A DNA stretch of 44,896 bases from contig CALVIG010000009.1 of the NCBI GenBank assembly GCA_944329425.1, forward strand, positions 1-44,896. Reading direction: 5' to 3'. Origin of the DNA: an uncultured Bacilli bacterium (GTDB taxonomy: Bacteria > Bacillota_I > Bacilli_A > RF39 > UBA660). The translations under genes were made by a program, and so were the position numbers. Under the pieces are notes generated by a model that saw only the letters and a list, made by a program, of their open reading frames with translations, ran no database searches and was not told the DNA's origin. Of this stretch, positions 1 through 44,896 are shown piece by piece (the first letter of the stretch is position 1; each line of letters opens with the position of its first letter).

Positions 1-183
1 CCTGAAGGCGCTACCGGACCTACCGGACCTGAGGGTGCTACTGGACCTACCGGACCTGAGGGTGCTACTGGACCTACTGGACCTGAAGGAGCTACTGGAC
101 CTACTGGACCTGAAGGAGCTACCGGACCTACTGGACCTGAGGGCGCTACTGGACCTACCGGACCTACTGGGCCTACTGGACCA
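1..183 (+). repeat. 27-bp tandem repeat encoding the GPTGPEGAT unit
   Basis: About six near-identical 27-bp units differ mainly at synonymous third positions (acc/act, gag/gaa, ggt/gga/ggc). Such arrays expand and contract by slippage, so repeat number is likely to vary between strains. Confidence 0.8.
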
Positions 184-186
184 TAG
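1..186 (+). CDS. Collagen-like repeat protein, 3' end only
   Basis: The gene runs in from the left edge in frame 1 and stops at TAG 184-186. All 61 visible residues are Gly-X-Y triplets built from a 9-residue unit (GPTGPEGAT), ending in three plain GPT units with no C-terminal domain. Pro at X and Thr at Y are typical of bacterial collagen-like surface or exosporium proteins of the BclA type, where Thr is the glycosylation site. A second frame is also open here and gives a Leu/Asp-rich product, but that is a by-product of the repeat. The N-terminal targeting region lies outside the window. The next gene is a glycosyltransferase, a natural partner for a Thr-rich collagen rod. Confidence 0.85.
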
Positions 187-199
187 AAATCAAAATTGG

Positions 200-228
200 T
201 TTAAGGTAAGCAATTTGCTTACCTTAAA
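200..228 (+). terminator. Hairpin after the collagen-like gene
   Basis: A 12-bp perfect stem (200-211 with 217-228) with a 5-nt loop lies 14 nt after the stop codon. The T-run begins about 15 nt further on, so it is not a textbook terminator, but position and stem strength fit transcript termination or 3'-end protection. Confidence 0.55.
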
Positions 229-310
229 TCATTAAATATACTTATTTTTTAAATTATACTTTTCATAATATTTAAAGTTTATTTCAATACAATTAATTAG
301 GTGGTGTTTT

Positions 311-1402
311 ATGAAAAAATATAAAGTCTGTGTTTATGCCATATGTAAAAATGAAGAAAAGTTTGTCGATAGATGGTTTAATTCAATGAAAGAAGCGGAT
401 GAAATTTATGTACTAGATACAGGTTCCATTGATAACACGGTAAATTTATTAAATAAAAATGGGGTTCATGTTATGCAAAAAAAAATAACTCCGTGGAGGT
501 TTGATGTTGCTAGAAATGAATCTTTAAAGCTTTTACCTAGTGATACTGATATTTGTGTATGCACTGATTTAGATGAAGTTTTTGAAGAAGGCTGGAGAAA
601 AAAAATAGAAGATGTTTGGGAAGATGACTCAACTAGATTAAGATATACGTATAACTGGAAGCTTGATGAAAATAATAAACCAGTAATAAGTTTTTTGTAT
701 GAAAAAATACATAAATTAAATGGTTATAAATGGATTCATCCAGTTCACGAAATATTAAAATATGACGGGGAAGAAGAAAAATACGTATATAATACATCAA
801 TAGTTTTAAATCATTATCCTGATAATACTAAATCTAGAAGTAGTTATCTACCTCTTTTAGAGCTTTCAGTAAAAGAAGCACCAGAAGATGATAGAAATAC
901 ACACTATTTAGGTAGAGAATATATGTACTATGGAAAATATAATGAAGCTATTGATACTTTAATAAAGCATTTAAACCTTAAAACAGCCGTTTGGAAAGAT
1001 GAAAGATGTGCCTCAATGAGATTTATTGCTAGATGTTATAAAAATCTAAAAAGATATGATGAAGCTAGGATGTGGCTCGATAAAGCAATAAAAGAAGCGC
1101 CATACCTTAGAGATCCATACATGGAAAGAGCTTTACTAGAATACGACTTTAATAATTGGGCTGACGTAAAAAAATATTGTTTGGAAGCACTAAATATTAA
1201 AACTCATGAAAAAACATATATAAACGAACCTTTTAGCTGGAATTATACCGTTTATGATTTACTATCTATCGCTTGTTTTAACTTAGGCGAATACGAAGAC
1301 TCGTTAAAGTACGTTTCTCTTGCAATAGATATGGAACCCAATAATGAAAGATTATTAAAAAATTATAAAATAATTAAACAAAAAAATGACTCATTAAAAT
1401 GA
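311..1402 (+). CDS. Family 2 glycosyltransferase with C-terminal TPR region
   Basis: 363 residues. The N-terminal GT-A domain (about 1-180) starts with the nucleotide-sugar binding strand VCVYAICKNEE and has the metal-binding acidic motif CTDLDEVFE near residue 95. From about residue 190 to the end, helical repeats with YDEAR and YEDSLKYV patterns look like tetratricopeptide repeats, as in SunS/TibC-like and SgtA-type protein glycosyltransferases. ATG 311 follows a GGTGG SD at 300-305. The family moves a sugar from a nucleotide donor; the acceptor is not shown. Its place 125 bp after a Thr-rich collagen-like gene suggests that protein is the acceptor, as for SgtA and BclA3 in Clostridioides difficile. 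No signal peptide or membrane segment, so it should act in the cytosol. Confidence 0.85.
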   Translation: MKKYKVCVYAICKNEEKFVDRWFNSMKEADEIYVLDTGSIDNTVNLLNKNGVHVMQKKITPWRFDVARNESLKLLPSDTDICVCTDLDEVFEEGWRKKIEDVWEDDSTRLRYTYNWKLDENNKPVISFLYEKIHKLNGYKWIHPVHEILKYDGEEEKYVYNTSIVLNHYPDNTKSRSSYLPLLELSVKEAPEDDRNTHYLGREYMYYGKYNEAIDTLIKHLNLKTAVWKDERCASMRFIARCYKNLKRYDEARMWLDKAIKEAPYLRDPYMERALLEYDFNNWADVKKYCLEALNIKTHEKTYINEPFSWNYTVYDLLSIACFNLGEYEDSLKYVSLAIDMEPNNERLLKNYKIIKQKNDSLK

Positions 1403-1415
1403 TGAGTCGTTTTTA
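1388..1415 (+). terminator. Rho-independent terminator, probably bidirectional
   Basis: Stem GACTCAT/ATGAGTC (1388-1394, 1402-1408), then a T-run on the plus strand and an A-run on the other side. It overlaps the glycosyltransferase stop codon and serves the convergent flavodoxin gene as well. Confidence 0.85.
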
Positions 1416-2036
1416 TTATCTTATAAAATTTGTTGATATTTTCTTTTCTTTTTCTGGTTTTTGAATACCATTTTTCTTTCCACAGTCAATTGATTTAAGT
1501 ATCCATGACATGTTATTTGCAAGGGTTCTCATTGTTTGCAATCCCTCTTTATCTTCTTTTGCTTCTTCTTTAGTGTTACCATGTATCTGGTTCCAATACT
1601 GACTTCCTACAATTATCATGTTAGTAATCGTAAAATATTTATTTAAATCATCAAAAGCAGTTGCTGCTCCTCCCCTTCTACAGCTTACTATTGATGCCGC
1701 TGGCTTATAAGAAAAAGCATAACTTTTTCCATAAAAACACCTATCCATAAATGATTTTATGAACCCTGTTGGGCCTGCATAATGAACCGCAGATCCAAAA
1801 ATAAATCCATCAGCTTGCTCTGCTTTTTCTATGAATTCATTTACCTTATCATTTATAAAACACCTTTTTGTTTTAAAGCAAGCACCGCAGCCAATGCAAC
1901 CTGATATTGCCTTATTTCCTATCCAAAAAATTTCGCTTTCTATATCATTATTCTTTAATGCCTTAGCAATTTCTTCTAACCCTAAATTAGTTACCCCATC
2001 TTTATGTGGGCTTCCGTTTACTAGTAATACTTTCAT
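1416..2036 (-). CDS. Flavodoxin-family NAD(P)H-dependent FMN oxidoreductase
   Basis: 206 residues. The first strand and phosphate loop, KVLLVNGSPHKDG, followed by the cysteine cluster GCIGCGACF and the AVHYAGPTG loop, are typical of FMN-binding NADPH-dependent reductases of the iron-sulfur flavoprotein/WrbA group. It likely binds FMN and reduces quinones or similar acceptors in the cytosol; the true substrate is unknown. The start is taken at 2036: GGGAGTG lies just upstream and is its SD, while the in-frame ATG at 2051 lies before that SD and would put the SD inside the coding region. The gene converges on the glycosyltransferase and shares its terminator. Confidence 0.8.
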   Translation of the reverse strand: MKVLLVNGSPHKDGVTNLGLEEIAKALKNNDIESEIFWIGNKAISGCIGCGACFKTKRCFINDKVNEFIEKAEQADGFIFGSAVHYAGPTGFIKSFMDRCFYGKSYAFSYKPAASIVSCRRGGAATAFDDLNKYFTITNMIIVGSQYWNQIHGNTKEEAKEDKEGLQTMRTLANNMSWILKSIDCGKKNGIQKPEKEKKISTNFIR

Positions 2037-2050
2037 TTTTATCACTCCCA

Positions 2051-2373
2051 TTATTTTACTTTACTAGAATTATCATAAACATATATTTCAAATGTTCCTC
2101 CGGTTTGATAAAGTTTATATCCCACTTTTTTAGCAGTCTTTATAGAGTATATATTATCTTTCCTTATGTCTAAAACCGGCCTATTCATCCTAGTCGTAAT
2201 TTCCCGTAACGCTTGTGTTGCTGCCCCTTGATTTCTATACTCCTCAAACACTTCATAAGCTACATGATCTTCCACGGTGAATAATATTCCGACATTATTT
2301 TTTGTATCTTTGTCAAAAATACTAAAAAAAGTTCATTATTATTTCTACTTTTTTCTATTAACTCAACATTTAT
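2051..2373 (-). pseudogene. GNAT acetyltransferase remnant, frameshifted
   Basis: The 3' part (2051-2308) encodes a clear GNAT fragment: NVGILF, then the acetyl-CoA loop EEYRNQGAATQAL and the C-terminal pattern of Asp-Asn-Ser followed by KKVGYKLY. The matching 5' part, INVELIEKSRNNELFLVF, continues upstream in another frame, so a net one-base shift in the A/T run near 2315-2319 has broken the gene. No standard start codon is left: a GAGGTG SD (2379-2384) sits 5 nt before an ATA codon (2371-2373). Joined, the product would be only about 107 residues. GNATs acetylate amines; no substrate can be assigned. Confidence 0.65.
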
Positions 2374-2447
2374 TTTTACACCTCATTATGTTTTTTAGTT
2401 CCTCTAAAAATAGCATTTATAACCTTCAAACATATAATAACATATAT

Positions 2448-2702
2448 TTATTTACCTTGCATATACCATTGCTTAAAATAAATACATTTTCCCATTTTAT
2501 TTAATTCTATTTCATATATCATATCAACTATTAATTCTTCACTACTCATAATATAATTAGCAATAACTTTATTATCTTTTTCATCTATAATTTTATATTC
2601 TAAATAATCTAAATTTTACAATTCAATCTCTTCTCAAACTAATTTTAAATCCTTAACCCTTTGAAATGGAGTTTCATAATATTCAAATTGATGATCAAAC
2701 AA
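2448..2702 (-). pseudogene. Decayed small gene of unknown function
   Basis: One minus-strand frame from TTG 2702 to TAA 2448 gives protein-like sequence (FDHQFEYYETPFQRVKDLKL, later LDYLEYKIIDEKDNKVIANY and KMGKCIYFKQWYMQGK), but it is cut by an in-frame TGA and a TAA between these blocks. Reading TGA as Trp would not rescue it because the TAA remains, and other genes here use TGA as stop. I do not recognise the family. It lies next to the GNAT remnant, so this 700-bp stretch looks like decaying accessory DNA. Confidence 0.45.
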
Positions 2703-2751
2703 AATAATAATTATGTATAAATTATACTAAATTTTATAAAATGATAATATA

Positions 2752-3444
2752 TTAGATATACTTTAAATATTTAATAATATAATTATCTTTTTTAGTATTT
2801 TTTACTACACCAATAAACTTATACTTACCATGTTTTCTAATACTAAAAACATCATTTTCTTTTAATATATAAGAGTTTTTATTTGCTACTTCATAATTAA
2901 CTATTACTTCTTTATTGTTTATTCTATCGATAGCAATTTTTCTTGAGGAATTAATAATGTTGGAAACAATGGCATCTATCCTAAGACTAGAGGTAATAAT
3001 TTCATGTTCTTCATATTTTCTTTTATAATTTTGAAGTAAAGATAAAGGAACTTCTTCTAAAGATACTTTGCTTTTTCCTATAATAGTTAAATTATCTTTT
3101 ATAAAATCAGCTAATTCTAAAGCTATATATACATAAAAATATCCTTCATATAAAACGATATCTCCAAAATAGCAAGAATCGATATTAAGTGCAAACAAGC
3201 TGCCTAATATATCTTGATGTCTTAACTTATCCACAGTATAAATTTTAAAAAGTTTGATTTTTGGTGTTTTTCCTGTGTATAACATTACTTTTTCGCTATC
3301 TTTATATGGATAATATATATTATAACTATCTTTTTTTAATTTAGTTGTTACTAATTTAAATTCTCTACCATCTAAAAACAAAGTACTTCTTCCTTGCTTA
3401 ATTCTTTCTACATTATTATTTATTTTATATATTTCAGATTTCAT
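2752..3444 (-). CDS. ylmH: YlmH-type S4-domain RNA-binding protein
   Basis: 230 residues, close to the usual YlmH length. The centre has the family signature HQDILGSLFALNIDSCYFGD and the segment SSLRIDAIVSNIINSSRKIA, which opens the C-terminal S4 RNA-binding fold (about 160-230, with NNKEVIVNYE and ENDVFSIRKHGKYKFIG). YlmH proteins bind ribosomal RNA or stalled 50S-peptidyl-tRNA and are often coded next to division genes; that neighbourhood is absent here. ATG 3444 follows the SD TGAGGTT. The N-terminal third is more diverged. Function is assigned by family. Confidence 0.8.
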   Translation of the reverse strand: MKSEIYKINNNVERIKQGRSTLFLDGREFKLVTTKLKKDSYNIYYPYKDSEKVMLYTGKTPKIKLFKIYTVDKLRHQDILGSLFALNIDSCYFGDIVLYEGYFYVYIALELADFIKDNLTIIGKSKVSLEEVPLSLLQNYKRKYEEHEIITSSLRIDAIVSNIINSSRKIAIDRINNKEVIVNYEVANKNSYILKENDVFSIRKHGKYKFIGVVKNTKKDNYIIKYLKYI

Positions 3445-3497
3445 AATTATAACCTCAATGGTATTATAACAAATAAAAGCACTTTAAAAAATAAATT

Positions 3498-4487
3498 TTA
3501 AAGTGCATTATTTATAAGTATAGTAATTAAATCAGTATAATTAATACCTTCATTTTCTATTAATTTAGGATACATACTAATAGATGTAAATCCCGGTATT
3601 GTGTTTACTTCGTTTATATAGATTTGTTCTTTTTCTTCATCATAGAAAAAGTCTATTCTGGCATAACCTTTTAAATTTAATTTTTTAAATATTTTAAGTG
3701 CATAATCTTTTATGGTTTTTACTATATTTTCCGGCAAATCACCCGGAATTGTTGTATAAGACGAATCACTTACATATTTAGCTTCATAATCATAAAATTC
3801 ATTGCTTGATTTTATTTCTCCTGGCATAGAACATATTATGTTATTTTTATTTTCTAATACCGCTATTTCTAGTTCTCTTGCTTTAATAAATTTTTCTATA
3901 ATTATTTTATCATCATAATTTTTAGCATCTTTTATAGCCTTTATAAGTTCTTTTTTATTAGATGCTTTATTTATGCCTATTGAAGATCCCCCATTTGCTG
4001 GTTTAACTATTACTGGATATTCTATATCTAAAATATCATCATCTATTTTATCTTTATTATTTAAAGCAATATATGGTACTTGTTTAATGCCAAGTTTATC
4101 AAATAATATTTTAGATAATGCTTTATCCATACAAATAGCACTAGAAAGCATCTTACACCCTACGTATTTTATGTTAAATGCATCTAACAAACCTTGTAAT
4201 TTACCATCTTCTCCAAAAGTACCATGAGTAATAGGAAATACAACATCAAACGCTTTTAAATAATTAATTACGTTATCTATTTTAAGTACGTTAGCTTCAA
4301 GCCAGTTTCGGTTTTCTAAATAAATCAAATCATCTTTAAACTTATACCATGTATTATCAAAATCTATGCCTGCTACTTCAAATTTAAATTTCTTTTTATC
4401 AATATGTTCTATTATACTTTTACAAGATAAACAAGATATATAATGCTCACTTGAATTACCGCCAAATAAAATTAATACTTTTTTAAT
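3498..4487 (-). CDS. ddl: D-alanine--D-alanine ligase, probable ATT start
   Basis: About 329 residues, normal for Ddl. It joins two D-Ala with ATP to make the dipeptide for peptidoglycan precursors. Visible signatures are KVLILFGGNSSEH at the N-terminus, HGTFGEDGKLQGLLD, the ATP-grasp core PVIVKPANGGSSIGI and the metal-binding end YINEVNTIPGFTSISMYPKL. Start choice: the first in-frame candidate, GTG 4496, is part of the GAGGTG SD and has no SD of its own. An ATT codon at 4487 lies 6 nt after that SD and gives the expected start M-KKVLILFGG. The SD is partly inside a hairpin (4497-4520). The gene stands alone on the minus strand. Confidence 0.9.
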   Translation of the reverse strand: MKKVLILFGGNSSEHYISCLSCKSIIEHIDKKKFKFEVAGIDFDNTWYKFKDDLIYLENRNWLEANVLKIDNVINYLKAFDVVFPITHGTFGEDGKLQGLLDAFNIKYVGCKMLSSAICMDKALSKILFDKLGIKQVPYIALNNKDKIDDDILDIEYPVIVKPANGGSSIGINKASNKKELIKAIKDAKNYDDKIIIEKFIKARELEIAVLENKNNIICSMPGEIKSSNEFYDYEAKYVSDSSYTTIPGDLPENIVKTIKDYALKIFKKLNLKGYARIDFFYDEEKEQIYINEVNTIPGFTSISMYPKLIENEGINYTDLITILINNAL

Positions 4488-4496
4488 AAAAAACAC

Positions 4497-4520
4497 CTCA
4501 TTAAATTTTATTTTAATGAG
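4497..4520 (-). promoter_or_regulatory. 5'-UTR hairpin overlapping the ddl ribosome-binding site
   Basis: A perfect 9-bp stem (4497-4505 with 4512-4520) and 6-nt loop end inside the GAGGTG SD of ddl on the minus strand. In mRNA it would pair the GAG of the SD and so may lower or regulate translation. Confidence 0.45.
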
Positions 4521-4545
4521 ATGAAATATATACTTTTAATATAAA

Positions 4546-4575
4546 AAATGTTCATAACAACTGTTATGAACATTT
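4546..4575 (-). terminator. 13-bp hairpin upstream of ddl
   Basis: Perfect 13-bp stem (4546-4558 with 4563-4575), 4-nt loop; on the minus strand the stem runs into a T-tract. It would end read-through from the tRNA-His side. The rest of 4521-4773 shows further AT-rich inverted repeats (4656-4680, 4695-4735) and no coding potential. Confidence 0.55.
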
Positions 4576-4773
4576 ATAAATTACAATAACTTTTTTATTT
4601 TTTAATTTTATTAATAAACCATAATAATTATTACATTTATATATAATATATTATCTTCTTAAAATGGGAACCATTTTATATATACTAAAATAAAATTAAA
4701 AAGTATTTAATGAAAATTTTCAATACTTTTTATTAGTTAAGTATTTTATGAATTTATTTAAGTTTTTTTCACA

Positions 4774-4800
4774 GCAAAAAAATCAACCATAAAGTTGATT
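4774..4800 (-). terminator. Terminator of tRNA-His
   Basis: Stem AATCAAC/GTTGATT (4781-4787, 4794-4800), followed on the minus strand by seven T. It lies 14 bp after the tRNA 3' end. Confidence 0.8.
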
Positions 4801-4813
4801 TTTTATTTTAATA

Positions 4814-4890
4814 TGGGGCGGAGTGTGGGAATCGAACCCACGCATGCTGGTGCCACAAACCAGAGTGTTAACCACTTCACCAACTCCGCC
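4814..4890 (-). tRNA. tRNA-His (GUG)
   Basis: The minus strand folds as a cloverleaf: acceptor GCGGAGT/ACTCCGC, anticodon loop TTTGTGG with GTG, and T-arm GTGGG-TTCGATT-CCCAC. An extra 5' G (4890) opposite a discriminator C (4817) gives the G-1:C73 identity pair of tRNA-His. CCA is encoded (4814-4816). Confidence 0.96.
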
Positions 4891-4959
4891 AAAAATGTTT
4901 GCATTAAATAAATGCTAGTAGTATTTTAACAAACATAGTAAATAAAATCAATATTAAAT

Positions 4960-6150
4960 TTATTTTTTATTAAATAAAGCCGCACTTTTTATGGTATCAT
5001 CTCCATATTTTTTATTTATATCATCTAACGTTTTTTGTATTTTATCACGTCTTTGAATTTTTCCAGCTTCTTCAAACAAAGACATTTGTTCGTATGGTTT
5101 ATCAATAAAATCCGTTACCCTTAAGCCAACTAATCTTATTAAATCACCTTTCCACATACTTTTTAAAAGTTCACACGCAACTTCGTATATATCTTCGTTA
5201 GAAGAAATAGGATTAACTAGTTTCTTTTGATGACCATAACTAAAGAAAGCGTTATTTTTTAATTGTACTGAAACGACGGTAGCATACTTTCCTTCTTTTC
5301 TTAGTCTTAATCCTACCATGTTAGATAACGTATGTAATACCTTTTTTAAGTCAGGTATGTTATCAACGTCTTCTGGTAAAGTAGTTGAATGCCCAATACC
5401 CTGATTTTTAGGCACTTGTTTTTCTACTGGTGAGTTATCTACTCCGTTAGCATAATCATGCATCATTTTACCCATGGATTTAAAATGTCTGGTTAATAAA
5501 TTAACGTCTGCGTGCGCCAGATCATAAACGGTGTTCATTCCTAGCTCATGAAGCTTTTTACTTGAAGATTTACCAACCATGAATAAATCATCAACGTTAA
5601 GTGGCCACATTTTATCTTTTATTTCATCATTAAATAAAGTATGAACCTTATCAGGCTTTTCAAAATCACTAGCCATCTTAGCACAAAGTTTAGAATTTGC
5701 TACTCCTACGTTAACGGTAAAACCCAATGTATCTTTAATCTCATCTTTTATTTTGTATGCTAATTTTACCGGGTCACCAAACATCATTTGAGTTCCAGTC
5801 ATATCCATAAAACACTCATCTATTGAGTACCTTTCTATAGTAGGACTATACTTACATAGTAATTTATAAAAAGCGTTTGAATATTCTTTATATTTTTCTT
5901 TATCTGACCTAACAACAAAAAGCTTATCTACTTTTCTTCTAGCCATATATAGGGGCTCCCCGGTTACTATACCCGCTTTTTTGGCTGGAAAACTTTTTGC
6001 AACCACAACACCCCTTCTTTTTTCTTCATCACCACCAACAACGGATGGTATCGTTCTTATGTCTAATTTACTTCCGTTTTTTAACATTTCAAGAGCGGAC
6101 CATGATAAAAAAGCGTTATTAACATCTATATGAAAAATAATCCTGTCCAT
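4960..6150 (-). CDS. dinB: Y-family DNA polymerase (DinB/Pol IV-like)
   Basis: 396 residues. The catalytic palm shows the first metal-binding strand FHIDVNNAFLSWSA and the second acidic motif YSIDECFMDMTG. It continues with NVGVANSKLCAKMASDFEKP, a helix-hairpin-helix around VGKSSSKKLHELGMNTVYDL, and a little-finger domain. QMSLFEE near residue 365 fits a beta-clamp binding motif. These enzymes copy damaged DNA with low fidelity. ATG 6150 has the SD GAGGTGG. The gene is the last of a minus-strand run and is followed by tRNA-His. No LexA-type operator was recognised upstream. Confidence 0.92.
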   Translation of the reverse strand: MDRIIFHIDVNNAFLSWSALEMLKNGSKLDIRTIPSVVGGDEEKRRGVVVAKSFPAKKAGIVTGEPLYMARRKVDKLFVVRSDKEKYKEYSNAFYKLLCKYSPTIERYSIDECFMDMTGTQMMFGDPVKLAYKIKDEIKDTLGFTVNVGVANSKLCAKMASDFEKPDKVHTLFNDEIKDKMWPLNVDDLFMVGKSSSKKLHELGMNTVYDLAHADVNLLTRHFKSMGKMMHDYANGVDNSPVEKQVPKNQGIGHSTTLPEDVDNIPDLKKVLHTLSNMVGLRLRKEGKYATVVSVQLKNNAFFSYGHQKKLVNPISSNEDIYEVACELLKSMWKGDLIRLVGLRVTDFIDKPYEQMSLFEEAGKIQRRDKIQKTLDDINKKYGDDTIKSAALFNKK

Positions 6151-6177
6151 GATACCACCTCTTGTAATAATTATACT

Positions 6178-6205
6178 AAAAATAGTCCTTTTTTGGACTA
6201 TTTTT
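6178..6205 (-). terminator. Bidirectional terminator before dinB
   Basis: Perfect 11-bp stem (6178-6188 with 6195-6205), loop of six T. It overlaps the stop codon of the upstream minus-strand gene (6198) and separates it from dinB. Confidence 0.8.
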
Positions 6206-6911
6206 TAAAAAGAACATATATAACAATGATTAGTAAAATAACTAAAACGGATAATATTATAATTAATGGTTTATTATCTTCTTTAACATCTTTAGTCCTT
6301 ATTTTTACCTCTGTATTACTGACACTATCCCTTACTACCTTAAGAACGCTTTCATCACATATCTTGTTTAATAAACGCATGGTTTCACCAGTTGGATTAC
6401 CTGGTTCTTTTTCCCTTGCTTCTTTATCCGCTAAAATAAACTCAGGCGTCATTATCCTTAAGTTCTTATCTTTAGCAAACTTAACTAACCTTATAACGCT
6501 ACTTTTAGTTACGTTAGGTATTACCTTAGTTTTTAATTTTACTTTAGTGTTTTCTTTATTTAAACTATAAGTTTTTATGGAAAGATTATTATCAATGATT
6601 GAGTATGGAAAAAATCCCACGATCGTATGCTCATACTTTATCTTAAAACCATAATCATCTTTAACATATTTTTTTGAGTCTGATATTATGTCAAAAGCAT
6701 ACTCCTTTGATAATTTCTTTATCTTTTCCCTTACGTAGTTTATTTTTTTTTCTTTAACTAGTACGTAAAAATCAGTATGATACTCATATGATTCTTTGTT
6801 AAGAACGATGTAAGGAACAATGCTTCCGGATACCGTGATTGATTCTCTTATTTGCTCATCATCAATTAACGTAAGGATTATATCAATAATGTCATTATAA
6901 TTACCATTCAT
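6198..6911 (-). CDS. Tail-anchored protein with a possible nucleotidyltransferase-like fold
   Basis: About 237 residues. The N-terminal part reads SGSIVPYIVLNKESYEYHTDFYVLV, which recalls the Gly-Ser helix and Asp strand of minimal nucleotidyltransferases, but only one acidic residue of the usual pair is present, so catalysis is doubtful. A Lys/Glu-rich middle follows, and the protein ends in one hydrophobic segment (IIILSVLVILLIIVIYVLF) with a short KK tail, so it is probably C-terminally anchored with its bulk in the cytosol. ATG 6911 follows GGAATG. Its neighbours are a small membrane protein and rsmI upstream and dinB downstream. I assign no function. Confidence 0.7.
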   Translation of the reverse strand: MNGNYNDIIDIILTLIDDEQIRESITVSGSIVPYIVLNKESYEYHTDFYVLVKEKKINYVREKIKKLSKEYAFDIISDSKKYVKDDYGFKIKYEHTIVGFFPYSIIDNNLSIKTYSLNKENTKVKLKTKVIPNVTKSSVIRLVKFAKDKNLRIMTPEFILADKEAREKEPGNPTGETMRLLNKICDESVLKVVRDSVSNTEVKIRTKDVKEDNKPLIIILSVLVILLIIVIYVLFKK

Positions 6912-6964
6912 ATTAATCATTCCATTTCTTTATTATCTTATACTATTATTATATAACAAACTTA

Positions 6965-7198
6965 TTAAATTGCAATTAAAACAATAAAAAGAAGTAAACA
7001 AGTAATCGTGGTTAAATAATGAACCTTCTTTTTTAATTTAATCTTAGCACCACGTTCTATTATACTTGGTATAAAAATAAAACTAATAATAAACATGGAT
7101 GCTAATAGCCTTATGTCTAAAGATTCAAAATAAAGGTTTACGGACGTTAAAAGAATAAAAATTTGAATTAAAACATTAAAAAAAACATACATCTTCAT
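6965..7198 (-). CDS. Small integral membrane protein
   Basis: 77 residues, almost entirely hydrophobic: three predicted membrane helices (about 3-22, 28-45, 58-77) separated by the basic loop RGAKIKLKKKVHY. No recognised family. Its ATG directly abuts a 27-bp perfect inverted repeat (7199-7225), and its SD is weak. It lies 38 bp after rsmI on the same strand and may be co-transcribed. Confidence 0.6.
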   Translation of the reverse strand: MKMYVFFNVLIQIFILLTSVNLYFESLDIRLLASMFIISFIFIPSIIERGAKIKLKKKVHYLTTITCLLLFIVLIAI

Positions 7199-7225
7199 AC
7201 CATATTATATGTATTATAATATGGT
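7199..7225 (-). repeat. 27-bp perfect inverted repeat at the start of a small membrane gene
   Basis: 11-bp arms (7199-7209, 7215-7225) around a 5-nt centre. It contains TATAAT on the minus strand and touches the start codon at 7198. No T-run follows, so it is not a terminator; operator or translation-control hairpin are both possible. Confidence 0.5.
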
Positions 7226-7236
7226 ATGATATACGT

Positions 7237-8097
7237 TTATTTTAAATCACGTATTATGTTTTTTAAATTTAAAGATGCATTATATACGTCTTTTTTACTA
7301 ACGGTTTTATTCTTAGAACTAACTAATCCAATTGCTTCCTTTAAAGTACAATTATTTTTTATCATTTCATCAATGATAAGAGCTTCAATACTTATATTTT
7401 CATTTTCGTTTAACATGGTTCTTTCATTATTAATTAAAACTACATATTCACCTTTTAAAGTATCTAAATTACTAGCTAATTGTTCATAAACTTCTTCTGT
7501 TTTGCCATAAACGTATGATTCATGAACCTTTGTTATTTCAGAGCATACGCATACCACACATCCTGGTATCTCTTTTTTTATGTCTGACAATAACTTTAAA
7601 ATTCTTTTTGGTGATTCATAAACTACTTTGGTCTTAACTGAATCAGTTTTAATGCTATTAAATAATTCTTTTTTAGCTTTATTTTCGGTAGGTACAAACC
7701 CATAAAACGAAAATGATGAAGTATCTAACCCACCAACCGATAAAGCGGTAATTATCGCGCTACAACCTGGTATTCCTATAACCTTTATACCTTCTTGTCT
7801 TGCCCTTTTTACCAAAACATAACCTGGATCTGAAATACATGGTGTACCAGCATCAGATACCAAAGCAATGTTCATGCCATCTTTTAATAATTCTATTACT
7901 TCATTAGTCTTTTTACTTTCATTAAATTTATGATATGAAGCCATCTTGTTTTTTATGTTAAAATGATTAAGTAACTTAATCGTTTGTCTAGTATCTTCCG
8001 CCAATATCAAATCACTATTTTTTAGTGTTTCAACAGCTCTCAAAGAAAAATCTCCTAAGTTACCAATTGGAGTTGCAACAACGTATAACGTTCCCAT
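7237..8097 (-). CDS. rsmI: 16S rRNA (cytidine-1402-2'-O)-methyltransferase
   Basis: 286 residues, the full family length. It uses S-adenosylmethionine to methylate the ribose of C1402 in the 30S decoding centre. Family marks are LYVVATPIGNLGDFSLRA, LAEDTRQT, the loop ALVSDAGTPCISDPGYVLV and GIPGCSAIITALSVGGL of the tetrapyrrole-methylase fold. ATG 8097 has the SD GAGGTGA 5 nt upstream. It follows the CcdA-like gene by 17 bp, in the same minus-strand run. Confidence 0.95.
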   Translation of the reverse strand: MGTLYVVATPIGNLGDFSLRAVETLKNSDLILAEDTRQTIKLLNHFNIKNKMASYHKFNESKKTNEVIELLKDGMNIALVSDAGTPCISDPGYVLVKRARQEGIKVIGIPGCSAIITALSVGGLDTSSFSFYGFVPTENKAKKELFNSIKTDSVKTKVVYESPKRILKLLSDIKKEIPGCVVCVCSEITKVHESYVYGKTEEVYEQLASNLDTLKGEYVVLINNERTMLNENENISIEALIIDEMIKNNCTLKEAIGLVSSKNKTVSKKDVYNASLNLKNIIRDLK

Positions 8098-8114
8098 AAA
8101 ATCACCTCAAATTA

Positions 8115-9323
8115 TTAAAAATTAAACATTAACCATTCTGGTTTAACGATTAATAGAATACCTATTATAAACATTAGTAAGCCACCTATAAGATGTGAGT
8201 ACTTAGTATATTTAGTGGTTATTCCAGTTAATTCCATCGTCTTAACGGCAATTGCAAAGACAATTAAATCATCAATCATAAAGAAAAATATGTATATAAA
8301 TATATAAATCCAATACTCTAAAGTACTTAAATCATTCATTGCAAGTACCTGAGTAAAAATAACCGGTAATCCCGCTGAACAAGCAAGTTCAATCAAATTA
8401 ACTGATATTGCTAAAAACATAACACCTAAGATTGCTATAACAAAAGATTTTTCATGCGTAAACTTTTTTATTTTAGCAAATATTTTCTTTCTTCTTTCTT
8501 GTCCTACGGTAGTACAACCATCAGTTTTTCCAATCTGGTTAACGTACTTATTTATGTTAAATGCACCACCTATTAAAGCAACTAAAGCAATTATCATTCT
8601 AACTAATACAACACCACTTATCATTTTTGCAAAAGAAAGCCATGATACCATAAAGGCCATGTATATTAGTGCTGAAGAAACAAGAAAAACTAATCCTAAT
8701 ACCCATAGTCTTTTTTTATCTTTCATACCAATTAAAGTACTAATTAAAAATAGTAAAACCCATAAAGCACAAGGGTTAAAACCATCAATTATACCCATTA
8801 AAACCGAAAGTATTGGTAAAGAAAAGTCCTTTAAATTAACTTTACCTATGATAGGTAATTTAATATTATAATCCTTTTCATTATTATTTGAACTTGATGC
8901 GTTATTAAAAGAACTTTCCTCAACAACACCAAGCTTTATACCTACTTTATCAACAAAATTACTCTTTGAAGCTTGTTTTATATGATACCTATACGTTTCA
9001 TCAGTTACACCCTTAGCATACCCAAATATAGCGGTATTATCAATTATTGTAAAAGGCACTCCCGATACGTTAACATCCAGGTACTTTGCAACATCTTTCA
9101 TTAATTTTTGATTTTCTTCATCATACCAAACTTCATACCTATAAATGTTTAAATCATACTTGTTCTCTATTGATTTTAAATATTCATATGCCTCTTCACA
9201 ATGTGGACAAGTTTTACCATAAAACATGTAAACGTTAACTTCTTTTGCTAAAACCCTAACGTTAAATAATAAAAACACCATAAAGGCAAATAAACAACTA
9301 ATTAATATTTTCTTTAACTTCAT
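8115..9323 (-). CDS. Exported glutaredoxin-like domain fused to CcdA/DsbD-type membrane domain
   Basis: 402 residues. A signal peptide or anchor (about 1-26, KKILISCLFAFMVFLLF) leads into an extracellular thioredoxin-fold domain with the pair CPHC (39-42) and the cis-Pro segment SGVPFTII. From about residue 165, six or more membrane helices form a CcdA/DsbD domain with one cysteine in GFNPCALWVLL and another in ELACSAGLPVIF, the pair that passes electrons across the membrane. The fusion should carry reducing power from cytosolic thioredoxin to exported thiols. The next gene upstream encodes a small thioredoxin and ends 1 bp before this one, so the two are probably coupled. Confidence 0.85.
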   Translation of the reverse strand: MKLKKILISCLFAFMVFLLFNVRVLAKEVNVYMFYGKTCPHCEEAYEYLKSIENKYDLNIYRYEVWYDEENQKLMKDVAKYLDVNVSGVPFTIIDNTAIFGYAKGVTDETYRYHIKQASKSNFVDKVGIKLGVVEESSFNNASSSNNNEKDYNIKLPIIGKVNLKDFSLPILSVLMGIIDGFNPCALWVLLFLISTLIGMKDKKRLWVLGLVFLVSSALIYMAFMVSWLSFAKMISGVVLVRMIIALVALIGGAFNINKYVNQIGKTDGCTTVGQERRKKIFAKIKKFTHEKSFVIAILGVMFLAISVNLIELACSAGLPVIFTQVLAMNDLSTLEYWIYIFIYIFFFMIDDLIVFAIAVKTMELTGITTKYTKYSHLIGGLLMFIIGILLIVKPEWLMFNF

Positions 9324-9324
9324 A

Positions 9325-9585
9325 CTATCTTTCCTTTATAAAACTTAATACTTCTTCTTTATTTTTTTCACCTACAAGCCTTTTTAACTCTTTACCATTA
9401 TCATCCAGCATAATAATAACGGGTAATTTATCATCAACGTTATACTTTATAACCTCATCTTCATCTAAATCATAATCATACTCGGTAACATCCAAGTCGG
9501 GATATAACTCCTTAATTTCTTTCCACGTTTTTTTCATAACAAGACACGCCGAACACCATACGGCTTGAAACTTAATTATTTTCAT
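9325..9585 (-). CDS. Small thioredoxin-like protein
   Basis: 86 residues with active site WCSAC (10-14) instead of WCGPC, and the cis-Pro segment DKLPVIIMLDDNGKEL. No signal peptide, so cytosolic. It is the likely electron donor for the CcdA-glutaredoxin fusion that follows 1 bp after its stop. Its start overlaps the end of the cysteine desulfurase gene by 14 bp. ATG 9585 is preferred over 9588 because it is 6 nt, not 3 nt, from the GGAG SD. Confidence 0.85.
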   Translation of the reverse strand: MKIIKFQAVWCSACLVMKKTWKEIKELYPDLDVTEYDYDLDEDEVIKYNVDDKLPVIIMLDDNGKELKRLVGEKNKEEVLSFIKER

Positions 9586-10696
9586 CATTTTCTCCTATTT
9601 TATCATAACACTCATTAAATATCTTCTTAAACTTTCTTATTTGACTTCTAGTAGTAACATAAGACAAACTTATTCTAACACTATTATTAGCTCTTTTTTC
9701 GTCATCATATAAGGACATCACAGACTTAGAAAGTGAATCTACCGATGAGCACGCGCTTTTGGTTGATAAACAAATTCCACGTTCTGTTAACATATCAACT
9801 AATTTTCTGGAATTGTCAACACTAAAATTTATTACCTGAGGTATGCTTTTTGAAGTACTATTAATTTTAATATTATCATGGCAACTTAAAAACCCTTTTA
9901 AATCATTACTTATTTTATTTACGTACCTTAGCTTTTTATCAAAATCTTTATAAGCCAAGGTAAGAGCTTTTTCCAAAGAAACAATTAATTCTAAAGCAGG
10001 TGTACCGCTTCTATACTTAGTGGTAGATCTTCCACCATCAATTAGTGGTATCATTTTAAACTTTCCTTGTTTTACTAAGCACCCAATTCCTTTTATTCCA
10101 AAAAACTTATGAGCTGAAAAACTAATTAAATCAACGTTTTTAAAATCCAAATTAGTTTTACCAACCATTTGAGTAGCATCTACGTGGAAATAACAATTAG
10201 GATATTTTTTTAACTCTTTACCAATTAAGTTAATGTCTTGCTTTATTCCCATCTCACTATCCACGCCAACAATAGATACTAAAACGGTATCATCGGTTAA
10301 TATTTCTTTTAAGTTATCAATATCAATTGTACCATCAGTATTTAGCTTTAAAAAACTAACATCATATCCATCATCTAAAAGTCTGTTTATGGATGCCGTA
10401 ACCGATGAATGTTCAAGTTTTGTAGTAATTATATGTTTCCCCTTATTTGCCCTACATACACCTTTAATAGCTAAGTTATTAGATTCGCTAGCTCCAGACG
10501 TATAAATAATATCTTCAGGTTCCACCTTTAATAACTTAGCAATGTTACTAGTTGATTTTTTTATACGATTGTTTGCCTTAACGCCAAGAAAATGAGATGA
10601 ATTTGGATTGCCTACGTATTTTTTTGAAGCTTTATTAAACGCCTTTAAAACTTTTTTAGAAGGAAAAGTAGTAGCACAATAATCTAAGTATAACAT
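9572..10696 (-). CDS. Cysteine desulfurase (NifS/IscS-type class V aminotransferase)
   Basis: 374 residues. PLP enzyme that takes sulfur from cysteine as a persulfide for Fe-S clusters or tRNA thiolation. Motifs: LDYCATTFPSKKVL, TSGASESNNLAIKG, LEHSSV, FHVDATQ, the PLP lysine in SFSAHKFFGIKG, and the sulfur-carrying Cys in STKSACSSVDSLSKSV. A longer open frame to 10783 is not the real gene: its first 29 codons run through a terminator, while ATG 10696 has a good GGTGATAA SD and gives the normal N-terminus. No IscU/SufU scaffold is visible here. Overlap with the thioredoxin gene suggests one operon. Confidence 0.92.
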   Translation of the reverse strand: MLYLDYCATTFPSKKVLKAFNKASKKYVGNPNSSHFLGVKANNRIKKSTSNIAKLLKVEPEDIIYTSGASESNNLAIKGVCRANKGKHIITTKLEHSSVTASINRLLDDGYDVSFLKLNTDGTIDIDNLKEILTDDTVLVSIVGVDSEMGIKQDINLIGKELKKYPNCYFHVDATQMVGKTNLDFKNVDLISFSAHKFFGIKGIGCLVKQGKFKMIPLIDGGRSTTKYRSGTPALELIVSLEKALTLAYKDFDKKLRYVNKISNDLKGFLSCHDNIKINSTSKSIPQVINFSVDNSRKLVDMLTERGICLSTKSACSSVDSLSKSVMSLYDDEKRANNSVRISLSYVTTRSQIRKFKKIFNECYDKIGENDENN

Positions 10697-10731
10697 TTTA
10701 TCACCAGTATTAATTATAACATAATCATCAC

Positions 10732-10764
10732 AAAAAAAACAAAGAACTAGTCTTTGTTTTTTTT
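10732..10764 (-). terminator. Terminator between the 113-aa gene and the cysteine desulfurase
   Basis: Stem of up to 14 bp (10732-10745 with 10751-10764), 5-nt loop, A-tract and T-tract on the two sides; works on either strand. Confidence 0.8.
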
Positions 10765-10769
10765 CATCA

Positions 10770-11111
10770 TTATTCAGCTTCATTAGCTGGAATAATATAA
10801 GTCACTTCTCCATTAGTGTTAATTATTTTTTGAGTAACTTTTTTAGCTTTAATAATCTTGGTGTTATTTAAGGATTTTGCATCAATAATAACGGTATCTT
10901 TTTGTTCACTAACACTTCCTTTTAGCTTATTAGTATTTTGAAAAGTCAATACTTGAAAAGGAGTTCTATCAGTCATTATACCAATAAAAGATATTGCCAT
11001 TACTAAAGCTATCGACAAAGAAGCACCTATTCTACACCATGAATCTTTTATAAGTTCAGGGTCTGCTAACTTTGGTCTTCCTACTTTGTTTTTATCTTGT
11101 TTTTTAGCCAT
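10770..11111 (-). CDS. Single-pass membrane protein of unknown function
   Basis: 113 residues. A basic N-terminus (MAKKQDKNKVGRPKLADPE) precedes one membrane helix, IGASLSIALVMAISFIGIM (about 28-47). An outside tail follows with KLKGSVSEQKDTVIID and a Lys-rich end. The GRPK stretch looks like an AT-hook but may just be the basic cytosolic flank of the helix. SD GGAAG precedes ATG 11111. It sits between clpB and the redox cluster; a weak TAATAT box lies about 30 bp upstream. No family recognised. Confidence 0.65.
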   Translation of the reverse strand: MAKKQDKNKVGRPKLADPELIKDSWCRIGASLSIALVMAISFIGIMTDRTPFQVLTFQNTNKLKGSVSEQKDTVIIDAKSLNNTKIIKAKKVTQKIINTNGEVTYIIPANEAE

Positions 11112-11189
11112 ACTATCTACTTCCTACCCTTCTATAGATAATATTACCATAAAAACGATTTATATGAACTATTTTTTTTAATATTTACA

Positions 11190-13307
11190 TTAAACTTTAC
11201 TATTTTTTGATATAACAAGTTTATCATCTGATACATCAACCATTAAATCATCACCAGATATAACACTTCCATCTATTAACTTTTTAGCTAATAAAGTTTC
11301 TAAGTTTTTAGATAAAAATCTTTTAAGTGGTCTTGCACCATAATTATGATCATAACCATTATCAACAATCCATTGTTTTGCTTTATCACTTAAAGATATA
11401 CTTATTCTTTGATGTTTTAATTTTTTATTTAAATCATCAACTAGTTTATCTAATATCTCATAAATTACGTTCTTTGATAAAGCGTTAAATATGATGATTT
11501 CATCAATACGATTTAAAAACTCTGGCCTAAAATGATTTTTAAGTTCATTATTAATAATGCTTTCATCAACTTTACCATCAAGTACGTATTCACTTCCGAT
11601 GTTAGAAGTCATGATAATAATGGTATTCTTAAAATCTACCGTTCTTCCGTGACCGTCGGTTATTCTACCATCATCTAGTATTTGTAAAAGAATGTTAAGA
11701 ACGTCTCTATGGGCTTTTTCAATTTCATCAAACAAAACGATGCTGTAAGGATTACGTCTTACTGCCTCGGTTAATTGTCCACCTTCATCATACCCTACGT
11801 ATCCTGGAGGAGCTCCTATTAATCTTGCAACTGAATGAGACTCCATGTACTCACTCATATCAATCCTTATCATGTGTTTTTCATCATCAAACAACTCATA
11901 CGCAAGGGTTCTTGCAACCTCCGTTTTACCAACACCAGTAGGTCCAAGAAACATAAATGACCCAATTGGTCTATTTTCATCTTTTATACCAGACCTTGAG
12001 CGGATAATTGCCTCGCTAACTAATTTCAAGGCTTTATCTTGACCTTTTACCCTTTTTTTCATGTTTTCTTCAAGGTTAAGAACCTTTTCTTTTTCACCTT
12101 GAGAAAGTTTAGATATTGGAATATTCGTCCATCTTGAAATAACACTAGCGATTGATTCCTCGGTTACCCTATCACTTAATATTTTGTTATCATTAGATTG
12201 TTTTAAAGAATCTAATTTTTTTTCTAACTCAGGAATCGTTCCGTGTCTTAGTCTTGCAGCGGACTCCAAATCATAGTTGTTTTCAGCCATTTCAAGTTTA
12301 AACCTAGCATCCTCTAATTCTTTTTTAGTTTTCTTTATCTCAGACTGAATGTTCTTCTCTTTTTCCCAGTCTTGTCTTAACTTAGATTCTTCTTCTTTCA
12401 TCCCTTTTATTTTTTCATCTAATTCCTTAACCCTTTGCTTACTTATTTCGTCTTTATCCTTCTTAATGGCTTCTCTTTCTATTTGAAGTTTCATTATTCT
12501 ACGGGTTAAAGAATCTATGTTTTCAGGTACCGAATCCATTTGAACTCGTATTGTTGCACAAGCTTCATCAATTAAATCAATGGCTTTATCAGGTAAAAAC
12601 CTATCGGTTATGTACCTGTTTGACAAAGTTGCTGCCGCAACTAAAGCGTTATCTGATATAGATACACCGTGATGCACTTCAAAACGTGATTTTAAACCCC
12701 TTAAAATGGTTATGGTATCAGATACGGTTGGTTCTTTTACAAGTACCTTTTGGAACCTACGTTCTAGAGCGCCATCATCTTCAATGTACTTACGGTACTC
12801 ATTTAAGGTGGTTGCACCGATACAGTGGATTTCACCCCTTGCAAGCATTGGTTTAAGCATGTTACCAGCATCCATTGCACCATCAAGCTTTCCAGCACCG
12901 ACAATCATGTGAATTTCATCGATGAACATGATTATGTTACCTTCTGATTTTTTTACTTCGTTTAAAACGTTTTTTAATCTTTCCTCAAACTCACCACGGT
13001 ATTTTGCGCCCGCAATTAAAGCTGCCATATCAAGTTCCCATATCGTTTTATCCTTTAAAGAACTTGGTACATCACCTTTTACAATACGCTGTGCTAGTCC
13101 TTCAATGATGGCGGTTTTACCAACACCAGGTTCACCAATTAAAACCGGGTTATTTTTTGTTTTACGTGATAAAATACGAGTAATACTACGTATTTCTTCA
13201 TCCCTACCTATTACAGGATCTACCTTTCCATCTTTAACGTACTGAGTAATATCTCTACCATATTTTTCTAGAACATTTTCTTCTTGTTCGTTATTCATAT
13301 TAAACAT
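11190..13307 (-). CDS. clpB: ClpB-type disaggregase lacking the N domain
   Basis: 705 residues, AAA+ unfoldase of the Hsp100 family. First nucleotide domain: Walker A GEPGVGKT and Walker B MFIDEIH. A full ClpB-length coiled-coil middle domain follows (about 255-385). Second domain: GPTGVGKT and [10 protein letters not shown]. The C-terminal part has [11 protein letters not shown]. The roughly 140-residue Clp_N domain is missing: the protein begins almost at the first AAA+ module ([12 protein letters not shown]). With DnaK-type chaperones, ClpB extracts proteins from aggregates. ATG 13307 follows GGGGTGAT; the upstream GTG 13316 is part of that SD. A CIRCE element and sigma-A promoter lie directly upstream, so HrcA heat-shock control is expected. 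Confidence 0.95.
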
Positions 13308-13359
13308 AAATATCACCCCTTATAAATATATTATGCATCTTTTTATTTGCACTAATCAC

Positions 13360-13388
13360 ATTATAAAACAAAAGTTAGCACTTGTCAA
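13360..13388 (-). promoter_or_regulatory. Sigma-A promoter of clpB
   Basis: Consensus -35 TTGACA (13383-13388) and -10 TATAAT (13360-13365) on the minus strand with exact 17-bp spacing. Confidence 0.88.
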
Positions 13389-13401
13389 TATAGAGTGCTA
13401 A
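13375..13401 (-). promoter_or_regulatory. CIRCE operator (HrcA site)
   Basis: TTAGCACTT-N9-GAGTGCTAA, one mismatch from the CIRCE consensus TTAGCACTC-N9-GAGTGCTAA. It covers the -35 box and most of the spacer, so bound HrcA would block polymerase. Confidence 0.92.
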
Positions 13402-13417
13402 TTTTTGCTATTTTTAA

Positions 13418-13437
13418 AAGATGTATTTAAACATCTT
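13418..13437 (-). terminator. Terminator of the transglutaminase-like gene
   Basis: Stem AAGATGT/ACATCTT (13418-13424, 13431-13437), overlapping the stop codon at 13436 and followed by an AT-rich tract on the minus strand. It separates this gene from the clpB promoter. Confidence 0.6.
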
Positions 13438-14443
13438 ATTTTCTGCTTTTTGGAATTAAAGGAACCAATCTTTTTAAAATATTATTTTGAGTATTTGAAA
13501 TTTGATTTGTTTCTTCATATAAAGGTCTATTATCGTCATAAAAATAATCAAAAAGCTTCTCGTTTTGGTTACAAATTTCAAAAGCTTGTAAATACAACTC
13601 TTTATACTCTTCTATATTTATATCAGGCTTTTCGCTTTGTCTATTATCAAACATGTTAAAGCCATTATCTAAAAAGCCTAATATACTATATAAAAAATTT
13701 AAAAATTTATAATTTGTAACAATTCCATCACCACAAGTAGGAGATAAAAATTTATTTTTTTCACCAGTTAGAAACATACAATCATTTGTTGGGTCTAATT
13801 TATAGCTATTAACCCCATCACTTACTAAAGTAATTGCATGGTTTGGTGTATGAATAGCACTTGTAATTTTCATAACCTTATTAACTAAATCTCCACTATT
13901 TTGGGATTTTTGCAAACTAACATTTGATAAATGTATATTATCTTTTATAGCCTTTTTATCTGCATTTACAACTAACGTTTTTGAATCATAACCAAATTCT
14001 CTATAAATTTTTGTTAACAATTCAGAAATAGATCTACAAACACCTTTTCCTCTATAAACATCTATACTATGGAGTGTTGCAAAATCTTTCATATCAATAT
14101 CATATATAAAATTTTTATTATATGATAGATATCCTTTCCTATATAAATAAATGTAGCTTGCAAATATACCTATTGGATCATTATTCCCAATATTATTAAT
14201 TAAGTTAGCAGTATTTGAAACTATTTTATCATCTATTTTTTTCAATTTTTTCCACTCATCAGTAATTTTTAGAGTTTTAAATGAAGAGATAACATCTAAA
14301 GCATAAGGTAACCCCATTAAATTAGCTACTACACTAGCATCTGAATTAAAACCTTTTAAACTTAATATACTATGAATTACTCCTCCACTTAGTAATAATG
14401 CCATTTCTGCTATTCTTATTTTTTCTTGATCTTTCATTTTCAT
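13436..14443 (-). CDS. Transglutaminase/papain-like cysteine peptidase fold protein, function unknown
   Basis: 335 residues. I see a Cys-His-Asp order typical of the transglutaminase-like fold: Cys136 in GKGVCRSISELL at the head of a helix, His202 in PNHAITLV, and Asp217 in YKLDPTND, with plausible strand spacing. Such proteins cut or cross-link peptides, or are inactive binders. The N-terminal 30 residues are mildly hydrophobic (IAEMALLLSGGVIHSILSL) but not a clear signal. The C-terminal 100 residues are charged. The start at 14443 is preferred to the upstream TTG; ATG 14437 is an alternative. It follows, on the same strand, a frameshifted gene of unknown function. Assignment rests on motif spacing only. 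Confidence 0.6.
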   Translation of the reverse strand: MKMKDQEKIRIAEMALLLSGGVIHSILSLKGFNSDASVVANLMGLPYALDVISSFKTLKITDEWKKLKKIDDKIVSNTANLINNIGNNDPIGIFASYIYLYRKGYLSYNKNFIYDIDMKDFATLHSIDVYRGKGVCRSISELLTKIYREFGYDSKTLVVNADKKAIKDNIHLSNVSLQKSQNSGDLVNKVMKITSAIHTPNHAITLVSDGVNSYKLDPTNDCMFLTGEKNKFLSPTCGDGIVTNYKFLNFLYSILGFLDNGFNMFDNRQSEKPDINIEEYKELYLQAFEICNQNEKLFDYFYDDNRPLYEETNQISNTQNNILKRLVPLIPKSRK

Positions 14444-14477
14444 TATACCCAACCCCCATTGGATAGCGTATATATTA

Positions 14478-15052
14478 TCAAATAATTACGAAATAGTCAA
14501 ATAAGCTACTTAAAATATTATTTAAATTTTCAAGAACTAATTTTAATAAATCATTTGGTTCTTCTTCATTATAAGGAGAAACAAAATCATATATTTCACT
14601 TAAAACTAAATCAATATTATTTTTATTTACCCTATCTTCTATAATTTTGAAGCAAGTATTCTTATAGCCCCTAATCGCACATCCTGCTAAGGATTTATAG
14701 TAAGATTTTTCTGGTAATTTTGACTTTAGATAAAGTTTCATAGCGATATCATCAGTTACTTTTCTTAGATTAGATAATATTATCTTATTACTTCTAAACA
14801 CACCATGAGGTGCGGATACACTTTCCACATCAATTATCTCGGCATCAGAAGGTAAAGTAACATCATATAAAGTATCACCTCTTACTAACCATCTTAAAAT
14901 TTTATCTTCCACGCTGAGATTAAAACCCCCATTTCTTTTGGAGCTTTTGCACTAGGATTCCAATTATTAGCAACATTAACATCATTTAATTTATATTTCA
15001 AATTATTATCAGCACCACTAGTATTATTAAACATTACTTTTAAATATTTCAT
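14478..15052 (-). pseudogene. Uncharacterised 191-aa protein gene split by a one-base frameshift
   Basis: The 3' part (14478-14930) encodes GFNLSVEDKILRWLVRGDT and onward to the stop. It has no usable start; GTG 14912 has no SD at a proper distance. The 5' part is in another frame: ATG 15052 starts MKYLKVMFNNTSGADNN, runs through NNWNPSAKAPKEMG and meets TAA soon after. The two join cleanly at a G5 tract on the minus strand (14926-14930): one more G would give KEMGGFNLSVEDK in a single frame. So this is a recent single-base deletion, a slippage-variable tract, or an assembly error. No known domain is recognised. Confidence 0.65.
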
Positions 15053-15101
15053 TATTTTTAAGTTTTTATGTAAAAATTATTGAAAAAATCAATTTAAAAA
15101 G

Positions 15102-15119
15102 CAGATTATTTTTAATCTG
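15102..15119 (-). terminator. Terminator of the VirD4-like gene
   Basis: Stem CAGATTA/TAATCTG (15102-15108, 15113-15119) flanked by A and T tracts, 5 bp past the stop codon at 15124. Confidence 0.75.
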
Positions 15120-15123
15120 TTTT

Positions 15124-16434
15124 TTACTGTTCTTTTACAGGAATTTCATTTTCTTTTGTTTCATAACCCCAATTTATTTTATAATTAGGAATTAATTTAG
15201 TTTTTAAAGGCATAGTTCTAGCCATTATAATAATTGCATTCATTTTATCTATTACTCTTAATTGTTCTATAGTTATTAGAGGTTCTATATTACCATTTTC
15301 ATCCTTTTTATTACCACATAACTTACTTATTCTTTCAAGTGTATGTATGTCATTTGAGTATAAATAAATTATATTGGCGAAGCACATTTCTAAAAGTTCT
15401 ATATTACGTTTTTCATAAACCCTTTCAAGTTTCAAATAACTTTTAATGCAATTAATAAATCTTATTTTTAATCCTCTAGAATAACTTAACATCGAACTTA
15501 TGTTTTTTATTTCATCAAAATCATCAAAGTCGTCTAGTATGAAATTAACATTTCTTCCAGCACCACAATAGTTAATAACTTCATATACTTCACTCACAAG
15601 TAAACTCTGTAAATTAGAGTATTTTTTAAATCTATTTGGAATAATAAATAAAGCTGTTTTAGAATTATTTATATCCATAATATCAAAATTACTTCTTGAT
15701 AATGTATTATTTAACGATTCGTCAGACACTAAATTAATCAAAGCTTGATTTAATACTGCAATAATGCTTAATCTAGTATCTTTTGGTGATGATAAAATTC
15801 CAGTTAAATAAGTATAAGATACACTATTCTTATTTAAATTTCTTTTAAATTCATCTAATTGTTTTTCATCATTAAACGAATTCTCTAAATCAAATATTGT
15901 ATTTAACGATAATGCTTTATTATTTTCCAACAAATATAATGCTGATCCAGCAAATAAGTTACTAGCTGAATTTGACCAAAACTCATCAGGTTTACTTATT
16001 GGAATTAAATAACTTGCTATTATGTTTATGATTTCCTTTGCATAGTCTTTATTATTTTCATATATTTTTGTTACTAAATCAAATGGATTCCAATAGTCTC
16101 CTTTACTTAAATCATCAAAATCAATAACTTTAACATTATAACCTTCCTCTTGTAATTTAATGCTGGTTCTTTTATAAAGTTCTCCTTTTACATCATTTAT
16201 AAGTATAGATTCGTTAGCTTTCATAGCTAAATTAATAACTGGCAATATTACTAATTGTGTTTTACCAGAACCTTCCGCTCCAACAACTAAAGTATGACCC
16301 TCACTATCATTAATATAAAGAGCGTTTTCGTCATAAGCTATTGGTACTCCAGATCTTTCTACTTCACCTTTCAAATCAACTTCTTTTAAATTCTTTTTTA
16401 CATCTTCTAAAGATGCCCAATTTGCATAATTCAT
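15124..16434 (-). CDS. Orphan VirD4/TraG-like coupling ATPase
   Basis: 436 residues. Walker A is GAEGSGKT (52-59). NDVKGELYKRTS, SNSASNLFAGSALYLLE and the Walker B region NFILDDFDDF fit the TraG/VirD4 coupling proteins that feed DNA or protein into type IV secretion channels. Walker B ends DD, not DE. The N-terminal membrane helices of classical VirD4 are missing, so this form would be soluble or recruited by a partner. No relaxase, mating-pair or other transfer gene is in the window. SD AAAGGAG precedes ATG 16434. An AraC-type regulator is divergently transcribed 110 bp away and may control it. Confidence 0.8.
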   Translation of the reverse strand: MNYANWASLEDVKKNLKEVDLKGEVERSGVPIAYDENALYINDSEGHTLVVGAEGSGKTQLVILPVINLAMKANESILINDVKGELYKRTSIKLQEEGYNVKVIDFDDLSKGDYWNPFDLVTKIYENNKDYAKEIINIIASYLIPISKPDEFWSNSASNLFAGSALYLLENNKALSLNTIFDLENSFNDEKQLDEFKRNLNKNSVSYTYLTGILSSPKDTRLSIIAVLNQALINLVSDESLNNTLSRSNFDIMDINNSKTALFIIPNRFKKYSNLQSLLVSEVYEVINYCGAGRNVNFILDDFDDFDEIKNISSMLSYSRGLKIRFINCIKSYLKLERVYEKRNIELLEMCFANIIYLYSNDIHTLERISKLCGNKKDENGNIEPLITIEQLRVIDKMNAIIIMARTMPLKTKLIPNYKINWGYETKENEIPVKEQ

Positions 16435-16544
16435 TTTCTTTTTCTCCTTTCACAAGTAATATATCATGATTTTATATATAAACTTAAACAATAGTGGCAT
16501 TTTTATAATTATTATGATAAAATACATCTAAGAAAGGATTTTAT

Positions 16545-17012
16545 ATGTATTCTAATAATTTAGTGTGTGATATTTTAATTTATATTAACAATAACACTGA
16601 AAATGAAATCAGTGTTCAAGAAATTGCTGATAAGTATTACTTTAATAGATACTATATCATGAAATTATTCAAAAGAGAATTAGGAATAACAATAAATCAA
16701 TATATCAATAAAAAAAGAGTATATAATAGCTTGTTAGAAATTAAAAATAGTAACGATTCATTTTTAAATATTGCTTTAAATAATGGTTTTAATTCACTTG
16801 AATATTTCTCTGAAACATTCAAAAACATAATGGGTGTATCACCTAGAATATATAAAAAATTCACTTATTTTATTGTCAAATCAACTGAAGAAGAAACAAA
16901 TCTAATAAGAAAAAATTTACTTAAACTGCAAGTTTTAATGGATAATATAAATAAATACGTTCAAAATAGAAAACTTGTTCAAAAAACAGAAAAAAAATTA
17001 TCAATATTTTGA
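16545..17012 (+). CDS. Short AraC/XylS-family regulator
   Basis: 155 residues. Two helix-turn-helix motifs of the AraC DNA-binding domain fill residues about 5-108: EISVQEIADKYYFNRYYIMK and the second around FLNIALNNGFNSLEYFSETF, ending in GVSPRIYKK. There is no N-terminal sensor domain; instead a 45-residue Lys/Leu-rich helical tail follows, possibly for dimerisation. SD AAAGGA precedes ATG 16545. It lies head to head with the VirD4-like gene, whose promoter it may regulate. Confidence 0.85.
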   Translation: MYSNNLVCDILIYINNNTENEISVQEIADKYYFNRYYIMKLFKRELGITINQYINKKRVYNSLLEIKNSNDSFLNIALNNGFNSLEYFSETFKNIMGVSPRIYKKFTYFIVKSTEEETNLIRKNLLKLQVLMDNINKYVQNRKLVQKTEKKLSIF

Positions 17013-17021
17013 TAATTTTTT
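16993..17021 (+). terminator. Bidirectional terminator
   Basis: 12-bp stem (16993-17004 with 17009-17020), 4-nt loop, A- and T-tracts on both sides. It ends the AraC-type gene and the convergent polyprenyl synthase gene. Confidence 0.8.
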
Positions 17022-18045
17022 ATTTTTCCCTATTTAATAAATAATCTGCAAACGAAATGAATAAATCTTTATTTTTTATATTCATGTTATTAATTATCTT
17101 AATTCCATTATTGGTATATTCTTCAACTAATTTTTCAGCATTTCTTTTTGCACCCAACTTTTCAAACAAGTCTGCTATCATTTTTGTTTCATTAAAACTT
17201 ATATTAGGATTTCCATAATACTTATCTATAATTTTCAACTCATCACAATTTGCATGATCTATTGCATATTTATAAATAATAGTTTGCTTGCCTTCTTTAA
17301 TATCATTTAAAGTTTTACCCATATCATTTACGTTAGAATATAAACCCAGCAAGTCATCTTTAATCTGAAAAGCTATTCCAAGATTAATTCCCATATCTAT
17401 TAATTTGTTTTTATCATCATTACTTGCACCAGCGGATGCGGCCCCTATCAAAACAGGTCCTATAATCGTATACCAAGCGGTTTTATTTACGTATATATCA
17501 TATATTATTTTTTCACTCATATTCTTATGGTAGTTAAGGTCTTTTAAAGGTAACTCAACATCCACTATTTCACCATTAACGGTATTATGCAAGGTTTTAG
17601 AATATATTTTTATTATTTCATCCTTTAGTTCCTTACTTATGAGAGAATTATTTATGATTCTATATGATATAAAAAATCCTAAATCCCCAATACATATGGC
17701 TTTTGCTATACCAATGTGTCCAGGATATTTACTATTAATGGTATCCATCCCACGCCTTTTATCAGCTTCATCAATTATATCATCATGAATTAATATCGCC
17801 GTTTGGAATATTTCTATAGCTGCTGCTATATCAACGTATGAATCATCATCTTTTCCAAATAGCATTTGCCCTAATTTAACTAAATAGCCACGTACTCTTT
17901 TGCCGCCTTTAGATAATCTTTTTAATTCTTCTAAAGAATTTTTTATAAATTCATTATCAAGGTATTTTTCTATTTCTTTATCTAAAATATCATCTACCTT
18001 TTTATCAATTTCGTTTTTACATGTTATAAAAAAATTTTTATTCAT
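17020..18045 (-). CDS. Trans-isoprenyl diphosphate synthase
   Basis: 341 residues. First Asp-rich motif ILIHDDIIDEADKRRG (DDIID at 88-92), and second motif FQIKDDLLG, where the last Asp of DDxxD is Gly. GGKRVRGYL near the N-terminus binds isopentenyl diphosphate. The enzyme condenses C5 units into an all-trans polyprenyl diphosphate; chain length cannot be read from sequence, and a long-chain (quinone-type) or C15/C20 product is possible. The start is ATG 18045 with SD GAGGA. Open frame further upstream only mirrors the divergent mgtC gene. The 73-bp gap to mgtC must hold both promoters. Confidence 0.88.
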   Translation of the reverse strand: MNKNFFITCKNEIDKKVDDILDKEIEKYLDNEFIKNSLEELKRLSKGGKRVRGYLVKLGQMLFGKDDDSYVDIAAAIEIFQTAILIHDDIIDEADKRRGMDTINSKYPGHIGIAKAICIGDLGFFISYRIINNSLISKELKDEIIKIYSKTLHNTVNGEIVDVELPLKDLNYHKNMSEKIIYDIYVNKTAWYTIIGPVLIGAASAGASNDDKNKLIDMGINLGIAFQIKDDLLGLYSNVNDMGKTLNDIKEGKQTIIYKYAIDHANCDELKIIDKYYGNPNISFNETKMIADLFEKLGAKRNAEKLVEEYTNNGIKIINNMNIKNKDLFISFADYLLNREK

Positions 18046-18118
18046 ATGTTCCTCACTTTTCATTGTACATAAATTATAACATATGATATAATTAATTACC
18101 ACCGAAAGGAGAATAATA

Positions 18119-18823
18119 ATGGATATTGTTACTTTTATAATTAGATTAATAATATGTTTTTCACTTAGCATACTAATAGGATTAGAAAGGCAATTAAGGC
18201 ACCGGATGGTTGGCCTTAGAACTAACGTATTAGTGTGCATAGGGTCATTTTTATTCGTATATTTATCCTTTGGCGTTGAAGCTTATGACTTAACCAGAAT
18301 AGCTGCTCAAGTGGTATCAGGTATTGGTTTTTTAGGTGCCGGCGTAATATTAAGGGATGGCAGCAAAATAAAAGGTCTTAACACCGCCGCTACCTTATGG
18401 TGCGTGGCGGCAATAGGTGCTCTTTGTGCATCAGGTTTGGTTATAGAAGCAACCTTAGGAACCCTATTCGTACTACTTTCAAACATAATATTACGTTTAA
18501 TTTCACTATTTATAATGGGTAAAGTAAAGGCCTCATTAAAAGAAAAATATACGATTAAAATAAGTTGTAAAAAAGAAAAAGAAGAAAAAGTACGTACTAA
18601 TTTTGCTAAAATAATCGATAAGAATGATTTGGTTTTAAATAGTATGGAAAGAAGTGAAATTACCGAAGAAGAAATAAAACTAAAAGCCATAATGGTAACT
18701 TCTACCCCAAGTAAGGTTGAAATGGTTATTAATAAAATCAGTACTGATCCTGGTGTTATAAAAATAACATGGGAGCATGAAAAAGAATCTAAAACAGACA
18801 ACGAAGATAGTGATGAGGAATAA
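18119..18823 (+). CDS. MgtC/SapB-family membrane protein
   Basis: 234 residues. The N-terminal part (about 1-125) has four to five membrane helices with the MgtC signatures LIGLERQLRHRMVGLRTN, GIGFLGAGVILRDGSKIKGL and TAATLWCVAAIGALC. A soluble C-terminal domain (about 140-225) resembles the ACT-like tail of longer family members, and the end is acidic. MgtC proteins are linked to Mg2+ limitation and ATP synthase control in some pathogens; in this organism the role is open. SD AAAGGAG precedes ATG 18119. Confidence 0.88.
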   Translation: MDIVTFIIRLIICFSLSILIGLERQLRHRMVGLRTNVLVCIGSFLFVYLSFGVEAYDLTRIAAQVVSGIGFLGAGVILRDGSKIKGLNTAATLWCVAAIGALCASGLVIEATLGTLFVLLSNIILRLISLFIMGKVKASLKEKYTIKISCKKEKEEKVRTNFAKIIDKNDLVLNSMERSEITEEEIKLKAIMVTSTPSKVEMVINKISTDPGVIKITWEHEKESKTDNEDSDEE

Positions 18824-18845
18824 AATATATTTTATTTCTTTTTTG
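18819..18845 (+). terminator. AT-only hairpin after mgtC
   Basis: An 18-bp palindrome (18819-18836) overlapping the stop codon and followed by a long T-rich tract. Weak stem, so modest confidence. Confidence 0.4.
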
Positions 18846-18892
18846 TTTTTTCTATGATATAATCTCTTATAGAATAATAAGGTTGTGGTTAA

Positions 18893-19753
18893 ATGAGCAA
18901 AAACAAAACTAAATTTTATGATTTTAATGAGTGCAAAACGGAATTTCTGTTTGAAAGTGATGCCGAAAAAGCCGTGCTTAAGGAGGCACTAAGACGAGAG
19001 CAAAAACCAAAAATAAGAAAGAAAATAATATTTAACACGATCTTAATTTCTTTTTTCGTTGTAGGAATGTCACTAGTATTAAATAATTACGAAACAAACG
19101 AATTAAAAAATATTCAAGCTTCCATACAAAAGATAAATAATAATAAAGTATTAACCGAGAAAATGAATAATTATAGCGAAAATTTAAAAACCGTAAATAA
19201 TAATTATGATGATAAATATTCGGTTATCATAAACAAGGCTAACCCAATTAATGAAGAATTTATAAAAAATTATAAATTAGTAACGGTAGAAAATAACGTT
19301 TATAGCGGAATATTATTAGAAGAAGAAACTTATAATAATTACCTTAAGTTAAAAGAAAACTTACTTCAAAGAGGTTATTACATAAACATAAATAGCGGGT
19401 ATAGAACGTTTAATGAATCTAAGAACATTTATAATTCATACGCTATTGAAAAAGGCGAATCATACGCCGAAAAATACGTTGCTAAGCCAGGCACTTCCGA
19501 GCATAACACCGGACTTGCGTTTGATTTTACCATATCAAACAAAAAGAATTCATACAAAACAAACTATGATAGTGACGAATATTTTTATTTAGAAAATATT
19601 GCTTATCTTTACGGTTTCATAATAAGGTATCCAAAGGGAAAAGAAAAAATTACTGGTTATTCATATGAACCATGGCACTTACGTTACGTAGGAAAAGAAC
19701 TTGCAAAGTACTTAAAAAAGAATAACTTAACGTTAGAAGAATATTACGAATAA
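18893..19753 (+). CDS. Membrane-anchored D-Ala-D-Ala carboxypeptidase (VanY/DacB family)
   Basis: 286 residues. Cytosolic charged head (1-43), one anchor helix (IIFNTILISFFVVGMSLVL), a coiled linker, then an extracellular peptidase M15B domain. Zn-site motifs are complete: SGYRTFNESK, the ligand motif SEHNTGLAFD (SxHxxGxAxD) and EPWHLRYVG with the catalytic Glu and last His. It trims the terminal D-Ala from muropeptides, balancing Ddl, which makes that dipeptide. ATG 18893 follows a GGTTGTGG stretch. It ends at a terminator shared with the convergent deaminase gene. Confidence 0.92.
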   Translation: MSKNKTKFYDFNECKTEFLFESDAEKAVLKEALRREQKPKIRKKIIFNTILISFFVVGMSLVLNNYETNELKNIQASIQKINNNKVLTEKMNNYSENLKTVNNNYDDKYSVIINKANPINEEFIKNYKLVTVENNVYSGILLEEETYNNYLKLKENLLQRGYYININSGYRTFNESKNIYNSYAIEKGESYAEKYVAKPGTSEHNTGLAFDFTISNKKNSYKTNYDSDEYFYLENIAYLYGFIIRYPKGKEKITGYSYEPWHLRYVGKELAKYLKKNNLTLEEYYE

Positions 19754-19755
19754 AA

Positions 19756-19777
19756 AAAGAATGGATAACCATTCTTT
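19756..19777 (+). terminator. Bidirectional terminator
   Basis: 9-bp stem (19756-19764 with 19769-19777) with loop ATAA, A-run before and T-run after. Confidence 0.85.
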
Positions 19778-20170
19778 TTATAATTCGTCAAGATGCCACC
19801 TATAAGGTAGTAACTCACTTACGGTTTTTACCTCACCATCTAATAGTAATATTTTAGTATTAACGTTTCGTTCATCAACCTGTCTTATAAACTCAAGACA
19901 CCTACCACACGAAACCGCAACCGCGTTTTTACTTGCCGAAACAAGTTTAACTATCATTGTTTCACCAGCCTTTAACATGTCCGCAATAGCCGCGTGCTCC
20001 GCGCAAAAACCAATACCACACTTAGCGTTTATTGAAATACCCGTATACACGTTACCCTTATCAGTTAACAAAGCACACGCAACGTGCCCACACCTAACAT
20101 AGCTAGTAATTTGTCTTTCGTTTGCTAACTTCATAGCAACTTCCTTTAATACTTCAAACTCTTTATCCAT
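19778..20170 (-). CDS. Cytidine deaminase-like zinc enzyme
   Basis: 130 residues. Zinc-deaminase motifs are CAEHAAI (the HAE/CAE type) and SCGRCLEF (CxxC). The N-terminal RCGHVACALLTDKGNVYTG is the substrate strand. In place of the usual PCGxC there is SCGRC. It probably deaminates cytidine or deoxycytidine; some relatives act on blasticidin-type nucleosides, so substrate is not certain. ATG 20170 follows GGGTGA; an upstream GTG lies within that SD. Confidence 0.85.
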   Translation of the reverse strand: MDKEFEVLKEVAMKLANERQITSYVRCGHVACALLTDKGNVYTGISINAKCGIGFCAEHAAIADMLKAGETMIVKLVSASKNAVAVSCGRCLEFIRQVDERNVNTKILLLDGEVKTVSELLPYRWHLDEL

Positions 20171-20248
20171 AACGTTCACCCTTTTATTCTAATATGATTA
20201 TATCATGTGTGTTACTTTTGTTTAATTTTTTTCTAATAGCACTGTAAA

Positions 20249-20752
20249 CTAATTTAATTCTTTTAACAACGTTTCAAATATTTCAACGTGTCTTTTCTCA
20301 TCTAGTATTATTCTGGATAACATTTCTTTAATATATTTATCATCAATTAAACTTTTATGATGTTCATAATTTCTAATTGCCATTTTTTCCGATTTAATGT
20401 TTGTTTTTAACATATCTTTTATATCATTATCATAAACGATATTACTTGAATTCCACATAATACAATCGCCTCTTAAAGCTTCACAAGTTTTATACACAGG
20501 TTCTTTTCCTAATAGTTTTATTGTTTCACCCAACATTTCCAGGTGTTTCATTTCAACAATAGATATTTCCTTAATTATTTCTGAATATCCTTCATTACTT
20601 TTAAAGGTGTTAAAGTGCTGATAAGAATACGCTAGTGCCGCGGTTGTTTCACTAACACCACCCGCATAATCCTGACTTAATAAATCTGCATAATAAGGAT
20701 TTTTTTGCTCTACCATAACCTCTGGATATGGTATGTCCAATTTAACTTTCAT
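20249..20752 (-). CDS. Ferritin-like di-metal protein (CotJC/manganese catalase-like)
   Basis: 167 residues forming a four-helix bundle with metal ligands spaced as in di-iron/di-manganese proteins: Glu in SETTAALAY, EMKHLEM, Glu in SEKMAIRNYEHH, and DEKRHVE. The N-terminal PYPEVMVEQKNPYYADLL resembles CotJC and related manganese catalases of spore formers. It may break down peroxide or store metal. SD GGTGATAA precedes ATG 20752. It stands alone between cdd and a membrane protein gene. Confidence 0.75.
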   Translation of the reverse strand: MKVKLDIPYPEVMVEQKNPYYADLLSQDYAGGVSETTAALAYSYQHFNTFKSNEGYSEIIKEISIVEMKHLEMLGETIKLLGKEPVYKTCEALRGDCIMWNSSNIVYDNDIKDMLKTNIKSEKMAIRNYEHHKSLIDDKYIKEMLSRIILDEKRHVEIFETLLKELN

Positions 20753-20805
20753 TTTATCACCAATAAATTATACTCTTAAAAAACAATAAAATTACATATA
20801 ATAAA

Positions 20806-21330
20806 TTAGTATCTATATAATAAAGTTAAAATCAAATCAGTAAGCATTATAACGAATATGGTTATAGACAAAATAGAGCTTTCTTTCTTTCCAAACTTTT
20901 TTATAAATTTATCTATTAAAGGAACAAAAATACATATTAAAACTAATGCTCCAATTGCGAATGTAAAAACAGATCTGAAACATACATAACCATCTATATT
21001 TAAAAATAAGCCCGTATAATCCCACCACATTCTTTTATATACATGCCACATCCAAAAACCAGTTAGATATTCAACCACACCAGTAACAAACATTGAAAGC
21101 AAAAACACTATTACTGGATTTTTTCTAAATCTATTAAGCAATAAATATATTAATAAAGCACCTACCCCATAAACAGGAAGATACGGCCCATATAGAAATC
21201 CTCTATTAACAAAAATACCATCATCAACTAAATAATAAACTACTTCATATATATAACCAGCCAAACAACCAAGAAAAAATATAAAAAATAATTTATTAAT
21301 ATCAAATTCTTTTTTTACTACCTTTTTCAT
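20806..21330 (-). CDS. Putative ABC-transporter type IV membrane protein (CmpB-like)
   Basis: 174 residues, five membrane helices. The signature runs through GCLAGYIYEVVYYL, NRGFLYGPYLPVYGVGALLI, GVVEYLTGFWM and RMWWDYTGLFLNIDGYVCF, as in the PF06541-type putative ABC-transporter family of Firmicutes. No ATPase gene is adjacent, and the family's transport role is unproven. ATG 21330 follows AGGAGTATTT; an upstream ATG 21366 lacks an SD. The tRNA-Trp gene is divergent from it. Confidence 0.8.
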   Translation of the reverse strand: MKKVVKKEFDINKLFFIFFLGCLAGYIYEVVYYLVDDGIFVNRGFLYGPYLPVYGVGALLIYLLLNRFRKNPVIVFLLSMFVTGVVEYLTGFWMWHVYKRMWWDYTGLFLNIDGYVCFRSVFTFAIGALVLICIFVPLIDKFIKKFGKKESSILSITIFVIMLTDLILTLLYRY

Positions 21331-21389
21331 AAATACTCCTATTATATAATAAGAGTATATCATCAAATATATTTTTTTAAAAGTAATTA

Positions 21390-21419
21390 TTGAAAAACAA
21401 TACCCATTTATGTTATAAT
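21390..21419 (+). promoter_or_regulatory. Promoter of tRNA-Trp
   Basis: -35 TTGAAA (21390-21395), 18-bp spacer, -10 TATAAT (21414-21419), 16 bp before the tRNA. Confidence 0.65.
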
Positions 21420-21435
21420 TAACTTGCTTGTATTT

Positions 21436-21509
21436 AGGGGATTAGTTAAATGGTATAATAATGGTCTCCAAAACCACTGTTGGGAGTTCGATTCTCTCAT
21501 CCCCTGCCA
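21436..21509 (+). tRNA. tRNA-Trp (CCA)
   Basis: Acceptor AGGGGAT/ATCCCCT, anticodon loop CTCCAAA with CCA, T-arm GGGAG-TTCGATT-CTCTC, discriminator G and encoded CCA (21507-21509). Its 3' 45 bases recur at 25299-25343, so this tRNA is the integration site of the island that follows. Confidence 0.96.
21465..21509 (+). repeat. attL: tRNA-Trp 3' end
   Basis: 45-bp direct repeat partner of 25299-25343; one mismatch (C 21501, T 25335). It keeps the tRNA functional. Confidence 0.8.
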
Positions 21510-21535
21510 AGAAAATCAAAGGATTTAGAGTACTT

Positions 21536-22129
21536 CTAAATCTTTTTTTCTTTATCTAAATCGTTATTTTTTATCACTCGTATGGCTTGATTGAAGTCAT
21601 TGTTTCTTAAGCTTTCTACATATTTATGATATTCATTTGGAATATAACCATCCATACTTAAATATTTGTTATCATACCAATTTGGAAATAATCTTATAGA
21701 TTCCTCATATAGTTTTTCTAATTCTATTTCATCAATATTATTTCTAATATTTCTCATTAAATACCCGCCTATTACATGAATAATAAATAAATATTCTAAT
21801 TCATCCTTATGTAATTCATATTTATTAATACTCTTACAATAATCAATTATATTATTAACTGCCTTTATAGTATCTTCTTGATTCGTATTATATTGATGAA
21901 TTAACGAGTTTTTTCTTTGTGTATAATAATACAAACATTCATTAATATAGCTAAATTTCATATCATTATATATTAATAGTTTGCTATAAAACTCTAGATC
22001 TTCACATATTTTTAAATTTGAAAATCTTATATTTGATTTATCAAGTATAATTTTATTAATCAGTCTTTTATATGTTGCTATTCCCCTAAATGTTTCAACA
22101 TATTCTTTTTGATTTAATGTATCCTTATA
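21536..22129 (-). pseudogene. C-terminal remnant of a family 2 glycosyltransferase
   Basis: The frame is open from just after TAA 22130-22132 to the stop at 21536. Upstream of the only internal ATG (21961) it still reads as glycosyltransferase: EYVETFRGIATYKRLINKII, then FSNLKICEDLEFYSKLLIY, where CEDLEF is the conserved ED motif near the GT2 catalytic base. INECLYYYTQRKNSLIH, a typical GT2 tail, follows. The nucleotide-sugar binding N-terminal half and start codon are gone, so it is a remnant inside the tRNA-Trp island, without likely activity. Confidence 0.75.
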
Positions 22130-22134
22130 TTAAA

Positions 22135-22163
22135 AAAATCAAAATAAAGTTTATTTTGATTTT
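22135..22163 (-). terminator. Terminator of the island histidine phosphatase
   Basis: 14-bp inverted repeat (22135-22148 with 22150-22163), centre folding as a small loop, followed by T-rich DNA on the minus strand; it overlaps the gene's stop. Confidence 0.7.
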
Positions 22164-22768
22164 ATGCTTTCTATACTTACTAAATTATTATTATCACTAA
22201 ATTCTAATTTAAATATTTCACAATAATTCCATTTTCCATTAAAAAATGTTTTTCCATTAAATTTGTATTCTGAGTCATAACTAACTTCACACCATTTAGA
22301 AAACAACGCCATCATAGCTGTAGAATGACATACTATAACAATTCTCTTATCTCTATTAGTATTAATTATATTTATTAATGATTCATATAATCTATCTCTA
22401 ACTTCTGATAAAGATTCTCCTTTTGGTAGTTTATAATCAAAATCATTAAACTGCTTGATTTCAAAGTTTTCAGGATACTCATCCCATGAAGTAATACCAA
22501 TTTTTCTTTCTCCTAAATCTTCATCTATAACCATATCTAAATTGTTTTTATCTGCAATATATTTCGCAGTTGATATAGTCCTTATATAATTAGAAGAATA
22601 TACTTTATCAATATCATCAAATTCACTATTCATACTAACTTCTTGAGCAAGTTTTTCCCCATCAACAGTTAATATCTTCTTTTCATTTTGTAATTGTAAA
22701 GAATCACTATTTTTTAAATATGTATGTTTCATTGGTTTTGAATGTCTAATAAAATAAATTGTTGTCAT
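22151..22768 (-). CDS. Histidine phosphatase superfamily protein (island)
   Basis: 205 residues. Catalytic His in YFIRHSKP (RHS in place of RHG), SSNYIRTISTAKYIA, an acidic Glu in LGERKIG and the second His in VIVCHSTAMM match the phosphoglycerate mutase-like phosphatases. Substrate unknown; small phosphate esters are usual. ATG 22768 has the SD AAAGGT. It is 15 bp past the Zn-phospholipase-like gene on the same strand and likely in one transcript with it. A second, diverged member lies just outside the island at 25379. Confidence 0.85.
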   Translation of the reverse strand: MTTIYFIRHSKPMKHTYLKNSDSLQLQNEKKILTVDGEKLAQEVSMNSEFDDIDKVYSSNYIRTISTAKYIADKNNLDMVIDEDLGERKIGITSWDEYPENFEIKQFNDFDYKLPKGESLSEVRDRLYESLINIINTNRDKRIVIVCHSTAMMALFSKWCEVSYDSEYKFNGKTFFNGKWNYCEIFKLEFSDNNNLVSIESIKSK

Positions 22769-22783
22769 AATGGTTACCTTTCT

Positions 22784-23443
22784 TCATTTTATATTTTTAA
22801 TATATTCAAGAATATAATCTATACATAAATAAAACTGCCTATCCAATTCTTTTTTAGATGTTAATTTAAAATTATATAATCTTAACTTACTAAAAACATT
22901 TAATTTATATATGTCATTATTTGCTTCTTTAATATAATCTTTCAATGAATTTTTATCATATTTAGCAACTTCTAAATCCACCACATTATCTACACATTTA
23001 TAATCACTAAACTTTGGAACATAACCATGATTAAGCAACCACTTATCATATAATCCAAATTCTCGTTGTTTATAATATTTTACTTTTTCAGGCGGTAATA
23101 ATTTATCTTTATGTTTAAAATGTAATCCTGCATCATTACCATCTTTATCATAAATAAACCATTTAGTAAAAGCATAAGTATTATAAAATTTATCAGTTAA
23201 TATATGTATTAGATATCCCATCATAACAGGATTGTTTAAATCTTTCTTATGTTTTTTGATAAACAAATCAGGATTAGCAGTTCCATCTACTCCTAGTTTT
23301 CCATTTTGGTAATGGCTAACTGTATGATTTCTTCCTATACAAACATCAGGCATAATACTACCAAGCATAACACTATCAAGATCTAGTTTTAAAACATTGT
23401 TTACTTTTTTTGCTATTGCCATGTGAATTTTATGTGAAGGCAT
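22784..23443 (-). CDS. Zinc-dependent phospholipase C-like protein
   Basis: 219 residues. The opening MPSHKIHMAIAKKV, then LGSIMPDVCIGRNHTVSHY, and the helix GYLIHILTDKFYN carry the His/Asp pattern of the PF00882-type zinc phospholipase C or related metal hydrolase fold. There is no signal peptide, unlike secreted phospholipases, so it is probably cytosolic with an unknown substrate. ATG 23443 follows AAGGAGTGAT; the GTG at 23452 is part of that SD. Confidence 0.75.
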   Translation of the reverse strand: MPSHKIHMAIAKKVNNVLKLDLDSVMLGSIMPDVCIGRNHTVSHYQNGKLGVDGTANPDLFIKKHKKDLNNPVMMGYLIHILTDKFYNTYAFTKWFIYDKDGNDAGLHFKHKDKLLPPEKVKYYKQREFGLYDKWLLNHGYVPKFSDYKCVDNVVDLEVAKYDKNSLKDYIKEANNDIYKLNVFSKLRLYNFKLTSKKELDRQFYLCIDYILEYIKNIK

Positions 23444-23479
23444 AAGTATCACTCCTTATAATTATTCAATAGTTGATTT

Positions 23480-24829
23480 TTACATTTTCTTTGAACCTAT
23501 TTCTTCATCCATATAATAAGCTGAAGCAAAATAATCGGTTACCAATTTTTTGTTATTCTCATTTTTAAATAATTCAGATAATATATCATCAGAATATTTA
23601 TAGTTATATTTTTTTAGACTATTTGCTATTTGATTAACATCAACTGGAATATTATTTGTAACATATGATTCAATAGAATACATTATTTGCGAAAAAACAT
23701 CCTTTGCATTTTCATTAAATGCATATTTTAAATCTTCATCAGTTATTGTATTTGTTTGGATTATATTTGACGGTCTATTTTTTCTAGTAGCTTGAATCCA
23801 TAAAAATAACATTCTATATTGATCTATTATTCTTTTATCATTTATTACTTGATTCGTAGCTCTATCGACCATTATTTTATTTCCATTTTCATCTTTTGTA
23901 AAAATATAACTTCTCATATCTTCATATTTTTTTCTTAAACCATCTAAATTATAATCACTATCAAAATGGTTTTCAGTATCATCATTATTCATTCTATTAT
24001 ACTCATCTACTATCTCTGGTCTTTTAATTAATTCAACTCCAAGACTATTTTTTACAAAATTAGATATAAATCCGACATGTGAGCGTAATTTTTCATTTAT
24101 TTGCATTTTTTCTTGTTCTGTAAGTTTATCATTATTTTTCAGTTCTTTTTCTAAATCATGAATTATAGACAGTATTTCAGCAAAGTCAGAGAACTTATTA
24201 TTAAATAGCATATTAAACTTATCTTCAAACGATGTGTTATTATTGCAAAATTGATTCAACAATTCTTTTCTACCAATAAAAGGAGTAATAGTTCTTATAA
24301 TAGTTTTTATTAAATAATAACTATCAGTTTCTTTATCTACTACATAACCATTAATTTCTTCTGCAACAATTTGAGTACATGCTTCATCAAATGCTGTAAA
24401 AACATCTCTTTCATCTATATTATGATTTTCATTTCTTTCTTGTTGAGTTATGATCTTATGTCCAAATTTATATTGTTGTCCATTTTGCTTTCTTACCATA
24501 GCATGTATTATTTCATGTGTTAGTTGGCATTTAGTAAGTTCAGGGCTACTCTGTTCATTTAGAAAAACTTTATCAACATATATTTCATTTCTATTTGAAA
24601 AAGGCCAACATACCATTCTTGATTCATGAATTTCTTTTACTGGAGCAATATATATATTTGTTGGTACAAGAAGATTTTGCTCTATACTACTATTAATACA
24701 TCCATTATTTATAAAGTATTCTCTAATACTATGTTTCATATTATTTACTAGTTCATCAGAATCTTTCATTCCAGTTCTTTGAGCAACAAGTAAATCATAT
24801 TCAATTCTTATTTTTTTAATATCAATCAA
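23480..24829 (-). CDS. HExxH metallopeptidase-like protein
   Basis: 449 residues from the TTG at 24829, which is 8 nt past the SD AGGAG; the GTG at 24838 lies inside the SD. LTHEIIHAM gives a zinc motif HEIIH (105-109), and Glu149 in FDEACTQIVAEEI is placed as the third ligand of a gluzincin. The rest is helical and charged with no family I recognise. No signal peptide, so a cytosolic peptidase or a zinc-fold protein with another role. First gene of the island's minus-strand run, 36 bp before the phospholipase-like gene. Confidence 0.65.
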   Translation of the reverse strand: MIDIKKIRIEYDLLVAQRTGMKDSDELVNNMKHSIREYFINNGCINSSIEQNLLVPTNIYIAPVKEIHESRMVCWPFSNRNEIYVDKVFLNEQSSPELTKCQLTHEIIHAMVRKQNGQQYKFGHKIITQQERNENHNIDERDVFTAFDEACTQIVAEEINGYVVDKETDSYYLIKTIIRTITPFIGRKELLNQFCNNNTSFEDKFNMLFNNKFSDFAEILSIIHDLEKELKNNDKLTEQEKMQINEKLRSHVGFISNFVKNSLGVELIKRPEIVDEYNRMNNDDTENHFDSDYNLDGLRKKYEDMRSYIFTKDENGNKIMVDRATNQVINDKRIIDQYRMLFLWIQATRKNRPSNIIQTNTITDEDLKYAFNENAKDVFSQIMYSIESYVTNNIPVDVNQIANSLKKYNYKYSDDILSELFKNENNKKLVTDYFASAYYMDEEIGSKKM

Positions 24830-24973
24830 TTTATTCACTCCTACTTTCCCATTCTTATTATAATTTTAACACATTTTACACTTTCATTATAAAACATGTT
24901 GTTAATTTGACAAATTACGACAAAATATTTGACACTTTTGTGTTATCATATCCAGCTCGTAAAGGGGGATTTT

Positions 24974-25126
24974 ATGAAATATTTAAATAGAATTGAAATA
25001 ATAAAGTTTACTAAAAAATATTTTCCTAATTATCTAGGAGATATTAGACCAGTATCTTATTTTGACTATAATAGTAAAATAGAATATTTAATAAATAATC
25101 ATTATTTATTTATAGTTATTTTTTAG
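24974..25126 (+). CDS. Short ORF at the island end, possibly truncated
   Basis: 50 residues (MKYLNRIEIIKFTKKYFPNY at the start). A strong SD, AAAGGGGGA, precedes ATG 24974, which is why I accept the start. The final residues are hydrophobic and unlike the rest, so the gene may have been cut near 25120 when the island decayed. No function recognised. Confidence 0.4.
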   Translation: MKYLNRIEIIKFTKKYFPNYLGDIRPVSYFDYNSKIEYLINNHYLFIVIF

Positions 25127-25173
25127 AATACCAGTGGTCTGAAAAACTAATGTTGTCATTTTTGAGCTGAACT

Positions 25174-25191
25174 GGTGGCTTTTTTGGTGGC
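25174..25191 (+). repeat. Paired GGTGGC boxes near attR
   Basis: Two GGTGGC copies (25174-25179, 25186-25191), 12 bp apart, 108 bp before attR. Spacing near one helical turn fits integrase arm-type sites. The rest of 25127-25298 shows no coding potential. Confidence 0.4.
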
Positions 25192-25298
25192 AAAAATACT
25201 CATTTCAAACGAATTATATCATATTATATCGAACACTCGAAAGTTCGTTTTCCTTTATTTTGAGCCGTTTTTGTTTGTTTTAGTTCGCTATCTCAGAT

Positions 25299-25343
25299 TC
25301 TCCAAAACCACTGTTGGGAGTTCGATTCTCTCATTCCCTGCCA
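25299..25343 (+). repeat. attR: copy of the tRNA-Trp 3' end
   Basis: Matches 21465-21509 in 44 of 45 bases, from the anticodon loop through CCA, without the tRNA 5' half. Not a functional tRNA. Confidence 0.85.
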
Positions 25344-25352
25344 TATAAAAAT

Positions 25353-25375
25353 AAAACGGCTTAGAAAGTCGTTTT
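25353..25375 (-). terminator. Terminator of the second histidine phosphatase
   Basis: 10-bp stem with one G-T pair (25353-25362 with 25366-25375) and A/T tracts on both sides, just past the stop at 25379. Confidence 0.75.
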
Positions 25376-25378
25376 TTA

Positions 25379-25915
25379 TTATATATTAAATTCATACAGT
25401 GTTGCATTTTCTGGTCTAAAAGAAGTAAAATTAGTATTTTTATCATAACCATTTATATTATAATATAACGCTTTTATAAAGGCAAAATGTGATACTATTA
25501 AAATATTTTTATTAGGATATTGTTTTTTTATTTTATCTAAAAATATCTTTGCTCTATCTAAACAATCTTTAATACTTTCTATACCATTATGGGAATCATT
25601 TAACCTATAATCCCAATGTTTGCCAATTAATTCAAAATTTATTTTTTTACCTTCATAATTACCAAAACCCCTTTCCTTAAGCAAATCATCATATATAATT
25701 TTCAATTTATTTCCTACCAATATTTCAGCGGTTTGCTTAGCTCTTATTAATGGAGATGAAATACATACATCTATCTTACTTAAATCAAGTTTTGAAGCTA
25801 ATTCTTGTGCTTGCTTAATCCCTTCTTCATTAAGAGAAATATCATTAGATCCCTGAAGAAGGCCTTTTTCGTTCCATTCAGTTTTTCCATGGCGTACAAT
25901 ATATAATTTACTCAT
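25379..25915 (-). CDS. Histidine phosphatase (phosphoglycerate mutase-like)
   Basis: 178 residues. LYIVRHGKTEWNEKGLLQG with the phospho-accepting His, SSPLIRAKQTAEI, KERGFGNYEG and VSHFAFIKAL give all core motifs of the CobC/GpmB branch. It removes phosphate from small metabolites; the substrate is not evident. ATG 25915 follows GGAGGT; the ATG at 25927 is upstream of that SD. It lies just outside attR, so it is probably a core gene. Confidence 0.88.
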   Translation of the reverse strand: MSKLYIVRHGKTEWNEKGLLQGSNDISLNEEGIKQAQELASKLDLSKIDVCISSPLIRAKQTAEILVGNKLKIIYDDLLKERGFGNYEGKKINFELIGKHWDYRLNDSHNGIESIKDCLDRAKIFLDKIKKQYPNKNILIVSHFAFIKALYYNINGYDKNTNFTSFRPENATLYEFNI

Positions 25916-26045
25916 ATAAACCTCCATTTATAATTTCCTTTTAAAATTTTATTTCTTGTTTTAAACTTAATTTTAAAATAAAACATTAATGATAAAGTAA
26001 ATACATCAATAATCAAAAATATTTTTAAAGTTTTATTCATAATTT

Positions 26046-27227
26046 TTATCTATTAATTAACCTAATAAACCAATCATTACATAAGTATAGGTTTAATACG
26101 TAAAAGAAAGACATAATAGAAAGTAATATTACACCCTCATTTTTTATTTCACTTAATATTTTCTTTATTATAAATCCAAATAAAACTACTTCCATGGTTA
26201 AAAACAACATTACTTGTAATCTTAAAACAGTAAATCCAAATTTATCTATGTATAAATACATTCTGTAATATGAGTTAAATATTAAAATGATAGAAAATGA
26301 TATTAATAAAAATATTAAATTTCTTACTATCTTATTTTCTTTAATACCATTTGTTTTATACATCAAAAACGAAATAATAGAAAAGTTTATTAAAGTAACA
26401 AATAAAAGTTGGAAGAAACCTTCTCTTGCATAACTAGAATATATATAGCCTTTAGGTAATTGTAAAAAATTACCACATAGTTTTGATATTTCTGAAATTA
26501 AGAATAATACAAATACAAAGTTAATAACTGATAATACCGTAATTATAATGGTATTATCTATTTTCTTTAACCCAACTTCTTTCATTTTGATATCTTTGTT
26601 TTTATAAACGTTTATAGATATACTAAACATTATAATAAACCAAATTATAAACAATATAATATTACTAATATCTAAGTTGAAAGATATAGAAAACTTATCT
26701 AAAAAGGCATCAAAGTAATCATCTGCACTCGTAAGCAACAATAATATAACAAATGATATACCAGCACCAATAGCTAAACCTAATATAACGTTTACTATTT
26801 TTTTATTTTTTTCTTTTGTTATACTTGGTTTTAAATATTTTAAATTACTAAATATTTTATCTGGAAATAACTTAAACATTAAAGATATGTTATTAACTGA
26901 TATTTTATAGTTTTTATTAACTAGTAAAAACAAGAATATAGATACTAATACAAATAACACTATGACGTTTAAAAACTTATTAGAAGCATCAATTTTAATA
27001 ATTGGATCACTAATTAAAATAAGTGTTATCGGAATTAGTATAAAATATGCTTTTTTATTTATAAATTTATTTTCTTTATATATTATAATATTACTTATTA
27101 TTAAAAAGCTAAAAGGTATAACAATACTTTTTAAATACCAATTTATATTTAAATTATGAAAGAATACTATTATTATTGCTGCTAATATTGGTACTAAAAC
27201 GTTTTCTTTGGTTACTTTATTTTCCAT
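26046..27227 (-). CDS. DUF4173-type multi-pass membrane protein
   Basis: 393 residues with about ten membrane helices. Conserved blocks SSYAREGFFQLLFVTLINF and YYRMYLYIDKFGFTVLRLQV are the marks of the DUF4153/DUF4173 family, whose biochemical role is unknown. ATG 27227 follows GAGGTGAT. It starts 1 bp after the stop of a small XRE regulator gene, which itself follows a DUF2975 gene, giving a three-gene unit. Confidence 0.85.
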   Translation of the reverse strand: MENKVTKENVLVPILAAIIIVFFHNLNINWYLKSIVIPFSFLIISNIIIYKENKFINKKAYFILIPITLILISDPIIKIDASNKFLNVIVLFVLVSIFLFLLVNKNYKISVNNISLMFKLFPDKIFSNLKYLKPSITKEKNKKIVNVILGLAIGAGISFVILLLLTSADDYFDAFLDKFSISFNLDISNIILFIIWFIIMFSISINVYKNKDIKMKEVGLKKIDNTIIITVLSVINFVFVLFLISEISKLCGNFLQLPKGYIYSSYAREGFFQLLFVTLINFSIISFLMYKTNGIKENKIVRNLIFLLISFSIILIFNSYYRMYLYIDKFGFTVLRLQVMLFLTMEVVLFGFIIKKILSEIKNEGVILLSIMSFFYVLNLYLCNDWFIRLINR

Positions 27228-27228
27228 G

Positions 27229-27432
27229 TTAATCACCTCTATATTCTAATATATCACTAGGCTGACAATCCAAAGCCTTACATATTGCCTCTAAGGTAGA
27301 AAACCTAATAGCCTTAGCTTTATTGGTTTTTAATATCGATAAGTTCGTTGTGGTAATACCAGTTTTTTCACTTAATTCATTAAGTGACATCTTCCTTTTT
27401 GCCATCATTACATCTAAATTAACTATTATCAT
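27229..27432 (-). CDS. Small XRE-family (YozG-like) regulator
   Basis: 67 residues, a bare helix-turn-helix: MSLNELSEKTGITTTNLSIL, then FSTLEAICKALDCQPSDILEY. This size and the neighbour DUF2975 match the common DUF2975-YozG pair, in which the regulator probably controls its own operon. ATG 27432 follows AGGTGAT. Confidence 0.9.
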   Translation of the reverse strand: MIIVNLDVMMAKRKMSLNELSEKTGITTTNLSILKTNKAKAIRFSTLEAICKALDCQPSDILEYRGD

Positions 27433-27441
27433 ATTTATCAC

Positions 27442-27894
27442 CTACACCGTTAAATCCACTTCGTTTTTATAACAAATAGCAGCTTTTATAACCTCCGCTA
27501 ATAAATAAAAACTAAGTGATACTAAAAAGCATAAAAGCGCTACGACAAATGATAATAAAGTTGGAATAAAAATTGATTTTATAATAACTATTAAAAACAA
27601 AATCATGAACATAACCGCCATTACCTTTAAAGCATTTTCTATTTCCTTTCTAAAAGGGCTTTGTTTATAAATAACGTTAAATAAACCTATTAATTTATAA
27701 ACTATAAACAAACAAATGACGTAACATAAATAAAATGCTGACCTGTACAAAACGGTGTGTTTAGCAAATGCTTCTACACTTGAATCTTTGAAAAAATCAT
27801 ACAAAAAAGGAAGAAACATCAAGCAAACAACCCCAACCAATAAAATAACTACTAATATAATTGATATTACCTTAGCAATAATACTTTTTTTCAT
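27442..27894 (-). CDS. DUF2975 membrane protein
   Basis: 150 residues, four membrane helices (about 9-32, 52-72, 91-113, 116-137), and the SPFRKEIENALKVMAV loop of DUF2975. It forms a pair with the XRE regulator, whose start lies 9 bp after its stop. Function unknown; similar pairs are linked to membrane-state sensing only by inference. ATG 27894 follows GAGGTGA. Confidence 0.82.
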   Translation of the reverse strand: MKKSIIAKVISIILVVILLVGVVCLMFLPFLYDFFKDSSVEAFAKHTVLYRSAFYLCYVICLFIVYKLIGLFNVIYKQSPFRKEIENALKVMAVMFMILFLIVIIKSIFIPTLLSFVVALLCFLVSLSFYLLAEVIKAAICYKNEVDLTV

Positions 27895-28006
27895 AATTTT
27901 CTTCACCTCAATTAAATAATATGTTATTTTTTATCAAATGTCAATACATTTTTATCGATTATCATAAAATATTTAATGTAATAAATTAAACTTAACTATA
28001 AAAATA

Positions 28007-28034
28007 AAAACCGTTATTTAAAATAACGGTTTTA
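28007..28034 (-). terminator. Terminator of the ABC permease gene
   Basis: Stem AAAACCGTTAT/ATAACGGTTTT around a short A/T loop, overlapping the stop at 28032; strong on the minus strand. Confidence 0.8.
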
Positions 28035-30680
28035 TTCTACGCTCTTTAATGATTCTATCATGTCTATTTTCTTTAAAGAATAATGAGTAATTATAATTAC
28101 TATCACGGTAAATATAATGGTAATTAAAGATGAAATTATAAAACTTACTACGTTAATATGACGAATAAACCTAACCATTTCTATTTCCACGGTATCTATT
28201 ATTATGTTTGTTAAGAAAATACCAAACACAAGTCCGAATAGTATACCTATTATGGTTAAAATCATCGTTTCTTTATTGATGTAATCATCAACTTCTTTAT
28301 CGGTAAAACCTAATACTTTAAGGGTTGCTATTTCTCTTTTTCTTTCGCTTATGTTTATGTAAGATAAATTATATAATACAACGAACGATAAACAAGCTGA
28401 TAAAACGATAAGTATTAAAACAACACTATCTAGCGATTTTAACATTCCATCAATGGTTCTTATCGTTGAATTAATCGAAATAACCGTCATTACCGTGTTA
28501 CTTTCTAGTAATTCTTCTTTTAGTTTATTTTCATTCTTTAGTTTATTAACATTAACGAAAGATACGTTAGTACTATACTCTCCAAAATTATTTTCATAAG
28601 TCTCTTTATTTAAGAAAACGTAATGGCCAACGTAGTTTTCACATACACCAGAGATTTTAAAGGTATGTGGTACTCCGTTTGAATCCTTAAAAGTAAGTTC
28701 ATCACCCTTTTTACTACCAGTTAAATCTGCTAACTTATCAGTTATTATTATTTCGTTATCCTTTAAATTTAATGATTTACCTGTTTCTAAATCTCGTAAT
28801 TCAAGTATGTTAGATAAATCTTTTTCGTTTTCTGGAACGAAAATATTAATGCTATAACCATTAGATGAACCAGTAATAACCCTAGTATTAACATGGTTTT
28901 TAATAAGGTCGTTATCTAGCAAATTATCTATGTCACTATTACTTGCTTCTTCATTTATATAAACCATGTCAGTATACTTAAATACTTTGCCATACTGATA
29001 AGATGGTATGTTAACAATTGAATCTCTTATTCCAAAACCAGTAAGCATAAGACCAGTACATCCCATTATACCAACGATTGTCATTATTACCCTATTTTTG
29101 TCTCTAAAAATATTTCTAACTATTACCTTATTAGAAAACTTTAAACGTTTCCAAATGAAAGGAATTCTTTCAAGTAATACCCTTTTACCATTAGCAGGAG
29201 CCTTAGGCCTCATTAATTCAGAAGGTTTTTCTTTAACAACTTTTCTTATTGTTAGTAGGGTTGTACCGCATATGCAAACAAATGCAATTAAAACTCCAAT
29301 TATAATGTAGGTAAAATCATAATTTAAGGAAAAATTTGGTATATCGAAAATTATCTTATATATGTTCCAAATATATTGTGGTAAGAAAAACATCCCTAAT
29401 ATTGAACCTAATAAACTTCCTGATAAAGTTGCTATACCTGAATATAATAAGTATTTTTTTCTAATGTGTTTATTATTAAAACCTAAAGATTTTAACGTTC
29501 CTATTTGAAGTCTATCATCTTCAACCATCCTAGACATAGATATTAAACTAATTAAAATAGCTACCACAAAGAAAATAGTTGGAAACACCTTAGATAAATT
29601 AGCAATACTATCACTATCATTAATAAATTCGGAATAATTACTATCATCTAGCCTGTTATACGTATATATTTCACAGCTAGGTATTTCTTCTAAGCTCTTT
29701 TTAGCATCGTTTATTTTATTTTCAAATAATGTTTTAGCATTATAATATTCTTTTATACTATCATTGTATAAATTTAAACCATCATTATAACTTATTACTC
29801 CGTTATTATATTGTGATAATCCATTTTGATATTCATTATAAGAATACACATACTGGTTATAAGAATCATTATACTTACTTAACATGTCATTATATAAATT
29901 TAAACCATTTTCATACTCGTTTTTAGCATTCTGAATTGTTTGTAAATAAACACTAAAATCATTAATACTTTCAATGTTATCTTTATAAAAATTTAATATT
30001 CCAATAATTTTATCATAATTAGGGATATCCTTTGGAATAACATTAATTATCATTTCAATGTTATTAGGGTCAGTTAAATAATCATTTTCTATGAAATAAG
30101 ATATCCCGTTTATTAATTTTACGATAAGCTCATAATTTGGGGAATCACTAGGAATGTTGTTTATAATTTCATCCTTGGTAACATCACCTTTTATAAGATC
30201 AATTATTTCATCATCAAGACCCAAATCATATACTTCATCAATTAATTTTATTATGTCATCATAATTTTCTAAATCAGTCGGGACTAAACTTACGATAATT
30301 GGTTTGGTAACTTCTTCATCATATAAATTATTATTTAAATTCATTAATTCATCATAAGTTAAATTATAAGGTGCTAATTTATTATTAACTTCATTAATAG
30401 CGTTATCAATTTGATTTTTAGAATCTATAAGTTTTAAATTAGAACTATCTAACTCCTTTTTAAAATCATCTAATAATGATTTATTTTTTGATAATTCATT
30501 ACTTGCATTATCTAATTTTAATTTAGTTAACTCAAGCGTTTTTTTAGTTTCATTAAGTTTTGACTTTGAACTATCCAATATGGTTTTAGCGTTATTTAAC
30601 TCATTAATACCTTCTTTTTCATTTTCTAAAATCTCGTTATTAGCTTCGGTATAAATTTCATTATATCTTTGTTCTTGTAA
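28032..30680 (-). CDS. FtsX/MacB-type ABC permease, 3' part of a frameshifted gene
   Basis: The frame is open from about 30680 (start lost; TTG 30578 is the first candidate start and has no clear SD). It encodes a long extracellular helical region with heptad-like Tyr-Asn repeats (for example YNDMLSKYNDSYNQY), then the first FtsX domain (FPTIFFVVAILISLISMSRM, RLQIGTLKSLGF), a second extracellular domain, and the second FtsX domain (REIATLKVLGFTDKEVDDYI). Joined with the 5' part (30626-31414), it makes a normal two-FtsX permease of about 1,125 residues. It would work with the ATPase at 31417-32118 to export or extract a lipid, lipoprotein or peptide; the substrate is unknown. Confidence 0.85.
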   Translation of the reverse strand, partial: LQEQRYNEIYTEANNEILENEKEGINELNNAKTILDSSKSKLNETKKTLELTKLKLDNASNELSKNKSLLDDFKKELDSSNLKLIDSKNQIDNAINEVNNKLAPYNLTYDELMNLNNNLYDEEVTKPIIVSLVPTDLENYDDIIKLIDEVYDLGLDDEIIDLIKGDVTKDEIINNIPSDSPNYELIVKLINGISYFIENDYLTDPNNIEMIINVIPKDIPNYDKIIGILNFYKDNIESINDFSVYLQTIQNAKNEYENGLNLYNDMLSKYNDSYNQYVYSYNEYQNGLSQYNNGVISYNDGLNLYNDSIKEYYNAKTLFENKINDAKKSLEEIPSCEIYTYNRLDDSNYSEFINDSDSIANLSKVFPTIFFVVAILISLISMSRMVEDDRLQIGTLKSLGFNNKHIRKKYLLYSGIATLSGSLLGSILGMFFLPQYIWNIYKIIFDIPNFSLNYDFTYIIIGVLIAFVCICGTTLLTIRKVVKEKPSELMRPKAPANGKRVLLERIPFIWKRLKFSNKVIVRNIFRDKNRVIMTIVGIMGCTGLMLTGFGIRDSIVNIPSYQYGKVFKYTDMVYINEEASNSDIDNLLDNDLIKNHVNTRVITGSSNGYSINIFVPENEKDLSNILELRDLETGKSLNLKDNEIIITDKLADLTGSKKGDELTFKDSNGVPHTFKISGVCENYVGHYVFLNKETYENNFGEYSTNVSFVNVNKLKNENKLKEELLESNTVMTVISINSTIRTIDGMLKSLDSVVLILIVLSACLSFVVLYNLSYINISERKREIATLKVLGFTDKEVDDYINKETMILTIIGILFGLVFGIFLTNIIIDTVEIEMVRFIRHINVVSFIISSLITIIFTVIVIIITHYSLKKIDMIESLKSVE

Positions 30681-31414
30681 TCATTTTTTATATCTTCTAT
30701 TTCATTCAAAGCATTGTCAACTAACTTATTATAATTTTCAGAATTAGTTAACTTTTCTTTCGCACCTTTAACCGTTACGTAAGCTTCAGTATAATAATCT
30801 AAGTTAAAATTATCATTTGGTATGTAAGCATAATAATTTATTTTACCAGTACCTAAATTAGTGTTACCACGATCAGAAGAAGAACTAGCAGCGTTTATGT
30901 ATAATGGACTTTTAACCGTTCCCACTATCTTTAATTTAGTCTTTTTAAAACCATCATCATTAACAATGCTTACATAAGAACCTATTTTTAAATTATTTTT
31001 CTTTAAAAGAGCTTCTTCAACAACTATTTCTCCATTGTTTTTAGGCTTAGTTCCAGAAGTAATTTCAACCATATTAATATCTTCATTTAAGCCTATTAAC
31101 TTGACCACTGATTCATTTTCTCCAGTATTTAACAATACGTCTTTAGAATTAGAACCATATACTTCTTTTACTGAATCTAACTTTTTTATATCTTCTATGT
31201 TCTCATCACTAAAGCCAAGGGTAGATATAAGCTTCACGTCATAATAATTACTATCGTCATAATATTCATCTATTGATTTCATCATACTTGGAGCGGCCAT
31301 ACTTATGCCAACAAATACACCAACACCAAGCATACTCATTACAAGAAGGGATAAAAACCTTTTAAAAGATGATTTTATTTCCCTAAAGCAAGTAGTATTA
31401 ATTCTATTTTTCAT
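30626..31414 (-). CDS. FtsX/MacB-type ABC permease, 5' part of a frameshifted gene
   Basis: 262 residues: N-terminal anchor (FKRFLSLLVMSMLGVGVFVGI) and the first periplasmic-core-like domain, ending out of frame at IPKLITRF. The true continuation (RYNEIYTEANNEIL) begins in another frame at about 30680, so one T has been lost near 30677-30682 on the minus strand (GATTTACAA to GATTACAA). ATG 31414 starts 2 bp after the stop of the ATPase gene. Alone, this part lacks both FtsX domains and would not transport anything. Confidence 0.85.
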   Translation of the reverse strand: MKNRINTTCFREIKSSFKRFLSLLVMSMLGVGVFVGISMAAPSMMKSIDEYYDDSNYYDVKLISTLGFSDENIEDIKKLDSVKEVYGSNSKDVLLNTGENESVVKLIGLNEDINMVEITSGTKPKNNGEIVVEEALLKKNNLKIGSYVSIVNDDGFKKTKLKIVGTVKSPLYINAASSSSDRGNTNLGTGKINYYAYIPNDNFNLDYYTEAYVTVKGAKEKLTNSENYNKLVDNALNEIEDIKNDYKNKDIMKFIPKLITRF

Positions 31415-31416
31415 TA

Positions 31417-32118
31417 TTACCACTCAATTTCATCAATGCTCTTAGGCTTTTTATTTATTACAACATCACTTACGCTACCATTTTTAAATTTAATTATTTT
31501 ATCAGCCATAGGTGCTATAGCAGCGTTATGAGTAATTATTATTACGGTCATTTTTTCTTTTCTTGCGGTTTCTTCCAATAATTTTAATATCTGCTTACCA
31601 GTTTTATAATCTAAAGCTCCGGTAGGCTCATCACACAATAGTAGTTTTGGGTTTTTCGCTATTGCTCTTGCAATTGCAACCCTTTGCTGTTCTCCACCAG
31701 ATAACTGTGAAGGAAAATTATCTATTCTGTTTTTTAAACCAACCTTATTAAGAATGGTTTTAGGATCTAAATGATCCTTACATAATTGAACGGCAAGTTC
31801 CACGTTTTCCAAAGCTGTTAAGTTTTGAACTAAGTTATAAAATTGAAAAACAAACCCTATGTTATTTCTACGGTACAAAATAAGATCCTTATCCTTGTAC
31901 TTAGTAATGTCCTTGCCATCAACAAACACCTTACCACCAGTTACCGTATCCATACCGCCAAGGATGTTTAAACACGTTGTTTTTCCCGCACCAGACGGGC
32001 CTAGAATAACCACTAACTCTCCTTTTTCAATTTCAAATGAGGTTTTATTAAGTGCTTTAATTTCAATTTCCCCCATTTGATATGTCTTATTTACGTTCTT
32101 AAATTCAATATAAGCCAT
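31417..32118 (-). CDS. ABC transporter ATP-binding subunit (MacB/LolD type)
   Basis: 233 residues. Walker [11 protein letters not shown]-loop FVFQFYNL, signature [14 protein letters not shown], Walker [13 protein letters not shown] and the switch His in IIITHN are all intact. The type fits MacB/LolD mechanotransmission transporters, whose partner permease has FtsX domains, as here. ATG 32118 follows GAGGTGAT; the GTG at 32127 is part of that SD. First gene of the two-gene unit. Confidence 0.93.
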
Positions 32119-32206
32119 ATATATCACCTCATGTGCAATATATTATATAACAAAATTAAAAAAATATCATCAATAACTCAGTAGATTTAATATTAATTAA
32201 TAATTA

Positions 32207-32235
32207 AAAAAAACAAATAGATAATCTATTTGTTT
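32207..32235 (-). terminator. Terminator of tspO
   Basis: 12-bp inverted repeat (32211-32222 with 32224-32235) with A-tract beyond on the plus strand, so a U-run on the minus transcript; overlaps the stop codon at 32226. Confidence 0.7.
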
Positions 32236-32690
32236 AATAAGTATATTCCTAGGTTTAAGTACGCTGCGAATAACAGCCACAAAACATATGGAATATTAAT
32301 GTACATAGCAATCTTATTAATGTTATAAAACTTAGCTAACATGATTATAACCACTATTAAAAGAATTATTATCCATATGAAAGATAATAGATAAGCTCCA
32401 AACCCAAAGAAAATTAAAGTCCATAGCGAATTTATTACTAATTGAATGGCATAAAGAATTATTCCTTCTTTTTTATCTTTATCATTAGATTGCACGATTA
32501 AATAACAAGAAATGCTCATTAATAAATATAAAATACTCCATACTATTGGGAATAAAACACCTGGCACGTTTATTGGTTTTGAAAGGTCTTTAAAAGTATC
32601 CATGCTATTCATGGTAAGAAAACTAAAAAAGGTTCCAACAATAAAGGTAATTACCGTTATTATTATTAATTTTTTCCAATCTATCCTCAT
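32226..32690 (-). CDS. tspO: TspO/MBR-family membrane protein
   Basis: 154 residues, five membrane helices. Signatures: INVPGVLFPIVWSILYLLM near helix 2, NSLWTLIFFGFGAYLLSF and NIPYVLWLLFAAYLNLGIYL at the end. TspO proteins bind porphyrins and are stress-linked; the bacterial role is not settled. SD GGTGATAT precedes ATG 32690. Confidence 0.92.
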   Translation of the reverse strand: MRIDWKKLIIITVITFIVGTFFSFLTMNSMDTFKDLSKPINVPGVLFPIVWSILYLLMSISCYLIVQSNDKDKKEGIILYAIQLVINSLWTLIFFGFGAYLLSFIWIIILLIVVIIMLAKFYNINKIAMYINIPYVLWLLFAAYLNLGIYLLNK

Positions 32691-32733
32691 TATATCACCA
32701 GTATTATTATACTTTTTTTCTAACTATTTATAC

Positions 32734-33426
32734 TTAACCATAATATTCTTTTAAAAAGTTACAAACTATTTTTTGTGCAATTATAGATGCCTCATCATCG
32801 TATAAATTATATTGTCTTACCGCGTTATTATTAGCATAATTAGATACAACTTTAATTCCTACAAAAGGTATTTTATTCATAAAAGCAAACTGTCCTATGT
32901 TACCACACTCACAATCAACCGCTGCGGCGTCATATTCTATTCTTATACTATTTGATAACCTGTTATTACAAACAAACATGTCTGAAGTTGCAACTAAACC
33001 CTCACAGTAATTAACGCAGTTTTTTTGGCATGCCGTTTTTGCACATTCAACCAAATCTTCGTTTGCTTGATAAATCGCTTTTTTTACTTTTGGTATTTGA
33101 GCAGGCATGTATCCTAAAGGCATAAAATCAACGTCAAACTGTAAAGCGTTTTTAGCTATTACGGCACTTAAAATTTCAACGTTATCAACTATACTACCAG
33201 CACTTCCAAAGCCAAGCAAAACTTTAACTTTATATTTTTCAGTCACGTATCTTAGTGAACTGCCAATATTTACTTTACCATAACCCGTTACCACGAGTAA
33301 AAACCTGTGGTTTTTGTAGTTACACAAATATACTTCGGTCCCGTTAGGGCCATTTTCTTTTGAATATTCAAAATTTTCTAAAAGCTCATTAGCATATGTT
33401 CTTTCAGGTATAATTAACGCTAACAA
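32734..33426 (-). CDS. MTA/SAH nucleosidase-like protein with altered catalytic Asp
   Basis: 230 residues of the nucleoside phosphorylase/nucleosidase fold: VVTGYGKVNIGSSLRY, LGFGSAGSI, QFDVDFMPLGY, ATSDMFV and AAAVDCECGNIGQFAF, where Glu stands in place of the usual VDMES sequence. In MtnN the general acid is the Asp of an SD motif; here the equivalent segment is VKVVSNYANN, with Asn. It may still cut methylthioadenosine or S-adenosylhomocysteine, or may act on another nucleoside. TTG 33426 is the start, 6 nt past GGGAGGTG. The amidase-like gene is divergent, 75 bp away. Confidence 0.8.
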   Translation of the reverse strand: MLALIIPERTYANELLENFEYSKENGPNGTEVYLCNYKNHRFLLVVTGYGKVNIGSSLRYVTEKYKVKVLLGFGSAGSIVDNVEILSAVIAKNALQFDVDFMPLGYMPAQIPKVKKAIYQANEDLVECAKTACQKNCVNYCEGLVATSDMFVCNNRLSNSIRIEYDAAAVDCECGNIGQFAFMNKIPFVGIKVVSNYANNNAVRQYNLYDDEASIIAQKIVCNFLKEYYG

Positions 33427-33501
33427 AATAGCACCTCCCGTATATATATATTAGTTTTATTTCGTTTTTATTTACATAAAGTAATATTAAGGAGGGCTTT
33501 T

Positions 33502-34698
33502 ATGGCTTATAAAGTTGCGATTGATGCTAATGCAGGTGGTACAAATAACGGAAATTCCGCAAACGATATCATCGAAAAAGATTACACCCTTTTAATTTCA
33601 AAATATATATCTGAGCGTTTAAATGATTTAGGAATAGAAAACTTCTTGGTAAGGGATAGTGACGTTACTTTAAGTGATGAACAAAGGGTAAACTTAATCA
33701 AAAATAAATATGGCAACGGAAACAACATAATCGTTATTTCAAACAGGTTAAACAAAGGTGGTTTAAATGGTGCTGAAGTAATGTACCCATTAAGAAATAA
33801 CGATAAACTTGCTTCATCAATTACTAGTAATTTAGAAAACAGTGGGCAAACGGTCTTAAAATACTATCAGTTAAGAAATAGTAGTGATACTTCGTTAGAT
33901 GATGATTATCTAATAAGGAATACCCCTAATAATCAAACCATCGTTATAAACTATGGTTACGTAGATAACGCAAGTGACGCTAACTTTTTAAAAAATAATT
34001 ATGAGAACTTAGGAGAAGCCGTTGTTAAAGCAATTGCTGATTACGCTGGGGTAACATATACTCCAGTTGATATGGAAAATTATTACATAGTTAAAAAGGG
34101 AGACAGTCTTTGGGCTATTGCCAGTAAATATGGGATAAGCGTTGACGAATTAAAAGCAGTTAATAATTTAAAAAGCGATAACTTATCCGTTGGGCAATTA
34201 CTTAAATTACCAACCAAAAGTGAAGATAATAATGATGGTAATACTGATGAAGTCATTTATACGGTGCAAAAAGGAGACAGTCTTTGGGCTATCGCTAGTA
34301 AATATAACGTTAGCGTTGATGACATAAAAAAAGCTAATAACTTGTCTTCAAACCTATTATCAATAGGTCAAAAGCTAACGATACCAGTTATTCCTAACAT
34401 GAACCAAATAACTTACACGGTAAAAAAAGGAGATAGCTTATGGCTAATTGCAAATAAGTATGATACCACTGTTGAGCAAATAAAAAGCACTAATAATTTA
34501 TCTTCAAACCTACTATCAATAGGGCAAGTATTAGTGATACCAAGCTCATCAAATTTCATAACTTACGTGGTAAAAAAAGGGGATAGTCTTTGGTTAATTG
34601 CAAATAAATATAACACGACGGTAAACCAAATAAAAAAATTAAATAACCTATCATCTGATTTGCTATCAATTGGGCAAAAGTTATTAATTCCCGCTTAA
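33502..34698 (+). CDS. Amidase_3-like protein with degenerate active site and four LysM domains
   Basis: 398 residues. Residues 1-190 follow the N-acetylmuramoyl-L-alanine amidase fold, but catalytic marks are changed: DPGHGG is DANAGG, the SIHAN strand is VISNRLN, and the LIEYGF strand with catalytic Glu is VINYGYVDN. Only the Glu in IEKDYTLLI remains. Four LysM domains follow, each starting near YxVxKGDSLW, and these bind peptidoglycan or chitin-like glycans. So this is probably a non-catalytic wall-binding protein. No signal peptide, as with spore-packaged or otherwise released LysM proteins. SD AAGGAGGG is very strong. The truncated amidase at 35422-36563 is its paralogue and keeps the Glu. 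Confidence 0.85.
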   Translation: MAYKVAIDANAGGTNNGNSANDIIEKDYTLLISKYISERLNDLGIENFLVRDSDVTLSDEQRVNLIKNKYGNGNNIIVISNRLNKGGLNGAEVMYPLRNNDKLASSITSNLENSGQTVLKYYQLRNSSDTSLDDDYLIRNTPNNQTIVINYGYVDNASDANFLKNNYENLGEAVVKAIADYAGVTYTPVDMENYYIVKKGDSLWAIASKYGISVDELKAVNNLKSDNLSVGQLLKLPTKSEDNNDGNTDEVIYTVQKGDSLWAIASKYNVSVDDIKKANNLSSNLLSIGQKLTIPVIPNMNQITYTVKKGDSLWLIANKYDTTVEQIKSTNNLSSNLLSIGQVLVIPSSSNFITYVVKKGDSLWLIANKYNTTVNQIKKLNNLSSDLLSIGQKLLIPA

Positions 34699-34748
34699 AA
34701 ATATATTTTAACCATAATTTATGTTATGATATATATAGAGGTGGTTAC

Positions 34749-34931
34749 ATGACTTTCGAAAAACAGTTAAAAGATGCTAAAAAAAAGAAGTTAGAAAACA
34801 GAATAATAAGAGACGTAGTGTTTATTATACTTGGTATAACGTTTTTAATAATTTCTTTTATGAGTGCGTATAACAAGAATAACGAAAAAGAAAATAACAA
34901 TAATAAAATTGACGTTCAAGAAAACAAATAG
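34749..34931 (+). CDS. Small single-pass membrane protein
   Basis: 60 residues: charged N-terminus (MTFEKQLKDAKKKKLENRI), one helix (VVFIILGITFLIISFMSAY) and an Asn/Glu/Lys tail. ATG 34749 follows AGAGGTGG at good distance, which supports it as real. It lies between the LysM protein and the SleB/CwlJ hydrolase, 37 bp before the latter, so it may be co-expressed. No family recognised. Confidence 0.65.
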   Translation: MTFEKQLKDAKKKKLENRIIRDVVFIILGITFLIISFMSAYNKNNEKENNNNKIDVQENK

Positions 34932-34968
34932 TTTTTATCTTATTACATATACTTTATTAGGTGATTAA

Positions 34969-35394
34969 ATGATAGTAAAATACACTGATAAAGAATTGGA
35001 TTTATTAGCAAGATTAATGCGAGCTGAAGCTTTAGGTGAAGGGAATCTTGGAATGTTAATGGTTGGAAACGTTGGTGTTAACAGAGTTATCGCTGATTGC
35101 TTAGATTTTAAAAACACAAGAACCATATATGATATGGTTTACCAATCTCCGGGTGGCTTTTCTGGTGTAGATAGTGCATTGTTTCAAAGTTCTTCAACCA
35201 CCTCAGAAAAAAATCTTGCTAAAAGGGTAATAAGGGGTGAATATTTTCATCCCGCAACAAACGCTTTATGGTTTTATGCTCCTGGCACTGGAAATACTTG
35301 TAAAACAACTTGGTTTAATCAAGCTAACGCAGGAAAATATAAAAACCACTGCTTTTATGAACCCGCCCAAGGGGTATGTAAAGAATTACATTAA
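34969..35394 (+). CDS. SleB/CwlJ-type cell wall hydrolase
   Basis: 141 residues, the whole length of the Hydrolase_2 domain. The catalytic Glu is in RLMRAEALGEG (Glu20). VGNVGVNRV, TIYDMVYQSPGGFSGV and the end HPATNALWFYAPG are typical. SleB/CwlJ enzymes cut muramic-delta-lactam cortex peptidoglycan in spore germination; related forms act in growing cells. Like CwlJ it has no signal peptide. ATG 34969 follows AGGTGATTAA. Its neighbours are LysM wall proteins. Confidence 0.88.
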   Translation: MIVKYTDKELDLLARLMRAEALGEGNLGMLMVGNVGVNRVIADCLDFKNTRTIYDMVYQSPGGFSGVDSALFQSSSTTSEKNLAKRVIRGEYFHPATNALWFYAPGTGNTCKTTWFNQANAGKYKNHCFYEPAQGVCKELH

Positions 35395-35422
35395 AAAAAC
35401 TTATCATTTGATAAGCTTTTTT
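35393..35422 (+). terminator. Bidirectional terminator
   Basis: Stem CTTAT/ATAAG extended by A- and T-tracts (35393-35422) between the hydrolase gene and the convergent truncated amidase. Confidence 0.75.
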
Positions 35423-36563
35423 TATGGAATAATTAGTGTTTGTCCAATGTTTAAAACATCTGAAGTTAAATTATTTACCATTCTAATTTGATTTATACTA
35501 ACCCCATACTTATTAGCAATAGACCACAAGTTATCTCCTTTTTGAACCACGTACAAGCTAGGCATACCGGTTGACTTTAAAGGTATCGTTAAAACTTGTC
35601 CTATAGTTATAACATCACTATTTAAATTGTTTTCCATAATTATATCATTAACGTTAACTCCGTATTTACTTGCAATGGAAAATAAGCTGTCTCCCCTTTG
35701 AACTACGTATAAATTATTATCGGTAACATCTTCATCATTTCCGGTACTTTCAACATCATTTGGAATGGTTAAAACTTGTCCAACCGCCAAATAATCACTA
35801 GATAAATTATTTTTATTTATAATGGCACTAGGTGTAGTACTATATTTTTGTGCTATTGAATAAAGTGTATCTCCTTTTTGAACAACATAAGTCATCGAAG
35901 TATTTTCATTACTTGTACCACTATTCCCGGAGTTCGGAATTTTTAATACCTGGCCTACGTATATGGTATTATTTACCAAATCATTTAAATTAACCAATTC
36001 ATCAACCGTGGTATTATTAGCATTTGCTATTGACCATAAACTATCGCCCTTTTGTACTACGTATGTAACGTTCGTTTGATCAGAAGGTGCAACCCCTGGT
36101 ATAACTAGTTTTTGACCAACACTTATTAAGTTTGAACTTAAATTATTAGCGTTTTTTAACTCGTTAACACCAACGTTAAACCTTTTTGCTATTGACCACA
36201 AACTATCACCTTTTTGGACCGTATAAGTATTATTAACCGTATTTTCTCCAGGTGCCGAATAATTATATCCTTTATATTCCGCAACGGCCTTTACAACGGC
36301 CTCTGCCCACTTTTCCCAATCGTTTCTAATTTGGTTTTTATCATCTTTAGTGGAATCTAAAAACGCATATTCAATCAAAACAGATTCAGCAGGACTAGTA
36401 TCTCTTATAATGTAATAATAATCTTTGTTAGAATTAGATGGTAATTTTCTTTGATACCACTTTCTTACGTTTTGACCCGTTTCTTCTAAATTATCTAATA
36501 TCATCTTAGCAAAAGTATCATTATTTCTAAGTGCATATACTACTTCAGCACCATCGCCACCTC
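35422..36563 (-). pseudogene. LysM amidase gene cut in two by cassette insertion; 3' part
   Basis: The frame is open to the cassette boundary at 36563 and starts mid-domain with GGDGAEVVYALRNNDTFAKM, the region after the second zinc His of Amidase_3. The remaining amidase part keeps the catalytic Glu in VLIEYAFLDSTKDD and ends near residue 85 past ATG 36504. Five LysM domains follow (TYTVQKGDSLW, TYVVQKGDSLW, TYVVQKGDTLY, LYVVQRGDSLF, LYVVQKGDNLW). ATG 36504 has no SD and would yield half a catalytic domain. The 5' half with the zinc site must lie beyond the right edge if the array is a simple insertion. Confidence 0.8.
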
Positions 36564-36571
36564 GCGATGGT
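36550..36571. other. Recombination core: ACCATCGC-N6-GCGATGGT
   Basis: Perfect 8-bp inverted arms (36550-36557, 36564-36571) around CACCTC. The left arm is amidase coding sequence (Asp-Gly codons), the right arm is the cassette's 30-bp repeat. Arms with a 6-bp centre resemble tyrosine-recombinase core sites. Inferred from structure only. Confidence 0.6.
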
Positions 36572-36588
36572 CAAAGTGTAGTTAATTA
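36559..36588. repeat. 30-bp direct repeat, copy 1
   Basis: Identical over 30 bases to 42046-42075; both flanking bases differ on each side. It contains the stop codon of the PfkB-SIS gene and joins cassette 1 to the amidase remnant. Confidence 0.9.
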
Positions 36589-38550
36589 TAAGTCCCCTTT
36601 GTAAAAATATATTTTCATAGCGTCTTCACTATATGAAGGCTTAGATATATCTATATCAAGAAAATTTGATATAAAATAAATAAAATATTGAGAAGCAACT
36701 AATAAATCATACTCACATAATATTCCATCATATCTACTTTCAATTATTATATTATAATCATTGTGTAAATAATCTAATAGCCTTTTCTCATATGTACTTA
36801 TGCTTTTTGATTTAAAGTATATATTTTTTTTATCACTTAAATGTTCATAATTAATAAATCTTCCATGAGAAAAATTTTTCTTTTCATGAATTAAGCAATT
36901 AAAAATCCCTGATTCAATTATTTTACTTTCTAAGTCTGCTGCTGCTGATTCTGAAAAATCACCCGTGAAAATATTAAAGCAACTCCCTTTTTCAAAAAAA
37001 TCTTTTAAACTTTTTTTGTTATTTTTAAAATACTCTTCAAAATAATATTTCCAGTAGTTGATACTATTTTTAATAAAAGTTTCTAAATCATCATCTGAAT
37101 TTTTTTCAAAATACAATTTTAAAAACAAACTAGCTGGAGCCACTGCTCCTTCAAAAGATAAGAAACCTCTTTCTTTTCCCTTGTTGGTATTAGTACGATA
37201 GGATATTACATTTTTTTTAGAAATATTAGTCTTTGTTACTACCTTTTGAATTTCACCTTTTGTGATAATAAACTTTTTATCATTATCTAATAAAGATGTT
37301 CCCACAAGCAAATCATTTGTAGTACCAGAATATGTAAATAAAAATACATTATCAATATTATCATTATTTCTATAATATACATTTCTAGGTAATAAAGCTA
37401 TTGTATTCGAACCATATAAATTGTTAATAATTTTAGCAGAAAATTTTGATCCAGCGAAAGAACCACCTGTACCTACAAAAAGGTAATTCTTTCTATTAGA
37501 AAAATTAATAGTTTTTAATTTTTCATAAGCATTACTATTGATAGCATTTATTATCCTTTTTTCTAAATTATTGATATTTATGTTACATCTTTTTATTTTT
37601 TTTCTTACTGAAACTTCAAAATTTTCACATGAACAAAAATTTTTTATCTTTTTAATTTTATATAATGATTGTATATGCCCTCTAGCACCAAATTTTTTTA
37701 CAACTTTACTTGTTAATTTTGTAGCTTTTTCAAAAGTTTCATTAATAAATTTTTCATCTATCAGAAAATCATTCTTTACATATTCACTAATAAAAACTGA
37801 AAAGAAAGCATCTCCTGCACCGGTTGAATCAAGTTCGTTAGAAATAACTTTTAATTCTTTATTTATCCCTATACCATTAAATACAAAGTTCGCTCCTTTT
37901 TTACCTCTAGTTACTATTATTAATTTAGGGTCAATTATTTTATATATTTCTTCAAGTTTTTTTAAAGAAAATCTTGATTTAATATATTTTTCAACTCTTT
38001 CATTTAAATTAATAATGTCAAATTTTTTTCTTAATTTTTCTATTATTTCTTCATTAGTATAATTATCTAGTTCAAAATATTGACCTAAATCTAACATTTT
38101 TCTATTTTTAGTATTATTTATAATGATTTGATTTTTTTCATTTATATTATCAAATACTAGTGCATCATCTTTATCTATAACTGAGATTATTTTATTTGGA
38201 TTAATATTACTTTCTTCATACCACCTTTTTTGATTGCATATAGGGCATCTCTTTTTTGATTTGAATTCCAATTTATCATTAATTGTTGAATAAGAAACAT
38301 GGAAACATCTTGTCTTCAAATTTTTTATAACCTGCACATAGTTAGTTTCAACCCCTAAATCTGATAAACTTTTTATTGCAATATTCCCTGCGGCATCATC
38401 ACCACAAACTCCACATACTGAAGTTTTTATACCCATTTGACTAATATTAGCAATTATATTATGCGACGTCATCCCGCCATTAATACCTATTAACTTTTCA
38501 TTTTTATAATAAAAATCGGTTACTAAATCACCTATACTAATTATTTTCAC
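36586..38550 (-). CDS. PfkB-type sugar/nucleoside kinase fused to a SIS sugar-isomerase domain
   Basis: 654 residues. N-terminal PfkB/ribokinase domain (about 1-300) with GGMTSHNIIANISQMG and the anion-hole/catalytic motif DSTGAGDAF (241-249). An insert CPICNQKRW near 102 gives a possible metal-binding Cys pair. After a Lys-rich linker, a SIS domain (about 350-600) shows VGTGGSFAGSKFSAKII and FTYSGTTNDLL, the phospho-sugar binding loops. So one chain may phosphorylate a sugar-like substrate and isomerise or sense the product. GTG 38550 follows AAAAGGATGG and overlaps the HAD-PRTase gene by 14 bp, so expression is coupled. Substrates unknown. Confidence 0.82.
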   Translation of the reverse strand: MKIISIGDLVTDFYYKNEKLIGINGGMTSHNIIANISQMGIKTSVCGVCGDDAAGNIAIKSLSDLGVETNYVQVIKNLKTRCFHVSYSTINDKLEFKSKKRCPICNQKRWYEESNINPNKIISVIDKDDALVFDNINEKNQIIINNTKNRKMLDLGQYFELDNYTNEEIIEKLRKKFDIINLNERVEKYIKSRFSLKKLEEIYKIIDPKLIIVTRGKKGANFVFNGIGINKELKVISNELDSTGAGDAFFSVFISEYVKNDFLIDEKFINETFEKATKLTSKVVKKFGARGHIQSLYKIKKIKNFCSCENFEVSVRKKIKRCNININNLEKRIINAINSNAYEKLKTINFSNRKNYLFVGTGGSFAGSKFSAKIINNLYGSNTIALLPRNVYYRNNDNIDNVFLFTYSGTTNDLLVGTSLLDNDKKFIITKGEIQKVVTKTNISKKNVISYRTNTNKGKERGFLSFEGAVAPASLFLKLYFEKNSDDDLETFIKNSINYWKYYFEEYFKNNKKSLKDFFEKGSCFNIFTGDFSESAAADLESKIIESGIFNCLIHEKKNFSHGRFINYEHLSDKKNIYFKSKSISTYEKRLLDYLHNDYNIIIESRYDGILCEYDLLVASQYFIYFISNFLDIDISKPSYSEDAMKIYFYKGDL

Positions 38551-40873
38551 GTTTTACCATCCTTTTTACATATACTACTTCACTTTTTTCATAATAATCA
38601 CCATTTTTTGCTAAACATTCTATTATTTTCCTACGATTTAAATCAAAAATACCCAAAGAATCTTCATAAGGATTTAAACTATTAGGGTCTCTCCAACTAT
38701 ATGGACTAGGAAAATATAAACCTTGAATAAAATTGAAAAAAAGTCTATAGTCTATAGCTCCATGATTATTCATAAACATTTGACTAATTCTATTAACACC
38801 TGGATATCTAACAACCACTATTTTGTCAACTTCTATTCCAATGTCATACAAAGTAGTCAATGCAAGTTGCATCGTTTTTCCAGTCAGTAAATTATCATCA
38901 ACTAAAATATACTTCTTATTTTTATCTATACCAACTTGCATAATTCCACCTGATTTTGATATATCAAAAAATCTTAAATCAATTGATTGTTTTTTGGAAT
39001 ACCCACTTGCATTTTTATTAAATTTTAAAATTGATACATCGCTTATAGCATCATTTATAGACTTTATTATAATTGGAAGTTCAATTCCACCATACGATAA
39101 ACCGCATATTCCTTTATTGGATATGTAATTATCATTTTTATATGTTAAATAACAAGTAATAAAGTTTTCAGCAAAATTATCAATTTCTCTATATGCTCTA
39201 AATTCTTTTGAATAATTGTCTTTTGTATTTTCTTGTGAAAACATTGATTGAAATTCATTTGTAACCATGATTGCATTATTTAATACACAATACAGTTCAT
39301 TGCTATCAATTGAGTAACTATCATCAAAAGAAATATATTGCATCAATTTAATTACATCTAATAAAGTTTTATATATTTTGTACATCAATGTGTTTTTATC
39401 AATTTTTTCTAAATTAATATATAATGTTTGATTTTTACTACTTTTAATTACTTGTTGATTTAATAAAATCAGTAGTTCATTTCGTATATTGTCAAGTATT
39501 CCTAAAATCATTTTTGAATTATTTAAGCTATTTAAATCGCTTGTTTTACTTATAGCTTCTATAGCATCCATAAAAAATGTTTTATTGTTATATAACCATA
39601 TATCTACCATGTCTTTTGAAGTTATATCATTTCTAGTTATTTCATCGTGATAACGATTAGATAGAAAATAATAATATACTTGTGAACCTCTCAACAAAAT
39701 ATTTTCATTATCACACATTGCATATTTCATTTTTAAAATAAATTGTTTACTCCAAAATTGTTTTAAAGGATTATCATCATCAATACCAATCCAATCATAC
39801 ATAGGAATCTTTATGCTACCACTTGATTTGTCATACAATCCATATATCCCATCTACTAATTGAAATTTGCTATTTATAATTTCATTAAAAACCATTATTC
39901 TTTTGTTTTTACCATAATTCATTTGCCTTTCTACTTTAGCATATGCCTTAGTATAATTAGTTTCCGTAGCATGTTCTAAACAAATTGTTGGTAATAATTT
40001 AGCTTTGCTTAACAAAAATAAAGTTGCATCTACACCTTTTAATATTTTATTGTTATCATCTACAATAGGAAAACATTTATCAATTTTACCACTTGTTTTA
40101 TCAACACTAAATCCTTGAGAACAATTTAACATACTATAATCATTACCTAACTCATCACCACAGTCTCCGATCCTCAGCATTGAATTTTGTGGTATGCCGA
40201 TAATTTTTTCTGCAATCTGTATAGCATTACTCTTAATAGTTGTTCCTATTTGAAATATTTTATTTCCATTATAAACACCTATCGTTAAATTAATATTTTT
40301 TGATTCAGAATTAGCAATCAAATCATTAATAATTTCTAGTACTCTATTGTTTATACTTTCATCATTAGTAGTTGTAGCAATTCTTATATTAACTATAACA
40401 TCTAATTTTTCATCCTTAGAATAAGTTACTTTACAATATTTTAATAAATCTTTTTCTTCTAATTTTTTCCATAATTCCATATCTAAACATTTTAATTTTT
40501 GTAAATCTATCGAAGATGCAATATATTTATTAACATTAAAAATATCGTTACTATCACTATTTGTTAAAAACAACCTTGCACCATCATTAGTAAGTGCATA
40601 TAATTTTGACAAATCATAATTGCTGATTCCATAATTGTTTTTTAAACCATCAACGATTTGTTTTTTTAAATCAAGCAATCCAGTTTCTCCTCTACCTGTA
40701 ATAAAAACGACAGGTATATGCCTATTTAATAAATTAGCAATCAAAGGCAAAATACGTTTATCTATTTTAGTAGAATTGCTTTCGGTTAATGTACCATCAA
40801 TATCAAAGCAAATTGCATTATACTTTTGTTCTAGAGCATTATGATAATTTTTTAATAATAATTCATCCATCAT
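38537..40873 (-). CDS. HAD phosphatase-phosphoribosyltransferase fusion
   Basis: 778 residues. The N-terminal HAD domain (about 15-280) has FDIDGTLTES with nucleophile Asp24 and Asp26, FITGRGETG, and the last acidic motif RIGDCGDELGNDYSML. A helical middle part has no known family. The C-terminal phosphoribosyltransferase domain has GICGLSYGGIELPI and the PRPP loop YILVDDNLLTGKTM (655-668), followed by IDKIVVVRYPG-like sequence. It could join a base or amine to PRPP and remove a phosphate. It starts 9 bp after the small HAD gene and overlaps the kinase-SIS gene. SD GAGGA precedes ATG 40873. Confidence 0.8.
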   Translation of the reverse strand: MMDELLLKNYHNALEQKYNAICFDIDGTLTESNSTKIDKRILPLIANLLNRHIPVVFITGRGETGLLDLKKQIVDGLKNNYGISNYDLSKLYALTNDGARLFLTNSDSNDIFNVNKYIASSIDLQKLKCLDMELWKKLEEKDLLKYCKVTYSKDEKLDVIVNIRIATTTNDESINNRVLEIINDLIANSESKNINLTIGVYNGNKIFQIGTTIKSNAIQIAEKIIGIPQNSMLRIGDCGDELGNDYSMLNCSQGFSVDKTSGKIDKCFPIVDDNNKILKGVDATLFLLSKAKLLPTICLEHATETNYTKAYAKVERQMNYGKNKRIMVFNEIINSKFQLVDGIYGLYDKSSGSIKIPMYDWIGIDDDNPLKQFWSKQFILKMKYAMCDNENILLRGSQVYYYFLSNRYHDEITRNDITSKDMVDIWLYNNKTFFMDAIEAISKTSDLNSLNNSKMILGILDNIRNELLILLNQQVIKSSKNQTLYINLEKIDKNTLMYKIYKTLLDVIKLMQYISFDDSYSIDSNELYCVLNNAIMVTNEFQSMFSQENTKDNYSKEFRAYREIDNFAENFITCYLTYKNDNYISNKGICGLSYGGIELPIIIKSINDAISDVSILKFNKNASGYSKKQSIDLRFFDISKSGGIMQVGIDKNKKYILVDDNLLTGKTMQLALTTLYDIGIEVDKIVVVRYPGVNRISQMFMNNHGAIDYRLFFNFIQGLYFPSPYSWRDPNSLNPYEDSLGIFDLNRRKIIECLAKNGDYYEKSEVVYVKRMVKRENN

Positions 40874-40882
40874 AATATCCTC

Positions 40883-41362
40883 TTATAAGACTTTTTTTAA
40901 TACATTTATTGTTTGAAATTCAGAATTGAAATTTAGATTTTCATCAAAATGTATTCCAACACCACCATGTTCTTTCCAATCCTTCAAGTTTTTAATACTA
41001 TCATCAATTAATATTTCTCCATTATTTGGTAGATAAATTGAAGTTTTTTTAACATGTGGTGGAACAAATAATATAGGTACATTAATATTACAGTTGCGAA
41101 GTTTATTAACTTTAGCCTGCATTTCAAGTAAAGTATGTATTTTTGTTAAAATAGCAATTTTTTTATTTTTTTCCTGTCCTTCTAATATATAATCAACAGC
41201 ATCATTTATTACTTTTGATTCCTCTAATAATTTAAACCAATCTAGTGTTGCAAAAAATTCTTCCCAACTTATTTTGGGTAATTGTTCTTTTTGTTGAACT
41301 ACCCTCTTTTCAGTATCAAATATAACACCATCAAAATCAATAAAAATTGGACGTTCAAACAT
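40883..41362 (-). CDS. Small HAD-like phosphatase
   Basis: 159 residues. FIDFDGVIFDTE carries Asp8 and Asp10 of HAD motif I. IAILTKIH is placed as motif II, KKTSI as the motif III Lys, and EILIDDSIKNL as motif IV. This layout is like the 5'(3')-nucleotidase-type HADs with a small cap. First gene of the three-gene metabolic operon: ATG 41362 has the SD GAGGTGAT and a TATAAT box 23 bp upstream. With two HAD domains, a PRTase and a kinase-isomerase, it suggests a phosphorylated nucleoside- or sugar-like product. Confidence 0.78.
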   Translation of the reverse strand: MFERPIFIDFDGVIFDTEKRVVQQKEQLPKISWEEFFATLDWFKLLEESKVINDAVDYILEGQEKNKKIAILTKIHTLLEMQAKVNKLRNCNINVPILFVPPHVKKTSIYLPNNGEILIDDSIKNLKDWKEHGGVGIHFDENLNFNSEFQTINVLKKVL

Positions 41363-41384
41363 AATATCACCTCTTATATTTCAT

Positions 41385-41390
41385 ATTATA
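41385..41390 (-). promoter_or_regulatory. Candidate -10 box of the cassette-1 metabolic operon
   Basis: TATAAT on the minus strand, in the 57-bp gap after the WYL gene. No good -35 at 16-18 bp, so the promoter may need an activator or be repressed by the WYL protein. Confidence 0.45.
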
Positions 41391-41419
41391 ACATATATAT
41401 AGGAAATATTATGTCTTTA

Positions 41420-42013
41420 TTATTTTTCTTTTATTTTTAATCTATTAAATTCAAAATGCCTAATGTCATTTCTTAACTCACAATAAGCTGTAACGTAAAA
41501 TCTATTATCGAATTTAAAAATTTGTATTGGATGAATGGTTCTCTCTTGCCATTCTTGATTTAAGTTTCTATATAAAATAGTTATTTTAGAATTATTAATA
41601 ATTGATTCATTTAAAATAAAATATACTTTTGAATTATCTTCTATTTTATTAGCAAAAAAATACTTACTTTTTTCTTCATTTATATCATTATTAATTTTAA
41701 TTTTTTCTAATAGTTTTTTATATTTATCAATATAAAGATAATCATTATCTTTCAAAATTTCATATATACTTTCTAATAATTGAATATCATACTTATTGAA
41801 TTGATTATATTGATTTTGCTTATTTATAATAAAATATCCACCATTAGGTCCCATAAAAGTTTCTATTGGAATACCAGATTCTTCTAGTTCTTGTTTATAA
41901 TACCTAACCATGCGTTCAGTAATTCCTAATTTTTGAGATAATTCTTTTACCGTATATTTATTACCAGTGTTTAAATAATTTAACATTTGAATTGCATTGG
42001 ATATTTTTCCCAT
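41420..42013 (-). CDS. HTH-WYL transcriptional regulator
   Basis: 197 residues. An HTH_11-type winged helix at the N-terminus (KYTVKELSQKLGITERMVRY) is followed by a ligand domain whose strand ITILYRNLNQEWQERTIHPI and segment RFYVTAYCELRNDIRHFEF match the WYL fold, with Phe-Tyr-Val in place of Trp-Tyr-Leu. The usual C-terminal WCX extension is missing. WYL repressors such as BrxR and CapW control phage-defence operons and sense nucleic acid or nucleotide ligands. SD AAAGGAG precedes ATG 42013, only 32 bp from the cassette boundary, so its promoter may lie in the neighbouring cassette. Confidence 0.82.
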   Translation of the reverse strand: MGKISNAIQMLNYLNTGNKYTVKELSQKLGITERMVRYYKQELEESGIPIETFMGPNGGYFIINKQNQYNQFNKYDIQLLESIYEILKDNDYLYIDKYKKLLEKIKINNDINEEKSKYFFANKIEDNSKVYFILNESIINNSKITILYRNLNQEWQERTIHPIQIFKFDNRFYVTAYCELRNDIRHFEFNRLKIKEK

Positions 42014-42045
42014 ATTTACTTCTCCTTTTATAACTTACTATTAAG

Positions 42046-42075
42046 ACCTCGCGATGGTCAAAGTGTAGTTAATTA
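42046..42075. repeat. 30-bp direct repeat, copy 2
   Basis: Exact copy of 36559-36588. It contains the stop codon of the HEPN gene and separates cassettes 1 and 2. Its left arm (ACTATTAA) is only an imperfect partner of GCGATGGT. Confidence 0.9.
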
Positions 42076-43550
42076 ATTTTATCTAATATCTGTAATAATT
42101 TTTCAAAATTTTCTATTGCTTCTTCAGCAACAAACCTTAAATCTTTTTTTATAGTTTTTCCATGAACAATATTATTTCTTTCAGACTTTATAGAATTAAT
42201 CATCTTATTTAATCTTGTTCTACTAATTGGTAATAGTTCATATTTATTACATTCTTTATAAACCATATAAATACTTGGTGGGTTATCAGCAATCAATTTT
42301 TTTTGCTTTGCAGAAATAAAATCTTCCTCTTTAATATAATCTTTTAAATAAAAATTTTCATAATTGACTTTTCCTGATAAAAAATTATCTACATATTGCT
42401 CGTCTTTATATTTCATTAGATACTTTTTTGTAAAATGAAAAGAAAAATTTTCAAGTGCAATATTAACTAATATTATTGCATTCCTATAATCTTTAACTAA
42501 ATAATATTTCTTTGCTTCAAACAAATAATTTAACCAATCCTCATCTTTGTTACTAATTAATTCATATTTTAGACATTCAATATCTTCATCAGAAAGAGAA
42601 ATGTTTTTATCTCCACTTGATGATAAACTTAGTGATGCAGTAAAAGGAATATTTTGAATCTCATAATCTCCCGCAAATGCACTCATTTCATAATTTATTA
42701 TCATTTTTTCGTTAACATCATTCAACCAATATCTTTTTGTTGCTCTAATATACTTTTTCAAAAAATAATTATAAATGTTAATTGCAATAGTCAAAGGTTC
42801 ACAGACACTTTCTATTTCTTTATTTACTTTTATCCAATTTTTCAAATTAACATATTTTCCAATTTCAATCGTAATTTTTGTTTTATTAAATAATCCATAT
42901 ATATCTTTTTCATTGTATACATTATTTCCAACTATAAAACTATTTTCTGAAAGTTTTACAGTTTCGCAAAAAATTGAACACTCAATATCTTTATATTTAA
43001 AATATATTTTTTTATCACTAAGAATTATATGATATGGAATTATCATTGAAACTACAGTCTTTAAATTGCTATTAATTATATTATTATAAATATTTCTCCT
43101 TGTTACTAGATTTTGTTTAAAAATGTCGCTCCAAGTATCATCATAATTATTTTCAATAAATTTCAACAATTCATCTGCGTTATTTAATTTTTCTTCTTTT
43201 CCTGATATTAAAAATAACATCATCTTTACTTGAGATAACATCTCTTTTGTAATGCAAATATTAGTAGGAGATTCTAAATCAAAATTTTTATTATCCTCAA
43301 AAAGTTTTATTGAAGTTTCAAAATAGAATTCGCTTAATTCATAATTATTTTGTGTAAAATATAAAGATCCTAAATTTCTATTTAATCTATAATAGATAAA
43401 TAAATATTCGTTTTTATCATTTAAATATATTTCTTTCAATATACTTACTAGTTTTAAACATAAATTCAACCTATCATTAAAATTATTTTTATCATTTTCA
43501 ACAAATTGCATATTTGCTAGCAAAGAATTTTTATTGATATTTTTTTCCAT
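42069..43550 (-). CDS. TPR-like protein with C-terminal HEPN RNase-type domain
   Basis: 493 residues. The N-terminal region (about 1-150) has paired helices of TPR type (YELSEFYFETSIKLFEDN). A beta-rich middle part is unrecognised. The C-terminal part starts with YRNAIILVNIALENFSFHF and ends with the HEPN active-site pattern R-x4-H, SERNNIVHG (Arg458, His463), as in RNase toxins of abortive infection and HepT-type systems. It would cut RNA when released from control. ATG 43550 is 6 bp after the fic stop codon, so the two are translated together. Family assignment of the HEPN rests on helix pattern and motif. Confidence 0.68.
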   Translation of the reverse strand: MEKNINKNSLLANMQFVENDKNNFNDRLNLCLKLVSILKEIYLNDKNEYLFIYYRLNRNLGSLYFTQNNYELSEFYFETSIKLFEDNKNFDLESPTNICITKEMLSQVKMMLFLISGKEEKLNNADELLKFIENNYDDTWSDIFKQNLVTRRNIYNNIINSNLKTVVSMIIPYHIILSDKKIYFKYKDIECSIFCETVKLSENSFIVGNNVYNEKDIYGLFNKTKITIEIGKYVNLKNWIKVNKEIESVCEPLTIAINIYNYFLKKYIRATKRYWLNDVNEKMIINYEMSAFAGDYEIQNIPFTASLSLSSSGDKNISLSDEDIECLKYELISNKDEDWLNYLFEAKKYYLVKDYRNAIILVNIALENFSFHFTKKYLMKYKDEQYVDNFLSGKVNYENFYLKDYIKEEDFISAKQKKLIADNPPSIYMVYKECNKYELLPISRTRLNKMINSIKSERNNIVHGKTIKKDLRFVAEEAIENFEKLLQILDKIN

Positions 43551-43556
43551 ATTTAT

Positions 43557-44483
43557 TTATAACAACTCCAAACATTTTTTGATCATTTCCACTTCCAACT
43601 CAGTAACTAATTTAACAAAATCTGTATAATTACCAGTGGTATGTGCTTTATCCAATGCTTCATAATATTTTAATCTTGATTCTTTCTTTATAATTACAGG
43701 ATTATAACCACTATTCATTAAGTCTAAATTCATAAGTAACCTTGATGTTCTTCCATTACCATCAACAAATGGATGTATTTTAACCAATTCTCCATGCAAT
43801 AATGCAGATTTAATTATTGGATGATATTCATTCCAAGTATTATAATTAAGTATTAATTTTTCCATTAATTCAGGAATTTTAATATAATCTGGAGGAATAT
43901 GAGTTGCACCTTTTATAGTTACGTTTTCTTTTCTATATCTTCCAGCATTATCATTATCTATATCTTTTAAAATTAACTGGTGAATATTTTTTATATTCCA
44001 TTCAGTTATTGGATTTTTATCTTTTACTAAATCATCTAAATATAAAATAGCTTTCTCATGATTAATTGCTTCTAAATGCTCTTTAATAGACTTTCCACCT
44101 ACAGTAATACCTTCTAAAACAACTTGTGTTTCTCTTAATGTTAAAGTATTACCTTCAATTCCATTACTATTATAAGTCCACTCTAAGTTAATAGATTCTT
44201 TTAAAGATTTTAAAGTTTCTTTCGGAATTGGTCTTTTACTATCTAATTCTTTTTTTAAACTATCTACTTCATCAAAATAATTATCATCTAAATCAATAAT
44301 AAATTTATTATCATCTGGTTTAATTATTCTTTTATCAACAGGTTTATCAGCATCGATTGGTATATTCCAACTATTACCTACTTTAACAGCACCCTCAATT
44401 CTACCATCTTGTAATAATTTTCTAATTCTTCTTTCGCTAATATTCCATTTTTCAACAGCTTCTTTTGTAGTCATGAATTCCAT
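43557..44483 (-). CDS. Fic-domain AMP-transferase with N-terminal HTH
   Basis: 308 residues. An excisionase/MerR-like HTH at the N-terminus (TTKEAVEKWNISERRIRKLL) is followed by the Fic core with the complete active site HPFVDGNGRTSR (237-248). SNGIEGN (106-112) is the self-inhibiting S/TxxxE(G/N) helix of class II Fic proteins, whose Glu blocks ATP. These enzymes attach AMP to protein side chains. ATG 44483 with SD AGAGGTGAA is the start; further open frame to 44573 runs through the promoter. It is followed 6 bp later by the HEPN gene. The HTH may bind the two operators at its own promoter. Confidence 0.9.
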   Translation of the reverse strand: MEFMTTKEAVEKWNISERRIRKLLQDGRIEGAVKVGNSWNIPIDADKPVDKRIIKPDDNKFIIDLDDNYFDEVDSLKKELDSKRPIPKETLKSLKESINLEWTYNSNGIEGNTLTLRETQVVLEGITVGGKSIKEHLEAINHEKAILYLDDLVKDKNPITEWNIKNIHQLILKDIDNDNAGRYRKENVTIKGATHIPPDYIKIPELMEKLILNYNTWNEYHPIIKSALLHGELVKIHPFVDGNGRTSRLLMNLDLMNSGYNPVIIKKESRLKYYEALDKAHTTGNYTDFVKLVTELEVEMIKKCLELL

Positions 44484-44502
44484 ACTTTTCACCTCTGCTG
44501 TA

Positions 44503-44531
44503 ATTATACCGCAAACGGTAGTATTTGTCAA
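44503..44531 (-). promoter_or_regulatory. Sigma-A promoter of the fic-HEPN operon
   Basis: -35 TTGACA (44526-44531), 17-bp spacer, -10 TATAAT (44503-44508), both perfect consensus on the minus strand. Confidence 0.88.
44507..44520. promoter_or_regulatory. Operator 1: TACCG-N4-CGGTA
   Basis: Perfect palindrome overlapping the -10 box and the spacer of the fic promoter; a bound protein would block polymerase. Confidence 0.65.
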
Positions 44532-44539
44532 TATATTTA

Positions 44540-44553
44540 TTCCGTTATCGGTA
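44540..44553. promoter_or_regulatory. Operator 2: TTCCG-N4-CGGTA
   Basis: Same pattern with one changed base, upstream of -35, 33 bp centre to centre from operator 1, about three helical turns. Confidence 0.6.
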
Positions 44554-44629
44554 TATTTATTGTAAATTTTCAATATAATATTGAATTATGCAGATTCCAT
44601 AATATATTTATTTAAAAATAATATCTTAA

Positions 44630-44652
44630 CTTCTGCACACAATGTGCAGAAG
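44630..44652. repeat. Perfect 10-bp hairpin CTTCTGCACA-CAA-TGTGCAGAAG
   Basis: Stem 44630-44639 with 44643-44652. No T-run, so it is an RNA structure or a protein-binding palindrome rather than a terminator. Confidence 0.55.
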
Positions 44653-44707
44653 ATTTATAATATATATATAACATTATATTTTTATTCCCACTTGGATCTA
44701 GGTTATT

Positions 44708-44815
44708 ATTTTAAAAAATATTACTTGTACCCAATATGGTCACAAGTTAATATTTACTATAAACTTCCCACCAACTCGGTGGGAAGTTTTTAAAATTCAC
44801 TAAAAATAGTTAATT
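44708..44815 (-). ncRNA. Candidate small structured RNA
   Basis: On the minus strand a -10 TATAAT (44821-44826), with a weak -35 TTTACT (44844-44849, 17-bp spacer), would start RNA near 44814. The transcript would hold a 12-bp GC-rich hairpin (44761-44772 with 44778-44789) and end at a second hairpin (44717-44728 with 44742-44754, one bulge) followed by a U-run. No ORF with an SD is present. The GC-rich hairpin also reads as a terminator on the plus strand, so the direction is not certain. Confidence 0.35.
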
Positions 44816-44896
44816 GAATTATTATATCATGTATACTTTAAGAAGTAAATTAATGGGAGAAAAACTCATTAGTTTATGATAGAATATTTTTTATTC

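Follow-up and report, generated by a model that had tools for sequence, protein, structure and literature searches.

The 3.8-kb interval enclosed by a repeat pair at the tRNA-Trp gene of the window (the whole stretch of DNA analyzed here, 44,896 nucleotides) is very probably a decayed, integrase-less integrative island, a remnant resembling a CIME (cis-mobilizable element) at a hot spot of tandem accretion. We favor this reading of a remnant shaped by deletion because the repeat, a homologous integrase arm, the hot spot, a truncated gene, and the missing integrase all point to it. The window corresponds to contig 9 of a genome (G000) that totals 1.11 Mb over 18 contigs, which we compared with 17 other species of the genus, each represented by one genome of draft MAG contigs. 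The features of the interval are as follows.

21436-21509, forward strand: tRNA-Trp (CCA), intact gene and left attachment site (ARAGORN)
21466-21472, forward strand: crossover core CTCCAAA, the seven-base anticodon loop (from the half copies in G005 and G008 and the G001/G005 junction)
21536-22129, reverse strand: glycosyltransferase C-terminal fragment, N-terminal half missing (aligns to the C-terminal half of full-length relatives)
22151-22768, reverse strand: histidine-phosphatase family protein, cargo (PF00300, His_Phos_1, 1.1e-22)
22784-23452, reverse strand: zinc-dependent phospholipase C-like protein, cargo; a weak assignment (PF00882)
23480-24838, reverse strand: HExxH protein with a predicted metallopeptidase domain and a second domain, cargo (conserved motif)
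24929-25126, forward strand: short ORF of 65 aa at most, where the integrase gene would be expected (position relative to G042/L097)
25102-25299, forward strand: putative right arm of a GGTGGC-type integrative element, boxes at 25174-25179 and 25186-25191 (homology to the L102 arm)
25299-25343, forward strand: displaced tRNA-Trp 3' end (attR), core at 25300-25306 (44/45 repeat)

The ARAGORN call and the repeat alignment agree with the original prediction of 45-bp attachment repeats at tRNA-Trp. The direct repeat joins 21465-21509 to 25299-25343 with 44/45 identical positions and a start-to-start spacing of 3834; about 8e-13 such pairs would be expected in the window by chance. Its sole mismatch is a C to T change at tRNA position 66 in the displaced copy, by which one G-C pair of the acceptor becomes G-U. 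By itself, the displaced copy gives no tRNA call, and the joined flanks are called as a tRNA-Trp with the G-U pair in the acceptor stem. The tRNA-Trp gene of the window is intact and has kept its native upstream region, and its sequence is 100% identical in the 11 genomes of the genus in which it is whole. Because BLAST with the tRNA region as query returned no second full copy from the genome (assembly 95.8% complete), the gene at 21436-21509 seems to be the only tRNA-Trp gene present.

Next to the displaced end, the GGTGGC boxes at 25174-25191 match GTGGCNNTTTTGGTGGCA exactly, as nothing else in the window does, and are the sole match within 2 mismatches in the genome. They had been proposed as integrase arm sites, and they indeed lie in DNA homologous to the arm that runs from integrase to tRNA-Trp in other Bacilli, which makes them good candidates for that role. 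The alignment of 25102-25261 with the integrase-adjacent arm of L102, which is the same contig as G042 and comes from the family of the window, scored 121, against 22 ± 2.9 (maximum 39) for shuffled sequences. L100 scored 116, and L101 and L103 scored 44 and 40, surpassing the shuffled maxima only modestly. In L100 and L102, the homologous arm has the gene for a tyrosine integrase of 525-531 aa on one side and the same tRNA-Trp end on the other. The four named records that bear the arm are MAGs of presumed Bacilli or Erysipelotrichaceae hosts. Because of this arm homology, we consider 25102-25343 to be the likely right end of a GGTGGC-type (type two) element, whose integrase gene would have been deleted in place.

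The left end begins with the truncated glycosyltransferase and no matching arm, and the search for a GGTGGC box there gave at best 12/18 matching positions, which is the level of shuffled sequence. Because the left end is without arm boxes, the repeat pair does not enclose a single complete element, and the island is a rearranged composite rather than one tidy element. This is also a point against the remnant reading, in that the repeat pair need not bound a single element. A scan of viral contigs for the combination of arm and tRNA found nothing.

Type-two elements share a common layout, in which boxes like ACTGGTGGCACTTTTGGTGGCAAAA come after a 410-531 aa integrase and the tRNA-Trp 3' end lies about 108 bases farther along (L097/L102, L100, and L101). 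G400 contains a complete element of this type, 35.5 kb long, between the halves of tRNA-Trp. Because it encodes an integrase, a MobL relaxase, a T4SS coupling protein, a TraG/TraC-like ATPase, and TrbL, the G400 element is, by predicted gene content, ICE-like. At the left ends in G399 and G400, the split host tRNA is accompanied by an arm of the GGTGGC or a GGTGGC-like kind and by a complete tRNA-Trp that differs in sequence; at these loci (L106, L107, L110, and L111), the element carries its own complete tRNA-Trp and the host copy is split. On the 4981 bp contig of L097/L102, the integrase, boxes, and tRNA-Trp 3' end are followed by more boxes on the other side, so the contig represents either a junction between two elements in tandem or the attP of an element that has not integrated.

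As had been noted from the sequence, the 3.8 kb holds no integrase: no recombinase was found among the ORFs between the repeat copies. The predicted truncated ORF is there as well, at 24929-25126; it encodes at most 65 aa, or 50 aa if the ATG at 24974 is used, and has no Pfam match. In a genus-wide PF00589 search, the only two matches of this genome lay on other contigs. Both are tyrosine recombinases of about 300-320 aa, with the size and score of the pair found in most of the genus. The original prediction held that the integrase is either lost or supplied in trans. Loss is favored, the arm having been kept without an integrase, and supply in trans gained no support, only two genus-typical tyrosine recombinases being found in the 95.8%-complete assembly. 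A sister island in G336 (L094:5050-9868) likewise lacks an integrase, and the two copies of its 45/45 repeat lie 4.76 kb from each other. Its junction joins the region upstream of an integrase to an inverted repeat at the 9-nt AGTCAAAAA, which is present at both parent sites in G260; the G336 island thus shows integrase loss by deletion at a 9-nt microhomology.

The recurrence of repeat-paired islands without an integrase, as in G336, could also be taken to mean that such islands are mobile, true CIMEs or hitchhikers that an integrase supplied in trans excises and relocates. Both CTCCAAA cores of the window are intact, and excision need not kill the cell, since the joined flanks are called as tRNA-Trp. 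However, the left end lacks the boxes to which an arm-binding integrase would have to attach, no tyrosine recombinase exists in the genome beyond the two of about 300-320 aa that belong to a genus-wide size class, the displaced end is mutated, and one island gene is broken. We therefore regard a mobile island as unlikely.

The genes between the repeats largely bear out the first reading of the sequence. The glycosyltransferase is really truncated: 21536-22129 aligns solely from about residue 128-152 (to ~312) of 303-331 aa proteins in the genus, that is, to their C-terminal half alone, and the N termini of these full-length relatives read like GT2 enzymes. The 197-aa fragment itself had no Pfam match, and a PDB sequence search returned a chance-level match only. 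The phosphatase is confirmed by its Pfam match to His_Phos_1 (1.1e-22), and its relatives are 48-50% identical in G008, G010, and G015 at the same locus and 62% identical in G003 elsewhere. For the Zn-phospholipase-like protein, a PF00882 match exists, but it is weak (1.8e-4; 21.9 bits, under the curated cut-off of 26.8); relatives in G002, G006, and G015 are 71-84% identical.

The HExxH protein had zero matches in Pfam, PDB (sequence search), PADLOC, and NCBIfam. Its motif, formed by H108, E109, and H112, is conserved in its relatives, and the motif together with a downstream EAxTQ is invariant in three relatives of the window protein. The motif is zincin-like. In G008, the two domains of the protein occur in the opposite order. 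HExxH proteins whose partner domain has been swapped or replaced are encoded at 23480-24838 of the window, L034:8327-9661, and L035:5810-7684, the partner domain in L035 being HopA1-like (PF17914). A single-sequence structure prediction of the window protein was set aside with a mean pLDDT of 41.7. In PADLOC, the cargo of the window had no credible defense match, the only one being 0.0016 for the phosphatase, and phage records searched with 21400-25400 gave no match.

The surroundings of the tRNA-Trp gene in relatives suggest where these genes came from. The flanks are common to the species, with a CmpB family gene upstream of the tRNA and a DUF4153 gene beyond the island, and the content between them varies from species to species. 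Relatives of the phosphatase, phospholipase-like, and HExxH genes occur at the same locus both inside inverted-repeat (IR-type) elements (G006 and G008) and without visible repeats (G010 and G015). Likewise, a PGM gene lies outside the repeat in the window and inside the repeat pairs in G001 and G005. Because the cargo is found inside IR-type elements in some species and without repeats in others, and because the placement of PGM varies, the cargo genes look like a pool shuffled at the tRNA-Trp site. G010 and G015 also offer a counterpoint to the remnant reading, as the cargo genes may be older residents beside which an insertion merely took place.

An exact displaced tRNA-Trp end is found in only 7/386 genomes of the family, which disfavors an old conserved duplication. 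Nor do all relatives hold the same genes between the copies, as the varying content shows. It is conceivable that segmental duplication or homologous recombination copied the tRNA-Trp 3' end without an integrase and left unrelated genes in between. Only the 3' part of the tRNA was copied, and G010 and G015 hold cargo genes at the locus without repeats, both as a duplication would allow. However, the copy begins one base before the core used by two integrase types, an integrase arm adjoins it, and exact displaced ends are rare and enclose content that varies by species, so that we consider an origin by duplication very improbable.

Integration itself can be read from occupied and unoccupied sites. 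The host tRNA of G005 and G008 is divided: nt 1-37 stand alone, followed by 65 bases and a complete tRNA-Trp, and the far end carries nt 31-74. The 5'-half copies end at CTCCAAA and the 3'-half copies start there. Between G001 (unoccupied) and G005 (occupied), 540/593 positions are identical upstream through nucleotide 37 and 3696/3803 from the core onward, which places the insertion exactly at CTCCAAA. The proposed check for an empty tRNA-Trp site thus yielded the G001/G005 pair but no empty site for the window's own element; the proposed check for a longer form, with an integrase inside the repeat pair, succeeded at the same tRNA-Trp in G005, G008, G260, and G309. In G006, an integrase adjoins tRNA-Trp and the contig ends before any distal repeat. 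Because a second end, in a more advanced state of decay (90%), survives farther out in G005, elements have accumulated there in tandem. From these comparisons, the tRNA-Trp anticodon loop is an active integration hot spot for two types of tyrosine-integrase element.

G011 was dropped as an empty site, since degenerate boxes downstream mean that it may be an old left end; the sequence after its tRNA resembles that after the displaced end of the window. At another locus, L098 (G003:C82), the contig starts at the tRNA-Trp 3' end and encodes an apparent DNA methyltransferase and a protein of 629 aa whose N terminus suggests a serine recombinase; a third kind of element may use the tRNA-Trp region.

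IR-type (type one) elements encode a ~344-aa tyrosine integrase that resembles XerC/XerD and integron-type models. The integrase lies next to tRNA-Trp in G005, G006, G008, G260, G272 (where its reading frame is interrupted), and G309. An inverted, truncated tRNA-Trp copy stands beside it, and the cargo is bounded by ~280-bp inverted repeats ending in CTCCAAA. At L033:1798-3660, L034, L039, L083, L084, and L095, a complete tRNA-Trp lies on one side of the integrase and the inverted truncated copy (nt 1-58) on the other. The 65-nt leader in G005 and G008 is the same in both copies within an element and differs between elements, and a circular form would carry two attP sites in opposite orientation. 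PADLOC matches in the cargo comprise a ThsB-like TIR (1.3e-15), PDC-S06 (2.4e-37), and AbiL (4.5e-95); with these matches, L033, L034, and L095 mark a landing site for defense genes. The inverted repeats at L033:3400-3640 and 7400-7650 include, amid AT-rich DNA, a GC-rich hairpin that is conserved (CGGGCTTCGCCCG) and the sequence GGTGTGGGGAAAGCGGTTCTTTT, which may serve as an origin or a nick site.

Since IR-type elements in G006 and G008 contain relatives of the histidine-phosphatase, phospholipase-like, and HExxH genes, the island might be a deletion derivative of an IR-type element, sharing its cargo families. However, a search of the window for IR-type ends found none of the ~280-bp inverted repeats that flank such cargo, and the right arm of the window matches the GGTGGC type, which leaves this derivation with hardly any likelihood.

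For a decayed type-two remnant, the course of events may be pictured as follows. A tyrosine integrase with GGTGGC arms would have integrated an element at the anticodon loop of the genome's one tRNA-Trp gene, displacing the host 3' tRNA end to 25299-25343, beside the right arm of the element. Later deletions would have taken out the integrase gene and the left arm and truncated the glycosyltransferase, and the phosphatase, phospholipase-like, and HExxH genes would have been drawn from the pool shuffled at the site. We infer an ICE-like parent and in-place deletion of its integrase, and the island would now be immobile or be moved only via a second element acting at the cores. A wider scheme, to which we give slightly less than even credence, is that in these small-genome Bacilli two distinct tyrosine-integrase types target the anticodon loop of the sole tRNA-Trp gene: ICE-like elements with GGTGGC arms and small defense-cargo elements whose integrase is Xer-like and whose inverted attachment sites come in pairs. 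Both would include members that split the essential tRNA and supply a complete replacement, making them hard to lose, and the window would hold a remnant.

The island of the window is therefore a further example of integrative-element decay, an ordinary remnant at a site that is a busy landing pad. The locus adds an occupied/unoccupied pair and a case of integrase loss with a visible deletion junction. Decay to integrase-less elements, accretion, and tRNA-splitting phages have already been described (PMC5704250, PMC3146451, PMC10865867). The replacement-tRNA elements of the relatives are, judging from their sequences, a variant in non-phage elements; if true, non-phage elements that replace a split essential tRNA would extend tRNA-dependent integration beyond phages. 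In the library searched, we found no paper on replacement-tRNA non-phage elements, though one may exist elsewhere, and none on tRNA-Trp anticodon-loop integrases.

In tRNA-dependent lysogeny, phages split a tRNA and bring their own (PMC10865867, in which an L. johnsonii prophage is cited as well). Only G005, G008, G399, and G400 resemble this, with a short core, a split host tRNA, and an element-borne cognate tRNA. The carrier in G400 is ICE-like, however, and that in G005 and G008 is a small cargo element, none of them a phage, whereas the tRNA-Trp of the window is intact rather than split and replaced. Like the island of the window, those catalogued by Islander (PMC4383910) run from an intact tRNA to a displaced 3' fragment, but the island of the window has no integrase gene. 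Some Dehalococcoides ssrA islands are without an integration module, and tandem repeats of the RNA gene end serve as their boundaries (PMC3146451). They are like the window in being integrase-less islands at one RNA gene bordered by end repeats, and they differ in using a serine recombinase and a tmRNA site. As characterized in PMC5704250 (citing Pavlovic et al. 2004), a CIME is a decayed element with tRNA-derived repeats that has lost its integration and transfer genes and takes part in tandem accretion. Compared with that account, the window is without a left arm, its host, tRNA, and integrase differ, and its mobility in cis would be hypothetical. It nonetheless matches the CIMEs treated there in its end repeats (att-derived at both ends, with both CTCCAAA cores intact), in its gene loss (Pfam, PADLOC, and NCBIfam scans of the island ORFs returned no integration or transfer genes), and in its place at a site of tandem insertion.
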